Source: Modestobacter sp. Leaf380 (lineage in GTDB: Bacteria; Actinomycetota; Actinomycetes; Mycobacteriales; Geodermatophilaceae). Taken from it: a stretch of DNA of 64,000 nt. This document shows, piece by piece, positions 1 to 64,000 of this stretch. The translations under genes were made by a program, and so were the position numbers. The first letter of the stretch is position 1. Every line of letters starts with the position of its first letter. The notes below the pieces were generated by a model. It was not told the origin of the DNA. It ran no database searches and worked only from the letters and a program-made list of their open reading frames with translations. Where the stretch lies: contig NZ_LMQC01000019.1 of assembly GCF_001424485.1 (NCBI RefSeq), positions 124,001 through 188,000 on the forward strand. Direction: 5' to 3'.

Positions 1-189
1 GAAGCTGCGCAGCCCGAGGGTGCCCCCGGCCCCGTCCTCCCTGATGCGGAGCTGGCCGTCGGCGGGGTCGCGGTGGCACGTGCACTGGGAGGCACACATG
101 CCCAGCCCCCAGCCGGCGACGACGGTGGCGTCCCCGTCCTCCCGGACCTCGCCCAGTTGGAAGACCGACGGCTTCTGGCTCCGCGTCAC
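1..189 (-). CDS. hypothetical protein, 3' end beyond the window
   Basis: The minus strand is open from a GTG at 189 to the window edge (63 codons, nearly all ending in G or C), and a purine-rich stretch (GAGGGGGC) sits about 8 bases before the GTG. The visible part contains a cysteine cluster CASQCTCH around residues 32-39 and alternates acidic and small residues. I do not recognise the family. It follows the nitrogen-starvation operon on the same strand after about 110 bases, so it could be a last operon member or a separate gene. The cysteine cluster might bind metal, but that is a guess. Confidence 0.5.
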   Translation of the reverse strand, partial: MTRSQKPSVFQLGEVREDGDATVVAGWGLGMCASQCTCHRDPADGQLRIREDGAGGTLGLRSF

Positions 190-301
190 GCTGCTGCCCC
201 CTCGCCCCGCCCCGTCCTGGACGGACTCGTTCCTGCCGGGCCCCGAGTCTGGGACCGGGTCGTTTCCGGGCCGTGTCGGTGCCGTGAGGGGTGGGTTCCG
301 A

Positions 302-1387
302 TCACCGCAGGTCGTCGTAGAGCCCCAGGTGGGCAGCGGCAGCGGCATCCCAGTCGTGCGCCCCCGCCAGCACCCGGCCCGCTCGGGCACGGGCCGGGTC
401 GCGGGTCCCGGCGGCGCTCACCAGCGCGTCGGCGAACCCCGGTGGGTCGACGGCGAAGGCGGCCGTGGCACCGAAGACCTCGCGCAGCACCGGCAGGTCC
501 CGGGTCACCACCGGCACCCCCGCGGCCAGGGCCTCCATCGCGGCCAGCCCGAAGCCCTCCTTGGTCGAGGGGAAGGCGAACACGGCCGCGCCGGCGACCA
601 GCGCGGGCAGCTCGTCGTGGTCGACCGGGCCCAGCACGACCGGCCGGACGCCGAGCTCCGCGGCCCGGGCATCGACCTCGGCCCGGTAGGTCCGGTAGTC
701 GAAGAGCGTCTCCCCGCCGGCGACGACGAGCTCGAGGTCGGGCCGCTGCCGGTGGACCAGGGCCATCGCCTCGACCAGGTCGCGGGTGCCCTTGCGCGGC
801 TCGATCCCGCCGACGGCCAGCACGTAGGCCCCCAGCCGGTCCCGCCACCGTCGTCGCCCGGCCGCGCCCGCCGGGCCGGCGGACCGGGCGAACCGGGCGG
901 CGTCCACGCCGTTGGGGATGACCGTGGCCACCCGACCCCAGCCGGTCGCCACCTCGGCGGCCACGGCGGCCGAGACGCAGACCAGTGCCCGCGGTTCGAC
1001 GACGGCCCGCTCGTGGCAGGCCGCGAGCTCCGGGGTGGTGAACACGTCCAGGTGGTGCACGGTGCGGACGCAGCCGGGCACGGCGTTGGCCGAGATGCAG
1101 TCCTGGGCGTGCACGACGTCGTAGGCCTCGTCCCGGAAGGCCGCGCCCAGCACCGCGATGGAACGCAGGATCCGCGCCCCGACGTCCTCACCCGGGACGT
1201 CGGGGAAGGGCACCAGTCGCAGGGTCACCCGGGGGTCGACGGCGCGGAAGAACGCGCTGTCCCCGCCGCGGCCCAGCGACCAGACGTCCACGTCGTGACC
1301 GGCCCGGGCCAGCGCCTCGGCCAACGCCAGGGTGTGCACGACCCCGCCGCGGGGCTTCGTCGAGTAGGTGAGCAGCGCGAGCCTCAC
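302..1387 (-). CDS. MSMEG_0565-type group 4 glycosyltransferase
   Basis: 361 aa GT-B fold glycosyltransferase. The N-terminus (LALLTYSTKPRGGVVHTLAL) carries the glycine-rich loop of the acceptor domain. The C-terminal half has the GT4 signature: GGIEPRKGTRDL near residue 195 and FPSTKEGFGLAAMEAL near 275, with the E-x7-E nucleotide-sugar site. This matches the MSMEG_0565 family found with the MSMEG_0568 radical SAM cluster; acceptor and sugar are not known to me. The GTG start at 1387 overlaps the stop of the upstream nitrilase (GTGA), so translation is probably coupled. It is the last clear member of a seven-gene coupled run. Confidence 0.88.
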   Translation of the reverse strand: MRLALLTYSTKPRGGVVHTLALAEALARAGHDVDVWSLGRGGDSAFFRAVDPRVTLRLVPFPDVPGEDVGARILRSIAVLGAAFRDEAYDVVHAQDCISANAVPGCVRTVHHLDVFTTPELAACHERAVVEPRALVCVSAAVAAEVATGWGRVATVIPNGVDAARFARSAGPAGAAGRRRWRDRLGAYVLAVGGIEPRKGTRDLVEAMALVHRQRPDLELVVAGGETLFDYRTYRAEVDARAAELGVRPVVLGPVDHDELPALVAGAAVFAFPSTKEGFGLAAMEALAAGVPVVTRDLPVLREVFGATAAFAVDPPGFADALVSAAGTRDPARARAGRVLAGAHDWDAAAAAHLGLYDDLR

Positions 1388-2199
1388 GAGTAGGCGTCCG
1401 GACGGCGCTCGCGCAGGTGGGACAGCACCAGCCGGGAACGGCTGACCTCGCCGGCGACGTCGAGGTCGGCGACGGCGAGACCGGCCTTGGCCCAGGTCCG
1501 GGCCAGCACGTCACCGCCGGGTCCGACCACCTTGGACTGGCCCAGGAACCGCAGTCGGCCCATCGTGCCGGTCTGGTTGGCCGAGACCACCACGACCTGG
1601 TTCTCCGCGGCCCGGGCGCAGTCGTAGAGGTCGAAGAGCCGGGACTGCCGGTCCTGCAGCAGCCGCGGCGCCCGGTCGGTCAGCGAGGCCGGCCACGCCG
1701 ACAGGCAGGCCAGCAGGTGGACGCCGTCCCCGGCGAGGGCGCGGGCGGCCTCGGGGAAGGTCTTGTCGTAGTCGACCAGCATGCCCAGCCGGCCGACCGG
1801 GGTGTCGAAGGCGGTGAACGCGTCACCGGCCGAGTAGGCGGCCACCTCGCCCGCGGGCTGGTGCACCTTGCGGTGCCTGCCCAGCACACCGTCCCCGGTC
1901 AGGCAGACGGCGCTGTTGAAGAACCGGCCGTCAGCGGCCTCGCGGTAGGCCAGGCAGACCACCGTCGGACCGGCCGCGGCGGCCACCCGGGCGAAGACCT
2001 CGTCGTCGGCGGCCAGCGCCGGCGGCAGCCCGGTCTCCCCCACCGCACCGAACCCGCCGAGGTAGCCGCCCAGCGTGGCGTCGGGGAAGACCAGCAGGTC
2101 CACCCCCTGTGCCCGGGCGTCGGAGGTGATGGCCTCCACCTTGGCCACGCAGGCGCCGACGTCCCGGCCGAAGTGCGCCGAGACCGCGGCGAGCCTCAC
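1384..2199 (-). CDS. carbon-nitrogen hydrolase (nitrilase superfamily), copy 1
   Basis: 271 aa. Family features are FPDATLGGYLGG near residue 42 (the glutamate of the nitrilase triad would normally sit in PEATLGGY; here the residue is D), HRKVHQP around 125 (catalytic Lys region) and LACLSAWP near 180 where the nucleophilic Cys is expected. Copy 2 in the same operon has the canonical PEATLGGY and VVCMSAWP. The Glu-to-Asp change and the replacement of ICYDKAFPEA by VDYDKTFPEA suggest altered activity. Start: GTG at 2199 overlaps the stop of the flavoprotein gene (GTGA); the same frame is open further upstream but there it overlaps that gene. Substrate unknown; nitriles or amides are expected from the family. 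Confidence 0.88.
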   Translation of the reverse strand: MRLAAVSAHFGRDVGACVAKVEAITSDARAQGVDLLVFPDATLGGYLGGFGAVGETGLPPALAADDEVFARVAAAAGPTVVCLAYREAADGRFFNSAVCLTGDGVLGRHRKVHQPAGEVAAYSAGDAFTAFDTPVGRLGMLVDYDKTFPEAARALAGDGVHLLACLSAWPASLTDRAPRLLQDRQSRLFDLYDCARAAENQVVVVSANQTGTMGRLRFLGQSKVVGPGGDVLARTWAKAGLAVADLDVAGEVSRSRLVLSHLRERRPDAYS

Positions 2200-3524
2200 G
2201 CCGTCCGGGACGCCGACGCCGCGGCGGCCGTGTCCGGTGCGCTGCCCAGCCCGGTGCGGGTACCCGCCGCCGTGAGCTCGGTGATCCGTTCGGCGACGAA
2301 CTCGGCGTCCCGGGCGATGCCGGCGAACCGGCCCGATCCCCAGGTGTGCAGCCACGGCAGCCCGAGCACGAAGAGCCCGGGCGCGGCGGTGACCCCACGG
2401 ACGTGGGTGGGGTACCCGGCGCCGTCGAAGACCGGCACGTCCACCCACGACCAGTCGGCCCGGAACCCGATCGCCCAGACCACGCTGCTGATCTCGGCGA
2501 CGTCGAGTGCGGTCGGGTCCTCGTGGGGTGCCCAGACCGGCACGTAGCGGGGCTCGGTGGGCGCGTCGATGCCGGCGGCGTCCACGTGCCGGTCGATGAC
2601 GTCCTTGGCGCTGTCGTCCACGGCGTCCGCGCGGTCCAGGTGCTCGGTCAGGTTCGGCGCGAAGGTGAGGGTCGTGCCGGCCAGCCCGGTGAGCGTGCCG
2701 TAGAGCCGCATGCCCTCCGCGGCGAACGTGCGCAGGTCGATGTCGCGGCCGCCGTCCCGGCCGGTGACGTAGTGGTTGGTGCCGACCCGGGCGGCCTCGC
2801 CGTCCCGGTGCTGCTCGACGGGCAGGTCGTAGTGGCCCATGTCGTGCAGCCAGGCGACGACGTCGCGGCCGCGGTACCGGCGCGCGATCCGGGGCGCGCT
2901 CCCCACCGCCAGGTGCACCCGGCGGCCGGCCAGGTGCAGGTCCTCGGCGATCTGCGCGCCGGACTGCCCGGTGCCGACGACGAGCACCTCGCCGTCGGGC
3001 AGCTGCCCGGGGTTCCGGTAGGCCTGCGAGTGCAGCTGGGTGATCCCGTCGGGCAGCGCCGAGGCGTAGGGCGGGACGACGGGCAGGTGGTAGCCGCCGA
3101 CGGCCAGCACGACCTGGTCGGCGTGCAGCTCCCCGGCGCTGGTGGCCAGCGTGTAGCCGCCCCCGGCGGCGGGGGCGAGCCGGGTGACGGCCACGCCCTC
3201 GTGCACCGGCGGGTCGAACGACGCCGCGTAGGACCGCACGTAGTCGACGATCTCCTCGCGCAGCATGAAGCCGTCGGGGTCGTCACCGGCGTACGGCCAG
3301 CCCGGGAGCTGGCACTGCCAGTTGGGCGTGACCAGGCAGAAGGTGTCCCAACGGGCGTCGACCCACTCGTGTGCGACGGTCTCCCGCTCCAGCACGACGT
3401 GCTCGACGCCGCGCTGGACCAGGTGCCAGCTGATCGACAGCCCGGCCTGGCCCCCGCCGACGACCGCGACCGGCACGTGTGCCGGCAGGCCGGTGCGGGT
3501 GCCGGCGGCCTCGGTGAGCGTCAT
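2196..3524 (-). CDS. MSMEG_0569-type flavin-dependent oxidoreductase
   Basis: 442 aa flavoprotein monooxygenase. The N-terminal dinucleotide site is VAVVGGGQAGLSISWHL (about residue 19). A second Rossmann motif, VLVVGTGQSGAQIAEDL near 175, should bind NAD(P)H. The C-terminus has IGFRADWSWVDVPVFDGAGY, typical of FMO/BVMO-like proteins. This fits the MSMEG_0569 family of the nitrogen-starvation cluster, thought to act on the product of the neighbouring radical SAM or nitrilase enzymes, although the substrate is unknown. It lies between two nitrilase genes and overlaps both by 4 bases (ATG at 3524, stop at 2196), which argues for coordinated synthesis. Confidence 0.9.
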   Translation of the reverse strand: MTLTEAAGTRTGLPAHVPVAVVGGGQAGLSISWHLVQRGVEHVVLERETVAHEWVDARWDTFCLVTPNWQCQLPGWPYAGDDPDGFMLREEIVDYVRSYAASFDPPVHEGVAVTRLAPAAGGGYTLATSAGELHADQVVLAVGGYHLPVVPPYASALPDGITQLHSQAYRNPGQLPDGEVLVVGTGQSGAQIAEDLHLAGRRVHLAVGSAPRIARRYRGRDVVAWLHDMGHYDLPVEQHRDGEAARVGTNHYVTGRDGGRDIDLRTFAAEGMRLYGTLTGLAGTTLTFAPNLTEHLDRADAVDDSAKDVIDRHVDAAGIDAPTEPRYVPVWAPHEDPTALDVAEISSVVWAIGFRADWSWVDVPVFDGAGYPTHVRGVTAAPGLFVLGLPWLHTWGSGRFAGIARDAEFVAERITELTAAGTRTGLGSAPDTAAAASASRTA

Positions 3525-4375
3525 GCCGGCACCGCCAGCCCGTAGGTCTCGGGACGGCGGTCCCGCAGGTGCCCCATCGACCGCCGCGCCCCGGCGAGCA
3601 CCTCGCCGACGTCGACGGTGGCGACCGCGGTCCCGGGCGCGACGCCGGTCGTGGCCAGCACGTCACCGCCCGGTCCGACCACCTTGGCGCTGCACACGAA
3701 GCGCAGCGAGCCGAAGGTGCCCGACTGGTTCGCCGACACCCAGACGATCTGGTTCTCCAGCGCCCGGGCCTGGTCGAACAGGTCGAACCGGCGGGTCCAG
3801 CGGTCCTCCGCCAGGTCGGCGGCAGCACCGGTCCGCGAGCCGGGCCAGGCCGACATGCAGACCACGATCTCGGCCCCGTCGACGGCCAGCGTGCGGGCCG
3901 CCTCGGGGAAGGCCTTGTCGTAGCAGATCATCATCCCGATCCGGCCGACCGGCGTCTGGAAGGCACGGAACCCGTCGCCGGCCGCGTAGGAGTTCGACTC
4001 CCCCAGCGGCTGGTGCACCTTGCGGTGCACGCCGAGGACGCCGTCCCCGGTGACGGCGACCGCGGTGTTGTACCGCCGGGTGCCGTCGGACTCGCAGAAC
4101 CCGGCGGTGACCACCACGTCGCCGGCGATCGCGGCCAGCCGGGCGACCTCGGGTCCGTCGACGTCCAGGGCGGGGGGCAGGGCGTGCTCAGGAAGCACCT
4201 CGGTCACGCCGTGGTCACCCAGGGATGCCAGGTACCCACCGAGGGTGGCCTCGGGCAGGGCCAGCAGGTGGACGCCGCGGGCCCGGGCGTCGTCCACCAG
4301 GGACTGGATCCGGGCAAAGGTGGCGTCGAGGTCGCGGCCGAACGGTGCGGCGACGGCGGCGAGCGTGGTGGTCAC
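3521..4375 (-). CDS. carbon-nitrogen hydrolase (nitrilase), Sll0784-like, copy 2
   Basis: 284 aa. It shows the full nitrilase triad context: LPEATLGGYLASLG (Glu, about residue 42), HRKVHQPLGE (Lys, about 134) and the expected Cys in VVCMSAWPGS (about 170), plus GMMICYDKAFPEAAR. Alignment by eye with copy 1 (1384-2199) shows clear paralogy, so the pair probably arose by duplication, with this copy retaining canonical residues. The GTG at 4375 overlaps the stop of the MSMEG_0567-like gene. In cyanobacteria and mycobacteria one such nitrilase accompanies the MSMEG_0567/0568 genes; two copies are less usual. The likely reaction is hydrolysis of a nitrile or amide to release ammonia. Confidence 0.9.
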   Translation of the reverse strand: MTTTLAAVAAPFGRDLDATFARIQSLVDDARARGVHLLALPEATLGGYLASLGDHGVTEVLPEHALPPALDVDGPEVARLAAIAGDVVVTAGFCESDGTRRYNTAVAVTGDGVLGVHRKVHQPLGESNSYAAGDGFRAFQTPVGRIGMMICYDKAFPEAARTLAVDGAEIVVCMSAWPGSRTGAAADLAEDRWTRRFDLFDQARALENQIVWVSANQSGTFGSLRFVCSAKVVGPGGDVLATTGVAPGTAVATVDVGEVLAGARRSMGHLRDRRPETYGLAVPA

Positions 4376-5841
4376 GAGCTCTCCTGGGGGTTGCCGGGTG
4401 GAGTGCCACGGCGCGGGATCTGCGTCCCTGCCACTCCACGGGAGGCGCCCAGACCGGTCACCGGACCGGTCAGGGCGGAGGTGGTGGAGCCGTCGGGCCA
4501 GCGCAGTCGCACGCCGGAGCCGGGGACGAGCTCGCCGCAGGTGCCGGTCGTCGCCGGCCCGGCGGGGGCGACGGCGCGGTCGGCGTCGTCGGTGGTGAGG
4601 AAGGCCGAGCCGGGGAAGCAGGTGAACCAGTCGCCGACGTTCGCAGCGTCCGGTCGGGGCACGGCCGCGACGTCCAGGACGGCGCCGCACCCGCTGGCCT
4701 CGGCGAGCATCCCCAGCGTCCCGACCAGGCCGGCCATCGAGACGTCCTTGGCCGCGGCGGGGGCGGTCCGGGCGACGACCGAGCCCATCAACTGCAGCTC
4801 GGCCGTCGTCCGGCCGGTGGTGGAGTCCCACTGCCGGCCGGTGGCACCGGGCCGCCAGTCCCCGCCGAGGTCGGCCGTCAGCCGGACCTGCTGGCCCGGT
4901 CGCCCGCCCGAGGCCGGGACCGGGCGGTCGGTACGACCCAGCGCGGTCACGCTCAACGCCGCGGGGACGCCGAGCTGGGTGTGCCCGCCGAGCACCGGCA
5001 CGCCCCAGGCCTGCGACCCGGCGCGCAGGCCGGCGACGACCCGGGCCGCGAAGGAGGCGTCCCGCGCGCCGACGGAGTCCAGCAGCCCGAGCGGGGCCGC
5101 ACCCATGGCGCTGAGGTCGTTGACGTTGACCAGCACGCCGCACCAGCCGGCCCAGCCCGGGTCGCGCTCGACCATCGAGGGCAGGATCGCGTCGCACGCG
5201 GCGACGACGTCGGTGCCCGGGACCGGGGCGCCGTCGTCGCCGACGAAGCCCGGGCCGCCCAGGTGCAGGCCGGCCAGCAGGCCGCCCAGCGGGGACTTCG
5301 TCGCCTGCGCCAGCGCGGCCAGCCGGCCGATCGGCCAGGTGACGGCGGTGTGCGGCCGCCCGGCGACCTCGGCGGGGCCGACGGTCAGCCAGCCGAGCCG
5401 GGTGAACATCGACACGAAGCGGTCCTGCACGGTCGCGTCGAAGCGCAGCGCCCCGGCCTGCTCGGCGCGGGCGCAGGCCGCGGCCACCAGGGCCGGCCCG
5501 GTGCCCGGTGCGCTGCCCGGGGCGACGACCAGGCGGGAACCGGTCCACCAGCCGACGTCCGGGCCGTCCGGGTCGGCGGGGGCGAGCCGCACGCCGCCCA
5601 GCACCTCGCCCGTTGTTCCACGTGCAACCAGGACGACGGTCCGCCCGTCCAGGTCGGTCGCGTCCAGGTCGGAGCCCGCGAAGAGGCCCTGGTCCTCGAC
5701 GAACGCCCGCCGCCGGAGCTGCTGGTGCGCCCGGACCCCGTCGTCGTCGGCCTGCTCGAGGCGCCATGCCGGCGGCACGGCGGGCAGCCGGTGGTCGACC
5801 AGCAGCACGTTGCGCTCGAGGGAGTCCACGGGCGCCCTCAT
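4372..5841 (-). CDS. MSMEG_0567-type GNAT plus AIR-synthase-related fusion
   Basis: 489 aa with two domains. Residues 1-160 resemble a GNAT acetyltransferase (RRRAFVEDQGLFAGSDLDATD, EVLGGVRLAP). Residues 170-480 resemble AIR synthase/PurM-like proteins (VNVNDLSAMGAAPLGLLDSV, GVPVLGGHTQLGVPAALSVTALG), with an ATP-binding Gly-rich region. This is the fused MSMEG_0567 architecture; in cyanobacteria the halves are separate genes. ATG at 5841 overlaps the radical SAM stop (ATGA), and its own stop overlaps the next nitrilase start. The long open frame upstream of 5841 lies inside the radical SAM gene and is not part of this gene. The product and reaction are unknown. Confidence 0.9.
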   Translation of the reverse strand: MRAPVDSLERNVLLVDHRLPAVPPAWRLEQADDDGVRAHQQLRRRAFVEDQGLFAGSDLDATDLDGRTVVLVARGTTGEVLGGVRLAPADPDGPDVGWWTGSRLVVAPGSAPGTGPALVAAACARAEQAGALRFDATVQDRFVSMFTRLGWLTVGPAEVAGRPHTAVTWPIGRLAALAQATKSPLGGLLAGLHLGGPGFVGDDGAPVPGTDVVAACDAILPSMVERDPGWAGWCGVLVNVNDLSAMGAAPLGLLDSVGARDASFAARVVAGLRAGSQAWGVPVLGGHTQLGVPAALSVTALGRTDRPVPASGGRPGQQVRLTADLGGDWRPGATGRQWDSTTGRTTAELQLMGSVVARTAPAAAKDVSMAGLVGTLGMLAEASGCGAVLDVAAVPRPDAANVGDWFTCFPGSAFLTTDDADRAVAPAGPATTGTCGELVPGSGVRLRWPDGSTTSALTGPVTGLGASRGVAGTQIPRRGTPPGNPQESS

Positions 5842-6902
5842 GCTCCGGCTGCCTGGAGCGCACTGCAGGCACCGCATGCCGCGCACCCGGCGCCCTGGTC
5901 GGCACCGCGCATGCCCAGCGCGCGCAGCCCCGCCGCGACCCGGGTGGTGACGTCCTCGAGCACCGCGGGGTCCGGGGGGCCGACGCCGTCGGCCACCGCC
6001 AGCGTGCCGGCGAGCGGGCGGTAGGGGACGACGAAGGGGTAGACACCGCGGCGGGCGAGGTCCAGCGCGCCGGCGACCAGCTCGTCGGGGTCCTCCCCCA
6101 GCCCGACCAGCAGGTAGGTCGAGACCCTGTTGCGCCCGAAGACGCGCACCGCCTCGTCCCACGCGGCGTCGTACTGGCTCATCGGCACGGTGGCCTTGCC
6201 GGGCATCCAGCGGGCCCGTACGTCGTCGTCCAGGGACTCGACGTGGATGCCGATCGCGGTGGCCCCGGCGTCCTTCAGCTCACCGATGGCATCCAGGTCC
6301 TGCGGGGCCGGCGGCTCGCACTGCACCTGGACCGGCAGCCCGGGCACCGCCGCGGTGACCGCCCGGACGCAGCGGGCCAGGTGCCGGGCGCCCCGGTCGC
6401 GGCCGTTGGTGGTGCCGGTGGTCATCACCATCTGCGCGACGCCGTCCAGCCGCACGGCGGCCTCGGCGACCTCGGCCAGCTGGGCCGGCGTCTTCACCGC
6501 GGTGGTCGACCCAGCCGTCAGCGAGGCCTCGATGGCGCAGAACCGGCAGCGGTCGGCCTCGTCGTACCGGATGCAGGTCTGCACGACGGTGGTGGCCAGG
6601 ACGTCCTTGCCGTGCAGCCGGGCCAGCTGCTCGTAGGGCACGCCGTCGGCGGTGGTGAGGTCGTAGAAGCGGGGGCGCTCGATGGCCTCGGCGTCGAAGC
6701 CGAGGTCGGCGCCGTCGAGCAGCAGCCGGCCGCCGCTGATCGAGTACGGGCTGTCGGCGTTGAGCGGCAGCGCCGTCCCCATGCCGTTGAGCAGGACGTG
6801 GCCGTCGTCGCTGGGGCCAGCCCCGGCCCGTCTCCGGACCGGGGCGTCGACCCGGACGCCGAGGATCGCGACGTCCACGCGGGTGCTCGTCGTCCGGGTC
6901 AT
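5838..6902 (-). CDS. radical SAM protein, MSMEG_0568 type
   Basis: 354 aa. The cluster-binding cysteines appear at about residues 97-110 in TCIRYDEADRCRFCAIE, i.e. CX8CX2C rather than the usual CX3CX2C. Radical SAM core features follow: MVMTTGTTNGRD, QCEPPAPQDLDAI, IGIHVESLDDDVRARW and YLLVGLGEDPDEL. The C-terminus adds a compact cysteine cluster, GCAACGACS, that could hold a second cluster. ATG at 6902 is preceded by an unrelated open frame and sits 11 bases after the MSMEG_0572-type gene stop. It belongs to a family marked by co-occurrence with nitrilase, flavoprotein and glycosyltransferase genes; the product is unknown. Confidence 0.9.
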   Translation of the reverse strand: MTRTTSTRVDVAILGVRVDAPVRRRAGAGPSDDGHVLLNGMGTALPLNADSPYSISGGRLLLDGADLGFDAEAIERPRFYDLTTADGVPYEQLARLHGKDVLATTVVQTCIRYDEADRCRFCAIEASLTAGSTTAVKTPAQLAEVAEAAVRLDGVAQMVMTTGTTNGRDRGARHLARCVRAVTAAVPGLPVQVQCEPPAPQDLDAIGELKDAGATAIGIHVESLDDDVRARWMPGKATVPMSQYDAAWDEAVRVFGRNRVSTYLLVGLGEDPDELVAGALDLARRGVYPFVVPYRPLAGTLAVADGVGPPDPAVLEDVTTRVAAGLRALGMRGADQGAGCAACGACSALQAAGA

Positions 6903-6913
6903 GGCCGCGCGAC

Positions 6914-7447
6914 TCAGAGGTTGTAGGTGCTGTTGATGATCGCGCCCTTGCGGGCGTAGTGGATGAGCGCGTCCTGCACGTCCAGCGGGTGGCAGGGGAT
7001 GCAGCCGGCGATCAGGTCCTCCTCGCGGAGGCCGTGCAGGCTCAGCCCGAAGCGGCAGACGTAGACCGTGCCGCCCTCCTCGATGAACTTCTCGATCTGG
7101 GAGTTGATGTTCTGCTCGCCCGGGAAGGCGGAGTCCCCGGTGGTCGGGAAGCCACGGGTGGCCATCGCGTTCATCGCGGCCGGGCCGTAGAAGTACAGGA
7201 CCGAGTCGTAGCCCTTGCGCAGCGCGCGCAGCGCCTGCAGGCACGCCACGAAGCTGACCGAGGACTCGTGCGCGATGCCGTGCACCAGGGTCAGGTAGCT
7301 CTCGCCCTCGCCGGCCTGGTAGTCCGGGAAGATCTTCGTCGAGCCGTAGAGGTTGCTGCCCTTGGGCAGCGAGGGGTGCGGGATCTCGGCGAGGCTGGCC
7401 TCCGCGTTGGCCTTGATCTCCTCGGGCGATGCGAGCGGGGTGGTCAC
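6914..7447 (-). CDS. MSMEG_0572/Sll0783-type nitrogen-starvation protein
   Basis: 177 aa soluble protein. Conserved-looking segments are LVHGIAHESSVSFVACLQAL, DSVLYFYGPAAMNAM and EEGGTVYVCRFGLSLHGL, reminiscent of the DsrE-like fold. The ending ALIHYARKGAIINSTYNL is typical of the family. The Synechocystis homologue Sll0783 is known to rise strongly on nitrogen starvation and to affect polyhydroxybutyrate accumulation. The GTG start at 7447 has a strong GGAGGA site about 6 bases upstream and is chosen over longer frames. The gene lies between the amidohydrolase and radical SAM genes, within the unit downstream of the GlnR-like box. Confidence 0.9.
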   Translation of the reverse strand: MTTPLASPEEIKANAEASLAEIPHPSLPKGSNLYGSTKIFPDYQAGEGESYLTLVHGIAHESSVSFVACLQALRALRKGYDSVLYFYGPAAMNAMATRGFPTTGDSAFPGEQNINSQIEKFIEEGGTVYVCRFGLSLHGLREEDLIAGCIPCHPLDVQDALIHYARKGAIINSTYNL

Positions 7448-7473
7448 AGGGTTCCTCCGTGGGTGTGGGTGGG

Positions 7474-8316
7474 TCAGGTCAGGCGGTGGAGCTGCTCGAA
7501 GTTGCGGCGGAAGACCAGGTCGGCGAGCTCGCCGTCCCCGGTCGCCGCCGCGAGGCGGGCGTGCTCGCCCGCGAAGTCGCCCCAGGGCTGGTCGGAGGCG
7601 AAGAGGACGCGGTCGTGGCCCGTGCCGTGCCGCTCGATCTCGGCGGCGAACCAGCGCGGGGCGAAGCCGATGGCCCAGCTGGTGTCGGTGTAGACGCGCT
7701 TGCCCCCGGCGACCCAGGCGAAGAACTTCTGGCCGATCAGCTTGATGTGGCCGCTCATCCCGCCGCCCATGTGCACCAGGTGCACGGCGACGTCGTCGGC
7801 GTACCGGTCGACCAGCAGGCCGACCTCGTCGATGTCGCTGGCCGCGCCCGGACTGGTGTGCACGTGGACGACGAGGTGGTGCTCGCGGGCCGCTGCGAAG
7901 ATGCTGTCCAGCTGCGGTCGGCAGGCCTCGTCGGTGGCCCGACCACCCAGCAGGAAGGACAGCTTGAGCGCGCTGACGCCCTGCTCCCCGGCCAACGCCA
8001 GCGCCTGCGCCGTGGCGTCGGCGTCCTGGGGGCGGGGGCTGGTCCACAACCCGGCCCGGATCCGCTCGTCGGTCTGGGCGGCCTCGACGACCAGCTCGTT
8101 GAGCGCGAAGGACGCCGTCGGGTCGGGCACGCCGTAGTTGGGGATGACCAGGGCGAACTCGGTGCCCTCGCGGTCCAGGTCGGCCTGCAGCTGGGCGATC
8201 GTGCCGCGCGCCGTGGTGTCCGGGTTGACCGGCGGGCCGCCGTAGAAGGGGTGAGCGGGCAGCACGCCGAGGTGGCGGTGCGCGTCGTGCACCCACTGCC
8301 GGGCCCCCGTGGTCAT
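7474..8316 (-). CDS. amidohydrolase (amidohydrolase_2-like, TIM barrel)
   Basis: 280 aa. Metal-ligand motifs are visible: VHDAHRHLG at the N-terminus (the H-x-H strand 1 pair), VVHVHTSPG near 128, VHLVHMGGG near 155 and the terminal aspartate in LFASDQPWGD near 238. This is the amidohydrolase_2 pattern of metal-dependent decarboxylases and hydrolases. It is the first gene of the nitrogen-starvation operon. ATG at 8316 lacks a convincing ribosome-binding site and is only 23 bases from the GlnR-like box, so a leaderless transcript is plausible. Substrate unknown; release of ammonia or CO2 from a small metabolite fits the context. Confidence 0.85.
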   Translation of the reverse strand: MTTGARQWVHDAHRHLGVLPAHPFYGGPPVNPDTTARGTIAQLQADLDREGTEFALVIPNYGVPDPTASFALNELVVEAAQTDERIRAGLWTSPRPQDADATAQALALAGEQGVSALKLSFLLGGRATDEACRPQLDSIFAAAREHHLVVHVHTSPGAASDIDEVGLLVDRYADDVAVHLVHMGGGMSGHIKLIGQKFFAWVAGGKRVYTDTSWAIGFAPRWFAAEIERHGTGHDRVLFASDQPWGDFAGEHARLAAATGDGELADLVFRRNFEQLHRLT

Positions 8317-8339
8317 GGGGAGAACGGTGGTCGCGCGCG

Positions 8340-8377
8340 GTTTCGGTGTGGTGACGTCCGGAACGAGATGTCGTTAC
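8340..8377 (-). promoter_or_regulatory. GlnR-like box upstream of the nitrogen-starvation operon
   Basis: On the minus strand the sequence reads GTAAC-N6-TCGTT-N6-GTCAC-N6-GAAAC, with the exact 5-6-5-6-5-6-5 spacing of actinobacterial GlnR sites (gTnAC-n6-GaAAC twice). The promoter-proximal half (GTCAC-CACACC-GAAAC) matches perfectly. In the distal half GTAAC matches, but TCGTT deviates from GAAAC. Its centre is about 42 bases before the amidohydrolase ATG, an activator-like distance if the transcript starts at or near the ATG. Confidence 0.65.
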
Positions 8378-8393
8378 GTGTGACGGGCTCCGG

Positions 8394-8436
8394 GGGGCCG
8401 TGCGTCTCGCCGGTGTTGCCGAGTACGCACGGCCCC
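8394..8436 (-). terminator. hairpin terminator after the toxin-like gene
   Basis: A 12-base-pair stem (GGGGCCGTGCGT pairing with ACGCACGGCCCC) surrounds a loop that contains a smaller CTCG/CGAG pairing. There is no U-tract, as is usual in high-GC actinobacteria. It lies between the end of the RHH/Doc-like pair and the GlnR-like box, so it would insulate the nitrogen operon from upstream transcription. Confidence 0.6.
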
Positions 8437-8452
8437 GCCCTCAGCCCTGCCC

Positions 8453-8815
8453 TCAGCCCCGCAGGGCCGCGGCGATCGCGCCGACGTCCTCGACCTTGCC
8501 GGTGACGATCGACGTCACCAGGGCGACCGCGGCCTCGTCGGAGATGCCGGCGGGCTCGTCCTCCATCGCCATCAGCGCGAGCGTCGCGGCCAGCGCGAAG
8601 GGCCGGTTGCCGTCCACCAACGGGAACGAGGTGGCCAGGGAGTGCAGCAGGGCCGCGCCCTTCTCGGGCACCGTCGGGTAGACCTCGACCCCCGCCGCGG
8701 TCGCCCGGGTCCGGGCCAGGGCGGCCACCAGCAGCCCTGCGTCACGCACCCGGACGTCCTCGCCGACCACCCGGGCGGCGATCTGCAGCAGGTCCTCGAC
8801 GGTCAGTCCCTCCAC
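8453..8815 (-). CDS. Doc/Fic-fold toxin-like protein with degenerate active motif
   Basis: 120 aa, the length of Doc toxins. LTVEDLLQIAARVVGE at the N-terminus and ALLHSLATSFPLVDGNRPFALAA near 65 match the Doc family, but where Doc has H-x-F-x-D-[GA]-N-K-R this protein reads F-P-L-V-D-G-N-R-P: the catalytic His is Phe and the following Lys-Arg is Arg-Pro. AMPylation or phosphorylation activity is therefore doubtful. GTG at 8815 overlaps the RHH gene by 13 bases. This could be a dead toxin, a specificity-shifted enzyme, or an immunity-like relic; the frame is otherwise intact with strong GC3. Confidence 0.78.
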   Translation of the reverse strand: MEGLTVEDLLQIAARVVGEDVRVRDAGLLVAALARTRATAAGVEVYPTVPEKGAALLHSLATSFPLVDGNRPFALAATLALMAMEDEPAGISDEAAVALVTSIVTGKVEDVGAIAAALRG

Positions 8816-9015
8816 CGGCCGAGCTCCTGCAGTGCCACCCCGTGCCGGGAGATCTCGTCGTCGAGCACCAGGTCCAGCGGCGTGCGCCGGTCGTGGGCGG
8901 CCAGGTACTCCGTCAGCGCCCGCTTGGCGACCTCCTGCATGGAGGCGTGCTCTTCCTGCGCGCGGCGCCGCAGCGCCTCGGTCTGCGCGGCGGTCAGCCG
9001 CAGCGTCATGGCCAT
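8803..9015 (-). CDS. ribbon-helix-helix antitoxin-like protein
   Basis: 70 aa from ATG 9015 (G-rich site GGGGG 7 bases upstream). MTLRLTAAQTEALRRRAQ is the RHH beta-strand and first helix, followed by SMQEVAKRALTEYLAA (second helix). The C-terminal tail LDDEISRHGVALQELGRWRD would bind the partner. Its stop lies inside the Doc-like gene, the usual antitoxin-first arrangement. Likely acts as repressor of its own promoter and neutraliser of the adjacent protein. A longer reading to 9090 is possible but adds a stretch without family similarity. Confidence 0.8.
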   Translation of the reverse strand: MAMTLRLTAAQTEALRRRAQEEHASMQEVAKRALTEYLAAHDRRTPLDLVLDDEISRHGVALQELGRWRD

Positions 9016-9036
9016 CTGGAACCCCCGACAGAGTGA

Positions 9037-9054
9037 TACCACCAGCGGTACCAC
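9037..9054 (-). promoter_or_regulatory. candidate RHH operator (TACCAC direct repeat)
   Basis: Two TACCAC hexamers (9037-9042 and 9049-9054 on the plus strand) are spaced by 12 bases start to start, about one helical turn, 22 bases upstream of the RHH antitoxin ATG. RHH proteins commonly bind such short tandem half-sites. The assignment rests on position and spacing only. Confidence 0.35.
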
Positions 9055-9196
9055 TCCGAGCCGTTTGTGCCGTCTCGTGACTCTGTGCACCCGGGACGAA
9101 ACGGTTCGTGCCTGGTTTCAGCGCGACACGCCGTCATCGTGCCCGATCCGGGGTGACGGGTGGTGATCGGGGCCACGGCTTCCTAGCTTTCGCCCC

Positions 9197-10432
9197 GTGA
9201 CCCAGCCCGCCGTGCCCACCGAGGACGGCCGCCCGCCGTCCGGTGGCCGGCCGTGGCTGCGGCGCGTGCTGACCGGAGCCGTCCTGGGCCTCGGTTCGGC
9301 GGCCGCCCTCACCGCCCTCGCCGGACCCGCGGCCGCCGACGACCAGTCGCCCGCGGAAGACCCGGTCGCCACCCAGAGCGCGGCCCAGCCGGCACCCGGG
9401 GACGGGCCGTCACCCGCCGACGCCGACCCGGGCGCGGTCCCGGACGCGGCCACCACCAGCCTCCCGGTCGATCCGACGGCCCCAGCCGACCCCGGGTCCG
9501 CACCAGGGTCCGTGGACGACGTGTCCGCCGCGACGGCGCCGGCCGGCGACCCACCACCCGCCGACGAGCCCGGGGACGGCGACGGCGACGGCGCCACGAC
9601 CGACACGACCCCGACCGGCGCGGCATCGTCCGCCGTCACCACCACCGCGGCCGTCCTCGACGGGGACACGGCGGTGGCCCCTGCCGACCCGACCCCGGAC
9701 ACCACCGGGACCACCACCACCGGGACCACCACGACCGCCGGCACCCCGTCGACCGCGGGTCCCTCGACGGCGGGTCCCTCGACCTCGGGTCCGCCGACCG
9801 AGGACCCGACCGCCGGCACCGCGACGGCCCCGGCCACCGACGACACCCCGGCCGAGGCCGACGGCGAACCCCGCACCGTCGACGGCGCCGCCGGGTCGAC
9901 CGCCACCCCAGCCGCGGACGGCACCGTGACGGCATCCGACACAGCGACCGCGGACGGCGCCCTGCCGGTCGCCGTCGCCGGCACCGCGGTCGACCCCGGC
10001 GTGCACTGCCTGGCCCCCGCCGGCACCGCCGCCGCGGCGGGTCCCGCCGGCGGCGCCTGGTCGGCTGCGGCCGGCGCCGAGCGCGGGGCCCGCCCGACGC
10101 ACGCCGGCACCACCGCCACCGCACTGACCGAGTCCGCCCAGCTGCTGCCCACCCCGGCCGGCTCCGCGGTGCCCGCCGGCGCGGACACCGGCCTCCCCCT
10201 GGTCCCCCTCGCCCCGGTGCCCGGCAGCCCGGAGGCCCCCGTGGCCGTCTCGGCCGGGTGCAGCACCAGCAGCGCCGGGACCACCGGCAGCGGCCCGGTC
10301 GGCGCCCCCAGCGTCGTCGTCCCGCACCCCCCGTCGTCGGCCCTGCTGGCCGGCACCGCCACCGCGCGCAGCCTCGCCGCCGTGGCCCCGGTCGTCGCCG
10401 TCGCCGACGACCCCAGCGCCCGCCCCGACTGA
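9197..10432 (+). CDS. secreted low-complexity Ala/Thr/Pro-rich protein
   Basis: 411 aa from GTG 9197. Residues 1-48 form a signal peptide: RPWLRRVLTGAVLG, a hydrophobic Ala/Leu core and AGPAAADD at the cleavage region. The rest is almost entirely A, T, P, D, G and S, with repeated STAGPSTAGPSTSGPP and TTTTGTTTTAG stretches, as in surface stalks or O-mannosylated actinobacterial exoproteins. Only two cysteines are evident (VHCLAP and AGCSTS). No sorting signal or catalytic domain is seen. Codons in this frame end in G or C almost throughout, which supports this frame over the long antisense frames. It sits just upstream of an LAxTG surface protein on the same strand. Confidence 0.75.
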   Translation: MTQPAVPTEDGRPPSGGRPWLRRVLTGAVLGLGSAAALTALAGPAAADDQSPAEDPVATQSAAQPAPGDGPSPADADPGAVPDAATTSLPVDPTAPADPGSAPGSVDDVSAATAPAGDPPPADEPGDGDGDGATTDTTPTGAASSAVTTTAAVLDGDTAVAPADPTPDTTGTTTTGTTTTAGTPSTAGPSTAGPSTSGPPTEDPTAGTATAPATDDTPAEADGEPRTVDGAAGSTATPAADGTVTASDTATADGALPVAVAGTAVDPGVHCLAPAGTAAAAGPAGGAWSAAAGAERGARPTHAGTTATALTESAQLLPTPAGSAVPAGADTGLPLVPLAPVPGSPEAPVAVSAGCSTSSAGTTGSGPVGAPSVVVPHPPSSALLAGTATARSLAAVAPVVAVADDPSARPD

Positions 10433-10459
10433 CCCGGTCGCCCGCGCGCCTCGCCCCGT

Positions 10460-10478
10460 CCCCGCTGTGTCCGCGGGG
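10460..10478 (+). terminator. short hairpin after the secreted protein gene
   Basis: CCCCGC and GCGGGG arms with a 7-base loop lie about 30 bases after the stop at 10432. The stem is short, so this is a weak candidate. The remaining 200 bases up to the next start hold no other structure that I can see. Confidence 0.35.
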
Positions 10479-10683
10479 GGCACACCACGACGGGCGACCC
10501 GGCAGGCAGAACCGGACTGCCTCCCGGACCGCGCACACGGCCCCGCCCACCGAGCACCGCTCGGGACGCCGGCACCACGGGTTCGCGCCACCCACGGGGG
10601 CTCGACCGCACCACCCCGCAGCACCCATCCCGCACCACCGTTCGTGCGCAACGACGCACACAGCGCGAAGGAAAACGTCACAG

Positions 10684-12579
10684 ATGAAGCGAACAGTGCG
10701 CAACGGCCTCGCCGTCGCGACGATGGCCGGAGGGCTCTTCCTCCTCGGCCAGGCAACCGCCAGCGCGGAGGACGTCAGCGCGACGTCCGAGGCCGTCGGC
10801 TCGACCTCGGTCACCGTCGTCGACGTCGGCACCGCCGCCGGGGGCGGCGAGGCCGTGGGCAACACGGCCAGCAACTCCGGTGACGTCACCGGCGGGGACG
10901 GCGACAACTCCGGCTCCGCCACCAGCTCGGCCACCACGGTCGTGGCCTCGGTGGACGTGCACAGCGACGGCAACTCCTCGCCCACCACCAGCTCAGGGCC
11001 GGCGACCAACACCAGCGACGGCGGGAACGGCGGGGCGGCCACGAACACCACCACCGCCACCGGCGACACCACGGCGGGAGGCGGCACCGCGACCGGCGCC
11101 GACGTCGACGCCAGCTCCGAGTCCGTCGGCGGCGGCGGCTCCTCCGAGGGCGGAGCCGGGGGCGGCGCGGTGACGGCGGTCGACGCACCGACCGTCGCCG
11201 GCGGCGGCGAGGCGGTCGGCAACGAGGCCGACAACAGCGGCGACGTGACCGGTGGGGACGGCGACAACTCCGGTGCGGCCACCAGCGGGGCCGGCGGGCT
11301 CGTCCTGTGCGCGAACGTGCACAGCGACGACGACTGCAACCCGGAGACCTCGTCCGGGGCGGCCACCAACACCAGCACCGGCGGCAACGGCGGGGCGGCC
11401 GGCAACACCACCACCGCCAGCGGCACCACCAGCGCGGGCGGCGGCACGGCGACCGGCTCGGACGTCGACGCCTCCTCCGAGAGCGTGGACCTCAGCGCGT
11501 TCCTGGAGTGGCTGGCCGGCCACCTCGGCGGCCAGCAGGGCACCGGTGGCTCCGGGGGCGCCGGGGCCGGGACCGTCGTCTACGCCCCGACCGCGGCCGG
11601 CGGCGGGACGGCGACCGGCAACACCGCCGTCAACAGCGGGGACGTGACCGGTGGGGACGGCTGGAACAGCGGCTCCGCGGACAGCAGCGCCACCGTCTAC
11701 GTCGTCTGCTTCAACTACAAGAGCGACATGAACTGCAACCCGGTGACCACCACCGGGCCGGCCACGAACACCAGCACCGGGGGCAACGGCGGGAACGCCG
11801 CGAACAACACCTCGGCGTCGGGCAGCACCTCGGCCGGTGGCGGCAAGGCCGTCGGCGGCGGGGTCTCCGGCAGCTCGGAGTCCGTGGGCGGTGGCGGCGC
11901 GGGCACCCTGGTCATCGCCCCGACCGTGGCCGGCGGCGGCAGCGCCGAGGGCCAGTACGTGCACAACAGCGGCAACGTCACCGGCGGCAACGGCCACAAC
12001 AGCGGCTCCGCCACCAGCAGCGCCACCGTCTACGTCATCTGCTTCAACTACAAGAGCGACAACAACTGCAACCCGGTGACCACCACCGGCGCCGCCACCA
12101 ACACCAGCACCGGCGGCAACGGCGGCTCCGCCACCAACGGCACCTCGGCCTCGGGCAACACCTCGGCCGGCGGTGGCTGCGCGGTGCACGCCGCCGGCGG
12201 CTGCCCGGTCGACCACGTGGCGCAGCCGGGCACCCCGGCCCACCCGGGCACCCCGGCCCAGCCCGGCACCCCGGCGCACCCGGAGACCCCGGCTGCCCCG
12301 GCCGCCCCGGTCGTCCACCCGGCGGCCCCGGCCGTCGCGCCGGTCGCCGTCCACCCGGTCGCCGTCGTCCACCCGGTCACCGTCGTCCACCCGGCCTCGG
12401 CCGCGGCGGTCCACACGGTCACCACCGGCTACACGCCCGTCGCCGCCGGCTCGTCCTCGGACTCGCTGGCCTACACCGGTGCCGACCTCGCCGCCCCGCT
12501 GTCCCTGGGCCTGCTGGCCCTGGGCGCCGGTCTCGGCCTGTCGCTGGTCTCGCGCCGGCGTCAGCTGCAGGAGGTCTGA
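10684..12579 (+). CDS. repeat-containing surface protein with LAxTG-type sortase signal
   Basis: 631 aa. Signal peptide MKRTVRNGLAVATMAGG...ASAE. The body holds four imperfect repeats starting at about residues 53, 173, 306 and 417, each with GGG-x-A-x-GN, NSG(D/N)VTGG(D/N)G and TNTSTGGNGG blocks. Repeats 2-4 contain a C-x8-C loop (CANVHSDDDC, CFNYKSDMNC, CFNYKSDNNC); repeat 1 lacks both cysteines. A His/Pro/Ala/Val-rich spacer (about 510-585) precedes LAYTGAD (residue 595), a hydrophobic segment and RRRQLQEV. LAxTG is the class E sortase signal of high-GC actinobacteria, so cell-wall anchoring is likely. ATG is supported by AAGGAAAA upstream. Role unknown; a repetitive wall or aerial-structure protein is a reasonable guess. 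Confidence 0.85.
   Translation: MKRTVRNGLAVATMAGGLFLLGQATASAEDVSATSEAVGSTSVTVVDVGTAAGGGEAVGNTASNSGDVTGGDGDNSGSATSSATTVVASVDVHSDGNSSPTTSSGPATNTSDGGNGGAATNTTTATGDTTAGGGTATGADVDASSESVGGGGSSEGGAGGGAVTAVDAPTVAGGGEAVGNEADNSGDVTGGDGDNSGAATSGAGGLVLCANVHSDDDCNPETSSGAATNTSTGGNGGAAGNTTTASGTTSAGGGTATGSDVDASSESVDLSAFLEWLAGHLGGQQGTGGSGGAGAGTVVYAPTAAGGGTATGNTAVNSGDVTGGDGWNSGSADSSATVYVVCFNYKSDMNCNPVTTTGPATNTSTGGNGGNAANNTSASGSTSAGGGKAVGGGVSGSSESVGGGGAGTLVIAPTVAGGGSAEGQYVHNSGNVTGGNGHNSGSATSSATVYVICFNYKSDNNCNPVTTTGAATNTSTGGNGGSATNGTSASGNTSAGGGCAVHAAGGCPVDHVAQPGTPAHPGTPAQPGTPAHPETPAAPAAPVVHPAAPAVAPVAVHPVAVVHPVTVVHPASAAAVHTVTTGYTPVAAGSSSDSLAYTGADLAAPLSLGLLALGAGLGLSLVSRRRQLQEV
10840..12177 (+). repeat. four tandem coding repeats (333-399 bp)
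   Basis: Units begin at about 10840, 11200, 11599 and 11932, giving spacings of 360, 399 and 333 bases. Repeats 3 and 4 are closest to each other at DNA level (the segment from the Cys loop through the ACCACC run is nearly identical at 11700-11760 and 12033-12090). Unit 4 is shorter. They encode the Asn/Ser/Gly/Thr-rich body of the surface protein. Confidence 0.8.
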
Positions 12580-12586
12580 CCCACCC

Positions 12587-12623
12587 CCGGACCGCCGTCC
12601 CCTGCCCCGGGGCGGCGGTCCGG
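12587..12623 (+). terminator. terminator of the surface protein gene
   Basis: A perfect 11-base stem (CCGGACCGCCG with CGGCGGTCCGG) and a 15-base loop lie 7 bases after the stop at 12579. No U-tract. Confidence 0.75.
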
Positions 12624-12639
12624 AGCACCACCCACGACT

Positions 12640-12666
12640 GCCCCGTCCCCGCTCCGGGGGCGGGGC
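12640..12666 (-). terminator. terminator of glyA
   Basis: A perfect 12-base stem (GCCCCGTCCCCG with CGGGGGCGGGGC) with a 3-base loop lies 15 bases past the glyA stop on the minus strand. Together with the hairpin at 12587-12623 it separates convergent transcripts. Confidence 0.7.
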
Positions 12667-12681
12667 GGTCGCGCGTGCGGG

Positions 12682-14127
12682 TCAGACCAGCTCGACGCCG
12701 GGGTACAGCGGGTGGGCACCGACGATCTCGGCGGCGCGGGCCCGGGTGCGCTGGGCGACGGCGGCGTCCAGCCGGTAGCGCACCTTGGACTCCCCCTCGG
12801 CCTGCGTGGCGGTGAGGACGTCGGCCACCAGCTCGCCCACCTCGGTCAGCTCGGCCTCCCCCAGCCCGCGGGTCGTCAGCGCGGGGGTGCCGAACCGGAT
12901 GCCGGAGGTGTACCAGGGGCCGTTCGGGTCGGCGGGCACGGCGTTGCGGTTGGTGACCAGCCCGGCCTCCAGCAGCGCCGCCTCGGCCTGGCGCCCGGTC
13001 AGGCCGGCGGCCCCGACGTCGGCGAGCACCAGGTGGTTGTCGGTGCCACCGGTGACCAGCCGGACGCCGCGGCGCAGCAGCCCCTCGGCCAGCGCCCGGG
13101 AGTTGGCGACGACCGCCTGCGCGTAGTCCGCGAAGTCGGGACGACGGGCCTCGGCGAAGGCGACGGCCTTGGCCGCCATCACGTGCGGCAGCGGCCCGCC
13201 GAGCACCAGCGGGCAGCCCCGGTCGACCGAGGGCGCGTACTCCGCGGTGCACAGCACCATCCCGCCGCGCGGCCCGCGCAGCGACTTGTGCGTGGTGGTG
13301 GTGACGACGTCGGCGTGCGCCACCGGGTCCAGGTCACCGGTCAGCACCTTCCCGGCGACCAGTCCGGCGAAGTGCGCCATGTCGACCATCAGGGTGGCGC
13401 CGACCTCGTCGGCGATCTCCCGCATCGCGGCGAAGTCGACCAGCCGCGGGTAGGCGGAGTACCCGGCGACCAGCACCAGCGGGCGGAACTCGCGGGCCTG
13501 GGCGCGCAGCGCCGCGTAGTCGATCAGCCCGGTCTCCGGGTCGGTGCCGTAGCTGGCCTGCTCGAACATCTTGCCGCTGATGTTGGGCCGGAACCCGTGC
13601 GTGAGGTGGCCGCCGGCGTCCAGGCTCATGCCCAGCATCCGCTGGTCCCCCAGCGAGCGGCGCAGCACCGCCCAGTCCTCGGTGGTGAGCGCGTCGACGT
13701 TCTTCACCCCGGCCTCGGCGAGGGCCGGGGACTCCACCCGGTGGGCCAGGATCGACCAGAAGGCGACCAGGTTCGCATCGATCCCCGAGTGCGGCTGCGG
13801 GTAGGCGTGCTCGGCGCCGAACAGCGCGCGGGCGTGCTCGGCGGCCAGCTCCTCGACGGTGTCGACGTTCTGGCAGGCCGCGTAGAACCGGCGCCCGGGG
13901 GTGCCCTCGGCGTACTTGTCGGAGAACCAGTTGCCCATCGCCAGCAGCACGGCGGGTGAGGCGTAGTTCTCGCTGGCGATGAGCTTGAGGCTCTCGCGCT
14001 GGTCGGTGAGCTCCTGGCCGATCGCTGCGGCGACCCGCGGCTCGACCTGGGCGATGACCTCGAGGGCGCTGCGGAAGGCGGTGCTCGCCGCGGACGCGGT
14101 GGACACGGTGGACGGGGTGCTGGTCAT
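12682..14127 (-). CDS. glyA: serine hydroxymethyltransferase (long actinobacterial form)
   Basis: 481 aa PLP enzyme interconverting serine plus tetrahydrofolate and glycine plus methylene-tetrahydrofolate. Clear motifs: [50 protein letters not shown] and the PLP lysine in [14 protein letters not shown]. An insertion around residues 130-180 ([20 protein letters not shown]) makes it longer than the about 420 aa E. coli enzyme and marks the alternative form seen in some actinobacteria. The start is ATG 14127, preceded by GGAGGC. Expression should be controlled by the ZTP riboswitch directly upstream, linking one-carbon supply to purine precursor levels. Confidence 0.96.
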
Positions 14128-14149
14128 GAGGGGTGCCTCCGGGCTCCGG

Positions 14150-14225
14150 TGGGTGCCCAGGCGCGCGGCGTCACGACGGGACCGCTCCCCGGTGGTGACC
14201 CACCTGTGCGCCAGTCACGGTCCGC
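14150..14225 (-). ncRNA. ZTP (pfl) riboswitch in the glyA leader
   Basis: On the minus strand the leader contains GGACCGTGACTGGCG, a GTGG/CCAC hairpin, ACCGGGGAGCGGTCC and finally CCGCGCGCCTGGGCA. These are the conserved blocks of the ZTP/ZMP riboswitch: the P1 stem GGACCG/CGGTCC encloses GTGACTGGCG and CCGGGGAG, and the downstream CCGC-CTGGGC block forms the pseudoknot half. The CTGGGCA block ends about 27 bases before the glyA ATG. The class is known upstream of folate and one-carbon genes and turns expression on when ZMP/ZTP accumulates during folate shortage. Confidence 0.95.
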
Positions 14226-14226
14226 G

Positions 14227-14259
14227 GCGAGGGTACCCGGCGGCACCGGGCACCCTCGC
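14227..14259 (-). terminator. terminator of the TldD/PmbA operon
   Basis: GCGAGGGT-ACCCGG arms pair with CCGGGC-ACCCTCGC across a short CGGCA loop (one mismatch), about 20 bases after the PmbA-like stop. It separates that operon from the ZTP riboswitch and glyA on the same strand. Confidence 0.7.
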
Positions 14260-14279
14260 GGTCTCAGCCGGCCGGCGTC

Positions 14280-15668
14280 TCAGCTGGCCGGGCTGACGGA
14301 GCTCATGTTGAAGTCCGGCACCCGCAGCATCGGCATCCGGGCCCGGGTGAACCAGTCGTTCCACTCCCGGGGCAGCGTCTGCTCGCTGCGGCTGGCCTGG
14401 GTGGCCCGGCCCAGCAGGGACACCGGGGACTCGTTGAACCGGAAGTTGTTGACCGCACCGGTCACCTCGCCGTCCTCGACGAGGAAGACGCCGTCCCGGG
14501 TGAGCCCGGTGAGCAGCAGCGACTGCGGGTCGACCTCGCGGATGTACCAGAGCGTGGTCAGCAGCAGCCCGCGCTCGGTGGAGGCGATCATCTCCTCGGT
14601 CGACACCGTCGACGTCGGGTCCTCCAGCACCAGGTTGTCCAGCGCGGCGGTGGCCGGGGCGGTCTGCTGCAGGGCCCAGGCGCGCGGCCGGATCAGGTTG
14701 GTCAGCGTGCCACCGGAGATCCAGTCGATCGCCGGGGTGGCCATCCCGTTGTCGAACACCGAGGACATGCCCGAGGAGCCACCGACCACCTGGAAGGGCG
14801 CGCACTCCAGGCCCGGCTCGTTCGGGTCGCTGCGCAGGGTCAGCGGCAGCGCCGCGATCCGCTCGCCGATCCGGTTGCCGCCGCTGGCCCTGGCGTAGAC
14901 GTTGCGGCCCTCGTCGGCGTCCCGGGCCTCCATCGTCCAGTAGGCGTAGATCATCAGGTCGCTGACCGTGGAGGGCGGCAGCAGCGTCTCGTAGCGGCCG
15001 GCCGGCAGCTCGACCCGGCGCTGGGACCAGGCCATCTTGCGCTGCACGTCGGCGGCGAGGGCCTCGACCGAGACGTCGGAGAAGTCCCGCGTCCCGACCC
15101 CGGCCCACACCGAGCGGCCGAAGTCGCGGCTCTTGCCGTTGAGCTCCACCCGGCCGGTGGGCTGGTCGTGCCGCAACCGCAGGCCGGTCGAGGTGCCCAG
15201 GTAGGTGGTGGACATCTGGTGCTCGGCGAACCCGAACAGCAGCTCGTCGCGGGCGCCGGCCTCGCCGAAGGCCTGGCCCAGCGCGGGGGCGAAGTCCCGG
15301 AAGACCTCGATGGAGGTGGAGGCGGGCTCGGCGTCCCAGTCCCCCGACCCCGGGGGCACGTCGCTGACCAGCGGCACGGCGTCCTCGGCCGGGCCGGCGT
15401 CGCGCGCGGCCTGCTCGCTGGCGGCGACCAGCGCAGCGACGTCCGGGGTCCCGGTGCGGGCGACCGTGCCGGTGGCCATGCCCGCGCCGCCGTCGACGAA
15501 GCTGATGACGACGACCTGCCGCGAGCGCATCGCGCCGTTGGTGGTCAGGCTGTTGCTGGCCCAGCGCAGGTTCGCCTCGGAGCTGTCGACGACGTAGGTG
15601 ACCTGCCCGTCGACGGTGGAGGCGGCCAGCGCGGCCTCGACGATCTGCTGTCCGGTCATGGCGCTCAC
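14280..15668 (-). CDS. TldD/PmbA family protein, non-metal-binding partner
   Basis: 462 aa of the PmbA/TldE type. It contains LRWASNSLTTNGAMRSRQV near the N-terminus, PSTVSDLMIYAYWTMEARDA near 225 and the family ending GLTRDGVFLVEDGEVTGAVNNFRFNESP. It lacks the HExxxH motif of its neighbour, as expected for the partner subunit. In E. coli the TldD/TldE heterodimer is a metallopeptidase that trims leader peptides and unfolded peptides (microcin B17 maturation, CcdA turnover). Its ATG overlaps the TldD stop by 4 bases. The biological substrate here is unknown. Confidence 0.9.
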   Translation of the reverse strand: MSAMTGQQIVEAALAASTVDGQVTYVVDSSEANLRWASNSLTTNGAMRSRQVVVISFVDGGAGMATGTVARTGTPDVAALVAASEQAARDAGPAEDAVPLVSDVPPGSGDWDAEPASTSIEVFRDFAPALGQAFGEAGARDELLFGFAEHQMSTTYLGTSTGLRLRHDQPTGRVELNGKSRDFGRSVWAGVGTRDFSDVSVEALAADVQRKMAWSQRRVELPAGRYETLLPPSTVSDLMIYAYWTMEARDADEGRNVYARASGGNRIGERIAALPLTLRSDPNEPGLECAPFQVVGGSSGMSSVFDNGMATPAIDWISGGTLTNLIRPRAWALQQTAPATAALDNLVLEDPTSTVSTEEMIASTERGLLLTTLWYIREVDPQSLLLTGLTRDGVFLVEDGEVTGAVNNFRFNESPVSLLGRATQASRSEQTLPREWNDWFTRARMPMLRVPDFNMSSVSPAS

Positions 15669-17179
15669 TGACCGCCCTCCTGCACCGTGTTGAGGATGGT
15701 CGTGTTCTCGAACAGCGCGCTCGGGCAGCCGTGGCTGACCGGCGCGACCTGGCCCGGCTGGGCCTTCCCGCAGTTGAAGGCGCCGCCCAGGACGTAGGTC
15801 TGCGGACCGCCCACCCGGGTCATCGAGCCCCAGAACTCCGTCGTCGTCGCCTGGTAGGCGACGTCCTTGAGCTGGCCGGCGAGCTGGCCGCCCTCGATCC
15901 GGTAGAACCGCTGCCCGGTGAACTGGAAGTTGTACCGCTGCATGTCGATCGACCAGCTCTTGTCACCGACGACGTAGATCCCGCGGTCGACGCCGGCGAT
16001 GATCTCCTCGGTGCTCGGCCCGCCGGGTGCCGGCTGCAGGGAGACGTTGGCCATCCGCTGCACCGGCACGTGCGCGGCGCTGTCGGCGAAGGCGCAGCCG
16101 TTGCTCCGGGAGAGTCCGCCCTTGGGCGCCGTGTTGCGGTCCACCTGGTAGCCGACCAGCACGCCGTCCCTGACGATGTCCCACTGCTGGCCGGCGACGC
16201 CCTCGTCGTCCCAGCCGACGGTGGACAGGCCGTGCACCGCGGTGCGGTCCCCGGTGACGTTCATCAGCGGCGAGCCGTACTGCAGGCTGCCCAGACCGTC
16301 GACGGTCGCGAACGACGTCCCGGCGTAGGCGGCCTCGTAGCCCAGCGCCCGGTCCAGCTCGGTGGCGTGCCCGATGGACTCGTGGATGGTGAGGAACAGG
16401 TTGGACGGGTCGACGACCAGGTCGTAGCGGCCGGCCTCGACCGAGGGCGCCTTCGTCTTCTCCCGCAGCAGCTCGGGGATCTCGGCGAGCTCGCCGCGCC
16501 AGTCCCAGGTGTCGCCGGTCAGGTACTCCCAGCCGCGCCCGGCCGGCGGGGCCAGCGTGCGCATCGACTCGAAGCCGCCGGTGGCCCGGTCGACGGTCAG
16601 CGCGGTGAACGTCGGGTGGATCCGGACCCGCTGCTGGCGGGTGCGGGTGCCAGCGGTGTCGGCGTAGTACTTCTGCTCCTTGACGTGCATGACGTCGCTC
16701 TGCACGTGCTCGACGCCGTCGGCGGCCAGCAGCCGCTCGGACAGCTCGACCATCAGCCCGGTCTTCTCCGCCTCCGGGACGGCGAACGGGTCGACCTCGT
16801 AGGCCGAGACCCACTCGGCGTCGGGGTACACCGGCTCGGGGGCGAGCTCCACCCGGTCGGTGTTCACCGCGGCCGACACCTGGGCGACCAGCATCGCCTC
16901 CTCGGCCAGCCGGACCGCCTCCGCGGCGGTCAGCACGACCCCGGCGGCGAAGCCCCAGGTGCCCTCGTGCACGACCCGGACGGCCAGGCCCAGGTCCTCC
17001 CCGTCGGCGGCCGCCTCGACCCGGGCGTCGCGCAGCCGCAGCGTCTGGGTGCGGATCCGCTCCACCCGGATGTCGGCGTGCTCGCAGCCCAGGTCGACGG
17101 CCCGGGTGAGGGCCGCGTCGGTGAGCGCGGACAGCGGGAGAGCGAGGAACGACTCGTCGACCGAGCGGTGTTCTGCCAC
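15665..17179 (-). CDS. tldD: TldD family metallopeptidase subunit
   Basis: 504 aa. The zinc-binding motif is HESIGHATELDRALGYEAAYAG around residue 265, with the distal ligand region SNGCAFADSAAHVPVQR near 355, and the family end is GGAFNCGKAQPGQVAPVSHG. With the overlapping partner gene it should form the TldD/TldE hetero-oligomer that cleaves short unstructured peptides. The GTG/ATG start near 17179 lies 43 bases from the divergent phosphatase gene start, so promoters for both directions are compressed in that gap. No modified-peptide cluster is adjacent, but a mycofactocin system is 16 kb away; a link is speculative. Confidence 0.93.
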   Translation of the reverse strand: MAEHRSVDESFLALPLSALTDAALTRAVDLGCEHADIRVERIRTQTLRLRDARVEAAADGEDLGLAVRVVHEGTWGFAAGVVLTAAEAVRLAEEAMLVAQVSAAVNTDRVELAPEPVYPDAEWVSAYEVDPFAVPEAEKTGLMVELSERLLAADGVEHVQSDVMHVKEQKYYADTAGTRTRQQRVRIHPTFTALTVDRATGGFESMRTLAPPAGRGWEYLTGDTWDWRGELAEIPELLREKTKAPSVEAGRYDLVVDPSNLFLTIHESIGHATELDRALGYEAAYAGTSFATVDGLGSLQYGSPLMNVTGDRTAVHGLSTVGWDDEGVAGQQWDIVRDGVLVGYQVDRNTAPKGGLSRSNGCAFADSAAHVPVQRMANVSLQPAPGGPSTEEIIAGVDRGIYVVGDKSWSIDMQRYNFQFTGQRFYRIEGGQLAGQLKDVAYQATTTEFWGSMTRVGGPQTYVLGGAFNCGKAQPGQVAPVSHGCPSALFENTTILNTVQEGGQ

Positions 17180-17222
17180 GTCCCTTGTCTACCAGCCGGG
17201 ACCGACGGAGGAGACTCGGTTC

Positions 17223-17723
17223 GTGAGCACTGCTGAGGACCCGTACCGCGTCTCGATGGTCTGCCTGGGCAACATCTGCCGCTCCCCGATCGCCGAGGTG
17301 GTGCTGCGGCAGATGGTCGAGGACGAGGGGCTCGGGGACCGGGTCGTCGTCACCTCGGCCGGCACCGGGCACTGGCACGTGGGCGGCCCGATGGACCCCG
17401 GCTCCGCCACCGAGCTGCGCGCGCACGGCCTGGACCCCTCCCGGCACGTGGCCCAGCAGATGACGGCCGACCGGGTCGGGGAGTTCGACCTGCTCGTCGC
17501 GATGGACACCGCCAACCTCGCCGACCTGCAGGAGATGGTGGGCGACCGGCGCCGTCCCCGCGTCGTGCTGCTGCGCGACCTGGACCCCGACGGCGACCCG
17601 GACCAGTCCGTCCCGGACCCCTACGGCGGGGGCCCCGAGGGCTTCAACACCGTGTACCGGCAGGTCGAGGCAGCGTGCGCCGGCCTGGTCGCCGGACTGC
17701 CGGAGCTCCTCGCCGACCGGTGA
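17223..17723 (+). CDS. low-molecular-weight protein tyrosine phosphatase
   Basis: 166 aa. The P-loop is VCLGNICRSPIAEVVL (C-x5-R-S) at about residues 12-27, and the general-acid loop is VPDPYGGGPEGF near 130. The GTG at 17223 has GGAGGAG about 8 bases upstream and is preferred over the internal ATG at 17257. The mycobacterial homologue PtpA removes phosphate from tyrosines and is sometimes secreted; no secretion signal is visible here. Single gene, divergent from tldD. Confidence 0.95.
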   Translation: MSTAEDPYRVSMVCLGNICRSPIAEVVLRQMVEDEGLGDRVVVTSAGTGHWHVGGPMDPGSATELRAHGLDPSRHVAQQMTADRVGEFDLLVAMDTANLADLQEMVGDRRRPRVVLLRDLDPDGDPDQSVPDPYGGGPEGFNTVYRQVEAACAGLVAGLPELLADR

Positions 17724-17755
17724 GTCGCCCCGGGGACGCCGGGTAGGGCCTCGGG

Positions 17756-18553
17756 GTGCCCGGAGACGACGTCACCCTGACCTTCGGCGGGACCGCGACG
17801 ACCCTGCTCCGGCTGGGCCCGTTCACCCTGCTCACCGACCCCAACTTCCTGCACCGCGGCCAGCTCGCCCACCTGGGGTACGGGCTGCGCAGCCGCCGGC
17901 TGACCGACCCGGCGATCACCCCGGCCGACCTGCCCGAGCTCGACGCCGTGCTGCTCAGCCACATGCACGGCGACCACTGGGACCGGGTCGCCACCGCCGA
18001 GCTGCCCAGGCCGCTGCGGGTGGTGACGACGCCGGAGGCCGCGCGCTGCCTGGCCGACCGCGGGTTCACCGCCACCGAGGACCTCCGCCCCTGGCAGACC
18101 ACCACCCTCGACCGGGACGGCGCCACGCTGCGGGTCACCTCGGTGCCCGGCGTGCACGGCCCCGGCCCGCTGGCCCGGCTGCTGCCGCAGGTGATGGGCA
18201 GCGTGCTGGAGCTGGTCCGGGACGGTGCGGTCACCTGGCGGGGCTACGTCACCGGGGACACCCTGCTGCGCCCGGTGCTGGCCGAGGTGCTCGAGCGCTG
18301 CGGCCCGCTGGACGCGATGGTGCCGCACCTGGGCGGCACGAGGATCGGACCGTTCCTGGTGACCATGGACGCCCGTCAGGGCACCGACCTGGTCGAGCTG
18401 CTGCGCCCGGGGCTGACCGTGCCGGTGCACTACGACGACTACGGGGTGTTCCGGGACCCGCTGGGGGCCCTCGTGCAGGAGGTGGCCCGGCGACGGGCGC
18501 CCGGCGTCGTGCGGACGGTGGCGCGCGGGCAGACCGTGGACCTGCGCCCCTGA
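17756..18553 (+). CDS. MBL-fold metallo-hydrolase
   Basis: 265 aa metallo-beta-lactamase fold. The metal site is SHMHGDHWD (about residue 68), then VPGVHGPG (about 125), VTGDT near 160 and a late His in VPVHYDDYG (about 225). Overall it resembles UlaG-like or L-ascorbate-6-phosphate lactonase-like hydrolases of unknown substrate. The GTG start is 32 bases after the phosphatase gene, so co-transcription is likely. It ends 2 bases before the convergent deaminase gene, leaving no room for a separate terminator. Confidence 0.88.
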   Translation: MPGDDVTLTFGGTATTLLRLGPFTLLTDPNFLHRGQLAHLGYGLRSRRLTDPAITPADLPELDAVLLSHMHGDHWDRVATAELPRPLRVVTTPEAARCLADRGFTATEDLRPWQTTTLDRDGATLRVTSVPGVHGPGPLARLLPQVMGSVLELVRDGAVTWRGYVTGDTLLRPVLAEVLERCGPLDAMVPHLGGTRIGPFLVTMDARQGTDLVELLRPGLTVPVHYDDYGVFRDPLGALVQEVARRRAPGVVRTVARGQTVDLRP

Positions 18554-18555
18554 GC

Positions 18556-19854
18556 TCAGCCGCGGGCCTCCGCGGCCAGCCGCATCGCCCGCTCCTGCAC
18601 CTGCGCACGCAGCTCCCGCTCGTCGACGGTGGTGGAGACGCCGTCCCGGACCACCTGCCGGCCGGCGACCCAGGTGTCGCGCACGTGCCGGGAGCCGACC
18701 GACCAGACCAGGTGGGTGAGCAGGTCGGTGGGGTCCCCGACCGGCACGAAGGCGATGTCGTCGCTGTCCACGTGCACCAGGTCCGCGCGCCGGCCCGCGG
18801 TCAGCTGGCCCAGGTCGGGCCGGTCGACGGCGGCCGCGGCCGCGCCGGTGGCCAGCCAGAAGGCCTCCGGCGCGGTGATCGCGGTGGCGTCCCGCTCGCG
18901 CAGCCGGGCCAGCTGGGCGGCCAGCCGGAGGTCCTCGAAGAGGTCCAGGTTGTCGTTGGACGCCGGCCCGTCGGTGCCCATGCCGACCCGGATGCCCAGG
19001 TCCAGCATGTCCCGCAGCCGGGCGGTGCCACTGGCCAGCTTGGTGTTGGAGCCCGGGCAGTGCGCGACAGCGACGTCGTACTCCCGCCACAGCTCCAGGT
19101 CGGCGTCGTCCATGTGCACGCAGTGGTCGGCCAGCACCCGGCCACCGAGGACGTCGTGGGCGGCCAGCAGCTGCGGGACGCTCAGCCCGTGGGTGGCCAG
19201 CAGCTCGTCGCCTTCGGTGGCGGTCTCCGCGACGTGGATCGTCAGCAGCAGGCCGTGCTCCCGGGCTGCCACACCGGCGTCCCGGAGGACCTCCAGGGGC
19301 ACCGTGTAGGCCGAGTGCGGGCCGATGCCGAACTCGACCTGCGGGTCCGAGGAGGCGGCCAGCGACACCGCCGTCTGCAGCTGCTCGTCGAAGGTCCCGT
19401 GGCCGGGCAGGCCGATCAACGGGTTGGCCACGATCGTCCGGGCGCCGGTGGCCCGCACCGCCGTCGCGATCCGCTCGGGCTGGAAGTACATCTCCACGCT
19501 GGTCGTCACGCCGTGCCGCAGCATCTCCGCCGACGCCGCGGTCATCGCGACCTCGATGTCCTCGGGGGTCAGCCGGGCCTCGCGCGGCCACATCACCTCG
19601 CGCAGCCAGCGGTCCAGCGGCAGGCCCTCGCCCTGCCCCCGGAACAGCACCATCGGCGCGTGCGAGTGGGTGTTGACCATGCCGGGGGTGAGGACGCCGG
19701 GGAGGGCGGTCACCTCGGCCCCGGGGGCCTCCGGGGCGTCGCCCGCGGGGCCCACCCAGCTGATGACGCCGTCCTCGACGTCCAGCACGGCGTCGGGGAC
19801 GACGGTGCCGGCCCGGTCCCCGACGACGACGGCCCGGGCGGTGAAGCGCTGCAT
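18556..19854 (-). CDS. amidohydrolase, MTA/SAH deaminase type
   Basis: 432 aa of the ATZ/TRZ-MtaD family. Metal and catalytic sites: GMVNTHSHAPM (about residue 62), IHVAETATEGDE (about 205), DHCVHMDDADL and AHCPGSNTKLASG (about 255), and GMGTDGPASNDNLDLFEDL (about 295). These point to hydrolytic deamination of a purine-like or aromatic amine, with S-adenosylhomocysteine or methylthioadenosine deaminase as the default reading. ATG at 19854 is selected because upstream in-frame sequence overlaps the divergent DedA gene. Exact substrate cannot be told from sequence. Confidence 0.9.
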   Translation of the reverse strand: MQRFTARAVVVGDRAGTVVPDAVLDVEDGVISWVGPAGDAPEAPGAEVTALPGVLTPGMVNTHSHAPMVLFRGQGEGLPLDRWLREVMWPREARLTPEDIEVAMTAASAEMLRHGVTTSVEMYFQPERIATAVRATGARTIVANPLIGLPGHGTFDEQLQTAVSLAASSDPQVEFGIGPHSAYTVPLEVLRDAGVAAREHGLLLTIHVAETATEGDELLATHGLSVPQLLAAHDVLGGRVLADHCVHMDDADLELWREYDVAVAHCPGSNTKLASGTARLRDMLDLGIRVGMGTDGPASNDNLDLFEDLRLAAQLARLRERDATAITAPEAFWLATGAAAAAVDRPDLGQLTAGRRADLVHVDSDDIAFVPVGDPTDLLTHLVWSVGSRHVRDTWVAGRQVVRDGVSTTVDERELRAQVQERAMRLAAEARG

Positions 19855-19905
19855 GTCCCCGGACGGTAGTGCGCCTGACGCCGACCCCGCCGATACCGTG
19901 GGCCC

Positions 19906-20619
19906 ATGTCCGTCCTCGCCGCAGCAGCGTCCGCCGACCAGGGCGGGATCACCGGGTGGCTGCTCGACGTCGTCCAGACCCTGGGCCCGGTGGGCGTCGG
20001 GTTCGCGATCCTGCTGGAGACCGTCGTCCCGCCGATCCCCAGTGAGGCCGTCCTCGGCCTGGCCGGGGTGCTGATCAGCGAGGACACGAGCCTGCTCGTC
20101 CCGATGATCGTGGCCGCCACCCTCGGGTCCGTCGTCGGAGCTGCGGTGCTCTACCAGGTCGGCCGGTCGCTGGGCCCCCGTCGCTCGCACCTGTTCCTCG
20201 ACCGGCTGCCGCTGGTCAAGACCGAGGACGTCGACCGCACCTTCGACTGGTTCGTGCGGCACGGTCGGTCCGCGGTGTTCTTCGGCCGGATGGTGCCGAT
20301 CGTGCGCAGCTTCGTCTCGGTGCCCGCGGGCGTGGTGAAGATGCCGTGGCCGCAGTTCCTGCTCTACACCGCGGCCGGGTCGCTGATCTGGAACAGCCTG
20401 CTGATCGGGCTCGGGGTCGCCCTGGGCCCGGTGGTCAACGACTACCTGCACTACGTCGACTACCTGATCTACGTGGCCGTCGTCGGTGCCGTCGTCTGGT
20501 TCGTCTACCGGGCCGTCAAGGAGAAGCGCGAGCAGCGCCGCACCGGCCCGCCCGGCCGGCACTCCGCCGACCGGGTCGTCGAGCGGCACGGCGAGCGCGA
20601 GGACGTCGACACCCCGTGA
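19906..20619 (+). CDS. DedA family membrane protein
   Basis: 237 aa with about five hydrophobic segments. Family marks: ILLETVVPPIPSEAVLGLAG near 40, GRSLGP near 87, and FFGRMVPIVRSFVSVPAGVVKMPWPQFLLYT near 125, including the conserved F-x-G-R-x-x-P-x-x-R-x-x-x-x-x-x-A/P-G motif. DedA proteins act in membrane homeostasis, and some are undecaprenyl-phosphate or phospholipid flippases. The C-terminal tail is charged and cytosolic. It overlaps the HAD gene by GTGA. Confidence 0.95.
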   Translation: MSVLAAAASADQGGITGWLLDVVQTLGPVGVGFAILLETVVPPIPSEAVLGLAGVLISEDTSLLVPMIVAATLGSVVGAAVLYQVGRSLGPRRSHLFLDRLPLVKTEDVDRTFDWFVRHGRSAVFFGRMVPIVRSFVSVPAGVVKMPWPQFLLYTAAGSLIWNSLLIGLGVALGPVVNDYLHYVDYLIYVAVVGAVVWFVYRAVKEKREQRRTGPPGRHSADRVVERHGEREDVDTP

Positions 20620-21293
20620 CCGGTCGGTCCCGGCCGCGGGTCGTGGCCTTCGACGTCAACGAGACGCTGCTGGACCTGGCCCCCGTCCGGGACGCCCTGG
20701 TCGCGCACGGCGTGCCCGGCGAGCTGTTCGGCACGGTCTTCTCCCGCACCCTGGGCACCGGGTTCGCCGCGGCCACCGCCGGCACCTGGTGCTCCTTCCG
20801 GGAGGCATTCGACGCCGCGCTGACGCAGCTGACCGACCTCTCCGCCGCGGACCGGTCCGGCGTGGCCGACGCCTTCGGTGGGCTCTCCCCGCACCCCGAC
20901 GTCGCCCCGGCGTTGCAGCTGCTGGCCGACGCCGGCGTCCGGGCCGTCACGCTGACCCACGGCGCACCCGGGGTCGCCGAGGCCGGCCTGGCCCGCGGCG
21001 GGGTGGACCACCTGGTCGAGCGGTCGCTGTCCTCGGAGGCGATCCGGGCCTGGAAGCCGGCCCGCGAGGTGTACCTGTGGGCCGCGGGGGTGTGCGACGT
21101 CGTCCCGGCGGACCTGGCGCTGGTCGCCGTCCACGCGTGGGACGTGCACGGCGCCCAGCAGGCCGGGCTGACCGGTGGCTGGGCCGCCCGGGCCGAGCGT
21201 CGGCACGCCGCGGTGTTCGGCGAGCCGCACGTGCGCGGCGCGGACCTCGTCGAGGTGGTCCGCGGCCTGCTGGCACTGCCCCCCACCGGGTGA
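20616..21293 (+). CDS. haloacid dehalogenase type II-like hydrolase
   Basis: 225 aa. Motif I is VVAFDVNETLLDLAPVRDAL (nucleophile Asp at about residue 12), motif II is LTHGAPGVAEAGL, the motif III lysine is in AIRAWKPAREVY and motif IV is LVAVHAWDVHGAQQAGL. The WDVHGAQ-type ending is that of (S)-2-haloacid dehalogenase/HAD type II proteins. It could be a dehalogenase or a small-molecule phosphatase. The GTG start overlaps the DedA stop, suggesting an operon. Confidence 0.9.
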   Translation: MTGRSRPRVVAFDVNETLLDLAPVRDALVAHGVPGELFGTVFSRTLGTGFAAATAGTWCSFREAFDAALTQLTDLSAADRSGVADAFGGLSPHPDVAPALQLLADAGVRAVTLTHGAPGVAEAGLARGGVDHLVERSLSSEAIRAWKPAREVYLWAAGVCDVVPADLALVAVHAWDVHGAQQAGLTGGWAARAERRHAAVFGEPHVRGADLVEVVRGLLALPPTG

Positions 21294-21398
21294 GCGGACC
21301 TGCCGGGACCGGATGGCTGCACTAGCGTGACCGCGACGCTCACCGGCGCCTCGCCGGTGCCTCTCCGAGCACGATGCAGACCACGATGGGGGCCACCC

Positions 21399-23285
21399 GT
21401 GTCCGACCGCCCAGACGACCGCCGAGCCGACGACGACGCCGGCCGAGCCGCCGGGGACGACGTCGAGGCCCCCTCGCAGGACGCCCCGCGCCGCACCGAC
21501 GGCGACCGGTGGCAGGCCTCGGTGGACAGCTGGTCCGGCAGCGGGACCGAGAGCCCCACCGAGTCCACCCGGGAGATCCGGCTCGACGGCTCCCCCGAGC
21601 CGGCACCGGCTGCCGCGGACTGGGCGCAGTCGGCGAGCTGGGAGCAGTCCAGCTGGCAGACCCCCGCCGCCGCCCCGGCGGCCGCGTCGTGGGAGCAGTC
21701 CGCCGCGCAGCCCACCACGCCGGCCGACGAGCGCAGCTGGGAGCAGACCCAGCAGGACCAGATCGCCTCCTGGCAGCAGCCGCCGTCCTGGCAGCAGGAC
21801 GCGCAGGCCGAGAGCGCGAGCACCCCGGCCCAGCCCGCGGGCCCGGCCCAGCCCGCGAGCCCGGCCCAGCCCGCGAGCCCGGCCCAGCCCGCGAGCCCGG
21901 CGCCCGCCGCGGAGAACGGCGCGGCCTCCTGGCGCCCGGCCGACCAGCCGCCGCCGGCCTGGGAGCCCAGCGGCGCCTGGCAGTCCCCCACCGCGACCCC
22001 GGGACAGCCGTCGGCCCCGCAGCAGCAGGCCCCGCAGCAGCAGGTTCCGCAGCAGCAGGCCCCTCAGCAGCAGGCCCCTCAGCAGCAGGCGTGGGAGCCC
22101 CCGCCCGGCGCCCGTCCCTGGGAGCAGCAGGACGGTGCCCGGCACCAGTCCCCGGCCACCCCGCCCCAGGGCCAGCCGCAGGGCCAGCCGCAGGGACAGC
22201 AGGGCCCCTACGGCCAGCCCGCCCCGCAGGACCAGTCCGGCCAGCAGGGCCAGCAGTGGGGTCAGCAGCAGCCGTCCTCCGGCGGGTGGGGCAGCCAGGG
22301 CAGCACGTCCTCGAGCTGGCAGCCGCAGGGCCAGCAGTCGGCCGGCCCGCCGCCGTCCCTGACCTCCCAGTCGCTGCTGCGCCAGACCACCGAGACCCCG
22401 ACCCGGGGCTGGCGCCGGTTCGTGCACAAGGCCAGCGGCGGCACCTACAACCCGGGGCTCTCCCCCGCCGAGGTCGAGCACCGGGCGCTGGTCGCCCGGG
22501 TGACCACGCCGGTGCGTGGCAGCAACCGGATCGCCGTCGTCAGCCTCAAGGGCGGCATCGGCAAGACCACCACCACCTGCTGCCTGGGCCTCACGCTGGC
22601 CCACCACCGCGGGGACCGGGTCGTCGCCGTCGACGCCAACCCCGACGCCGGCACCCTGGCCGAGCGGCTGACCAACGTCACCGACGTGACCGTCCGCGAC
22701 CTGCTCGCCGCGGTCGAGGAGATCCGGTCGTTCACCGACGTCTCGGCGTTCACCTCGCTGGCCGGTCGCCTGCAGGTGCTCGCCTCCGACCAGGACCCGG
22801 CGCTGTCCGAGGCGTTCAGCGAGGAGGAGTACCGCACCGTCGCGGACATCCTGGCCCGCTACTTCAACATCATCCTGACCGACTCGGGCACCGGCCTGTT
22901 GCACTCGGCGATGTCCGGGACGCTGGCCATCGCCGACTCCCTCGTCGTCGTCGGCGCGCCCTCCGTGGACGGCGCCAGCCGGGCCAGCAAGACCCTGGAC
23001 TGGCTGATCGCGCACGGCCACGAGGAGCTCGTGTCCCGCTCGGTCGCCGTCATCTCCAGCGTCCGGCCCAACACCGGCGACGTCGACATGGGCATGGTCC
23101 GGGACCACTTCGCCGCCCGCTGCCGCGCCGTGGTCGAGATCCCCTACGACCAGCACCTGGTCACCGGCGGGCTCATCGACCTGGACCGGGTCGGCGCGCC
23201 CGCCCGGCAGGCGTTCCTGGAGCTGTCCGCGCACGTCGCCGACGGCTTCGCGATGCCCCCGCTGCAGCGCAAGCCCGTCGCCTGA
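21399..23285 (+). CDS. MinD/ParA-like ATPase with long Q/P/A-rich N-terminal region
   Basis: 628 aa. Residues 1-330 are disordered: repeated SWEQ and SWQ blocks, PAQPAS tandem units near 150, then QQQAP/QQQVP units near 210. Residues 380-628 form a MinD-type ATPase with deviant Walker A SLKGGIGKTTTTCCLGL (about 390), VVAVDANPDAGTLAERL and LTDSGTGLLHSAMSG. The architecture matches the EspI-like/MinD-like proteins of actinobacteria, some of which accompany type VII secretion; no ESX gene is nearby. GTG at 21399 has GGGGG upstream; an earlier ATG-like start adds a non-conserved basic stretch. It is not the chromosomal ParA, which is shorter and lies next to parB. Confidence 0.88.
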   Translation: MSDRPDDRRADDDAGRAAGDDVEAPSQDAPRRTDGDRWQASVDSWSGSGTESPTESTREIRLDGSPEPAPAAADWAQSASWEQSSWQTPAAAPAAASWEQSAAQPTTPADERSWEQTQQDQIASWQQPPSWQQDAQAESASTPAQPAGPAQPASPAQPASPAQPASPAPAAENGAASWRPADQPPPAWEPSGAWQSPTATPGQPSAPQQQAPQQQVPQQQAPQQQAPQQQAWEPPPGARPWEQQDGARHQSPATPPQGQPQGQPQGQQGPYGQPAPQDQSGQQGQQWGQQQPSSGGWGSQGSTSSSWQPQGQQSAGPPPSLTSQSLLRQTTETPTRGWRRFVHKASGGTYNPGLSPAEVEHRALVARVTTPVRGSNRIAVVSLKGGIGKTTTTCCLGLTLAHHRGDRVVAVDANPDAGTLAERLTNVTDVTVRDLLAAVEEIRSFTDVSAFTSLAGRLQVLASDQDPALSEAFSEEEYRTVADILARYFNIILTDSGTGLLHSAMSGTLAIADSLVVVGAPSVDGASRASKTLDWLIAHGHEELVSRSVAVISSVRPNTGDVDMGMVRDHFAARCRAVVEIPYDQHLVTGGLIDLDRVGAPARQAFLELSAHVADGFAMPPLQRKPVA

Positions 23286-23290
23286 CCCCG

Positions 23291-23902
23291 GTGCAGCGGC
23301 TCGTCGACACCCCGCACGGCCCCGCGCGGGTCACCGTCGACGAGCCGGCCGGGGCCGTCGTCGGCATCTTGCTGCTGGGGCACGGCGCCGGCGGCGGCAT
23401 CGAGGCCCCGGACCTGCTGGCCGCCACCGCGGCCGGCACGGACGCCGGGTGGCGGGTGCTGCGGGTCGAGCAGCCCTGGCGGGTCGCCGGCAAGCGGATC
23501 GCCCCCGCCCCGCCCCGGCTGGACGAGGGCTGGCTGGCGGTGCACGCCGGGGTCACCGACCTGCTGGCCGGCCCGGTCGTCCTCGGGGGCCGCAGCGCCG
23601 GTGCCCGGGTGGCCTGCCGGACCGCCGCCGCACTGGGCGCGGCCGGTGTGCTGTGCCTGGCGTTCCCGCTGCACCCGCCCGGCAGGCCGGAGAAGACCCG
23701 GATCGCCGAGCTGACCGGCGTCGTCGTCCCCACGCTGGTGGTGCAGGGCCGCACCGACGCCTTCGGCGGGCCCGACGAGGTGACCGCCGCGCTGGCCGGT
23801 CACCCGGCGCTGGTGGCCCCCGTCCGCGGCGACCACGCGATGAAGGCCGACCCGGACGCCGTCCGCGCCGCCGTCGCCGGCTGGCTGCCCACCCTCGGCT
23901 GA
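23291..23902 (+). CDS. alpha/beta hydrolase, dienelactone-hydrolase-like small form
   Basis: 203 aa. Elements are LLGHGAGGGIEAPDL near the N-terminus (oxyanion region), GGRSAGARVACRTAA (nucleophile elbow G-x-S-x-G, Ser at about residue 99), VVQGRTDAFGGPDEV and a final RGDHAMK with the likely catalytic His. It resembles the YcjY/KAT8-NSL-like alpha/beta hydrolases of unknown substrate. The GTG start is 5 bases after the ATPase stop, so the two are probably co-translated. Confidence 0.88.
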   Translation: MQRLVDTPHGPARVTVDEPAGAVVGILLLGHGAGGGIEAPDLLAATAAGTDAGWRVLRVEQPWRVAGKRIAPAPPRLDEGWLAVHAGVTDLLAGPVVLGGRSAGARVACRTAAALGAAGVLCLAFPLHPPGRPEKTRIAELTGVVVPTLVVQGRTDAFGGPDEVTAALAGHPALVAPVRGDHAMKADPDAVRAAVAGWLPTLG

Positions 23903-23944
23903 GCCGCCCTCACCCGAGCCGGACGCACCTGCCCCTGGACGCAC

Positions 23945-23981
23945 GACCGCCCGGCACCTGACGGGCAGGTGCCGGGCGGTC
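23945..23981. terminator. bidirectional hairpin terminator
   Basis: A perfect 16-base stem (GACCGCCCGGCACCTG with CAGGTGCCGGGCGGTC) with a 5-base loop sits between the convergent alpha/beta hydrolase and coxG genes. It is strong enough to serve both strands. Confidence 0.85.
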
Positions 23982-23995
23982 GGGACGTGCAGGGC

Positions 23996-24892
23996 TCAGC
24001 GGCGGAAGCGGCGGACCACCAGTGCCACCAGGACCAGGGCACCGACGCCGATCGCGGCGGGCTTGGCGAACTGGGTGAACGCAGCACCGCCGGCGACCTC
24101 GAGCAGGTCGATCGGCTCGGGCTCGGACTGCACCGGGCGCGGGCGCGAGGCGGCCGGGCCGGAGGTGCCGGGCTTGTTCGGCGGGGCGGTGGTGCCCGAC
24201 GGCGGCTTGCTGGGTGCCTTCGCGGCCGAGGATGCCTTGTCCGCGGCCTTGTCGGCGGCCTGGGCGGTGGCCGCCCCGGCGGTGCGGGCGGCCTCCGCGA
24301 CCGGGTTGTCGGCGTCGGTCGAGGCGACCGACTCGGCCACCTCGCCCACGGCACCGGCAGCCGTCGCGGCGGCCTCGGCGACCGCGCCCTTGACGGTGGG
24401 CTCCTGCTTCTCGGCAGCGGCGGCCTGGTCCAGGGCGTGCTGCTCGTCGCTGGTGCCCAGCTGGGCGGCGAGCTTGTCGGCGAACTGGCCCAGCAGCTTG
24501 TTCCCCACGTCGGTCATCACGCCGCGGCCGAACTGGGCCGGGCGGCCGGTGATGTTGAGGTCGGTGAGCACGTTGACCCGGGTCGAGGTGCCCTCGTCCT
24601 GCAGCTGCGCGGTCACGACGGCGGCGGCCGTGCCGTTGCCGCGCTGGTCCTTGCCGCGGGCGTCGATGACGGCCTTGTGGGTGGCCTCGTCCTTCTCGAT
24701 GAAGGAGGCCTTGCCCGCGTAGGTCAGGTTGATCGGGCCGAGCTTGACCTTGACCCGCCCGGTGAAGTCGTCACCGGTGACGGAGTCCAGGGCCGCGCCG
24801 GGCATGCAGGGCGCGATCCGCTCGATGTCCAGCAGCACCCGCCAGGCGTCGTCGATGGGCACGGGGACGATGAACGAGTTCTCCAACTGCAC
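23996..24892 (-). CDS. coxG: CoxG-like SRPBCC protein with C-terminal membrane anchor
   Basis: 298 aa. Residues 1-150 are the CoxG SRPBCC fold (VPVPIDDAWRVLLDIERIAPCMPGA, DEGTSTRVNVLTDLNITGRPAQFGRG). Residues 160-265 are an Ala/Pro/Ser-rich linker. A single transmembrane helix (IGVGALVLVALVV) and RRFRR end the protein. In CO dehydrogenase systems CoxG tethers the enzyme to the membrane and is proposed to handle quinone. GTG 24892 is supported by GGAGG 8 bases upstream; an ATG at 24961 would lie within the preceding hairpin region. It is the last gene of the cox operon, after an internal terminator-like hairpin. Confidence 0.9.
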   Translation of the reverse strand: MQLENSFIVPVPIDDAWRVLLDIERIAPCMPGAALDSVTGDDFTGRVKVKLGPINLTYAGKASFIEKDEATHKAVIDARGKDQRGNGTAAAVVTAQLQDEGTSTRVNVLTDLNITGRPAQFGRGVMTDVGNKLLGQFADKLAAQLGTSDEQHALDQAAAAEKQEPTVKGAVAEAAATAAGAVGEVAESVASTDADNPVAEAARTAGAATAQAADKAADKASSAAKAPSKPPSGTTAPPNKPGTSGPAASRPRPVQSEPEPIDLLEVAGGAAFTQFAKPAAIGVGALVLVALVVRRFRR

Positions 24893-24921
24893 TGCTGGAC
24901 CTCCAGGTGGGTGGCGGACAA

Positions 24922-24955
24922 CGGCCGGCCCGCCCCTCTCGGGACGGGCCGGCCG
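24922..24955 (-). terminator. hairpin between coxM and coxG
   Basis: Arms CGGCCGGCCCG and CGGGCCGGCCG are perfectly complementary over 11 bases with a 12-base loop. Lying inside the operon, it could partly terminate and so lower coxG relative to coxSLM, or stabilise the upstream mRNA. Confidence 0.6.
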
Positions 24956-24994
24956 GTGCACGAGGAACTGCTGTGGTGGGGCCTTGATCCGACG

Positions 24995-25855
24995 CTACAG
25001 CCCAGCGGCCGCGGTCACAGCTCGTCGGGTGAGCACCCGGGCGAGGTGCTGGCGGTAGTCGGCCTGGGCGTTCAGGTCGCTGCTGGGCTCGGTGCCCTCG
25101 GCGGCCTGGGCGGCGGCCGCGGTGACCGTCTCCAGGCTGACGTCGGCCCCCACGAGGGCCGCCTCGACCGCGCGGGCGCGGATCGGGGTGGACCCCATGT
25201 TGGTCAGTCCGATGCGGGCCTCGGTGATGCGCGAGCCCTCCCGGCGGACGGCCGCGGCGACGGCCACGATCGACCACGCCTGGGCCACCCGGTTGAACTT
25301 CTCGTACCGGACGCCCCAGTCGCTGCCCAGCTTGGGCACCCGGACCTCGACGAGGAGCTCACCGTCGGCCAGCGCGGTGGTCAGGTAGTCCACGAAGAAC
25401 TCCGTGGCCGGCACCGTGCGCCGCGCGCCGCCGAGACCGGCGATGACGAACTCGGCGTCCAGGGCCAGCGCCACGGCCGGCAGGTCACCGGCCGGGTCGG
25501 CGTGCACCAGGGCGCCGCCGAAGGTCCCGCGGTGCCGGACGGCGGGGTCGGCCACGGTCTCGGTGGCCTCGGCGATCAGCTTCCCGTACTGCGCGATCAA
25601 CGGGTCGGTGATCACGTCGTGGTGGGTGGTCATCGCACCGATGACCAGGCTGTCGCCGTCCTCGCGGACGCCGCGCAGCTCGGTCACCCGGGTGATGTCC
25701 ACGACCGTCTCCGGTGCGGCCAGCCGCAGCCGCATGACCGGGATGAGCGACTGCCCACCGGCCAGGATCTTCACGTCCTCCCCGCCGGCGGCGATGGCCT
25801 GCAGGGCCTCGTCGACGGTGGTGGGGCGGGCGTAGGCGAACGACGCTGGGATCAC
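24995..25855 (-). CDS. coxM: CO dehydrogenase-type FAD subunit (medium)
   Basis: 286 aa. FAD-binding motifs of the xanthine oxidase family: AGGQSLIPVMRLRLAAP near residue 32 and the TIGG-like RGTFGGALVHADPAGDLPA near 105. The C-terminal domain (ARIGLTNMGSTPIRARAVE) is also typical. It passes electrons from the [2Fe-2S] small subunit to the acceptor. The GTG at 25855 overlaps the coxL stop (GTGA). The longer frame upstream lies within coxL and is a shadow. Confidence 0.95.
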   Translation of the reverse strand: MIPASFAYARPTTVDEALQAIAAGGEDVKILAGGQSLIPVMRLRLAAPETVVDITRVTELRGVREDGDSLVIGAMTTHHDVITDPLIAQYGKLIAEATETVADPAVRHRGTFGGALVHADPAGDLPAVALALDAEFVIAGLGGARRTVPATEFFVDYLTTALADGELLVEVRVPKLGSDWGVRYEKFNRVAQAWSIVAVAAAVRREGSRITEARIGLTNMGSTPIRARAVEAALVGADVSLETVTAAAAQAAEGTEPSSDLNAQADYRQHLARVLTRRAVTAAAGL

Positions 25856-28332
25856 TTGGCTGCCTCCTCGATGCCGGACTCGGTGGTGCGGGCGCCGCCG
25901 TAGGCGTTGCTGCCCTCGGCAGCGCGGGCCCCGCCGTCCCCGCCCTGGTGGATGGCCCGCCAGACCCGCTCGGGCGTCATCGGCATCAGGATGTCCTTCA
26001 CGCCCAGGTGCCGGACGGCGTCCAGCGCGGCGTTGACCACGGCCGGGGTGCTGGCGATGCAGCCGGCCTCGCCGACGCCCTTGGCACCCAGCGGGTTGTC
26101 CGGGGCGGCGTGCGTGGTGTTGCCGGTGTCGAAGTGCGGCAGGTCCATCGCCGAGGGCACCAGGTAGTCCACGAACGTGCCGGTGGTCAGGTTGCCGTCG
26201 GCGTCGTAGATGGCCTCCTCGTACAGGGCCTGGCTGATGCCCTGGGCGAGCCCGCCGTGCATCTGCCCCTCGACGATGATCGGGTTGACGATGTTCCCGA
26301 TGTCGTCGACGCAGGCGTACTTGCGGATCTTGACGAAGCCGGTGTCGGTGTCGACCTCCATCGCGCACAGGTGGGTGCCGTGCGGGAAGGAGAAGTTCGT
26401 CGGGTCGAACGCGGCCTCGGCGTCGATCGAGGGCTCGATGCCCTCCGGGTAGTCGTGCGAGGCGAAGATCGCCAGCGCGATCTCCTGGATGGCGAGCCCG
26501 GCGCCCGGCGTCCCCTTGACCGAGAAGCGGCCACCGGAGAACTCCAGGTCGTCCTCGCTGGCCTCGAGCAGGTGCGCGGCGACCTTGCGGGCCTTGGCGA
26601 CGACCTTCTCGGCGGCCTTGACCACCGCGGTGCCACCGACGACCAGCGAGCGCGAGCCGTAGGTGTCCAGGCCGCGGGCGCTGACGGCGGTGTCACCGTG
26701 CAGCACCTCGACGTCGTCGAAGGGCACGCCCAGCTCGTCGGCGACGATCTGGCTCCAGGCCGTCTCGTGGCCCTGGCCGTGCGGGGTGGAGCCGGTGACG
26801 ACCTCGACCTTGCCGGTGGGCAGCATCCGGATGGAGGCCTGCTCCCAGCCGCCGGCGCCGAAGGACAGCGAGCCGAGCACCCGGGAGGGGGCCAGGCCGC
26901 ACATCTCGGTGAACGTGGAGATGCCGATGCCCAGCTGGACCGGGTCGCCGGACTCGCGGCGGCGCGCCTGCTCGGCCCGCAGCTCGTCGTAGCCCAGCAG
27001 CTCGAGCGCGGCCTGGGTGGCCTGCTCGTAGTCACCGGAGTCGTAGGACAGCCCGGCCACCGTGGTGAACGGGAACTCCTCGGCGTTGATCCAGTTCTTG
27101 CGGCGCAGCTCCATCGGGTCCATGGACAGCTCGACGGCGAGCTCGTCCATGATCCGCTCGATCGCGAACGTCGCCTCGGGCCGGCCGGCGCCGCGGTAGG
27201 CGTCGGTGGGCACCTTGTTGGTGAAGACGCCGTCGCACTCGAAGCGGTAGGCCGGGAACTTGTAGATGCCCGGGAACATGAAGGCGCCCAGCGCCGGCAC
27301 ACCCGGGGTGATCAGGCGCAGGTAGGCGCCCATGTCGGCCAGCAGCCGGACCCGCAGGCCCTTGACGTTGCCCTCGCGGTCGGCGGCGACGTCGATGAAC
27401 TGGACCTGGTCGCGCCCGTGGTGGGCGGTCATCAGGGACTCCGAGCGGGTCTCGGTCCACTTGATCGGCTTGCCCAGGCGGCGCGCGATCAGCAGGGCCA
27501 GGATCTCCTCCGGGTTGACCTGCAGCTTTCCGCCGAAGCCGCCGCCCACGTCGGGGGCGATGACGCGCAGCTTGTGCTCGGGGATGCCGGTGGTCAGCGC
27601 CGCCATCACGCGCAGGATGTGCGGGATCTGGGTGGCCGACCACAGGGTGTAGTTGTCGCCGGTGACCCCGACGACGACCGAACGCGGCTCCATGAACGCC
27701 GGGATGAGGCGCTGCTGGACGAAGCGGCGGGACACCACGACCTCGGCGGCGTCGAACGCGGCGTCGGTGTCGGTGCCCGTGCCGGCCTCGCCGGCGTCGA
27801 AGACGAAGTGGTAGCTGGTGTTGGACTCGGTGTGGTCGTGGACCAGCGCCGAGCCCTCCTTCACCGCCTCCTCCATGTCCAGCACGACCGGGAGGGGCTC
27901 GTAGTCGACGTCGATGGCCTCGACGGCGTCCACGGCGGCGGTGCGGCTGCGGGCCACCACGATCGCCACGGCCTCACCGACGTGGTTGACGCTGTCCACG
28001 GCGATCGAGGGGTGCCCCGGGTTGACCATGTCGGGGGTGACCGGCCACGCGCAGGGGATCGAGCCCTGCTCGTCCTTGAAGTCCTGGCCGGTGTAGACCG
28101 CGACCACGTTGGGCCGGTCCTTCGCCGCACTGACGTCCAGGTTGCTGATCGTCGCGTGCGCGATGGGGCTGCGCAGCACCGACATGTAGAGCATGCCGGG
28201 CAGGACCATGTTGTCGGTCCAGGTGGTCTTGCCGGTGATCAGCCGGGCGTCCTCCTTGCGGAGTCGCGCCGAACCGACCTCCTTGGCCGGGGCGTCCGGT
28301 GTCGCGGTGCTCGGGTCCTCGGTGAGGGTCAT
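25852..28332 (-). CDS. coxL: form II CO dehydrogenase-like molybdenum subunit (large)
   Basis: 826 aa of the xanthine oxidase family. Mo-cofactor contacts include [10 protein letters not shown] (about 265), [16 protein letters not shown] (about 510) and [21 protein letters not shown] near the C-terminus. The active-site loop reads [11 protein letters not shown] (about 385), the form II signature, whereas form I CO dehydrogenases have AYxCSFR with the Cu-ligating Cys. CO oxidation is therefore uncertain and another aldehyde or heterocycle substrate is possible. A Gly/Ala-rich tail ([17 protein letters not shown]) follows the catalytic domain. It overlaps coxS and coxM by 4 bases each. Confidence 0.95.
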
Positions 28333-28835
28333 GCCTGCGCTCCCGTCGTCTCGACGGAGTGGGCGCCCGCCGAGCTCATCTCGCCGGCGGCCTGCTGGAC
28401 CGCCTTGACGATGTTCTGGTAGCCGGTGCAGCGACAGAGGTTGCCCTCGATGCCCTCGCGGATCTCGTGCTCGCTGGGGTCCGGGTTGTTCTTGAGCAGG
28501 TCGATCGAGGCCATGATCATCCCGGGCGTGCAGTAGCCGCACTGCAGTCCGTGCTGCTCGTGGAAGGCCTTCTGCACCGGGTGCAGGGTGGCGCCGTCGG
28601 CGACGCCCTCGATGGTGGTGACCTCGCTGCCGTCGGCCTGCACGGCCAGGACGGTGCAGGACTTCACGCTCTCGCCGTCCAGGTGCACGGTGCAGGCGCC
28701 GCAGTTGCTGGTGTCGCAGCCGACGACCGTGCCGACCTTGCCGAGCTGCTCTCGCAGGTAGTGGACCAGGAGGGTCCGGGGCTCGACGTCGTCCGAGTAG
28801 GACGCCCCGTCGACCCGCACGTTGATCTGCGTCAT
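28329..28835 (-). CDS. coxS: CO dehydrogenase-type [2Fe-2S] subunit (small)
   Basis: 168 aa with both [2Fe-2S] centres. The plant-type motif is [16 protein letters not shown] plus a following Cys in VKSCTVLA. The C-terminal motif is [11 protein letters not shown] with [12 protein letters not shown]. It relays electrons from the Mo site to the FAD subunit. ATG 28835 has GGAGG 6 bases upstream. It is first in the S-L-M-G order typical of form II operons. No CoxD/CoxE gene is inside the operon, but a MoxR/VWA pair lies 12 kb away. Confidence 0.96.
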
Positions 28836-28910
28836 GTCCTCCGCCTCGTTGCAGGGTGCTGTGGCAGCGGTCACCCGCTCCGCCCTGGAGTGTGCCGACG
28901 CACACAGTCC

Positions 28911-28929
28911 TTAGGCCACGCTTACCTGT
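28911..28929 (-). promoter_or_regulatory. possible IdeR/DtxR-like operator upstream of cox
   Basis: The 19-mer TTAGGCCACGCTTACCTGT agrees with the DtxR/IdeR consensus TTAGGTTAGGCTAACCTAA at 13 of 19 positions, including both outer arms (TTAGG and ACCT). It lies 76 bases upstream of the coxS ATG. An inverted repeat GTGTGC-CGAC-GCACAC is adjacent at 28890-28905. This is a motif match only. Confidence 0.35.
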
Positions 28930-29003
28930 CGACGACGCGAGGACCACACCCGCACGGGCGTCGCTGCGACCCACTCGGGGCCGCAAGCACGGGCGATCCG
29001 GCC

Positions 29004-30377
29004 TCAGGCGTCCGCAGTCGCCCGCGGGGGCAACGTTGCAGGCCGTTGCAGCTGACGGGCCTCCCGGCGCCGCAGCACCGCCGAGACGGCGAGCACCCCG
29101 AGCCCGACGACGGCCAGCGCCACGCCCACCGGCGACGTCGCGCGGTACCCCAGGCCCGCCGCGATGACCGACCCGCCGAGCAGCGCGCCCAGCGCGTTGG
29201 CCGCGTTCAGGGCCGAGTGCCCGGCCGCCGCGCCGATCAGCTCGGCGTCCCCGGCGACCTCCATCAGGCGCAGCTGCAGGGTCACCACGAGCACCGAGGT
29301 CACCACCGAGACCAGGCACGCGACGACCAGCAGGGACACCGGGTGCAGGGCGGCGACGCCCATCAGGCCCAGCAGCAGACCGGTCGCCACCATCGCCCCG
29401 ACCAGCGAGCGGAACAGCGCGACGTCGGCCAGCTTCCCGCCCAGCAGGGTGCCCAACACGCCGCCGATGCCGAAGGCCAGCAGCACCACGGGCACGAAGC
29501 CCGCGCCGGCGCCGGTGACCTCGGTGGTGATCGGCGCGATGTAGGCGTAGAGCGCGAACACCCCGCCGAAGCCGAACACCGCGGCCCCGATGGTCAGCCA
29601 GACCTGGGGCAACCGCAGCGCGGCCAGCTCGGTGCGCACGGTGGCCTCCGGGGTCCCCGGAGTCCGCGGTACGACGGCGACGACGGCCACCGCGGTGAGG
29701 ACGGCGACCACCGCGACCGCCACGAAGGCCGACCGCCAGCCCAGCTGCTGCCCCAGCCAGGTGGCGGCGGGGACGCCGGCGAGGTTGGCCGCGGCCAGCC
29801 CGAGCATCACCGCGCTCACCGCCCGGCCCTTGAGGCCCGGGGCCACCAGCGAGGCGGCGACCAGCGACGCGACGCCGAAGTACGCACCGTGCGGCAGCCC
29901 GGCCAGGAAGCGGGCGACCAGCAGCGTCCCCTGGCCGGGGGCGAGCACGGTGAGCACGGTGCCGGCCAGGAACGCGGCCAGCAGGCCCAGCAGCAGGGCC
30001 CGGCGGGGCAGCCGGGCGGCGGTGGTCGCGATGACCGGCGCCCCGACGACGACGCCGAGCGCGTAGGCCGACACCAGGTGGCCGGCGCTGGGGATGTCGA
30101 CGTCGACACCGCGGGCGATCTCGGGCAGCAGGCCCATGGTGACGAACTCGCTGACCCCGATGCCGAAACCGCCCAGGCTCAACGCGCCGATCGCCAGCGC
30201 CACCTGCAGCCGGCCGAGACCCCGGGGCGTCACGGGTCGGGTCGCCGTCGCGGCGGGCTCGGCGCTCAGGGGCTCGGTGCTCAAGGGCTCGGCGCTCAGG
30301 GGCTCGGCGCTCAGGGGCTCGGCGCTCAGGGGCTCGGTGCTCACGGAGCAGGCCAAGGGCAGCGGGGCGCGGGCCAT
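29004..30377 (-). CDS. MFS transporter (DHA1/AraJ-like)
   Basis: 457 aa, 12 hydrophobic segments from about residue 60. Family marks: GIGVSEFVTMGLLPEIA in TM1 and ARFLAGLPHGAYFGVA in TM5, typical of AraJ/PbuE-like sugar or drug exporters. The N-terminus carries four copies of EPLSA and related variants, encoded by 15-base tandem repeats. No convincing ribosome-binding site precedes ATG 30377, and GTG 30344 would start at the end of the repeat. It follows the GAF regulator on the same strand after 25 bases, so it may be in that regulator's operon and under its control. Substrate unknown. Confidence 0.88.
   Translation of the reverse strand: MARAPLPLACSVSTEPLSAEPLSAEPLSAEPLSTEPLSAEPAATATRPVTPRGLGRLQVALAIGALSLGGFGIGVSEFVTMGLLPEIARGVDVDIPSAGHLVSAYALGVVVGAPVIATTAARLPRRALLLGLLAAFLAGTVLTVLAPGQGTLLVARFLAGLPHGAYFGVASLVAASLVAPGLKGRAVSAVMLGLAAANLAGVPAATWLGQQLGWRSAFVAVAVVAVLTAVAVVAVVPRTPGTPEATVRTELAALRLPQVWLTIGAAVFGFGGVFALYAYIAPITTEVTGAGAGFVPVVLLAFGIGGVLGTLLGGKLADVALFRSLVGAMVATGLLLGLMGVAALHPVSLLVVACLVSVVTSVLVVTLQLRLMEVAGDAELIGAAAGHSALNAANALGALLGGSVIAAGLGYRATSPVGVALAVVGLGVLAVSAVLRRREARQLQRPATLPPRATADA
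30255..30344 (-). repeat. six tandem 15-bp units in the MFS 5' end
   Basis: The unit GGGCTCGGCGCTCAG (plus strand) is repeated six times with few changes (GGTGCTC in two units, AA and AC at some ends). It stays in frame, so copy-number change would lengthen or shorten the EPLSA repeat without breaking the gene. Confidence 0.9.
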
Positions 30378-30402
30378 TCCGCCCGTCGGCCGGTCGGGCC
30401 GG

Positions 30403-31719
30403 TCAGCGGGAGGGACGCCGCAGCCGCAACAGCTGGCCGGCGGCGGCCGCCCGCCGCGGGGAGCTCACCGGGAGGACGTCGAGCAGGCCCTGCCAGACGG
30501 CGGCGTCGTCGGCGGCCTCGGGCAGCCGGCTGTAGCGCAGCAGCAGCTCCGGGCGCTGGGAGCGCAGCACGGCCGAGCGCAGCGAGCCGGTGAGCCGGGC
30601 CCGCGCGGTGCGCACGCCGGGGGCCTCCGAGCGGGGCAGCAGCGCCCCCGGGTAGCGCTCGAGCGCGGGGCCCACGGCGCCGCGGGCCAGCAGCCGGCGG
30701 ACCTGGTCCAGGTCGGTGTCCAGCGCGCTGGTCAACCGGTAGGGCCGGGAGCCCAGCAGCTCGGTGCCCTCCCCGAGCAGCCGGCGCAGCCGGGACAGCT
30801 CGGCGCGCACGGTGACCGCGGCGGCGTCCCCGGGGTGCACCTCGACGGCGAGCTGCTCGGCGCTGCGGCCCTCACCGGCGACGGCGGCCTCGGCCAGCAG
30901 CAGGAGCAGCTCGGAGTGCCGCAACGACAGCTCGGTGCGTCCGGCCGGGGTGGTGAGCCGGGCGCGCTCGCGGCCCAGCACCTCCAGCAGCGGGCTGACC
31001 GGCCGGGCGGCCGGCGGCGGCGCGGACGAGCGCCCCAGCTGGTCGCGGTGCAGCCAGCGCAGCTCGGACTCCGCGGCGGCGACGGTGGCCCGGACGAGGG
31101 TGAGCACGTGCGGGCTGGCGACGTGGTCCCCGCCGGTGACGTCGATGGCGCCCAGCACCAGGCCGGTGACCGGGTCGTGCACCGGGGCCGCCGAGCAGCT
31201 CCAGTGCTGCACCGGGCGGCTGTAGTGCTCGCCGCCGTAGATCTGCACCGGGGTGTCCAGGGCCAGGGCGGTGCCCGGGGCGTTGGTGCCGGCGACGTCC
31301 TCGCCCCAGCGGGCGCCGGCCACGAAGTGCATCCGCTCGGCCTGGCCACGCAGCTGGGAGTCCCCCTCGACCCAGAGCATCCGGCCGGCCGCGTCGGTGA
31401 CCGCGACGATCATCTTGTCGGCCTCCGCATCGGCGACCAGCAGCCGGCGGATGACCGGCATGACCGCGGCCAGCGGGTGCGCCTCGCGGTAGGCCAGCAG
31501 CTCGTCGTCGAGCAGGTCGACCGGGGGCGGGGCACCGTCGGGGTCGACGCCGTTGCCCAGGCTGCGGCGCCAGGAGTCCCAGACCACCGAGCGCACCTGG
31601 TCCCGGCGGGGGGCGCCGCCCCGGGTGACCATCGCCTCGTGGGCGGCCCGCAGCCGGCGGGTGGCCACGGCGGTGGGCGCGCCGTCGGGCAGCGCGAACC
31701 AGGGGTTCAGCGTCGTCAC
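30403..31719 (-). CDS. GAF-domain transcriptional regulator
   Basis: 438 aa. The N-terminal half contains RDQVRSVVWDSWRRSLGNGVDPD and a GAF domain (VTDAAGRMLWVEGD, GARWGEDVAGTNAPGTALAL, HYSRPVQHWSCSAAPVHDPVTG). This is the arrangement of AcoR-like sensors without the AAA+ domain. The C-terminal region (LTTPAGRTELSLRHSELLLLLAEAA, VTVRAELSRLRRLLG) looks like a winged-helix DNA-binding domain of the OmpR/BTAD kind. It probably senses a small ligand and regulates neighbouring genes, the MFS transporter or the cox operon, although its target is unknown. GTG 31719 opens with TTLNPWFALPDG. Confidence 0.85.
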   Translation of the reverse strand: MTTLNPWFALPDGAPTAVATRRLRAAHEAMVTRGGAPRRDQVRSVVWDSWRRSLGNGVDPDGAPPPVDLLDDELLAYREAHPLAAVMPVIRRLLVADAEADKMIVAVTDAAGRMLWVEGDSQLRGQAERMHFVAGARWGEDVAGTNAPGTALALDTPVQIYGGEHYSRPVQHWSCSAAPVHDPVTGLVLGAIDVTGGDHVASPHVLTLVRATVAAAESELRWLHRDQLGRSSAPPPAARPVSPLLEVLGRERARLTTPAGRTELSLRHSELLLLLAEAAVAGEGRSAEQLAVEVHPGDAAAVTVRAELSRLRRLLGEGTELLGSRPYRLTSALDTDLDQVRRLLARGAVGPALERYPGALLPRSEAPGVRTARARLTGSLRSAVLRSQRPELLLRYSRLPEAADDAAVWQGLLDVLPVSSPRRAAAAGQLLRLRRPSR

Positions 31720-31823
31720 GCGTCACCCTGCCCCGTCGTGCCCGCCCAGTGGCTCATGTCACGCCCATCGTGACCGGTGCGACCCGATTACGCCAGGAGT
31801 GCCGTCCCCGGCGGGGGGAGGGG

Positions 31824-33137
31824 TCAGTCGCCGGTCTCCCAGGCCGGCAGCTGCCACGGCCGCACGACGGTGGCCAGCACGACCCCCGCGAGGGCGAAGG
31901 CGGCGACCACGACGGTGCCGATGGCGGCGCCGTCGTTGCCCAGCACCCCGACCAGCGGGGCGACGACGGCGCCGACGCCGAACTGGACGGCGCCGAGCAT
32001 CGCGGCGGCGGTGCCGGCGGACTCCCCGTGCCGGCTCAGCGCGATGGCCGGGGCGTTGGGCAGGGCCAGGCCGCTGCCGGCGAGCACGACCCAGATCGGG
32101 ATCGCGACGCCGAACAGGCCGCCGGTGCCGGTGGAGGCGAGCACCAGCAGGACGACGCCGGCGGCCCCGGCCAGGGCCAGGCCGCCGACCAGGATCGCCT
32201 GGGGCTGGAAGCGGCGCAGCAGCAGCGGGTTGAACTGGGTGGCCCCGATCAGCCAGATCGCACCGGCACCGAAGAGCAGCCCGAACTGCTGCTCGTCGAG
32301 CCCGAACTCGTCCTGGTAGACGAAGGAGGCACCGGAGACGTAGCTGAACAACCCGGCCATGGTCAGCCCGGCGACGACGACGAGACCCACGAACACCCGG
32401 TCGCGGAACAGCCCGGCGTAGGCCCGGACGGTGACGCCGAGCCCGGCCGCGGCCCGTCGCTCGGGCGGCAGCGTCTCCGGCAGCGCGGCGCCGACGACGA
32501 GCACCAGCAGCAGGCCGTAGACGGCCAGCGCGACGAAGACGCCCCGCCAGGAGGTGTAGCGCAGCAGCTCCCCGCCCAGCGTGGGCGCGAGGACGGGCGC
32601 CGCGCCGATGACCAGGAACAGCCGGGACAGCAGCGTCGCCGCGGCCCGCCCGGTGTAGAGGTCGCGGACCACGGCCAGCGCGATCACCGCGCCGGCGGCG
32701 GTGCCCACGCCCTGCAGCACGCGCAGGGCCCCCAGGACGGCGATGTTCGGCGCGATGAGCACCAGCAGCGAGGCGACCACGTGCAGCGCGGTGCCGGCGA
32801 TCAGCGGGCGCTTGCGGCCGAAGCGGTCCGAGAGCGGGCCGAGGACCAGCTGGCCCAGGGCGAGCCCGAGCAGGGTGCCGGTGAGGGTGAGCTGCACGGT
32901 GGCCGACGACGTCGCCAGGTCCTCGGCGATCGTCGGCAGCGCCGGCAGGTACATGTCGATGGTGAGCGGCCCCAGCGCGACGAAGGCGCCCAGGGTCAGG
33001 GCCAGCTTGGCCCGACCGGGCGGCGGCTTCGTGCCCGTGCGGGCGGTCTGCTGGGTGTCGGTGGCGGTGCTGATGGCGGTGCTCCTCGCGTCGTCGTCGT
33101 GCCGCCCCGGAGGAGGACACAGCAGACGCCAAGCCAC
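31824..33137 (-). CDS. Bcr/CflA-type multidrug efflux MFS transporter
   Basis: 437 aa, 12 transmembrane segments. Signature regions are LGPLTIDMYLPALPTIAEDL (TM1), GQLVLGPLSDRFGRKRPLI (loop 2-3) and LRVLQGVGTAAGAVIALAVVRDLY (TM4-5), diagnostic for Bcr/CflA. The start is uncertain: after GTG 33137 there is no further ATG, GTG or TTG before the first transmembrane segment, so GTG 33137 is retained despite a weak ribosome site. The gene is separate from the GAF regulator (104-base gap) and follows mftF on the same strand. Confidence 0.92.
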   Translation of the reverse strand: MAWRLLCPPPGRHDDDARSTAISTATDTQQTARTGTKPPPGRAKLALTLGAFVALGPLTIDMYLPALPTIAEDLATSSATVQLTLTGTLLGLALGQLVLGPLSDRFGRKRPLIAGTALHVVASLLVLIAPNIAVLGALRVLQGVGTAAGAVIALAVVRDLYTGRAAATLLSRLFLVIGAAPVLAPTLGGELLRYTSWRGVFVALAVYGLLLVLVVGAALPETLPPERRAAAGLGVTVRAYAGLFRDRVFVGLVVVAGLTMAGLFSYVSGASFVYQDEFGLDEQQFGLLFGAGAIWLIGATQFNPLLLRRFQPQAILVGGLALAGAAGVVLLVLASTGTGGLFGVAIPIWVVLAGSGLALPNAPAIALSRHGESAGTAAAMLGAVQFGVGAVVAPLVGVLGNDGAAIGTVVVAAFALAGVVLATVVRPWQLPAWETGD

Positions 33138-33194
33138 CGGCGGACGGTCCTGTTCCCCGACCCGCCCGACGTCACCCGCTGTTCACGTCGGCGC

Positions 33195-34604
33195 TCAGCC
33201 GCGCGGCGGCCTCGCGGGCAGCAGCGCCCGGACGTCCCGGGCCCGCCAGGCCCCGCGCCAGAGGCCCACGCCGTAGGCCAGGTCCTCCAGCCGGCGGGCC
33301 GCGGCGAAGCGGAGCAGCCCGACCCGCTGCCGGTGCGGCCACCAGGCCCCGACGGCGTCCACGGTGGCGGCCAGCAGCACCAGCCGGCGGGCCCGCCGGC
33401 TGCCCAGCAGCGGGACGGCGAGCGGCCAGTGGTGCCGGGTGACCGAGCGGGCCAGCGTCCGGCCGGCCGCGAACGACCCGCGGACGACCAGCGTCGCGGC
33501 CAGCCCGGTCGGTGGCGGGTCCCCCAGCCGACGGGCCAGTCCCCGCGTGGCCACCGCGAGCACCCCGGCCGCGGCCAGCGCCCCCGCCCGGCCGCCGAGC
33601 AGCACCAGCGCCCAGGCCGCCGCCGACCACGGCGACATCACCACCGGGGCCACCGCCGAGCCGTGCCGCTGGGCCAGGAGTGCCGCACCGGTGCCGTAGA
33701 AGGCGCGGCGGCGCAGCCACTCCCCGGTCCGGGCGGGGTGCTCGTGGGCGACCCGGGCGGCCGGTTCGTAGCGGACCCGCCAGCCGGCGGCGGCCAGCCG
33801 CCAGACCAGGTCGACGTCCTCGGCGACCTGCATGGACTCGTCGAAACCGTCGCCGAGGGCCTCCCGGCGGGCCAGCAGGGCGGCACTGGGCACGTAGGAC
33901 ACCCCGGTCAGCGGGGCGACGGCGGCCGGGTGGTCCCCCATGTCCAGCGCGCTGACGGCGTCCTCGTAGCCGGTGACCCAGCCCGGCCGCTCCCCCGGCA
34001 GCGCCGAGATCCGCGGTGCCACGAGGGCCAGCCGGGGGTCGGCGAGGTGCGCGGCGAGCACCCCGAGCCAGCCCGGTCGCGGCACGCAGTCGGAGTCCAG
34101 GAAGGCGACGGCACCGGTCCGGGCCGCCCGCAGTCCGGCGTTCCGGGCGGCCGAGGGGCCCCGGCTGGTGTCGTGCCGGAGCACGTCGGCCCGGTGCCGG
34201 GCGCTGACCGCGGCGAGCCCGGCCGGGTCCGCGGACCCGTCGTCGACGACGGTGACAGGGAGGTCCGCGGTCTCCGGGTCGGCGCGCAGCGCGGCCAGCA
34301 GCCGGTCCAGCTCGGCGGCCCGGTCCTTGACCGGCACGACCACCGTGACGTCGGCGGGGACCACCGGCGTCGGCCGGGGGTGGGCCAGGCCGCTGTCCAG
34401 CAGCCGGGCGGCCAGGGTGCCCGTCGTCCGGTCCCGCACGGTGAGCCCGCCCTCGACCAGCAGCGCGCGGGCGCGCGGGGTGAGCCGCAGCAGCCGCAGC
34501 GGGGAGCCGCCGAGCAGGGTCCCGCCGTCGTCCCGGTGCCGGGTGCGGGGGTCCAGGACGACGGCGAACCCGTCGGGCAGCCGGGCGTCGGGCGCCGGCC
34601 TCAC
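33195..34604 (-). CDS. mftF: mycofactocin glycosyltransferase MftF
   Basis: 469 aa GT2 family protein. PDGFAVVLDPRTRHRDDGG starts the family-specific N-terminal region, with SGLAHPRPTPV before the catalytic domain at about residue 70. Then come DVTVVVPVKDRAAELDRLL, VVDDGSADPAGL and FLDSDCVPRPGWLGVL (the DxD site), with hydrophobic segments in the last third. MftF adds beta-1,4-glucose units to premycofactocinol in mycobacteria. The GTG start at 34604 overlaps the stop of a PIN-domain gene (GTGA), so it is coupled to a toxin-antitoxin pair instead of mftE; mftE is 2 kb upstream on the same strand. Confidence 0.92.
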   Translation of the reverse strand: MRPAPDARLPDGFAVVLDPRTRHRDDGGTLLGGSPLRLLRLTPRARALLVEGGLTVRDRTTGTLAARLLDSGLAHPRPTPVVPADVTVVVPVKDRAAELDRLLAALRADPETADLPVTVVDDGSADPAGLAAVSARHRADVLRHDTSRGPSAARNAGLRAARTGAVAFLDSDCVPRPGWLGVLAAHLADPRLALVAPRISALPGERPGWVTGYEDAVSALDMGDHPAAVAPLTGVSYVPSAALLARREALGDGFDESMQVAEDVDLVWRLAAAGWRVRYEPAARVAHEHPARTGEWLRRRAFYGTGAALLAQRHGSAVAPVVMSPWSAAAWALVLLGGRAGALAAAGVLAVATRGLARRLGDPPPTGLAATLVVRGSFAAGRTLARSVTRHHWPLAVPLLGSRRARRLVLLAATVDAVGAWWPHRQRVGLLRFAAARRLEDLAYGVGLWRGAWRARDVRALLPARPPRG

Positions 34605-34984
34605 CGGGGCGGGGAGACCGGGACGTCGTACCTGTGGACGGAGTCGTCCACGGTGACGAGGACCAGCCCCTCGACGAGGGCCTGGGCGATGAGCATCCGG
34701 TCGGAGGGGTCCCGGTGGTGTGGCGGGAGGTGAGCCAGCACCGCTGCGTGTGCCGACGTGAGGGGCAGTTCCGTGAACGACTCGTCCGGGCTGGTCCCGA
34801 GCAGGTGGTCGGCGACGTCGAGCTTGCCGAGAGCGGACTCGACCGCCAGCTCGGCGGTGGTGACCGCCGAGAAGAACACGTCGTCGGTCGAGTCGGCCAG
34901 TGCCCGCCGCACCGGGTCCGGGAGCAGTGACTCGTCCCCTCCGGCCCACCGGACCAGGACGTGGGTGTCGAGCAGGAACCTCAC
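34601..34984 (-). CDS. PIN-domain toxin (VapC-like)
   Basis: 127 aa. FLLDTHVLVRWAGGDESLLP holds the first PIN aspartate; later acidic residues are in VTTAELAVE and HHRDPSDRMLIAQALVEGLVLVTVDD. This is the type II toxin PIN ribonuclease pattern, close to proteins paired with Phd/YefM antitoxins. ATG 34984 overlaps the antitoxin stop by 4 bases, and its own stop overlaps the mftF start. The catalytic acidic residues appear intact, so an active RNase is plausible. Confidence 0.93.
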   Translation of the reverse strand: MRFLLDTHVLVRWAGGDESLLPDPVRRALADSTDDVFFSAVTTAELAVESALGKLDVADHLLGTSPDESFTELPLTSAHAAVLAHLPPHHRDPSDRMLIAQALVEGLVLVTVDDSVHRYDVPVSPPR

Positions 34985-35217
34985 TCGCCGTACCAGTCCT
35001 TCTCGTCCTGCTCGGTGGACTCGTCGGAGTCCGGCGCCATCTGGATCTGGCCCTTCCAGCGTCCGGGGGCGCGGCTCGGGACGGCGTCCACGATCGGGGC
35101 CAGCCTCGCCACGGACCGCCCGTGCCGGGAGATGACGATCTCCTCACCCGCCTCGACCCGCTTGAGCAGCGCGGACAGCTGCGCCTCGGCGTCGTACACG
35201 CTGACGACCGTGGTCAT
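34981..35217 (-). CDS. Phd/YefM-type antitoxin
   Basis: 78 aa. VVSVYDAEAQLSALLKRVEAGEEIVISRHGRSVARLAP is the Phd/YefM DNA-binding and dimer domain; the acidic C-terminal tail (DSDESTEQDEKDW) would wrap the toxin. It sits ahead of the PIN toxin gene, as usual, with 4-base overlap. Likely represses its own promoter; no clear operator was found in the 28 bases between it and the permease stop. Confidence 0.93.
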   Translation of the reverse strand: MTTVVSVYDAEAQLSALLKRVEAGEEIVISRHGRSVARLAPIVDAVPSRAPGRWKGQIQMAPDSDESTEQDEKDWYGE

Positions 35218-35245
35218 GACGCCCAGGATGTCTGGTCGGAGTTGG

Positions 35246-36667
35246 TCAGACCAGTTCCTGCGCCGCCACCGCGGGCCGCCGGAGGGCCAGGGTGCCCAGG
35301 AACCCGACGAGCAGGGCGAGCAGCACCCCGAGGTTGGCGTAGGCCCAGTCCCCGGTGCGACCGCCCAGGCCCAGCGGACCCAGCAGGTAGCCCTGCCAGT
35401 CCAGCCAGCCGGCCATCGCGTTGGTGACCAGGCCCCAGCCCAGCAGCGTGCCGACGACCAGCAGCGCCAGCGGCACCGGCGGGACCGAGCCGTAGCGGCC
35501 CCGGGCGTCGTAGAGGTCGGCCTCGGCGTAGTCGCGGCGTCGCAGCGCGATGTCGGCCAGCACCACCCCGCACCAGGCGGCGACCGGGACGCCCAGGGTG
35601 ATCAGGAAGCCCTGGAACTGCACGATGAAGTCGCCCTCGGCGACGAAGACCACCCAGACGGCGCCCAGCACCATCAGCACGCCGTCGACGCCGGCCGCGG
35701 CCGCGCGCGGGATGCGGACACCGGCGGCCAGCAGGGCCAGGCCGGAGGAGTAGATGTCCAGCAGCGCGCCACCGACCAGGCCGAGCACCGCCACGACGAC
35801 GAAGGGCACCAGGAACCAGGTCGGCAGCAGCTCGCCCAGCGCGCCGATCGGGTCGGCGCCGATGGCGGCGGCGAGGTCGCTGTCCGAGGCGGCCAGCAGC
35901 AGGCCGGTGACGAGCAGGACCACCGGGGCCAGCGCGGAGCCGAACGTGGTCCAGCCGACGACGCCGCGGCTGGAGGCGGTGCGCGGCAGGTAGCGGCTGT
36001 AGTCGGCCGCGGCGTTGACCCAGCCGAAGCCGTAGCCGGTCATCACGAAGACCAGCGCGCCGACGACGAACGCCGTCGACCCGGCGGGCACCGCACCGAC
36101 CGCGGCCCAGTCGACCTGCGGCAGCACGAGCACCAGGTAGACCACGGTCAGCACGCCGCTGACCACGGTGATCACCGTCTGCATCCGCAGGATCGTGTCG
36201 AAGCCCAGCACGCCGCCGACCACCACGAGCCCGGCGACGACCAGCAGCGCGACCACCGTCGTCGCCGTCCCGCCGCCCCAGCCGAGCTGGGTGAACACCG
36301 TCGCGGTGGCCAGGGTCGCCAGGCTGGTGAGCACCGTCTCCCAGCCGACGGTCAGCACCCAGGAGAGCACCGCCGGCACCCGGTTGCCGTGCACCCCGAA
36401 CGCCGCCCGGGACAGCACCAGGGTGGGCGCGGAGCCGCGCTTGCCGGCGATCGCGATGAACCCGCACAGCGCGAAGCTGACGACGATCCCGACCAGCCCG
36501 GCCAGCGTGGCCTGCCAGAACGAGATGCCGAAGCCGAGCACGAACGAGCCGTAGGACAACCCCAGCACGCTGACGTTGGCCCCGAACCAGGGCCAGAACA
36601 GCTGCCTGGGGGTGCCCCGCCGTTCGTCCTCGGCGATCACGTTGATGCCGTTGGTCTCCACCGCCAC
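35246..36667 (-). CDS. NCS1-family cytosine/purine-type permease
   Basis: 473 aa, about 12 transmembrane segments. TPRQLFWPWFGANVSVLGLSYGSFVLGFG is the NCS1 TM1 start, and VFVMTGYGFGWVNAAADYSRYLP is the family's TM6-7 marker region. The NCS1 group carries nucleobases, hydantoins, thiamine and related compounds; the substrate cannot be told. It lies between mftE and the toxin-antitoxin-mftF run on the same strand with short gaps (32 and 28 bases), so it is probably in the same transcript. Nucleobase uptake is not an established part of mycofactocin biology, so its presence here may only reflect co-location. Confidence 0.92.
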   Translation of the reverse strand: MAVETNGINVIAEDERRGTPRQLFWPWFGANVSVLGLSYGSFVLGFGISFWQATLAGLVGIVVSFALCGFIAIAGKRGSAPTLVLSRAAFGVHGNRVPAVLSWVLTVGWETVLTSLATLATATVFTQLGWGGGTATTVVALLVVAGLVVVGGVLGFDTILRMQTVITVVSGVLTVVYLVLVLPQVDWAAVGAVPAGSTAFVVGALVFVMTGYGFGWVNAAADYSRYLPRTASSRGVVGWTTFGSALAPVVLLVTGLLLAASDSDLAAAIGADPIGALGELLPTWFLVPFVVVAVLGLVGGALLDIYSSGLALLAAGVRIPRAAAAGVDGVLMVLGAVWVVFVAEGDFIVQFQGFLITLGVPVAAWCGVVLADIALRRRDYAEADLYDARGRYGSVPPVPLALLVVGTLLGWGLVTNAMAGWLDWQGYLLGPLGLGGRTGDWAYANLGVLLALLVGFLGTLALRRPAVAAQELV

Positions 36668-36699
36668 GGCGGGACCCTACGTCCGCCGCGGTGCCGCGC

Positions 36700-37395
36700 T
36701 CAGCCCAGCAGCCGCCCGGCCGGGTCGACCCGCCAGGTGCGGACGGCGCCGACCAGCCGGTCGACCATCCCGGCGAGCAGGACGGCGCCCTCCCCGGCGG
36801 AGGCCCCGGTCGGGTCACCCAGCACGCCGTTCGGACTGACCCCGGCCACGCCCTCGGCCCGCAGCCGGGGCAGCAGCGCACCGATCGGCGTCGTCTCCCC
36901 GGGCTCGGCGAGGTCCTCCCGCACGGTGCGCGGTTCCACGTGCAACAGCAGCGAGGTCTCGGTCCGGCCCGCGTGCGCGTCGCCGCCGGGGACGCCGCAG
37001 GGGAACCAGGCGACGTCCCGGCCCTCCTGGCGGAGCAGCGGGACGGCGCTGCGCAGCGCCTCCAGGTTGCCGCCGTGGCCGTTGACCACCAGCAGCCGTC
37101 CGGCCCACCGCCCGGCGGAGCGGCCGTACTCGACCAGCAGCCCGGTCAGCGCCTCGGTGCCCAGGGAGATCGTGCCGGGGAACCCCTCGTGCTCACCGCT
37201 GGCGCCGTAGGCCAGGGCGGGGGCGAGCAGCAGGTCGCCCAGCTCGTCGACGGCGGCCTCGGCCACGGCGCAGGCCACGGTGGTGTCGGTGCCCAGCGGC
37301 AGGTGCGGACCGTGCTGCTCCACCGACCCCAGCGGCACGACGACGGTGGGCAGTGGCGGCAGCTCGGGCGAGCGGGCGGCGCGCAGGACGCTCAC
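36700..37395 (-). CDS. mftE: mycofactocin precursor peptidase MftE
   Basis: 231 aa creatininase family. Metal ligands are in LGSVEQHGPHLPLGTDT (about residue 22), VVNGHGGNLEAL (about 103) and GGDAHAGRTETSLLLH (about 137). MftE cleaves the modified MftA to release the VY-derived core (AHDP precursor). GTG 37395 overlaps the stop of the OYE-like gene (GTGA), placing mftE in a coupled pair away from mftABC, which is about 9 kb upstream. The gene contains a GTTCCACGTGCAAC parS-like near match (36933-36946). Confidence 0.95.
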   Translation of the reverse strand: MSVLRAARSPELPPLPTVVVPLGSVEQHGPHLPLGTDTTVACAVAEAAVDELGDLLLAPALAYGASGEHEGFPGTISLGTEALTGLLVEYGRSAGRWAGRLLVVNGHGGNLEALRSAVPLLRQEGRDVAWFPCGVPGGDAHAGRTETSLLLHVEPRTVREDLAEPGETTPIGALLPRLRAEGVAGVSPNGVLGDPTGASAGEGAVLLAGMVDRLVGAVRTWRVDPAGRLLG

Positions 37396-39320
37396 AGCTC
37401 CCCCGCCACCCGGTCGGCCTCCACGCTCGCCGCGACCGCGGTCCGGGGCGCCAGCACGTCACCGACCCGGTGCACCTCCAGGCCACTGGCGGCCAGCTGC
37501 GCCCACAGCGCGTCGTCGGGGGTCGGGGGGACGGCGGTCACGACCCAGTCCACCACCCGGGTCTCCTCGACCCCGGTCAGGTGGTGCAGCAGCCGGACGA
37601 CCCGGCGTCCGTCGCTGCGGGCGCGCACACCCAGGACGACCCGCTCCACGGTCTGCGCGATGCCCGCGACGGCCGCCCGCCGGTGCCAGAGCTCCCGGTC
37701 CAGCGTGGGCCCCAGGTCCTGCGCGGACACCAGCGCCCCGGTGACCACCTCGACGGTGCACCCCGCCGCAGCCAGCGCCTCCGCGGTGGAGGGGGCGTGC
37801 GGACCGCCCAGCTCGTCGACCACCAGCACCGACCCGGAGGGTGTGACGGACCGGTCCAGCACCGCGCGGACGTCGGCCACCCGGGCGTCGTCCCCAGCCC
37901 AGTCGGGTCGCGCCGGGCGGGCGCCGGTGGCCAGCACGACGACGTCGGCGTCGGTGGGGACGCCGTCCACCCGGCAGCCGGTCCGCACGGTCACCCCGGC
38001 CCGGTCGCAGTCGGCCACGGCCGCCGTCACCAGGCCCCACAGCTCGCCCCGGCCCGGCGCCCGGACGGCGTCGCGCAGCTGGCCGCCCACCTCGTCGGCG
38101 GCCTCCAGCAGGCACACCCGGTGGCCCCGGCGGGCGGCCGCCGCAGCGGTGCGGAGCCCGGCCAGGCCGGCGCCGACGACGACCACCGACCGCGGCCGGG
38201 TCGGGACCGGCAGCGGGACGGACTCCCGGCCGGTGCGCGGCTCCTGCAGGCACCCCAGCCAGCGGTTGGCGCCGACCCGGGCGGCGCACTCGCCGTTGCA
38301 GCCCACGCACGGCCGGACCGGCTCCCCGCGCCGCACCTTCGCGACGAAGTCCGGGTCGGCGACCTGGCCACGGACCACCCCGACCAGGTCGCAGTCCCCG
38401 CGCTCCAACGCCGCCTCGGCCTGCTCCGGGGTGGTGACCCGGCCGACCCCGACCACCGGCAGGTCGACGGCGGCCCGGATCCTCGCCGCCAGCGGCAGCG
38501 CGTAGCCCGCCGGCGTCGCCATCGAGGGCTCGACCAGGTAGAGCGACTCGGTGGCGACACCGACGGTGGTGGACAGCCAGTCGACGTCGCCGGTGGCCGC
38601 GAGCAGCCCGGCGACCGCGACGGCGTCCTCCGTCGTCGTCCCGCCGGGCTCGGCGGCGGCCAGCCGGACACCGAGCAGCCGGTCCGGCCCCAGCACCCCG
38701 CGGACCGCGGCGACGACGTCGAGCAGCAGCCGGGCCCGCTGCTCGACCGGGCCGCCCCACCGGTCGGTGCGCCGGTTGGCTGCCGGGGACAGGAACGCCC
38801 GCAGCAGCGAGGACTGGCTGGCCTGCAGCTCCACGCCGTCCATCCCGCCGGCGACGACGTGCCCGGCGACCAGCTCGAACCCGGCGACGACGGCGGCCAG
38901 GTCGGCGTCCGTGGCCTCCCGGGGCACCTCGCGGAACAGCGCGTCGGCGACCGGGGAGGGCGCCAGCAGCGGCACCCGGGACAGCAGCGAGCTGCCCTGC
39001 CCGCCGTTGTGGCCGAGCTGGGCGACCACCAGCCCGCCGTGCCCGTGCACGGCGTCGGCGATCGCGCGGCAGCCGGCCACCACGGCCGGGTCGGTGCCGT
39101 CGACGACCTTCTCGTAGGGCCGGTCGTCGGCCGACACCGACAGCTCCTCGGTGACCACCAGCGCGGCCCCGCCGGCGGCGCGGGCGGCGTAGTAGGCGGT
39201 GTGCGCCGGCGTCAGCCGCCGGTCCACCGCCTGGTTGGTCAGGTGCGCGCAGAAGACCACCCGGCCGGCCAGCACGTGCCCGCGCAGCCGGAGCGGCTCG
39301 AACAGGCGCGGGAACGGCAC
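37392..39320 (-). CDS. mycofactocin-system FadH/OYE-type oxidoreductase (1)
   Basis: 642 aa from GTG 39320 (alternative GTG 39371, 659 aa). Residues 1-340 form an old yellow enzyme barrel (RLFEPLRLRGHVLAGRVVF, LVVAQLGHNGGQGSSLLSR, NRRTDRWGGPVEQRARLL). Four cysteines in CVGCNGECAARVGANRWLGC bind a [4Fe-4S] cluster, and VVVVGAGLAGLRTAAAAARRG is the FAD/NAD domain. This is the 2,4-dienoyl-CoA reductase layout that is a curated companion of mycofactocin systems. It may regenerate or use reduced mycofactocin, but the role is unproven. It is divergent from the PPOX-fold gene and coupled to mftE. Confidence 0.88.
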   Translation of the reverse strand: MPFPRLFEPLRLRGHVLAGRVVFCAHLTNQAVDRRLTPAHTAYYAARAAGGAALVVTEELSVSADDRPYEKVVDGTDPAVVAGCRAIADAVHGHGGLVVAQLGHNGGQGSSLLSRVPLLAPSPVADALFREVPREATDADLAAVVAGFELVAGHVVAGGMDGVELQASQSSLLRAFLSPAANRRTDRWGGPVEQRARLLLDVVAAVRGVLGPDRLLGVRLAAAEPGGTTTEDAVAVAGLLAATGDVDWLSTTVGVATESLYLVEPSMATPAGYALPLAARIRAAVDLPVVGVGRVTTPEQAEAALERGDCDLVGVVRGQVADPDFVAKVRRGEPVRPCVGCNGECAARVGANRWLGCLQEPRTGRESVPLPVPTRPRSVVVVGAGLAGLRTAAAAARRGHRVCLLEAADEVGGQLRDAVRAPGRGELWGLVTAAVADCDRAGVTVRTGCRVDGVPTDADVVVLATGARPARPDWAGDDARVADVRAVLDRSVTPSGSVLVVDELGGPHAPSTAEALAAAGCTVEVVTGALVSAQDLGPTLDRELWHRRAAVAGIAQTVERVVLGVRARSDGRRVVRLLHHLTGVEETRVVDWVVTAVPPTPDDALWAQLAASGLEVHRVGDVLAPRTAVAASVEADRVAGEL

Positions 39321-39397
39321 ACCGTGACTCTGCCGTACCGCCCCACCCACCTGCGCCAGCCCGGTTGCCACCCCTCGCGCCGGGGCACACCCCGCCC

Positions 39398-39880
39398 ATG
39401 ACTGACGACTCCACCCGCAAGGTCTCCGGCCTCCTGTCCGACCAGCGCCTGGGCATGCTCACCACCACCGACCGCGACGGCACCCTGATCAGCCGGCCGA
39501 TGGCCCTGCAGGAGGTCGAGTTCGACGGCGACCTGTGGTTCTTCGCCGCCCGGGACTCCCGCAAGGTCGCCCACATCACCGCGAACCCGCACGTCAACGT
39601 GGCCGTCGGCTCCGGCAGCACGTGGATCTCGCTCACCGGCACCGCCGCCGTCGTCACCGACGACGCGAAGAAGAAGGAGCTGTGGAACTCCGGCGTCGCC
39701 GCGTGGTTCCCCGACGGCCCCGACGACGACGAGATCGTGCTCATCAAGGTCGACGGCGACTCCGCCGAGTACTGGGACACCCCCGGCGGCCGCGTCTCGA
39801 CGCTGCTGAGCTTCGCCAAGGCCAAGGTCACCGGCGAGGCGTACTCCGGCGGGGAGAACGAGAAGGTCGACCTGCCCTGA
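39398..39880 (+). CDS. PPOX-fold general stress-type protein
   Basis: 160 aa from ATG 39398. KVSGLLSDQRLGMLTTTDRDGTLISRPMALQEVEFDG and DLWFFAARDSRKVAHITANPHVNVAVGS match the pyridoxamine 5'-phosphate oxidase-like split beta-barrel of general stress proteins (GSP26-like). The ending AYSGGENEKVDLP is also typical. Such proteins bind FMN or F420/heme-like cofactors; the ligand here is unknown. The gene stands alone on the plus strand, divergent from the OYE gene. Confidence 0.9.
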   Translation: MTDDSTRKVSGLLSDQRLGMLTTTDRDGTLISRPMALQEVEFDGDLWFFAARDSRKVAHITANPHVNVAVGSGSTWISLTGTAAVVTDDAKKKELWNSGVAAWFPDGPDDDEIVLIKVDGDSAEYWDTPGGRVSTLLSFAKAKVTGEAYSGGENEKVDLP

Positions 39881-39918
39881 CCTCGCAGCGGCTGCACAGC
39901 GGGTCCTTCTGCTGCTCC

Positions 39919-39968
39919 CGCCGCCCCGCCGCCCCGCCGCCCCGCCGCCCCGCCGCCCCGCCGCCCCG
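39919..39968. repeat. 8-bp GCCCCGCC simple repeat
   Basis: About five to six near-perfect copies of an 8-base GC-only unit (CCGCCCCG) follow the PPOX stop by 40 bases. Slippage here would alter spacing only. The remainder of the 240-base gap holds the hairpins listed separately. Confidence 0.85.
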
Positions 39969-39992
39969 GGAGCGTGGATCAGGGGCGTTCAC

Positions 39993-40040
39993 CAGAGTCC
40001 GTCCTCCCACACCACATCTCGTGGGGGAGGACGGACTCTG
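39993..40040. terminator. long hairpin between PPOX and VWA genes
   Basis: CAGAGTCCGTCCTCCCAC pairs with GTGGG-GG-AGGACGGACTCTG, an 18-base stem with a 2-base bulge and a 10-base loop. It sits between convergent genes and can serve both. It is followed directly by the palindrome TGATCAGGGACCCTGATCA. Confidence 0.75.
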
Positions 40041-40057
40041 ATCAGGGACCCTGATCA
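40039..40057. repeat. perfect palindrome TGATCAGGGACCCTGATCA
   Basis: Nine-base arms around a single A. A related GATCAGGGG occurs at 39978, so the region looks like a degenerate intergenic repeat element. It might also be a second terminator stem or an operator, but it lies at the 3' ends of both neighbouring genes, which argues against an operator. Confidence 0.6.
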
Positions 40058-40122
40058 ACGCTCCTCGGGCGGGGGCGGGCGTGGGCGGGCGGGCGTGGGG
40101 CTGCGGGCGGCGGGCGGCGGGG

Positions 40123-40860
40123 TCAGTCGGTGAAGACGGCGGTCAACGCGCGGGCGACGTCGGTGTGGTCGCGGACCAGCCGGATCCGGCCGCGACCCCT
40201 CCTGGCGAGGTCGCGGCCCAGGTCGACGTCGTCCTCGCCGGAGGTGTCCAGCAGGACGTCCAGGCGGGGCAGCCGGGCGGCGGCGGTCCGCGGGTCCGGG
40301 CCGGCGTTGTGCACGCAGTCGCTGAGCAGCAGCACCCGGGCGTCGCGCTGGGGCACCCCGGCGAGCAGCCGGCCCGCCGTCTCCAGCGCGAAGGACACGT
40401 TGGTCAGGCCCTGGGTGGGCACCCGGAGGAGCAGGTCCAGCACGCCCAGCGGCTCGACCGGGGCGCCGAGCGGCACCAGCACCGCCGCGTCGGACCAGAA
40501 GGCGACGACGGCCAGCCGGTCCCGGCCCAGCTCACCGGCCAGCGCGCCGACGGTGGCCGCCGCGGTGCGCAGCCGCTCGCCCTTCATCGACCCGGAGACG
40601 TCGACGACGAGCACCACCGAGCGGGTCCGGCGGAGCCGCTCGCGGACGACCACGTCGTCGTCCTCGGGCAGCGGGGTGCCGGCGATCGCGTCCAGCGTGC
40701 GTTCCAGGTCCAGCTCGTCGGAGCCGCCGGTCCAGCGCTGGGAGGTGAGCTCTCCGACGCCCCGGCGGGAGCGCCGGTCCCGCGGCGGGCGGGGCACGGC
40801 GAGCCGGCGGGCGATCTGCCGGGCCCGCTGCCGGGTGCGCGCGTCGGCCTCGGACTCCAC
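40123..40860 (-). CDS. VWA-domain protein (CoxE-like), N-terminus uncertain
   Basis: 245 aa from GTG 40860. VVLVVDVSGSMKGERLRTAA is the MIDAS D-x-S-x-S motif and LLLSDCVHNAG the later acidic site. It is the usual partner of MoxR AAA+ ATPases in assembly of metal-cofactor enzymes. The reading frame stays open with coding-like codon use (83 of 88 codons end in G or C) back to the stop of the MoxR gene at 41125, with no ATG, GTG or TTG in that stretch, so the true start may be non-standard and upstream (a CTG at codon -55 gives LTEQPSTYEP). The first 35 residues from 40860 are basic and may be mid-protein. Confidence 0.8.
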   Translation of the reverse strand: MESEADARTRQRARQIARRLAVPRPPRDRRSRRGVGELTSQRWTGGSDELDLERTLDAIAGTPLPEDDDVVVRERLRRTRSVVLVVDVSGSMKGERLRTAAATVGALAGELGRDRLAVVAFWSDAAVLVPLGAPVEPLGVLDLLLRVPTQGLTNVSFALETAGRLLAGVPQRDARVLLLSDCVHNAGPDPRTAAARLPRLDVLLDTSGEDDVDLGRDLARRGRGRIRLVRDHTDVARALTAVFTD

Positions 40861-41124
40861 CGACAGGTCGGCCAGCGCGATCAGCTCGGCCGGCTCGTCC
40901 GTCGTCCCGGGGCCGGAACCGCCGCGCTGGGCGGCGGTCTGCCGTTGCCGGCGCCGGTCCCCCGAGGACAGCGCCAGCCCCGAGCCGCCCTTGGACGGCT
41001 CGTACGTCGAGGGCTGTTCGGTCAGCTGCTTGGGCCGGCGGCGCAGCGGCGTGGTCCCGCGGTGCTGTCGAGCGCTCCCCGGCCGGTCGCGGCGGGTGAC
41101 CGGGGAGTCGGCCTCGACGGTCCT

Positions 41125-42084
41125 TCAACCCGGCTCGGCCGTCGCGGGCTGCAGCAGGAAGTGGTCCTCCCAGATCTCCCGGAGCACGCCCTCGGGGGTC
41201 TGCTCGGCGATCTCGTCCAGGTGCACCCGGCCGCTGAGCGCGACCAGCACCGCATCCCAGACGACGCCGGTGTAGTCCGCCGGCAGGTCCCGCGGCGGGG
41301 CGACGTCGGGGGCCGGGGGCAGCGCGACCCCGCGCATCGCGGCCAGCTGGGCGGCCACCAGCGCGACGTCGATGGCGCCGCGCACCGAGCTGCCCTGCCG
41401 GACGTCGTCCCGCTCCCGGGTGGCCCGGGTGAGCGCCACCGCGTCGGCGACGAGCCGGGCCGAGCCGACGCCGGTGCGGCGGGCGACGATGCCGCGCTCG
41501 GCGTCGGCGTCCTGGTAGTCGACCGCGAGCCGGCACATCCGGTCGGACACCGAGGTGGGCATCCGCGTCGTCCCGACGGCGTCGTAGGGGTTCATCGAGG
41601 CGACCACCCGGAAGGTGGGCAGCGCCTGCACGGTGCCGACCGTGGGCACGGTGATGGTGCGCTCGGCCATGGCGGTGAGCAGGGTGTTCAGGGTGTCCTC
41701 GGGGGCCCGGTTGAACTCCTCGACGTAGAGGAACCCGCCCTGCCGCATCGCCTCCACCAACGGCCCGGGCACGAAGTTGTCCGCGGTGTAGTCCTCGCGG
41801 AGCACCCGGGCCGGGTTGTGGTGCCCGACCAGCCGGGTGGGCGTGAGGTCGGCGTTGCCCTCGACGAGCAGCAGCGGGATCCCCCACTCGCCGGTGATGG
41901 CGCGCAGCAGCGTCGACTTGGAGGTGCCGGGCGGGCCCTCGATGAGGACGTCGCGGCCGGCGGCGACGGCGGCCAGCAGCAGGTCGGTCTCGCGTTCGCG
42001 GCCCACCAGGTGGGCGGCGACGCGGTCGCGGACGGCGCGGACGTCGGCGGTCGCCGACGTCGTCGTCCGGTGGTCCAGGTCCAT
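41125..42084 (-). CDS. MoxR-family AAA+ ATPase
   Basis: 319 aa. Walker A is IEGPPGTSKSTLLRAI (about residue 48) and Walker B is GGFLYVEEFNRAPEDTLNTLL (about 115). The sensor-1 region is VASMNPYDAVGTTRMPTSVSDR (about 160), followed by the MoxR lid domain. MoxR proteins act with VWA partners as chaperones that insert cofactors or activate enzymes, for example methanol dehydrogenase and CO dehydrogenase (CoxD). The VWA gene follows in the same reading frame. Clients could be the cox enzyme at 24-29 kb or the adjacent mycofactocin-linked dehydrogenases. Confidence 0.92.
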   Translation of the reverse strand: MDLDHRTTTSATADVRAVRDRVAAHLVGRERETDLLLAAVAAGRDVLIEGPPGTSKSTLLRAITGEWGIPLLLVEGNADLTPTRLVGHHNPARVLREDYTADNFVPGPLVEAMRQGGFLYVEEFNRAPEDTLNTLLTAMAERTITVPTVGTVQALPTFRVVASMNPYDAVGTTRMPTSVSDRMCRLAVDYQDADAERGIVARRTGVGSARLVADAVALTRATRERDDVRQGSSVRGAIDVALVAAQLAAMRGVALPPAPDVAPPRDLPADYTGVVWDAVLVALSGRVHLDEIAEQTPEGVLREIWEDHFLLQPATAEPG

Positions 42085-42136
42085 GTCGTCCCGTCGTGAG
42101 GGGGGCGGCCGGGGGTGTCCCCGGCCGCCCCGGTGG

Positions 42137-42973
42137 TCACTTGACCGTGTAGCCGGCGTCGACCGGGAGGGTCACGCCGGTGATGTAGCGCGCCTCGTCG
42201 GAGACCAGGAACAGGACCGCGTTGGAGATGTCGACCGCCTCCACCCACGGGACCGGCAGCGCGTTGGTGGACTCGAAGACCGGCGCGGCCTTCTCCCGGG
42301 TCGGCGACGGGTCGTCGGGCGCGAAGAGCCCCCAGGTCTTCTCGTTCTGGATCATCACCGTGTCGACCCCGGTGGGGTGCACGCTGTTGACCCGGATCGA
42401 GTGCTGGGCGAACTCGTTGGCCAGCGTCCGCATCACCCCGACGACGCCGTGCTTGGCCGCCGTGTAGTGGATCGTGTTCGGGGTGCCCTTGAGGCCCGCC
42501 GTCGAGCTGGTCAGCACGATCGACCCGCCCCGGCCGCCCTCGATCAGGTGCGGCAGGGCCACCTTGCAGGTGTTCCAGACGCCGGTCAGGTTGATGTCGA
42601 TCATCTCCCGCCAGGCCTCGTCGGTGAGCTCCAGCGCGGGCTGGACCTCGAACACCCCGGCGTTGCCGAGCACGATGTCCAGCCGGCCCAGCTGGGCGAC
42701 GCCGTCGTCGACCGCGGCCTTCATCGCCGCGGAGTCCCGGACATCGGCCTTGGTGGCCACGATCCGCCGGTCCAGCGCCTCGACCTGGCGGACGGTCTCC
42801 GCCAGGTCCTCCTCGGTGGCCGGCGGGTACATGCCGATGCTCTCGATCGGCCCGCAGACGTCGACGGCGATGATGTCGGCGCCCTCCTGGGCCAGCCGCA
42901 GCGCGTGGCTGCGGCCCTGGGACCGGGCCGCACCGGTGATGAACGCGACCTTGCCCTCGACCCTCCCCGTCAC
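42137..42973 (-). CDS. mycofactocin-coupled SDR oxidoreductase (copy 2)
   Basis: 278 aa short-chain dehydrogenase. GKVAFITGAARSQGRSHALRLAQEG is the NAD site, NAGV is at about 100 and SSTAGLKGTPNTIHYTAAKHG gives the Ser-Tyr-Lys triad. The stretch ETVRQVEALDRRIVATKADVRD after the first beta-alpha-beta unit is the insertion typical of mycofactocin-coupled SDRs, which keep NAD bound and exchange electrons through mycofactocin. The GTG at 42973 overlaps the stop of the other SDR (GTGA). Both are exactly 278 aa; this copy differs in the substrate-side loops (MIQNEKTWGLFAPDD). Confidence 0.93.
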   Translation of the reverse strand: MTGRVEGKVAFITGAARSQGRSHALRLAQEGADIIAVDVCGPIESIGMYPPATEEDLAETVRQVEALDRRIVATKADVRDSAAMKAAVDDGVAQLGRLDIVLGNAGVFEVQPALELTDEAWREMIDINLTGVWNTCKVALPHLIEGGRGGSIVLTSSTAGLKGTPNTIHYTAAKHGVVGVMRTLANEFAQHSIRVNSVHPTGVDTVMIQNEKTWGLFAPDDPSPTREKAAPVFESTNALPVPWVEAVDISNAVLFLVSDEARYITGVTLPVDAGYTVK

Positions 42974-43806
42974 TTCTGCACCGCGCCGGCGTCGACGGGC
43001 AGCTGGACGCCGGTGACGTACCGGGCGTCGTCGCTGACCAGGAAGAGGATCGCGTTGGAGATGTCGACCGGCTCGACCCACTCGATCGGCAGCGCGTTCA
43101 TCGTCTTGAAGGACTCGGCCGCCTCGTCCCGGGTGACCTCGGACTTGGGCTTGTCGGGCCGGAAGAGCCCGTAGGTCTCCTCGTTGTGGATCATGTCGGT
43201 GTTCACCGACGTCGGGTGCACCGAGTTGACCCGGATCATGTCCGGGGCGAACTCGTTGGCCATCGTCTTCACCAGCCCGACGACGCCGTGCTTGGCGGCC
43301 ACGTAGTGCGACAGGTTGGCCAGGCCCTTGATGCCGGCCGTGGACGAGGTCAGCACGATCGCGCCGCCCCGCCCGCCGGCCCTGATGTGCGGCACCGCCG
43401 CCCGGACGGTCTTGAAGACGCCGGTCAGGTTGACCGCGATCATCTCGTCCCACATGTCGTCGGTCAGCTCCTCGACCGGCGCGAACGTGGCGATGCCGGC
43501 GTTGGCCAGCACGATGTCCAGCCGGCCCAGCTGCGCGACGCCGTCGTCGACCGCGGCCTTGAGTGCCGCGGAGTCCCGGACGTCGGCGACGCTGGCCACG
43601 ATCCGCCGGTCCAGCGCCTCGACCTGCCGGACGGTCTCCGCCAGGTCCTCCTCGGTGGCCATCGGGTAGCCGACCGACCCCATCTGCGCGCACAGGTCGA
43701 CCGCGATGACGTCGGCCCCCTCCTGCGCCAACCGGATGGCGTGGCTGCGGCCCTGACCGCGTGCCGCACCGGTGATGAAGGCGACCTTGCCCTCGAGCTT
43801 GCCCAT
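42970..43806 (-). CDS. mycofactocin-coupled SDR oxidoreductase (copy 1)
   Basis: 278 aa, a close tandem paralogue of the gene at 42137-42973. NAD site FITGAARGQGRSHAIRLAQ, NAGIATFAPVEEL and catalytic SSTAGIKGLANLSHYVAAKHG. ATG 43806 is preceded by GAGAGGAA. It is the first gene of the two-SDR unit, downstream of the terminator and alternative hairpin that follow the OYE and small-ORF genes. It probably oxidises an alcohol or carveol-like hydroxyl with internally recycled NAD. The two copies may have different substrates. Confidence 0.94.
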   Translation of the reverse strand: MGKLEGKVAFITGAARGQGRSHAIRLAQEGADVIAVDLCAQMGSVGYPMATEEDLAETVRQVEALDRRIVASVADVRDSAALKAAVDDGVAQLGRLDIVLANAGIATFAPVEELTDDMWDEMIAVNLTGVFKTVRAAVPHIRAGGRGGAIVLTSSTAGIKGLANLSHYVAAKHGVVGLVKTMANEFAPDMIRVNSVHPTSVNTDMIHNEETYGLFRPDKPKSEVTRDEAAESFKTMNALPIEWVEPVDISNAILFLVSDDARYVTGVQLPVDAGAVQK

Positions 43807-43828
43807 CGGTTCGTTCCTCTCGTCGGGT

Positions 43829-43868
43829 CCCCCGCTGCGTGACTGAGCGCGGTCCGACCCAGCGGGGG
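43829..43868 (-). promoter_or_regulatory. alternative hairpin in the SDR leader
   Basis: CCCCCGCTG at 43829-43837 pairs perfectly with CAGCGGGGG at 43860-43868. The second arm overlaps the terminator stem at 43851-43875, so the two cannot form together. This gives an attenuator-like choice between OYE/small-ORF transcription and the SDR leader. Confidence 0.4.
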
Positions 43869-43875
43869 TCGGACC
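43851..43875 (-). terminator. terminator directly after the 39-codon ORF
   Basis: Perfect 10-base stem GGTCCGACCC / GGGTCGGACC with a 5-base loop begins one base after the stop of the small ORF at 43877. Confidence 0.7.
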
Positions 43876-43876
43876 G

Positions 43877-43996
43877 TCAGGGCCCCTGCGGGGCCGCGGC
43901 CACCGGCCGCCCGGTTCGCGGCTTCCACGCCGCGGGGCCGCGGAGGTACCAGGGCTTGCTGACCGGGAGCGACTCCAGCGCCGGGGTGGGGCTCAC
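43877..43996 (-). CDS. 39-aa small protein coupled to the OYE gene, unknown function
   Basis: GTG 43996 overlaps the stop of the OYE gene (GTGA), and the frame runs 39 codons to a TGA one base before a terminator stem. All but one codon end in G or C, strongly coding-like. The peptide has a Pro/Trp/Tyr/Arg-rich centre (SKPWYLRGPAAWKPRTG) and a Pro/Ala/Gly tail. There is no signal peptide, membrane segment or MftA-like GVY end. I do not recognise it. Its coupling to a mycofactocin-linked oxidoreductase suggests a small partner or regulator of it, but this is inference. Confidence 0.6.
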   Translation of the reverse strand: MSPTPALESLPVSKPWYLRGPAAWKPRTGRPVAAAPQGP

Positions 43997-45852
43997 GCGT
44001 CCACTGCCTCGCGGTCGGAGACGGCGAGCGCGGCCCGCCGTCCCTCGAGCACGGCGTCGAGCACGGTGCGGGGCGCGACGACGTCCCCGGCGAAGTGTTC
44101 GCGTCCCTCGTCGGGCAGCACCCGACCGGGCAGCCGGTGCCCGGCGTCGACGACGGCCGCGCACGGCACCTCGACGACCGCGCCGCTCCACCGGTGCTCC
44201 AGCACGGCGACCCCGGCCGCCCAGGACCTCAGCAGCACCGCGGTCTCCCGGCGGACCCCGGCCCGGGCCAGCCGGCCGTTGGCGTCGGCCAGGTCGCCGG
44301 TGGCCCCCAGCCCCGAGCCGACCAGGTCGTCGGGTGTGGCCAGGGTGACGGCGCGTCCGGTTCCGGCCAGCAGCTCGGCGACCCCGACGCCGACCGGGCC
44401 CCCGACCGGGTCGTGCACCACCACCGGGCCGTCGGGGAGCTGCCCGCCGGCGAGCACGTCGGCCGCCGGGACCGCGCCGGGGACCACGGGGACCCCGGCC
44501 AGCCCGCCGGTGGCGACGACGTCGGCGTCGTCGGTGCGGCCCTCGGTGACCGTGACCCCGAGCCGGGCGCACTCGCCGACCAGCCAGTCCGCGAAGTCCT
44601 GGAATCGTTCCCGCCGCGGGGCTGCGGCGACCACGGGTAGCAGCCCGGCGACCGCCGGGGCCACCACCTCGACGTCGTGCCCGCGCAACGCGAGCACCCG
44701 GGCGGCCTCCAGACCGGCCGGACCGGCCCCCGCGACGACCACCCGGGGACGCGTCCCGGGGTCGGCCACGTCGACGTCGGGCTCGGTGGTCTCGTGGCCG
44801 CTGCGCGGGTCGACCACGCAGCTGACCGGCGGGTTGCGGGTGTCCAGCACCTGACAGGCCTGGTTGCACAGCAGGCACGGCCGGGGACGCCGGCCGGCGC
44901 GGACGGTGGCCACGAGGGTCGCGTCGGCGATCTGCGCGCGGGTCATCTCCACCGCGGCGTACCCGTCGGCCAGCAGCTCCTCGGCCCGGTCGACGTCCAC
45001 GACCGAGCCCTGCGCCACGACCGGGGTCGGCCCGGCGGCCGAGACGAGTTCCACGTGGAACGCCGGGACCCGGTGCGCGGTGGGCCGGTACGCGGCCAGG
45101 TCCAGCGCACTGCCGCGGACCAGGGTGAGCAGGTCGACCAGCGGGGCCAGCCCGGCGACCAGCGCCAGGCACGAAGACGGCGTCAGCCCGGCCCAGGGCG
45201 CGGACTCGTCCACCGAGAGCCGCAGCGCCAGCAACCGGTCCGGGCCCTGCGCGGCACGGACCGCGGCCAGCACCTCGCGCAGCAGCAGCGACCGGTCGGC
45301 GCCGTGGGCGTCGGTGCGCCGGTTGGTCAGCCCGGAGAGGAACTGGCGCAGCAGGGAGCGCGGCCCGGCATCGACCTCGACGCCGTCCAGCCCGGCGGCC
45401 ACGGCGGTGGCCGCCGCCCCGGCGAACCCGGCGACCAACGCACCGAGCGCCTCGTCGTCCAGGGGCTGCGGGACCTCGCGGGTGACCACGTCGGGCACCC
45501 GGGACGGGCCCCACAGGGCCGCCCGGGTCCAGGCCGAGGAGCCCTGGCCGCCGGTGTGGGTCAGCCCGGCCAGCACCACGGTGCCGTGCGGGCGGCAGGC
45601 GTCACCGACCGCGGCCCACCCCGGCGCACAGGCGGCGGCGAGCGGGGCGCGCTCGGAGGGCTGGTCGGAGGGGTGCACCGACGCCGCCTCCACGACGACG
45701 ACCCCCGCGCCGCCCACGGCCCGTCGCGCGTAGTACGCGACGTGCCGCGGCGAGAGAGCCCGGCCGGAGCCGAGGTTCGTCTCGTGCGGGCCGAACAGCA
45801 CCCGGGAGGGCGCCGTCCGACCCGCGAGCGGGAGGGGGTCGGTCAGGCGCAC
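43993..45852 (-). CDS. mycofactocin-system FadH/OYE-type oxidoreductase (2)
   Basis: 619 aa. Residues 1-330 form the OYE barrel (LPLAGRTAPSRVLFGPHETN, VVLAGLTHTGGQGSSAWTR, LTNRRTDAHGADRSLLLREVL). The cluster motif CLLCNQACQVLDTRNPPVSC binds [4Fe-4S]. The FAD/NAD domain begins with VVVAGAGPAGLEAARVLALRG. It is a distant paralogue of the gene at 37392-39320. It directly follows mftC (3-base gap) and is coupled to a 39-codon ORF. In many mycofactocin loci mftD follows mftC; here this gene occupies that place. A perfect GTTCCACGTGGAAC palindrome lies inside it. Confidence 0.9.
   Translation of the reverse strand: MRLTDPLPLAGRTAPSRVLFGPHETNLGSGRALSPRHVAYYARRAVGGAGVVVVEAASVHPSDQPSERAPLAAACAPGWAAVGDACRPHGTVVLAGLTHTGGQGSSAWTRAALWGPSRVPDVVTREVPQPLDDEALGALVAGFAGAAATAVAAGLDGVEVDAGPRSLLRQFLSGLTNRRTDAHGADRSLLLREVLAAVRAAQGPDRLLALRLSVDESAPWAGLTPSSCLALVAGLAPLVDLLTLVRGSALDLAAYRPTAHRVPAFHVELVSAAGPTPVVAQGSVVDVDRAEELLADGYAAVEMTRAQIADATLVATVRAGRRPRPCLLCNQACQVLDTRNPPVSCVVDPRSGHETTEPDVDVADPGTRPRVVVAGAGPAGLEAARVLALRGHDVEVVAPAVAGLLPVVAAAPRRERFQDFADWLVGECARLGVTVTEGRTDDADVVATGGLAGVPVVPGAVPAADVLAGGQLPDGPVVVHDPVGGPVGVGVAELLAGTGRAVTLATPDDLVGSGLGATGDLADANGRLARAGVRRETAVLLRSWAAGVAVLEHRWSGAVVEVPCAAVVDAGHRLPGRVLPDEGREHFAGDVVAPRTVLDAVLEGRRAALAVSDREAVDA
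45048..45061. other. parS-like palindrome (inside OYE gene)
   Basis: GTTCCACGTGGAAC is fully palindromic and close to the parS core GTTTCACGTGAAAC bound by ParB. An identical copy lies at 60303-60316; 13-of-14 matches (GTTCCACGTGCAAC) are at 5615-5628 and 36933-36946. Confidence 0.6.
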
Positions 45853-45855
45853 GCG

Positions 45856-47088
45856 CTACCGGACGTCCAGGCCGGCCAGCGGCGACTCGTCGCAGATCTT
45901 CGCCGGCGGGATGGAGGGCATCCCCAGCAGCGTGGGCTGGCCGCGGACGGGGCCCTTGTGCGAGTGGTCGATGTGCGACTTGGGCGTGACCAGCTCCAGG
46001 TCCCGGGCGGCGAGGGCGTTCTCGCCGTAGCCCTGCACGCACTCGGGGTCGGGCCCGTCCAGCGGCAGGCCGGTGAAGAACTTGGCGGCCATGCAACCGC
46101 CCCGGCAGGAGTCGAAGTGCTGGCACTTGGTGCAGGCGCCACCGGTCTGCGGGTTGCGCAGGTCGGCGAAGAGCTCGCTCTGCTGCCACACGGTCTGGAA
46201 GCCACCGGGGCTGCGCACGTTGCCGGCCAGGAAGTTCTCGTGGATGGCGAACGGGCAGGCGTAGACGTCCCCGACCGGGTCGATGAGACAGACCACGCGA
46301 CCGGCGCCGCACAGGTTCAGCCCGGGCAGGGCCTCCCCGAACGCGGACAGGTGGAAGAAGGAGTCCCCGGTCAGCACGTTGTCGCCGTTGGCCAGCAGCC
46401 AGTGGTACAGGTCCTTCTGCTGGGCCATCGTGGGGTGCAGCTCGTCCCAGACGTCGGCCCCGCGACCGGAGGGCCGCAGCCGGGTCAGTCGCAGCTGGGC
46501 GCCGTAGGAGTCGGTGAGGGCCCGGAACTCGTCGAGCTGCCCGGCGTTCTCCCGGGTCACCACGACCGAGACCTTGAAGTCCTTCATCCCGGCCTCGGCC
46601 AGGTTCTCCAGGGCCGTGATCGCGGTGTCGAAGGAGCCGGTGCCGCGGACCCGGTCGTTGACCGCGGCAGTCGCGCCGTCCAGGGAGATCTGCACGTCGA
46701 CGTAGTCGGTGCGGGCCAGCTGGGCGGCCCGCTCCTTGTTCAGCTTCACGCCGTTGGTGGAGAACTTGACCCCGACGTCGTGGCCGATGGCGTAGTCGAG
46801 CAGGTGCCAGAAGTCCGGGCGGACGGTGGGCTCGCCGCCGCCGACGTTGACGTAGAAGACCTGCATGCGCTGCAGCTCGTCGATCACGCCCTCGGCCTCG
46901 GCCGTGGACAGCTCGCGCGGGTCGCGGCGGCCCGAGGAGGACAGGCAGTGCGCGCACGCCAGGTTGCAGGCGTAGGTGAGCTCCCAGGTCAGGCAGATGG
47001 GGGCGTCCAGGCCGTACTCGAACTGGTCGATCAGCTTGCCGCCGGTGGGCCGTTGGACCGGGGCGCGCGTGGGGAGGACGGCAGTCAC
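45856..47088 (-). CDS. mftC: mycofactocin radical SAM maturase MftC
   Basis: 410 aa. The radical SAM CX3CX2C is CNLACAHC (about residue 41) in LTWELTYACNLACAHCLSSSG. The SPASM domain has GAGRVVCLIDPVGDVYACPF and CTKCQHFDSCRGGCMAAKFF. MftC performs oxidative decarboxylation of the C-terminal Tyr of MftA and then crosslinks it to Val. GTG 47088 overlaps the mftB stop (GTGA). The C-terminal tail with HIDHSHKGP is long but family-like. It is the last core gene before the OYE-type oxidoreductase. Confidence 0.97.
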   Translation of the reverse strand: MTAVLPTRAPVQRPTGGKLIDQFEYGLDAPICLTWELTYACNLACAHCLSSSGRRDPRELSTAEAEGVIDELQRMQVFYVNVGGGEPTVRPDFWHLLDYAIGHDVGVKFSTNGVKLNKERAAQLARTDYVDVQISLDGATAAVNDRVRGTGSFDTAITALENLAEAGMKDFKVSVVVTRENAGQLDEFRALTDSYGAQLRLTRLRPSGRGADVWDELHPTMAQQKDLYHWLLANGDNVLTGDSFFHLSAFGEALPGLNLCGAGRVVCLIDPVGDVYACPFAIHENFLAGNVRSPGGFQTVWQQSELFADLRNPQTGGACTKCQHFDSCRGGCMAAKFFTGLPLDGPDPECVQGYGENALAARDLELVTPKSHIDHSHKGPVRGQPTLLGMPSIPPAKICDESPLAGLDVR

Positions 47089-47516
47089 AGCGAGCGACCT
47101 TCTTCCGGTTGCTGGTCGGCCTCGGTGCAGGGGCCCACCACGAGCTCGCTCGTGGTGGGGGACACCGAGGTCCTGATCTCGATCATCTGGGAGCGCGAGA
47201 GCGTCGCGAGTGCGGTCACGTAGGCCGGGTGCTGGGCCTCCGGGACGTCGCAGGCGCGCAGCGTGCTGGGGACGTCGGGGTGCTCCTCGAGGGCCTTCAC
47301 GACCGCGACCAGGGGCATCGACTTCAGGAACGACAGCTTGCGGTTGCCGAAGTGGTAGACCAGCGCGCCGAAGGGCTCGGGGCGCAGCGCCACCGACCGG
47401 GACTTCCGCCAGGGCAGCGCGGGGTCGAAGGGGCGTTCGTCAGCGGGGACCGTGACCTCGCCCGCGGCCGGCGTGGCGCCGGCCGCGGGGTCGGTGACGA
47501 GTGCGGTGTCTGCCAA
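47085..47516 (-). CDS. mftB: mycofactocin peptide chaperone MftB
   Basis: 143 aa. PWRKSRSVALRPEPFGALVYHFGNRKLSFLKS is the RRE (PqqD-like) fold that presents MftA to MftC. LATLSRSQMIEIR closes the domain. A 35-residue Ala/Pro-rich N-terminal extension precedes the RRE. No ATG or GTG is available near the mftA stop, so the TTG at 47516, 5 bases after that stop, is the best start. Translation is probably coupled to mftA; no ribosome-binding site is visible. Confidence 0.92.
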   Translation of the reverse strand: MADTALVTDPAAGATPAAGEVTVPADERPFDPALPWRKSRSVALRPEPFGALVYHFGNRKLSFLKSMPLVAVVKALEEHPDVPSTLRACDVPEAQHPAYVTALATLSRSQMIEIRTSVSPTTSELVVGPCTEADQQPEEGRSL

Positions 47517-47520
47517 CGGC

Positions 47521-47640
47521 TCAGTACACGCCGCACATGCCGTCGATGGAGACCTCCTCCACCAGGGAGTCCTCGACGAGGACCTCCTCGGTGGCTGCAG
47601 CCTGGGCGGTGGTCTCGGCGGCCTGCGTCTGCTCCGGCAC
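47521..47640 (-). CDS. mftA: mycofactocin precursor peptide MftA
   Basis: 39 aa: GTG 47640 with an AGGAGG site 6 bases upstream. The peptide starts PEQTQAAETTAQAAATEE and ends in EEVSIDGMCGVY, the MftA C-terminal core in which Val and Tyr become the redox cofactor. It is the first gene of mftABC, divergent from mftR. Precise start could only be varied slightly because the site is strong. Confidence 0.97.
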   Translation of the reverse strand: MPEQTQAAETTAQAAATEEVLVEDSLVEEVSIDGMCGVY

Positions 47641-47683
47641 GGGTGCCTCCTGGTGAGCTGGGTCACTGACTCCCCGGACGCTA

Positions 47684-47698
47684 TGGCACCGAGTGTCA
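47684..47698. promoter_or_regulatory. candidate MftR operator in the mftA-mftR gap
   Basis: Imperfect palindrome TGGCAC-CGA-GTGTCA (one mismatch) in the 127-base divergent region, 44 bases before mftA and 70 before mftR. Size and placement suit a TetR-family operator; the factor is inferred from position. Confidence 0.4.
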
Positions 47699-47767
47699 CC
47701 GGGCAAGAGGGGGGCGCCACGGTCGGCGGGTGTCGGCGGCGCCGGTGCCCGGGAGCATGATCTGCGC

Positions 47768-48361
47768 GTGACCGAAGCAGCCGGGGACGCACGCGAGGCC
47801 ACCCGGGCCCGGATCGAGGCCGCCGCACTGGAGCTCTTCACCGGCCGCGACTTCGAGACGGTGACCGCCGACGAGGTCGCCGACGCCGCCGGGATCAGCC
47901 GCCGGACGTTCTTCCGGCACTTCGCCACCAAGGCCGACGCGGTGTGGGGTGACTTCCACGCCCACGTCGTCCGGCTGGAGGAGCTGCTGGCCGGCACCGA
48001 CGACGCTCAGCCGGTGCTCGCCTCGATCTGCGCGGCCTACGTCGAGGTCAACGACTACGCCGCCGAGGACCTGCCACTGCTGCGCCAGCGGATGCGGCTG
48101 ATCCTCACCGAGCCCGCCCTGCAGGCGCACTCGCAGGTCCGGTACGCCGACGTCGACCGGGTGGTCGCCGAGCACGTGGCCCGGCGGACCGGGGACGACC
48201 CGCACTCGCTGGTCCCGCGCCTGGTCGCCACGGCCACCCGGGCCGCGGCGACGACGGCGTTCGAGACGTGGCTCATCGGCGAGGGGTCCCTGGCCGAGGA
48301 CCTGCACACGGCCTTCGACCAGCTGGCCGGGGGCTTCCCGGGACTGCGCCGACCGGACTGA
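47768..48361 (+). CDS. mftR: mycofactocin-system TetR regulator MftR
   Basis: 197 aa. The HTH is TVTADEVADAAGISRRTFFRHFATKADAVWGDF (about residues 36-68). The C-terminal domain is the MftR-type ligand domain (LLRQRMRLILTEPALQAHSQ, TAFETWLIGEG). MftR represses mft genes and responds to long-chain acyl-CoA in mycobacteria. GTG 47768 is chosen; the frame is open further upstream but without family similarity. The position divergent to mftA is the standard arrangement. It converges with a second TetR gene 10 bases beyond its stop. Confidence 0.92.
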   Translation: MTEAAGDAREATRARIEAAALELFTGRDFETVTADEVADAAGISRRTFFRHFATKADAVWGDFHAHVVRLEELLAGTDDAQPVLASICAAYVEVNDYAAEDLPLLRQRMRLILTEPALQAHSQVRYADVDRVVAEHVARRTGDDPHSLVPRLVATATRAAATTAFETWLIGEGSLAEDLHTAFDQLAGGFPGLRRPD

Positions 48362-48370
48362 CCGGACGGG

Positions 48371-48988
48371 TCAGGCGGGGACGGGCGAGGTCATCGACAG
48401 GACCTGGCTCAGGTAGCCGGGCAGCATCCGGCCGACCTGCTCCAGGGACTCCGCCAGCGGGGTGCCGGCGATGACGCGCTGCCGGTGCTCGTGGGCGTGC
48501 ACCCGGGTGGTGGCCAGCAGCAGGGCCGCGGTCAGCCGGGGGTGCGAGCTGACCCCGGCGGTGGCCAGGTGCCCGGCCAGGGACTCCTCGGCGCGGGTGT
48601 GCACGGCCCGCTCGTAGCGGTTGAGCGCCGGCACCGACTCCACCTGCGCGGCCATGTCCAGGTAGGCGGGGTCGGCCAGGCCGCCCAGGTAGCCCACGGA
48701 CGCCTCGGTCAGCTGGCGGACCAGCGCCTCGGCCCAGTCCTCACCGGGCGCGGGGCAGGGCGCGGAACCGATCATCACCGCCCACGGCACGCGGTCGGCG
48801 AAGAAGAGCTCCTCCTTGCTGGACACGTGGTTGAACACGGTCTGCACGGCGACGTCGGCGGCGCGGGCGACGTCCTCGATCGTGGTGTGCTCGAAGCCGC
48901 GGTCCCGGAAGAGCTCCTGGGCCACGGTCACCACGGTGGAACGGGTGCGGGCGCGTTTGCGCTCGCGCCGACCCGGCTCGTCCGTCAC
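48371..48988 (-). CDS. TetR-family regulator
   Basis: 205 aa from GTG 48988 (GGGGGAG about 8 bases upstream). HTH: TTIEDVARAADVAVQTVFNHVSSKEELFF. The C-terminal ligand domain is divergent (AALLLATTRVHAHEHRQRVIAG). Converges with mftR. It follows the cysteine desulfurase-like gene on the same strand with an 82-base gap, so a role in controlling the desulfurase/monooxygenase/SpoIIE genes is possible but unproven. An earlier start would add an unrelated basic stretch. Confidence 0.9.
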   Translation of the reverse strand: MTDEPGRRERKRARTRSTVVTVAQELFRDRGFEHTTIEDVARAADVAVQTVFNHVSSKEELFFADRVPWAVMIGSAPCPAPGEDWAEALVRQLTEASVGYLGGLADPAYLDMAAQVESVPALNRYERAVHTRAEESLAGHLATAGVSSHPRLTAALLLATTRVHAHEHRQRVIAGTPLAESLEQVGRMLPGYLSQVLSMTSPVPA

Positions 48989-49058
48989 ACCAGGCTCCCC
49001 CCGCGGAGAGTCCGCCCCGGACCACTCGCCGGGACCTGCCCGCACGACTTTAGACCCT

Positions 49059-50270
49059 TCAGTGCCGCTCCACACCGGTGAAGTCCCGCAGCCCCGCCAG
49101 CAGGCGGTCCACGTCGTCGGCGTCGGTGTAGGGCGCCAGGCCGACCCGCAGGCCGCCCGCATCACCCAGCCCCAGCCAGCGGGAGGCCTCCAGGGCGTAG
49201 AACGACCCGGCCGGGGCGTTGACCCCCCGCTCGGCCAGCGCCCGGTACGCGTCGCCGGCGTCCCGGTCGGCGAAGGTCAGCAGCAGGGTCGGCGTCCGGT
49301 GCGCGGCCCGCGACCACACCGTCACGCCGGGCAGCTCGGCCAGGCCCTCCTCCAGCCGCACCCGCAGGGCGTCCTCGTGCTCCTCGAGGGCGGCCATGGC
49401 GGCCAGCAGCCGGGTCCGGCGGGGCCCCTCCGGACCGGCGATGCCGGCCAGGAAGTCCACGGCCGCCGTGGTGCCGGCCAGCAGCTCGTAGGGCAGGGTG
49501 CCCACCTCGAACCGCTCGGGGACGGCGTCGGTGGAGGGCAGCAGCTTGTCCGGGTGCAGCGTGCCCAGGAACGCGGGGTCGGCGACCAGCACCCCGCAGT
49601 GCGGGCCGAGGAACTTGTACGGCGAGCAGACGAAGGTGTCGCAGCCCAGCTCGGTCAGGTCGACCGGCGCGTGCGCGGTCAGGTGCACCCCGTCGACGTG
49701 CAGCAGCGCACCGGCGGCGTGCACGACCTCGGCGATCGCGGCCAGCGGCGGGCGGGTGCCGATCAGGTTGGACGCGCCGGTGACGGCGACCAGCCGGGTG
49801 GCCGGGCCGACCTGTGCGGCGACGTCGGCGGCGGTGAGCTCACCGGTGGCCGGGTCGAAGCCGACCCAGCGCACGGTGGCGCCGGCCCGCTCGGCGGCCT
49901 GCACCCAGGGCCGGACGTTGGCGTCGTGGTCCAGCCGGGTGACCACGACCTCGTCGCCGGGACCCCAGCCCGCGGACAGGGTGCGGGCCAGGTCGTACGT
50001 CAGCGCGGTGGCGCTGCGGCCGAACACCACCCCGCCGGGGACGCCGCCCACCAGGTCGGCGACCGCCTGCCGGGCGGCCAGCACCACGGCGTCGGCGGTG
50101 CGCTCGGCGGCCGTCACCGAACCGCGGTTGGCGATCGGGGACACCAGCGTCGCGTGCACCGCGTCGGCCACCGGCAGCGGCACCTGGGAGCCGCCCGGGC
50201 CGTCGAAGTGCGCGGTGCCCGACCGCAGCGAGGGGAACGCGGCCCGCACCGCGGCGACGTCGTAGGTCAT
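49059..50270 (-). CDS. class V aminotransferase, cysteine desulfurase-like
   Basis: 403 aa PLP enzyme. HFDGPGGSQVPLPVADAV and ANRGSVTAAERTADAVV are the N-terminal signature of the cysteine desulfurase-like (SufS-related) group. VVVTRLDHDANVRPWV, LLHVDGVHLTAHAPVDL and the PLP lysine in FVCSPYKFLGPHCGVL follow. The reaction could be cysteine desulfuration or selenocysteine lyase-like; the active Cys loop is not obvious. ATG 50270 begins 11 bases downstream of the monooxygenase gene stop, so the two are probably co-transcribed. Confidence 0.92.
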   Translation of the reverse strand: MTYDVAAVRAAFPSLRSGTAHFDGPGGSQVPLPVADAVHATLVSPIANRGSVTAAERTADAVVLAARQAVADLVGGVPGGVVFGRSATALTYDLARTLSAGWGPGDEVVVTRLDHDANVRPWVQAAERAGATVRWVGFDPATGELTAADVAAQVGPATRLVAVTGASNLIGTRPPLAAIAEVVHAAGALLHVDGVHLTAHAPVDLTELGCDTFVCSPYKFLGPHCGVLVADPAFLGTLHPDKLLPSTDAVPERFEVGTLPYELLAGTTAAVDFLAGIAGPEGPRRTRLLAAMAALEEHEDALRVRLEEGLAELPGVTVWSRAAHRTPTLLLTFADRDAGDAYRALAERGVNAPAGSFYALEASRWLGLGDAGGLRVGLAPYTDADDVDRLLAGLRDFTGVERH

Positions 50271-50280
50271 GGGCCCAGTC

Positions 50281-51678
50281 TCACCGGCGGGACACCGCGG
50301 CCACCACCCGGTCCGGGCGCACCAGCACCCAGTCCCGGTGCAGACCGGGCCCCAGCGGGGGCAGCGCGGACGCGTCCAGGACCCTCGGCCGGACCCCGCG
50401 CGGCAACCGCGGCCGGGCCCCGGACCGGGTGAGCAGCGCCCACCCCTCGCCCAGCAGGTCGTCGAGGCGACGGCCGTCGGGCAGGGTCGGCTGGGGCAGC
50501 AGCACCCCGACCGGCCCGGCCGGCCCCAGCCGGGGACGGCGGACCAGCGGCCCGCGGCGCAACGCCGGTGTGCGGCTGGCCAGCACCTGGGAGGACAGCC
50601 CCGGCACCCGGCGGGCCACCGCCAGCAGCAGCCGGCGCAGCACCGCCGTCCGGTCCCCACCGCCGGTCATCAGCCAGCCCAGCAGCACCGCGAGCCGGAC
50701 CAGCGCGCGGGCGTGCGGCTCCCGCTCGGCCCGGTGGGTGTCCAGCAACGACCCGTCGGCCCCGGCCAGCACGGCGTCGAGCTTCCAGGCCAGCTGGTGC
50801 ACGTCCCGCAGGCCCAGCCCCAGGCCCTGCCCGATGAAGGGCGGGGTCAGGTGCGCGGCGTCCCCGCAGAGCAGCACGCGGCCGGCACGCCACCGGGCGG
50901 CGACCCGGGCGCCGTAGGCGTACTCGACGGCGCGCAGCACCCGGGTGTCCGCCGCCCCGAAGCGGGCCAGCAGCGCGGGCAGGTCGACGTCGCCGACCTG
51001 CTCGCCGTCCCGGAGCCGGAACTCGGCCCGGTACCGGTCGCCGGCGACCGGCATGAAGGTGGCTGCCCGGTGCGGGTCGCAGACCTGGTGCACCCCGGGC
51101 CACACGTCCAGCGGGGCGTCGGCCTGCAGGTCGGCCACCAGCCAGCGGTCCGGCCGGCCCAGCGGCACCTCGCCGGCGCCGATCAGCCGGGCGACGGTGC
51201 TGCGGGCGCCGTCGCAGCCCAGCACCGCCTCGGCCTCCAGCCGTGCACCGGACCGGTCCGTCACGGTGACGCCGTCCGGGTGGAGCACCAGCCCGGCGAC
51301 CTCCACCCCGGTGCGCAGCTGCACCAGCGGCCGGCGGGCGACCTCGGCGCGCAGCAGCTCCTCCAGGTCGGGCTGGGAGAACATCGAGGCCTGCGGCCAG
51401 CCGTGCACCCCCGCCCCGGGCGCCCGGGCGAACTCGACCAGCACCCGGCCGTCGGCGTCCAGCAGCCGCAGCCCGGCCATCGGACGGCTGACCCGGGCGA
51501 AGGCCTCGGCCACCCCGGCGGCCTGCAGCACCCGCACGCACTCGTCGTCCAGGTGCACGGCGCGGGGCAGCCCGTAAGGGTGCTCGTGCTTCTCCAGGAC
51601 GGTCACCTCGCGGCCCCGGCGGGCCAGCAGCAGGGCTGCGGTGAGTCCCACCGGCCCGGCCCCGACCACCACGATCAA
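50281..51678 (-). CDS. FAD-dependent monooxygenase (MhpA/phenol hydroxylase-like)
   Basis: 465 aa. GxGxxG FAD site IVVVGAGPVGLTAALLLARRG at the N-terminus, DG motif GCDGARSTVARLIG (about 165) and GDAAHLTPPFIGQGLGLGLRD (about 275) are the group A flavoprotein hydroxylase marks. The remainder resembles the 3-hydroxyphenylpropionate or polyketide hydroxylases. TTG at 51678 overlaps the SpoIIE stop (TTGA) and is the best start, since the family begins right at the FAD motif. Substrate unknown, probably a phenol-like ring. Confidence 0.9.
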   Translation of the reverse strand: MIVVVGAGPVGLTAALLLARRGREVTVLEKHEHPYGLPRAVHLDDECVRVLQAAGVAEAFARVSRPMAGLRLLDADGRVLVEFARAPGAGVHGWPQASMFSQPDLEELLRAEVARRPLVQLRTGVEVAGLVLHPDGVTVTDRSGARLEAEAVLGCDGARSTVARLIGAGEVPLGRPDRWLVADLQADAPLDVWPGVHQVCDPHRAATFMPVAGDRYRAEFRLRDGEQVGDVDLPALLARFGAADTRVLRAVEYAYGARVAARWRAGRVLLCGDAAHLTPPFIGQGLGLGLRDVHQLAWKLDAVLAGADGSLLDTHRAEREPHARALVRLAVLLGWLMTGGGDRTAVLRRLLLAVARRVPGLSSQVLASRTPALRRGPLVRRPRLGPAGPVGVLLPQPTLPDGRRLDDLLGEGWALLTRSGARPRLPRGVRPRVLDASALPPLGPGLHRDWVLVRPDRVVAAVSRR

Positions 51679-53459
51679 CCGGTGACCGCCTGCGGGTGCC
51701 GGTAGAGCATCAGCGCGACGTCGTCGTCCTGGTCGTCGCCCAGCAGCTGGTCGACCAGCACCGCGGCCAGCACGTCGGGGGACAGTTCCCGCCCGGCGAC
51801 GACGGCGGCCACGGCGCGGGCGATGCCCTCGTCCAGCGCCTCGTCCCGGCGCTCGACCAGGCCGTCGGTGTAGGCCAGCAGGCTGTCCCCCGCGGTCAGC
51901 CCGACGACGCCCTCGGGCCGCGGCCACCCCGGGACGACGGCCAGCGGCAGCGACGAGGCGCCCTCCAGCAGGCGGCTCGAGCCGTCGGCACCGACCAGCA
52001 CGGCAGGCAGGTGCCCGGCGCTGGACCAGGTCAGCGTGCCCGCGGCCTGGTCGACGACGGCGCAGAACACGGTGCTGCAGGTGGCGCCCTCGACCAGGCC
52101 GGCGAACCGGTCCAGCGCGCCGAGCACCTGAGCCGGGCCGTTGGCCTCCAGCAGCAGGGCCCGGCCGGCGCTGCGCAGCTGGCCCATCACCGCGGCCGCG
52201 GCCAGGCCCCGGCCCACGACGTCCCCGACGACGACGCCGAAGACCCCTGCCGACAGCTCGACGACGTCGTACCAGTCGCCGCCGACCTCCAGCGCCGACG
52301 CAGCCGGCTCGTAGCGGACCGCGAAGCCCTCGGGCAGCTCGACCGGGCCCAGGATGGAGCGCTGCAGGGTCACCGACACCTCGGTGGAGAACCGGGCGGC
52401 CTCGCGCTCGGCCTCGGCCCGCTCGGCGGCCCAGCGGCGCTCGGCGGCGTGCGCCTGCGCGTCGGCGACGACGGTGGCGACCTGGCCGGCGACCAGCTCC
52501 AGGAACGCCCGGTGGTCCTCGTCCAGGCGCAGGTGCGGGTCGACCCCGGCGACCAGCACGCCCACCGGACGGGTCTGCCCGGCGACGACGAGCGGCAGCG
52601 CCACGGCCGTGTCCACCGGGACCCGGCCCACCCCCGCCGACGACGTCAGGCCGGGCACCCGGTCGATCAGCCCGGTGACGGTGGTGGCCGTGCCGCTGGT
52701 GAGGGCGTCCCACACCCAGGCCTCGTCGGGGCCGGCGGGCAGCCGGGGCACGACGCCGTCGGGGACGGTGTCGGGCAGGCCGGTGGCGGCGGCGAGGTGC
52801 GCGCCGGCGCCGTCCTCGTCGAGCAGGTAGACCACCGCGAACGGGACGTCGTCCCCGGCGCCGGCCAGGGCCTGCACGGCGGCGGTCGCGGCCCGGTCGC
52901 TGTCGCCGTGCCGGCTGGAGCCGATGGCGCCGAAGGCCTGCAGGGCGGTGAGCCGGCGGGCGGTGAGCACCCGGGCGGTGGTGTCGGTCGTCGTGTTGAG
53001 GACCCCGGCCACCCGCCGGACGCCGTCGGCCCCGAGCTCGAGGACCGGGGAGTAGGCGAAGGTGAACCAGGTGGCCTCGTCGAAGCCGTGCCGGTGCATG
53101 AGCAGCGGCAGGTCGACGTCGTAGGTGGCCTTGCCCTGCAGGACGCCGTGCAGCCGGCCACTGATCTGCGGCCACAGCTCGTCCCAGACGACCTCGCAGC
53201 TGCGGCCCATGGCGGCGGGGTGCTTGTCGCCGAGGATCGGGGCGTAGGCGCCGTTGTAGACCATGGTCAGCTCGGGGCCCCACATGAGGAGCATGGGGAA
53301 CGGGTTGTTCAGGCAGATGCCGACGGCGGTGCGCAGCGTGTCCGACCAGCTCCCGACCGGGCCCAGCGGGGTGGCCGACCAGTCGGTGGCCAGGACCAGC
53401 TCGTGCATCGGGTCGCCCTCGCCGACGGAGGTGAAGAGCTGGCGTGTCGCCTCCGGCAC
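51675..53459 (-). CDS. PAS-GAF-SpoIIE phosphatase
   Basis: 594 aa from GTG 53459 (GGGGGAGG 6-7 bases upstream). Residues 1-160 are a PAS-like sensor (NNPFPMLLMWGPELTMVYNGAYAPILGDKHP). Residues 180-340 are a GAF domain (VPVDTAVALPLVVAGQTRPVGVLVAG). Residues 360-590 are the SpoIIE PP2C domain (YEPAASALEVGGDWYDVVELS, VVGDVVGRGLAAAAVMGQLR, GDSLLAYTDGLVERRDEALDEG, DDVALMLYR). It dephosphorylates anti-anti-sigma proteins in response to a signal. It shares a transcript with the monooxygenase and desulfurase-like genes. Confidence 0.95.
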   Translation of the reverse strand: MPEATRQLFTSVGEGDPMHELVLATDWSATPLGPVGSWSDTLRTAVGICLNNPFPMLLMWGPELTMVYNGAYAPILGDKHPAAMGRSCEVVWDELWPQISGRLHGVLQGKATYDVDLPLLMHRHGFDEATWFTFAYSPVLELGADGVRRVAGVLNTTTDTTARVLTARRLTALQAFGAIGSSRHGDSDRAATAAVQALAGAGDDVPFAVVYLLDEDGAGAHLAAATGLPDTVPDGVVPRLPAGPDEAWVWDALTSGTATTVTGLIDRVPGLTSSAGVGRVPVDTAVALPLVVAGQTRPVGVLVAGVDPHLRLDEDHRAFLELVAGQVATVVADAQAHAAERRWAAERAEAEREAARFSTEVSVTLQRSILGPVELPEGFAVRYEPAASALEVGGDWYDVVELSAGVFGVVVGDVVGRGLAAAAVMGQLRSAGRALLLEANGPAQVLGALDRFAGLVEGATCSTVFCAVVDQAAGTLTWSSAGHLPAVLVGADGSSRLLEGASSLPLAVVPGWPRPEGVVGLTAGDSLLAYTDGLVERRDEALDEGIARAVAAVVAGRELSPDVLAAVLVDQLLGDDQDDDVALMLYRHPQAVTG

Positions 53460-53519
53460 ACGACCACCTCCCCCGTCAGGTCCGCAGACCGCTCCGGCCC
53501 GTTCCGATCATCGTAGGTC

Positions 53520-53552
53520 CGGTGCCGCGGGTCCCCGTGTGCCGCGGCACCG
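53520..53552 (-). terminator. hairpin before the SpoIIE gene
   Basis: CGGTGCCGCGG and CCGCGGCACCG arms (11 bases, perfect) with an 11-base loop. It ends the Asp23-operon transcript together with the hairpin at 53571-53605. Confidence 0.6.
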
Positions 53553-53570
53553 GCGCGGCGACCGGCCCCG

Positions 53571-53605
53571 CCGGCCCCGCCGTCCACGCGGGACGACGGG
53601 GCCGG
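53571..53605 (-). terminator. terminator of the Asp23 operon
   Basis: CCGGCCCCG pairs with CGGGGCCGG and the stem can extend by CCGTCC/GGACGA with minor mismatch. It lies 5 bases after the last Asp23-operon gene (stop at 53610). Confidence 0.6.
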
Positions 53606-53609
53606 TGGG

Positions 53610-54215
53610 TCAGCCCAGCGAGCGGGCGGTGCCGCGCGGCAGGTCCAGCTCGACCCGGGTGGGCAGCCGCTGCACCTCCAGGGCCTGCCGGGCGTGCTCG
53701 AGGACCTGGCCGCTGACGTCGCGGTGCACCTCGGCCGGGTCGACCCGGCCGTCCAGCCGCACCCGCAGGTGCAGCCGGGGCGCCGACGACGTGCCGGACA
53801 GGTGCGCGGAGGCCCGGGTGACCCCGGCCAGGCCGGACACCTCGTCCTCGATGGCGCGGGTCAGCGCGGCGCCCTCGAGCATCGTGCGACCGGTGGTGGC
53901 GTCGTCGTCCAGGCGGAGCCGGGCGAGCCGGTCGGTGCGGGCCTGGGCGACCAGCCACCAGCCGCTGAGCACGGCCACCAGCAGGGCGACCACCCCGACG
54001 ACCGGCCAGAACCAGCCCATCCGGGCGACGTCGTCCACGGCCGGGTCCACGACGGTCCGGTCGGCCTGGCCGGCACCCAGCACGCCCAGCCCGAGCAGCA
54101 GGGTGGCGACGCCGGCTGCGGTGAGCAGCAGGCCCAGGACGGTGAGCACCGTCCGGTTGGTCCGCACCGCACCGGGGGTGCGGGTGACCGGTGCGAGGGC
54201 CGCGGGGCGGCTCAT
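53610..54215 (-). CDS. DUF6286/AmaP-like membrane protein (last gene of Asp23 operon)
   Basis: 201 aa. Two hydrophobic segments (VLTVLGLLLTAAGVATLLLGLGVL and WFWPVVGVVALLVAVLSGWWLV), then a soluble alkaline-shock-like C-terminal domain with HLHLRVRLDGRVDPAEV. This is the membrane anchor type that recruits Asp23 to the envelope (AmaP in Gram-positives). Its start overlaps the upstream DUF6286 gene by 4 bases. Confidence 0.85.
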   Translation of the reverse strand: MSRPAALAPVTRTPGAVRTNRTVLTVLGLLLTAAGVATLLLGLGVLGAGQADRTVVDPAVDDVARMGWFWPVVGVVALLVAVLSGWWLVAQARTDRLARLRLDDDATTGRTMLEGAALTRAIEDEVSGLAGVTRASAHLSGTSSAPRLHLRVRLDGRVDPAEVHRDVSGQVLEHARQALEVQRLPTRVELDLPRGTARSLG

Positions 54216-54745
54216 GCCGACACCCGCCGCAGGTCGACGTGCAGCGTGGGGCCGGCCACCAGGTCCAGGCCGGCGAGGGCCTGCGCGGCCCGGTCCCGGA
54301 CCTGGGTCTCCAGGTCACCGGTCTCGCGCAGCGCGGTCCGCACGGTCAGCTTCGCGCTGCGCCGGCGGACCACGGAGGAGGTGCCGTCGACGCCGGAGAG
54401 CCCGGACACCGACTGCTCCAGCGCACGGCCGACGCCGGTGCGGGACACCGCGGTGACCACGTCGTCCTCGGGTTCCCCGTCCAGGACGAGCAGGGTCTTG
54501 CGGCGGGGCTTGAGCTCGGCCAGGACGAGCAGCAGGCCGACGGCGACGAGGACGCCGCCGATGGTCAGCACGGCGCCGTCGGACCAGGCGTGCTCGCGCA
54601 GCCAGGAGGCGGTGCCGCTGTAGGGCAGGACCAGGTGGCCGGGGCGGCCCAGCAGGCCCTGCACGACCTCGGCGGCCACGACGATGCCGAGCCCGAGGCC
54701 TGCCAGCCCCAGCACCAGTGCCAGGACGCGGTCGACGGTGCGCAT
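54212..54745 (-). CDS. DUF6286-type membrane protein
   Basis: 177 aa with two hydrophobic segments (LALVLGLAGLGLGIVVAAEVV and GAVLTIGGVLVAVGLLLVLAEL) and a C-terminal soluble domain (LVAGPTLHVDLRRVSA) like its paralogue. ATG 54745 overlaps the Asp23 stop by one base (TGATG), so its expression is coupled. It is part of the envelope-stress operon. Confidence 0.85.
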   Translation of the reverse strand: MRTVDRVLALVLGLAGLGLGIVVAAEVVQGLLGRPGHLVLPYSGTASWLREHAWSDGAVLTIGGVLVAVGLLLVLAELKPRRKTLLVLDGEPEDDVVTAVSRTGVGRALEQSVSGLSGVDGTSSVVRRRSAKLTVRTALRETGDLETQVRDRAAQALAGLDLVAGPTLHVDLRRVSA

Positions 54746-55167
54746 CAGTGCACCCTCTTCTCTTCGGGGGAGCGCTCCAGGGGGAGCGCGGCGACGTGGA
54801 CGTCGACCCGCGCGCTGCGCAGGCCGACCAGGGAGACCAGCCGCTCGCCCACGTGCTCGCGGACGCGGCGGGTGACCTGGCGGACCGGGGCCGGCCAGGA
54901 GACGGACATGTCGATCTCGACGGTGGCCTCGTCGCCGTGCACGCGGGCGGTGACCCGCGGCCGGTCGGCGCTGCTCACCGCGACGCCGAGCACCCGCCGG
55001 GCGGTGCCGGTGGCGGCGTCGACCTCGGCGGCGGCCGCTGCGGCGATCCGCTCGACCACCCGGTCGGCGACGGTGGTGCGGCCGCGGTCCGCACGGGGCG
55101 CCAGACCGTCGTCCAGCCGACTGTCCCCGCCGTCGAGGGCCGGGTCGGCCGCGGTGGGGGCGGTCAC
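54745..55167 (-). CDS. Asp23/Gls24 family protein
   Basis: 140 aa. GRTTVADRVVERIAAAAAAEV and VSSADRPRVTARVHGDEATVEIDMSV are the Asp23 core strands; SARVDVHVAALPLE ends the domain. Cell-envelope stress protein that assembles on the membrane with the small membrane proteins encoded beside it. GTG 55167 overlaps the DUF2273 stop (GTGA). Confidence 0.85.
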   Translation of the reverse strand: MTAPTAADPALDGGDSRLDDGLAPRADRGRTTVADRVVERIAAAAAAEVDAATGTARRVLGVAVSSADRPRVTARVHGDEATVEIDMSVSWPAPVRQVTRRVREHVGERLVSLVGLRSARVDVHVAALPLERSPEEKRVH

Positions 55168-55355
55168 CGGTCCCGGCGGGATCGGTCGCCGGAGCCCATC
55201 AGCGAGGACAGGTCGAGCTGCCCCTCGACGACCTTGCCGGCGACGAAGCCGAGCGCGGCGAGGACGGCGACGAGGACGAAGGCGCCGAAGCCGCCGAAGG
55301 CGCCGGCGAGGCCGAGCACCATCCCGACGACGAGGCCGACTGTGCTGGGACGCAT
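55164..55355 (-). CDS. DUF2273 small membrane protein
   Basis: 63 aa from ATG 55355 (AGGAGA 7 bases upstream). One long hydrophobic hairpin region (LVVGMVLGLAGAFGGFGAFVLVAVLAALGFVAG) ends in a soluble basic tail. DUF2273 proteins are standard members of Asp23 operons and are thought to help anchor them. A longer start at 55388 is possible. Confidence 0.85.
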   Translation of the reverse strand: MRPSTVGLVVGMVLGLAGAFGGFGAFVLVAVLAALGFVAGKVVEGQLDLSSLMGSGDRSRRDR

Positions 55356-55384
55356 GGGTGTCTCCTGGGGTGTGTCGCGGGGGG

Positions 55385-55654
55385 TCACTGGAGCCGGGTG
55401 GAGCGGCGGGAGCGCTGTCGCGCCCGGCGCCAGCGGTGGAACAACCGGGTCGGCGCGCTCCGCAGCCGCCGGGTGGCGACGACGGTCACCGACCCGGGCG
55501 GGGTCGGGGTCCGACCGGCCCGGAGGGCGGCGAGCCCGGCGGCGAAGGCCGCCGGGTCACCGCCGACGTCGGGGTGGTGCGCCCGGACGAACGCCCGCTC
55601 CGCCGCGCGCCGGGAGCGCTCGTCGTCGGGGGTGTCGGGTCCGGGGGTGCTCAC
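55385..55654 (-). CDS. small basic protein with J-domain-like HPD motif
   Basis: 89 aa. RAAERAFVRAHHPDVGGDPAAFAAGLAALR resembles the HPD loop and helix III of DnaJ, but helix I/II are missing or short, so it is a mini J-domain at best. The C-terminal half is very Arg-rich (RRARQRSRRSTRLQ) and could bind nucleic acid or membrane. It sits between Asp23-like genes in the operon. Function unknown. Confidence 0.65.
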   Translation of the reverse strand: MSTPGPDTPDDERSRRAAERAFVRAHHPDVGGDPAAFAAGLAALRAGRTPTPPGSVTVVATRRLRSAPTRLFHRWRRARQRSRRSTRLQ

Positions 55655-55661
55655 GGGTGGC

Positions 55662-56027
55662 TCAGACGCCCGGGGCCGGGGGCCCCGCGGGTGGCACCGG
55701 GTCCTCGACGGGAGGTGCCGCGTGGTCGACGTCGTCGACGTGCACGTCGACCCGGGAGCCCGGGGCCGCGGCGGTGACCGCGGTGCGGACCTGCCCGGCG
55801 ACGTCGGCGACGGGCACGCCGTAGAGCGAGACGACGTGCACCGCCACGTCCGGCGGGCCGTCGGTCTCGCGCACGACGACGCCGGTCACCCGGTCACCGG
55901 GCAGGTAGGTCGCCGCGGACCCGAAGGGCCCACCGGAGAGCCGGACCACGCCCGGGCACGCGAGGACCGCCGCGGCGACGACCCGGGGGTCGACACCGCC
56001 GACGAGGGCGCGGCCCGGGACGGTCAC
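55662..56027 (-). CDS. Asp23-like small protein
   Basis: 121 aa. VVAAAVLACPGVVRLSGGPFGSAATYLPGDRV, VAVHVVSLYGVPVADVAG and RVDVHVDDVDHA resemble the Asp23 fold but are shorter. The C-terminus is Pro-rich. It overlaps the preceding Asp23 gene by 4 bases (GTGA). Likely a partner subunit. Confidence 0.75.
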   Translation of the reverse strand: MTVPGRALVGGVDPRVVAAAVLACPGVVRLSGGPFGSAATYLPGDRVTGVVVRETDGPPDVAVHVVSLYGVPVADVAGQVRTAVTAAAPGSRVDVHVDDVDHAAPPVEDPVPPAGPPAPGV

Positions 56028-56479
56028 TGGACCCGGCTGGGCGTGGGCTCGGACTCGTCGCCGTTCGAGGACTCGTCGGAGGGCAGGTGGATGTCGTCGA
56101 CGGCGATGTTGACCTCGACGACCTGCAGGCCGGTCATCGACTGGATGCTCTGGATGACGTTGCGGCGGATGCCGGCGGCCAGGTCGGCGATCGCGACGCC
56201 GTACTCGACGACGACGTCGATGTCGATGGCGGCCTGGGTCTCGCCGACCTCGACGGAGACGCCCTGGCTGACGTTCGGGCCGCCGGAACCCGGGATGCGC
56301 TCGCGGATGGCGCCGAAGGCGCGGGCGGTGCCGCCGCCGAGGCGGTAGACGCCGTTGACCTCACGCGCGGCCATGCCGGCGATCTTGGACACGACGGTGT
56401 CGGCGATCGTGGTCTTGCCCTGGCTGGAGACCAGCTCGGTGCTGCTGCTGGTGCTGGCGGTCTTCGTGGACTCGGTCAT
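56024..56479 (-). CDS. Asp23/Gls24 envelope stress protein
   Basis: 151 aa. TTIADTVVSKIAGMAAREVNGVYRLGGG and AIDIDVVVEYGVAIADLAAGIRRNVIQSIQSMTGLQVVEVNIAVDDIHLP contain the complete Asp23 domain, making this the best-conserved member of the operon. ATG 56479 follows a 105-base gap after the zinc-finger/Asp23-like gene, so a separate promoter may exist there. Confidence 0.92.
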   Translation of the reverse strand: MTESTKTASTSSSTELVSSQGKTTIADTVVSKIAGMAAREVNGVYRLGGGTARAFGAIRERIPGSGGPNVSQGVSVEVGETQAAIDIDVVVEYGVAIADLAAGIRRNVIQSIQSMTGLQVVEVNIAVDDIHLPSDESSNGDESEPTPSRVQ

Positions 56480-56584
56480 CGGACGTCCTCTCGGTTGCCG
56501 GCCCGAGCTCAGGCCGTTCTGTGCTGCTCAGGGGGTTGGAGTCGGCCTGCGCCGGATCCTCACGGCCCGTTCAGGTGACCTGCG

Positions 56585-57232
56585 TCACTCAGCCAGGTCG
56601 GTGACGTGCACGTCGACCTCGACCACGTCCAGCGCGGTCAGCTCGCGCACCCCGGTGACCACCGCGCGCCGGACCGCCCCGGCCAGCCCGGGCAGCGGCA
56701 CCCCGGGCCGGGCGGTGAGCTGCACGGTGACGACGACCTTCCGGCCGGCGACGCCGATGCCCATCGCGCCGGCCCGCTGCGCCGGGGTGGGGCCCGCGTC
56801 GGCGTACTCGGCCCGGACCGCGGCGACCGCCGCCGGGGGCGGGGTGGCCTGCCCGCGGACGTCCCCGACGCCGTCCACGGTCAGCGCGGCGCGGCGGGCG
56901 ACCAGGGCGACGACCCAGGCGGCGATCCGGGTGGTGCCGTCCCGCTCGGGCACGACGGCGTGCCAGCCGTGGGTGGCCATCACCCCGACGCGCTCCATCA
57001 CCCGGTCGCCCAGCCCCGTGGGGGGCGGCGCCGGCTCGGCGGCCAGCCCGCGCAGCTCGTCGTCCAGCTCGCGCAGGTCGGCCAGGGCCGCCCGGCAGTG
57101 CGGGCAGACCCGCTGGTGCGCGGGGTCCTCAGGCCGCCGCCCGTCGGCGACCTGGGCCACCAGCGCGTCGAGCTCCACGCCGCACGGCAGCACGCCCTCG
57201 GACGGGCGCGCACTGCTCCCCGGGGTCGTCAC
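56585..57232 (-). CDS. zinc-finger anti-sigma-like protein fused to an Asp23-like domain
   Basis: 215 aa. The N-terminal HQRVCPHCRAALADLRELDDEL has the H-x3-C-x2-C arrangement of ZAS anti-sigma domains. The C-terminal half resembles Asp23 (TTRIAAWVVALVARRAALTVDGVGD, RKVVVTVQLTARPGVPLPGLAG, VVEVDVHVTDLAE). GTG 57232 overlaps the sigma stop (GTGA). It could hold the ECF factor inactive until the Asp23 part senses envelope change. Annotated as fusion by eye. Confidence 0.8.
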   Translation of the reverse strand: MTTPGSSARPSEGVLPCGVELDALVAQVADGRRPEDPAHQRVCPHCRAALADLRELDDELRGLAAEPAPPPTGLGDRVMERVGVMATHGWHAVVPERDGTTRIAAWVVALVARRAALTVDGVGDVRGQATPPPAAVAAVRAEYADAGPTPAQRAGAMGIGVAGRKVVVTVQLTARPGVPLPGLAGAVRRAVVTGVRELTALDVVEVDVHVTDLAE

Positions 57233-57831
57233 TGCCACCCCCGCATGCTCTGCAACAGGGCCCGGCGGGCCCGCGCGACCCGGCCGCGCAGCGTCGGCTC
57301 GGGCACCTCCAGGGTGCGGGCCGCCTCCTCGTAGGACAACCCCTCGAACTGGACGAGCACCAGCGCGGCCCGCTGGTCGAACGGCAGTGCCCGCACCGCG
57401 GCACGCAGCGCCTCCGTGCGCGCCGCGGCCACCACCCGCTCCTCCGGGAGATCCCGCTCGGGGACCGGCTCGTCGCCGTCCAGGGGCGCGGTGGGGCGTC
57501 GGCGGGTGAGCAGCTGGCGGGCGGCGTTGGTGGTGATCCGGTGCAGCCAGGTGCCGAACGCGGAATCGCCACGGAAGCCGGGCAGCGCCCGCCAGGCCGA
57601 CACGAGCGCGTCCTGGGCGACGTCCTCGGCGGCGGCGCGCTCGCCGATCAGCCGGTGCGCGACCCGGAACACCTGCTCCTGGTGCCGGGACACCAGCACC
57701 TCGAAAGCCGCCGTGGACCCCTGCTGCGCGCGCCGCACCAGGTACTCGTCGTCCAGGTGCCGGCCGTCGGTGAAGACCGCGTCCAGGTCCGCCGGGACGG
57801 CGGGGCCGGTGTCGGGGGGCGGTGCCGTCAT
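57229..57831 (-). CDS. ECF-type RNA polymerase sigma factor
   Basis: 200 aa. Region 2: FEVLVSRHQEQVFRVAHRLIGERAAAEDVAQDALVSAWRALPGFRGDSAFGTWLHRITTNAARQLL. Region 4: LPFDQRAALVLVQFEGLSYEEAARTLEVPEPTLRGRVARARRALL. It directs the adjacent envelope-stress operon by position. ATG 57831 is preferred to GTG 57837. Overlap with the zinc-finger gene indicates the usual sigma/anti-sigma pair. Confidence 0.93.
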   Translation of the reverse strand: MTAPPPDTGPAVPADLDAVFTDGRHLDDEYLVRRAQQGSTAAFEVLVSRHQEQVFRVAHRLIGERAAAEDVAQDALVSAWRALPGFRGDSAFGTWLHRITTNAARQLLTRRRPTAPLDGDEPVPERDLPEERVVAAARTEALRAAVRALPFDQRAALVLVQFEGLSYEEAARTLEVPEPTLRGRVARARRALLQSMRGWQ

Positions 57832-57933
57832 CAGCACGGACCGGTCCGCTCGAGCACACCCGCCCGGACGCCCGACACGCCCTGCACCTGCCCCGATGCG
57901 GCCCCTGCCAACCCCCGCGGCCGGGGGCGTCGG

Positions 57934-60144
57934 TCAGGAGCTGGGGACGGCGACCTTCGCGCCGGACTGCAGCAGCGCGGCCGCCTGGACCAGCGGCACG
58001 GGACGGGACCACAGGTAGCCCTGCCCGAAGGTCGCACCCGCCGAGGTCAGCCAGGCCGCCTGCCCCTCGTCCTCGACGCCCTCGGCGACGGTGGTCAGCC
58101 GCAGCGAACGGCCCATCGAGATGATCGCCTCGGCGAGCGAGGCACCCTGCTCGGAGGAGACGACGTGGTCCACGAAGGACTTGTCCACCTTGAGGACGTC
58201 GACCGGCAGGTCCCGCAGGTAGGACAGCGAGCTGTAGCCGGTGCCGAAGTCGTCGATGGCGATCCGGATGCCGAGCTCGCGCAGCCGGGACAGCTGCGGG
58301 GCGACGACGTCCATCCCGGCCAGGACGGCGGTCTCGGTGATCTCCAGGACCAGCAGCCGCGGTGACAGACCGCTCTCGGCCAGGGCGGCGCGGACCAGGT
58401 CGACGAAGCCGGGCGCGGTGAGCTGCGCGACGGCGACGTTGACCGACATGGCCACGTGCGGCCGACCGGGCTGCTGGAGGGACACCGCGGCGCGGCAGGC
58501 CTCCTGCAGGACCCAGGTGCCCAGCGGGACGATCAGGCCGGACTCCTCGGCCAGCGGCACGAAGTGGTACGGGGCGAGGAGCCCGCGGACCGGGTGCTGC
58601 CAGCGGACCAGCGCCTCGAAGCCGTGCACGGTGGGCCGGCCGTGGTCGGGCACGTGCAGGTCCATGGTCGGCTGGTAGTGCAGCACCAGCTCGCCGGCCT
58701 CCAGGGCCCGCTCGAGGTCCGCGCGCAGCTGCAGCCGGTCCAGGGCGGCCGAGTGCAGGGAGGGCTCGTAGACGGCGGTGCCGTGCTTGCCGCCGTCCTT
58801 GGCCATGTACATGGCGACGTCGGCGTTGCGCAGCAGGTCCGCACCGGTGATCCCCTCGGCGGGCACCTCGGCCAGCCCGATGCTGGCGCTGACGGTGAGC
58901 GAGTGACCCTCCACCAGCACCGGCCGGGACAGCCACTCGTGCACCCGGGCCGCCACGGCGCGGGCCTCCTCGACGTCGGAGCCCTCCAGCAGCAGGGCGA
59001 ACTCGTCGCCCCCCAGCCGGGCCACGGTGTCGCCCTCGCGGGCCACGGTGCGCAGCCGGGTGCCCACCTCGGTGAGCAGCTGGTCCCCGACGTCGTGGCC
59101 GAGCCGGTCGTTGACGTCCTTGAAGTCGTCCAGGTCGATGAACACCAGGGACAGCCCGGCGGCCTGCTGTCCGCGGCGGCGCAGCGCGTGCTCGAGCCGG
59201 TCGCCGAACAGCCGGCGGTTGGACAGCCCGGTGAGCGGGTCGTGCAGGGCCTGGTGGGTCAGCTGGGTCTCCAGCTCGACGCGGGTGGTGACGTCGCGGA
59301 CGGTGAGCACCAGCCCGGCGACGGCGGGGTCGTCGAGCAGGTTGCTGAACACGCCCTCGACGTGCACGACCCGCCCGTCGGGGCGCTGCAGGCGGAAGCC
59401 CACGTCGGAGTCGCCCTCGGGGCGGGCGTCCAGCAGCGCGACGAGTGGTTCGACGTCGGCCGGGTGCACCCGGCCGTGCACGGTGGAGCCGACCAGGGAC
59501 TCGACCTCGGCGTCGAAGAGCCGGACGGCGGAGCCGCTGGCGTAGGTGACCCGCGCGTCGGTGCCGAGCACCACGATGACGTCGGAGCTGCGGCGGACCA
59601 GGCTGGCGAGCCGGCTCTCGCTGACGGCGAGGGCCTGCTGCTCGGTGACCTCGGCCTGCAGCCGGCGGTGCCGGGAGACCAGCCGGCGGAACCAGGCCAT
59701 CCAGCCCACGGAGGCGACCACGAGCATGCCGGCGTAGATCAGCCCGGCCTGGACGTCGAGGACCGCGGCCCGGTCCGCCAGCTCGGTGGACAGCTCGGCG
59801 ACGGCATCCCGCGCGGCGACGGGGGAGTCCACGCCGAGCGCCAGGGAGGTGGCGGCGGAGGTGAGGCTCGCCGCCTGCTCCGGGGACGCACCGAGGTCGC
59901 GCAGCTGCGCGGCGGCGTCCTGCAGCGAGCGGGACAGCGCGGCGGTGTCCGTGGGGGTGGCCATCGACAGCTCCCCGGCGACCCGGGAGACGACCTCGCG
60001 CTGGTCGGCGACCGGGCTGGACCGGACGTAGACGCCGAAGAGGAGCAGGAACTCCACGCCGATCACCGTCAGGGTGCCCAGCAGGGTGAGCACGACGCGC
60101 ACCCTGGAGGCGCGGGGTGCGCTCTCGTCGACCGACCTGCTCAT
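57934..60144 (-). CDS. membrane PAS-GGDEF-EAL protein
   Basis: 736 aa from ATG 60144 (GGAGGG site 7 bases upstream). Two hydrophobic segments (TLLGTLTVIGVEFLLLFGVYV, LIYAGMLVVASVGWMAWF) bracket a sensor region, followed by PAS (RRSSDVIVVLGTDARVTYAS), GGDEF (RLGGDEFALLLEGSD, intact) and EAL (HGFEALVRWQHPV, AIDDFGTGYSSLSYLRDLPVDVLKVDKSFV). Both GGDEF and EAL motifs look intact, so it could make or degrade c-di-GMP. It ends about 100 bases after the sigma gene start, on the same strand. Confidence 0.96.
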   Translation of the reverse strand: MSRSVDESAPRASRVRVVLTLLGTLTVIGVEFLLLFGVYVRSSPVADQREVVSRVAGELSMATPTDTAALSRSLQDAAAQLRDLGASPEQAASLTSAATSLALGVDSPVAARDAVAELSTELADRAAVLDVQAGLIYAGMLVVASVGWMAWFRRLVSRHRRLQAEVTEQQALAVSESRLASLVRRSSDVIVVLGTDARVTYASGSAVRLFDAEVESLVGSTVHGRVHPADVEPLVALLDARPEGDSDVGFRLQRPDGRVVHVEGVFSNLLDDPAVAGLVLTVRDVTTRVELETQLTHQALHDPLTGLSNRRLFGDRLEHALRRRGQQAAGLSLVFIDLDDFKDVNDRLGHDVGDQLLTEVGTRLRTVAREGDTVARLGGDEFALLLEGSDVEEARAVAARVHEWLSRPVLVEGHSLTVSASIGLAEVPAEGITGADLLRNADVAMYMAKDGGKHGTAVYEPSLHSAALDRLQLRADLERALEAGELVLHYQPTMDLHVPDHGRPTVHGFEALVRWQHPVRGLLAPYHFVPLAEESGLIVPLGTWVLQEACRAAVSLQQPGRPHVAMSVNVAVAQLTAPGFVDLVRAALAESGLSPRLLVLEITETAVLAGMDVVAPQLSRLRELGIRIAIDDFGTGYSSLSYLRDLPVDVLKVDKSFVDHVVSSEQGASLAEAIISMGRSLRLTTVAEGVEDEGQAAWLTSAGATFGQGYLWSRPVPLVQAAALLQSGAKVAVPSS

Positions 60145-60302
60145 GCTGCCCTCCGCTGGGCGCACCGGTGGCGCCGTCGCGGAGGACATCGGGCGGTCGG
60201 CCGGCGGACTGCACCCCGGCGCGGACGGGATGCCCCGGCCGGGTGAGACGGATGCGTTCCGGTGTGTTCCGGATCAGGTCCGGTGCCGGAACGCTCCCGC
60301 CG

Positions 60303-60316
60303 GTTCCACGTGGAAC
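60303..60316. other. parS-like palindrome (intergenic)
   Basis: GTTCCACGTGGAAC, identical to the copy at 45048-45061, in the 176-base gap between the AMP-ligase stop (60321) and the GGDEF-EAL start. Its location outside coding sequence is the more convincing of the two. Confidence 0.65.
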
Positions 60317-60320
60317 GGTC

Positions 60321-62006
60321 TCAGCCGCGCAGGTCCGGGAAGTCGGTGTCGCTGAACTCCCGGCTCCCGCCGGCGCCGGCCTCCTCGCGTTGCCGCAGCT
60401 CGACCCGGCGGATCTTGCCCGACACGGTCTTGGGCAGCTCGGCGAACTCGATCTTGCGGACCCGGAGGTAGGGGGCCAGGTTCGCCCGGGCGTGGGCCAG
60501 GATCGACCTCGCGGTCTCCGCCGTCGGCTCGTGCCCCGCCGCCAGCGCCACGTACGCCTTGGGGACGGCGGCCCGCACCGCGTCCGGAGCCGGGACCACC
60601 GCGGCCTCGGCGACGGCCGGGTGCTCGATCAGCACGCTCTCCAGCTCGAACGGGCTGATCTTGTAGTCGCTGGCCTTGAAGACGTCGTCCGTGCGCCCGA
60701 CGTAGGTGATGTAGCCGCGGGCGTCCCGGGTCGCGACGTCCCCGGTGTGGTACCAGCCGCCGGCCATCGCCTCGGCGTTGCGCACCGGGTCCCCGGCGTA
60801 CCCGGTCATCAGCGGGAGCGGGTGCGCCGAGAGGTCCAGGCAGATCTCGCCGTCGTCGCCGACCTCGCCGGTGACCGGGTCGACCAGCACGACCGGGCAA
60901 CCCGGCAGCGGCCGGCCCATCGACCCCGGGGTGACGTCGGAGCCCGGCGTGTTGCCGACGACGGCGGTCATCTCGGTCTGCCCGAACCCGTCGCGCAGGG
61001 TCAGCCCCCACGCCTGCTGCACCTGGGAGATCACCTCGGGGTTCAGCGGCTCCCCGGCTGCGATGACCTCGCGCAGCGAGCCCGGCCCGCCGGACAGGTC
61101 GGCCTGGATGAGCATCCGCCACACCGTGGGCGGGGCGCAGAACGTGGTGATGCCGGCCGACCGGATGCGGTCCAGCAGTGCCGCCGCGTCGAAGCGGGCG
61201 TAGTTGTAGAGGAACACCGTGGACTCGGCGATCCAGGGGGCGAAGAAGCAGGACCAGGCGTGCTTGGCCCAGCCGGGCGAGGAGATGTTGAGGTGCACGT
61301 CGCCGGGCTGCAGGCCCAGCCAGTACACCGTGGACAGGTGCCCGACCGGGTAGGAGACCTGGGTGTGCTCGACCAGCTTGGGCCGCGACGTCGTCCCGGA
61401 GGTGAAGTACAGGAGCAGCGGGTCCCCCGGCGCGGTGCCCGGGTGCTCGACCGGGGCGTCGTCGGCGTCGGCCGCGTCGGCGTAGGACAGCCAGCCCGCG
61501 GCGCCCCCTCCGACCGCGATGCGGGTGTAGTCGCCGTCGACGCGCTCGAACTTCGCCACGTCGGCGGCGTTGGCCACCACGTGTGCGGCCCCGCCCCGCT
61601 CGATCCGGTCCGCCAGGTCCGCCGGGCCCAGCGCGGTGGTCGTCGGCATGATGACCGCGCCGATCTTCATCACCGCCAGCATCGACTCCCACAGCTCGAC
61701 CTGGTTGCCCATCATCAGCACCACCCGGTCGCCCCGGCCGATGCCGACCGAGGAGAACCAGCGGGCCACCTGGTCCGAGCGGCGGACCACCTCGGCGAAG
61801 GAGAACCGGGCCTCGCTGCCGTCCTCCTCCACGATCCACAGTGCGACCCGCTCGTTGCCCCGGGCGTAGGTGTCGAACCAGTCGTGCGCCCAGTTGAAGC
61901 GGTCACCCAGGTCCGGCCAGGAGAACTCCGCGACCGCCCGCTCGTGCTCGCCCCGCAGGCCCAGCAGCTGGTCGCGGGCGGCGCGGTAGACGTCGGTGAC
62001 GCTCAT
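60321..62006 (-). CDS. AMP-binding acyl-CoA synthetase (medium-chain type)
   Basis: 561 aa adenylate-forming enzyme. LLLYFTSGTTSRPKLVEHT is the A3 core (about residue 190). GFGQTEMTAVVGN is A5 and GWYHTGDVATRDARGYITYVGRTDDVFKASDYKISPFELE is the A7-A8 hinge. The A10 lysine is in LPKTVSGKIRRVELR. These fit a MACS-like acyl-CoA synthetase acting on medium-chain or aromatic acids. ATG 62006 has AGGAGG upstream with a longish spacer. The gene stands alone on the minus strand. Confidence 0.95.
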   Translation of the reverse strand: MSVTDVYRAARDQLLGLRGEHERAVAEFSWPDLGDRFNWAHDWFDTYARGNERVALWIVEEDGSEARFSFAEVVRRSDQVARWFSSVGIGRGDRVVLMMGNQVELWESMLAVMKIGAVIMPTTTALGPADLADRIERGGAAHVVANAADVAKFERVDGDYTRIAVGGGAAGWLSYADAADADDAPVEHPGTAPGDPLLLYFTSGTTSRPKLVEHTQVSYPVGHLSTVYWLGLQPGDVHLNISSPGWAKHAWSCFFAPWIAESTVFLYNYARFDAAALLDRIRSAGITTFCAPPTVWRMLIQADLSGGPGSLREVIAAGEPLNPEVISQVQQAWGLTLRDGFGQTEMTAVVGNTPGSDVTPGSMGRPLPGCPVVLVDPVTGEVGDDGEICLDLSAHPLPLMTGYAGDPVRNAEAMAGGWYHTGDVATRDARGYITYVGRTDDVFKASDYKISPFELESVLIEHPAVAEAAVVPAPDAVRAAVPKAYVALAAGHEPTAETARSILAHARANLAPYLRVRKIEFAELPKTVSGKIRRVELRQREEAGAGGSREFSDTDFPDLRG

Positions 62007-62172
62007 CGGCGGTGTCCTCCTGGGGGCGGTCGGGACGCGATCGTCACCCGTCGTGGGGAGCGCCACCACCCCCGGACGTGCCGGACGGTTGCCTGCGCCC
62101 TGGCCCGGGTAGAGAGGGTCCACCCGCGCGGCCGCACTCCCGGCCGCCGCCTCACGACAGGAGCACCACCCC

Positions 62173-62439
62173 ATGGGGATCATCGGATTCCTCGTCTTCG
62201 GACTCGTCGTCGGCGCCGTGGCCCGCCTCATCAAGCCCGGCAAGCAGAACCTCTCGATCCTGGCCACCCTGGGCCTGGGCGTCGTCGGTTCGCTGATCGG
62301 CGGCGTCGTCGCCACCCTGCTGGGCACCGGCCGGTTCACCGAGCTGAACATCCTGGGCGCGATCGTCGCCATCGTGGCCGCCGTGCTGCTGATCGGCGTC
62401 GCCGAGAGCGTCACCGGCAAGCGCTCCGTGCGTCACTGA
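62173..62439 (+). CDS. GlsB/YeaQ/YmgE family membrane protein
   Basis: 88 aa, three hydrophobic segments. GIIGFLVFGLVVGAVARLIKPGKQ and LGLGVVGSLIGGVVATLLG are the transglycosylase-associated protein signature. Often induced by envelope stress; the true function is unknown. Good GGAG site (ACAGGAGCACC) before the ATG. Confidence 0.95.
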   Translation: MGIIGFLVFGLVVGAVARLIKPGKQNLSILATLGLGVVGSLIGGVVATLLGTGRFTELNILGAIVAIVAAVLLIGVAESVTGKRSVRH

Positions 62440-62453
62440 CCCACCCCCAGCCC

Positions 62454-62489
62454 GACGGGCCCGGACACGTGCTGGTGTCCGGGCCCGTC
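62454..62489 (+). terminator. terminator of the GlsB-like gene
   Basis: Perfect 15-base stem GACGGGCCCGGACAC / GTGTCCGGGCCCGTC with a 6-base loop, 14 bases after the stop. Confidence 0.85.
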
Positions 62490-62584
62490 GTCTGCCCGGG
62501 TCCGGCCGGGATGGTCTCGTTACGCCTCGGGGACGGCGGGTAGGCGGCGGTCTCACCCCGTCCGCGACACCCCCGGAGGTCCCC

Positions 62585-63118
62585 GTGGCCCGCAACACCC
62601 TCTCCCGCTCCCTGCACGACGTCGGCCTCGCCGCCTGGTTCGGCGGCACCCTCGCCAACGCGGTCGCCCTCAACGCCGCCGCCTCCGAGGCCGGGGGTGA
62701 CCAGGCCACCGGCGACGTCGCCAACGCCGGCTGGGACCGCTGGACCCCGGTCAACGCACTCGCCATCGGTGCCCACCTGGTCGGCAGCATCGGCCAGCTG
62801 GCCGGGAACAAGGGGCGGGTGGCGAACCAGCAGGGCGTGGCCGGCATGTCCACCGCCAAGACGCTGCTCACCGCCGCCGCGCTGGGCGTCACCGGCTACA
62901 GCCGGCTGCTGGGCCAGAAGGTGTCGGCCGCCGGCGCCCCCGGCCGCGCGGGCACCAAGCCCAGCAAGAAGACCCGGTCCGACGCGGCCGCGGCCCAGCT
63001 GCAGCTGGACCGGCTGCAGTGGGTGGTGCCCGCCCTGACCGGCGCCCTGGTCGTGGTCAGCAGCTACGCCGGGGAGCAGCAGCGGCCCTCCGAGGTGTTG
63101 AGCGGCACCCGCGCCTGA
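62585..63118 (+). CDS. uncharacterised membrane protein
   Basis: 177 aa. RNTLSRSLHDVGLAAWFGGTLANAVALNAAA and TPVNALAIGAHLVGSIGQLAGN suggest amphipathic or membrane segments; QLDRLQWVVPALTGALVVVSSY is a C-terminal hydrophobic helix. It resembles a group of short actinobacterial membrane proteins of unknown role. GTG 62585 has GGAGG 5 bases upstream (CCCGGAGGTCCCC). Confidence 0.85.
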   Translation: MARNTLSRSLHDVGLAAWFGGTLANAVALNAAASEAGGDQATGDVANAGWDRWTPVNALAIGAHLVGSIGQLAGNKGRVANQQGVAGMSTAKTLLTAAALGVTGYSRLLGQKVSAAGAPGRAGTKPSKKTRSDAAAAQLQLDRLQWVVPALTGALVVVSSYAGEQQRPSEVLSGTRA

Positions 63119-63127
63119 GACCCGCAG

Positions 63128-63161
63128 CCGGCGGACGGGGCCCACCTGCCCCGTCCGCCGG
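63128..63161 (+). terminator. terminator after the membrane protein gene
   Basis: Perfect 13-base stem CCGGCGGACGGGG / CCCCGTCCGCCGG, 8-base loop, 9 bases after the stop. Confidence 0.8.
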
Positions 63162-63204
63162 GCCTGGAACCGGACCGGGCGACCACACAGTTGCGCGGTG
63201 CAAC

Positions 63205-63864
63205 ATGTGGGTCGTGTCGACGACGATCCCGACCCGCCTGGCCCTGGCCCTGCCCCTGCTGGTGACCGGTGGTCTGCTCCTCAGCGCCTGCTCCTCCGGG
63301 GGTGACGGGACGGGACCCGCGGCGAGTCCCACCAGCTCGTCGGTGGCCACCCACGCGGCGACGGGCACGACCGGCCCGGCCACGGCACCCGCTCCCACCG
63401 CCGCCCCCGAGCCCAGTGGCGCGGACCCGACGGCCGCCGGCGGTCCGGACCGCTGTCACACCAGCGAGCTCACCGGCCGCCTGACCCCGGGCGACTCGGG
63501 CGCCGGCCACACCGGCGCGACGCTGACGCTGACCGACACCGGCGGCGAGGTCTGCACGGTCTACGGCTACGGCGGCCTGGGGCTCATCGCCCAGGACGGG
63601 GCCGCCGCCCCGACGGTGCAGGACCGGGTGGCGAGCCCCGCACCGCGGACGGTGACCCTGCAGCCCGGGGACGCGGTGTCCTCGACCCTGTACTGGAGCG
63701 ACGTCGCCTCGGGCTCCGAGCCGACCACCGGCGACTGCGAGCCGCAGCCGGGCCAGCTCACCGTCATCCCGCCGGACGAGACCGACGCGCTGTCGGTGAC
63801 CTGGCCCGGCGGCCCGGTGTGCGGGGGCGGGGAGATCCAGCAGACCGCCTACGTCGCGGCCTGA
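63205..63864 (+). CDS. DUF4232-type lipoprotein
   Basis: 219 aa from ATG 63205 (a GTG 9 bases later is possible). Signal peptide with lipobox: VTGGLLLSACSSGGDG, so the Cys is lipid-anchored. After a Thr/Pro/Ala linker, DRCHTSELTGRLTPGDSGAGHTGATLTLTDTG and VCTVYGYGGLGLIAQDG are the DUF4232 motif; the domain holds four cysteines, probably disulfides. Surface protein of unknown function. Confidence 0.9.
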   Translation: MWVVSTTIPTRLALALPLLVTGGLLLSACSSGGDGTGPAASPTSSSVATHAATGTTGPATAPAPTAAPEPSGADPTAAGGPDRCHTSELTGRLTPGDSGAGHTGATLTLTDTGGEVCTVYGYGGLGLIAQDGAAAPTVQDRVASPAPRTVTLQPGDAVSSTLYWSDVASGSEPTTGDCEPQPGQLTVIPPDETDALSVTWPGGPVCGGGEIQQTAYVAA

Positions 63865-63922
63865 ACGGGCGGGCGGGGTTGCACCGACGTGGCACCCGGT
63901 GCCGCCCGGCGTTGACCCGCCG

Positions 63923-63955
63923 GGACCACGCGTGGTCCAGTGACCGTGGTCACTG
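63923..63955. promoter_or_regulatory. two adjacent perfect palindromes at the window end
   Basis: GGACCACGCGTGGTCC (63923-63938) and CAGTGACCGTGGTCACTG (63938-63955) abut. An open plus-strand frame (GTG 63947, then TAGADDDVGGWRGVPV) continues off the window, so these could be operators of a gene that starts there or at the next GTG. Confidence 0.45.
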
Positions 63956-64000
63956 CTGGTGCCGACGACGACGTCGGCGGGTGGAGAGGGGTGCCGGTGC

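Follow-up and report, generated by a model that had tools for sequence, protein, structure and literature searches.

Which regulator acts ahead of the eight-gene operon found at 302-8316 on the minus strand of the window (the whole stretch of DNA analysed here, 64,000 nucleotides), and is the repeated box that precedes its first gene a GlnR site? On the minus strand, 8377-8340 reads GTAACgacatcTCGTTccggacGTCACcacaccGAAAC, that is, GTAAC-N6-TCGTT-N6-GTCAC-N6-GAAAC with all three spacers of 6 bases, exactly the order and spacing that the earlier note had described. Its parts, together with the elements around it, are the following:

8394 to 8436, minus strand: strong hairpin, probable terminator, separating the promoter from the Fic gene upstream
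8373 to 8377, minus strand: unit 1, a-site GTAAC, read from the sequence, with a conserved AC at its fourth and fifth bases
8360 to 8366, minus strand: unit 2, TCGTTCC (consensus nTnTTCC), a conserved element that does not resemble a GlnR b-site
8351 to 8355, minus strand: unit 3, a-site GTCAC, followed by a conserved CA (sequence and iterated profile)
8340 to 8344, minus strand: unit 4, b-site GAAAC (sequence, pattern count and iterated profile)
8324 to 8329, minus strand: putative -10 hexamer CACCGT, exactly 10 bases past the b-site
8314 to 8316, minus strand: ATG and putative transcription start (leaderless), the start-codon spacing being kept in relatives

Units 3 and 4 satisfy exactly the a-site (gTnAc) and b-site (GaAAc) of GlnR at 6-base spacing, and the perfect match claimed for the promoter-proximal half, and for that half only, is therefore correct. 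A second full a-b pair in register upstream is absent at the site, where unit 1 supplies the a-site and TCGTT stands instead of the b-site. Since single-pair and other variants of GlnR sites are described in PMC10704036 and PMC5826061, the missing pair bears on the double-box form only. What stands of the proposed GlnR-consensus box is the a-b pair of units 3 and 4 with all the spacings. It is not to be read as a double box whose second unit has just become weak; across the homologous promoters, unit 2 is mostly a different conserved element.

The pattern GTNAC-N6-GAAAC occurs once in the window against 0.09 matches expected from dinucleotide shuffling, at least one match being found in 9 of 100 such shuffles, and the three-unit pattern with the second unit left free has one exact match, or two with up to two mismatches against 0.38 expected. 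By itself the half-site is only mildly improbable and several chance copies are expected per 4.76-Mb genome, for which reason its conservation was examined. The significance of the site comes from that conservation and from its position, as 23 bases separate the end of the b-site from the amidohydrolase ATG, the first of the operon, whose A is base 24.

The operon consists of eight tightly packed genes, all on the minus strand:

7474 to 8316, minus strand: amidohydrolase (Amidohydro_2), first gene; PF04909, 61.7 bits
6914 to 7447, minus strand: MSMEG_0572/Sll0783 family nitrogen starvation response protein (NitB); TIGR04044, 239.4 bits, cut-off 109.85
5838 to 6902, minus strand: MSMEG_0568 family radical SAM protein (NitD); TIGR04043, 497.6 bits, cut-off 303.7
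4372 to 5877, minus strand: MSMEG_0567 family fusion of N-acetyltransferase and AIR-synthase-like domains (NitE and NitF); TIGR04050, 478 bits, and TIGR04045, 71.5 bits, both above cut-off; start codon chosen in this analysis
3521 to 4375, minus strand: carbon-nitrogen hydrolase 1; PF00795, 136.7 bits; Nit6803 model 49.6 bits, cut-off 502.6
2196 to 3524, minus strand: MSMEG_0569 family flavin-dependent oxidoreductase (NitH); TIGR04046, 651.4 bits, cut-off 498.35
1384 to 2199, minus strand: carbon-nitrogen hydrolase 2; PF00795, 107.8 bits; Nit6803 model 32.9 bits
302 to 1387, minus strand: MSMEG_0565 family glycosyltransferase, last operon gene seen; TIGR04047, 459.9 bits, cut-off 259.85

With the chosen starts, every gene from MSMEG_0567 onward overlaps its predecessor. 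NitB is 99% identical to that of K. terrae, the nearest named relatives being Klenkia species. Five families of the gpr operon of M. smegmatis (0572, 0568, 0567, 0569 and 0565) are together here, all above their curated cut-offs, and the radical SAM and Sll0783-group families expected downstream by the earlier note are indeed present (497.6 bits for TIGR04043 and 239.4 bits for TIGR04044). Its "nitrilase" has to be given up, because both carbon-nitrogen hydrolases (49.6 and 32.9 bits) fall far below the Nit6803 cut-off of 502.6 and no operon protein is a Nit6803 (NitC)-type nitrilase by that model. An MSMEG_0570 family gene lies outside the cluster on another contig (L148, G000:C12:707378; 107.2 bits); the same promoter was considered for it and rejected, there being no nit-type motif at that gene. 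Directly upstream of the operon, on the same strand, is a Fic/Doc-domain gene (8453-8815), separated from it by the strong hairpin at 8394-8436 (the interval 8378-8452 folds at -52.2 kcal/mol, z -5.69); it has no counterpart in the 80 related loci fetched. Further away, 9253-12579 on the plus strand is a long frame rich in Gly, Ser, Thr and Asn, perhaps a surface protein; by eye, its later part contains repeats and a stretch resembling a signal peptide, and its C-terminus is hydrophobic.

Homologous loci were collected by NitB, taking the best 80 of 280 relatives, so that the sample represents the closer ones; with the window this gave 81 loci, of which three (L024, L047 and L070) were dropped for having too little upstream sequence and 78 were counted. 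With at most one mismatch and on either strand, GTNAC-N6-GAAAC was found in 55/78 upstream regions against 208/3,790 control chunks, and exactly in 11/78 (3 of the 11 on the opposite strand) against 0/3,790; at the finally aligned site, on the operon strand throughout, the figures are 48/78 and 8/78. When the window is aligned with the loci L001-L013, the most prominent conserved block ahead of the start codon is the one corresponding to 8377-8340, unit 4 reading GACAC in most close relatives and GAAAC in the window. The AC of unit 1 is kept in 50/78 loci in the motif-iterated alignment and in 44/78 with an anchor that ignores it. The iterated profile, circular by construction, has the general form G(T/A)nAC-N6-(T/G)TnTTCC-N4-G(T/A)nACCA-N4-GAAAC-N10-TnnACT, and 38 of its sites align gap-free. 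When the tested family was left out of training, 73 of the 78 upstream regions scored above the 99th percentile set by 780 controls; the window site, with its own family left out, reached 28.0 bits against a 99th percentile of 1.1. As the top control value (30.9) is itself a second nit promoter (L076), the tally of sites above all controls (39/78) was left unused. The five loci below the threshold are those of Frankia/Pseudofrankia, in which units 1-3 are degenerate while GAAAC and a GTG at base 23/24 are retained. Conservation by mere close kinship was rejected by the family-left-out and held-out tests. The earlier note had proposed looking for the box upstream of orthologous operons, and held that its absence there would tell against it; with 73/78 loci above the control percentile, it is conserved.

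The motif is also placed where a promoter of this cluster would be expected. A family-left-out scan of 1,545,285 bases gave 92 matches above 8 bits, 85 of them at the starts of nit transcription units: 71 precede cluster heads, one is the window site, 13 precede second units of split clusters (six in Rathayibacter, five in Williamsia, and L031 and L050), and the other seven lie elsewhere. Split clusters with a separate promoter copy for each transcription unit were seen in L017, L021, L037, L038, L049 and L069 (Rathayibacter) and in L051, L057, L058, L063 and L076 (Williamsia). Thirty further loci were taken from genomes of the same order, in which the cluster is patchy, a cluster gene being present in 36/200; one was the window, seven were repeats and 22 were new. 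A profile built on 35 loci of other families detected the motif (at least 16.7 bits) in 13 of these 22, at 85-114 or 900-1,077 bases before nitB. The nine loci at first without it have another gene in front, mostly an oxidoreductase: seven have an oxidoreductase before the amidohydrolase, L171 has a hydrolase and an oxidoreductase before nitB, and L160 has an oxidoreductase in a longer stretch. Once the stretch was extended, eight of the nine had their best match (12.5-46.8 bits, with the runner-up scoring no more than 3.0) 63-578 bases upstream of the oxidoreductase, bringing the total to 21/22 loci, eight of them with a different leading gene; the stretch of L171 ends after 99 bases at a contig end. 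Because the motif precedes the oxidoreductase in all eight extended loci, the predicted promoter stays with whichever gene heads the operon after a rearrangement. GlnR control appears to be ancestral to the cluster, or to travel with it, in many actinobacteria.

In the genome as a whole, a 54-position profile of 38 relatives gave the window site E=1.1e-7 and the next one 0.11 (150 of 2,256 first-look candidates scored); the window was excluded from this profile but two Klenkia were included, so the result is not independent of the genus. The genome has one GlnR (PF21695, 136.9 bits), whose nearest PDB structures are 8hih and 8hig and, for its first domain, 4o1i and 4o1h (GlnR). That direct GlnR control of the cluster was undescribed in actinobacteria, as the earlier note supposed, is contradicted by work on M. 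smegmatis, in which MSMEG_0565-0572 is reported as a direct GlnR target, with ChIP-seq peak 4 upstream of MSMEG_0572 and a 263-fold change (PMC3662644), and as bound by GlnR in gel shift (PMC4222082). The same eight-gene operon, named gpr, has been mutated and is described as GlnR-dependent, induced more than 500-fold and conferring peroxide resistance (PMC6039565). A literature search by terms, at the level of titles, brought to our notice no paper on GlnR control of the cluster outside mycobacteria. GlnR control of the cluster is therefore already known from M. smegmatis, and what we add is a proposed promoter subtype and a likely leaderless start.

The geometry of the site can be compared with that of glnA1 promoters, sampled as the best 30 loci from 60 genomes of the class, the present genome included (30 amtB loci showed mixed registers and were not used). 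Among them, 25/30 read GTAAC-N6-GAAAC-N6-GaCAC-N6-GAAAC, with variants; a spacer of exactly 10 bases comes next, leading in 24 of these 25 to a TAnnnT hexamer. The N10 distance is partly selected for, since the register score rewarded TAnnnT at that position, though not units 1 and 2. Within this genome, glnA1 has GTAAC-GAAAC-GACAC-GCAAC-N10-TAGCTT and the window site GAAAC-N10-CACCGT. The last T of the hexamer is kept in 75/78 nit loci in the motif-iterated alignment and in 50/57 with an anchor on units 3 and 4 only, and the hexamer ends in ACT in 52/78. A similar distance is found in the PhoB promoters of E. coli. GlnR sites at -37 (glnA1) and -30 (glnA2) are reported for M. tuberculosis (PMC4950008), close to the distance proposed here, although that work reports that whether GlnR activates or represses showed no evident relation to where its site lies with respect to the start site.

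Start codons were sought at bases 19 to 30 after the b-site, in the frame of the head gene. In 39 of the 41 loci headed by the amidohydrolase or the radical SAM gene, the first in-frame start codon falls at base 23 or 24, which implies a leaderless mRNA; the two misses (L054 and L064) have an ATG at 24 that the frame test rejected. For the window operon, a leaderless start is likely on the basis of this conserved spacing. Such a start would not be general, since none of the 37 nitB-headed (29) and divergent (8) loci has an in-frame start in that interval, and these likely have a leader. A glnA-like gene of this genome shows GTAAC-N6-GACAC-N10-GAGGAT and has an ATG at base 24, though it could also start at 15, where another ATG stands in frame. 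The profile matched weakly (L191, G000:C8:32906; E=0.33) immediately upstream of a further gene; judged by eye, this gene is nitrate-reductase-like, the N10 distance is kept and base 23 begins a GTG.

Taken with the motif's conservation, these features argue for a real, conserved GlnR-type promoter at the site, and we give a probability of roughly 85% to the reading that it is the core of a GlnR-activated promoter producing a leaderless eight-gene mRNA under nitrogen limitation. Upon nitrogen limitation, GlnR would occupy at least units 3 and 4 (GTCAC-N6-GAAAC), roughly from -39 to -24, with unit 1 as a probable further contact; lying over a poor -35 region, it would recruit RNA polymerase as activators of the PhoB type do, and we infer that transcription starts at or beside the A of the amidohydrolase ATG and runs through all eight genes (302-8316). 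Counting against a GlnR explanation are the mismatch of unit 2, the five degenerate Frankia/Pseudofrankia loci, the detached MSMEG_0570 gene with no such promoter and the reportedly near-identical motif of MtrA.

Unit 2 is the oddest of these elements. With an anchor on units 3, 4 and the -10 that ignores unit 2, its TT is found in 54/78 nit promoters and GAAAC/GCAAC in 0/78, against 0/30 and 25/30 in glnA1 promoters. For that reason, unit 2 would be, in the majority of nit promoters, a different conserved element and not a decayed b-site. The TT occurs in at least one locus of 28/37 genus labels. The anchor on units 3 and 4 only, which had misregistered the glnA1 promoters (their first pair matched best) and was replaced for that comparison by the one also using the -10, gives TT in 37/57, against 7/28 on the reverse strand, a control that includes real divergent promoters. 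Judging by this conservation, nTnTTCC is probably functional, though no normal GlnR b-site; its reverse complement, GGAAnA, resembles a b-site, and an inverted GlnR b-site, an A/T-rich polymerase contact or the site of a second regulator may all fit. Such a conserved second unit appears new to us. We tentatively propose, at somewhat less than even odds, a cluster-specific GlnR promoter subtype that is kept across many actinobacteria, stands at the head of the transcription unit (or of each one where the cluster is rearranged) and has the second GlnR unit replaced by a dedicated nTnTTCC. If this is true, nTnTTCC would hold a GlnR protomer in inverted orientation, a fixed contact of the alpha subunit or a second regulator, in which last case the cluster would answer to nitrogen plus another signal.

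A refinement of the GlnR-activation reading, which we hold to be rather less likely than not, is that GlnR with a second factor, or with an inverted half-site at unit 2, makes a dedicated composite promoter instead of a plain double box. The unit 2 counts just given (54/78 and 0/78, against 0 and 25/30 in glnA1) are in its favor, as is a SoxR box that PMC6039565 reports upstream of gpr, its negative effect being modest. It is weakened by the 17/78 loci without the TT even in the motif-iterated alignment, including Frankia, Pseudofrankia and Quadrisphaera, by the 7/28 reverse-strand occurrences against 37/57, and by the nine proteins scanned at the locus, none of which is a DNA-binding regulator; the element would be explained equally well as A/T-rich DNA contacted by the alpha subunit of the polymerase.

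It is improbable that the direct repeats are bound chiefly by another OmpR-family response regulator, most likely MtrA, whose motif is reported to be nearly identical to that of GlnR (PMC6277429), with nitrogen control indirect or shared: the M. smegmatis cluster is described as GlnR-dependent by more than 500-fold (PMC6039565) and as shifted by GlnR in gels (PMC4222082), and promoters of the same layout in this genome precede nitrogen genes (glnA1, the glnA-like gene and, by eye, the nitrate-reductase-like one). Even less probable is GlnR acting here as a repressor, as could be suspected from the nearness of the start codon (the b-site ends 24 bases ahead of its A) and from reports that GlnR both activates and represses (PMC3662644), because the layout equals that of glnA1 promoters and the orthologous M. 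smegmatis cluster is described as being under strong positive control. Chance resemblance, for which the 0.09 half-sites expected per window, and hence several per genome, can be cited, is hardly credible and was rejected on conservation and position, the family-left-out score (28.0 bits against 1.1) and the genome-wide E=1.1e-7 with the relatives' profile.

Several known systems are close to this operon and its promoter. With gpr (MSMEG_0565-0572) the operon shares the five families named above and carbon-nitrogen hydrolases; GlnR binds upstream of MSMEG_0572 in M. smegmatis, and a relative, Mycolicibacterium palauense (L071), carries the motif. Unlike gpr, the window operon is led by the amidohydrolase and has its MSMEG_0570 family gene elsewhere in the genome, and its start is predicted to be leaderless, whereas the box of L071, the mycobacterial locus read here in place of M. 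smegmatis, lies 125 bases before nitB. The a-b-a-b glnA1 promoter of actinomycetes has in common with nit promoters, also within this genome, the 11-base unit length, units 1, 3 and 4, the a-site-N6-b-site pair and the b-site-N10-hexamer distance; it differs in its second unit (GAAAC/GCAAC in 25/30, mostly nTnTTCC in nit promoters) and in its hexamer (TAnnnT in 24/25, an ACT ending in 52/78 nit promoters). The Nit1C cluster for cyanide/nitrile assimilation, after which the nit names are used (as given in PMC9716671), shares the NitB, NitD, NitE/F and NitH families, but no protein of the window operon belongs to the Nit6803 (NitC) nitrilase family. For M. smegmatis, PMC6277429 describes GlnR/NnaR promoters whose transcripts have leaderless-mRNA features and begin downstream of the GlnR motif, as predicted here, although no NnaR palindrome was noticed by eye in the window's conserved block in the L001-L013 alignment. 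If GlnR control extends across actinobacteria, it ties the chemistry of the cluster to nitrogen scarcity and gives a sharp promoter, and the odd second unit offers a way into the arrangement of GlnR protomers on DNA, or to a missing co-regulator. As a minor observation, four Gordonia loci (L055, L059, L060 and L065) show by eye a short inverted repeat, GTAGC...GCTAC, at the start of the leader before nitB, immediately past the putative transcription start.
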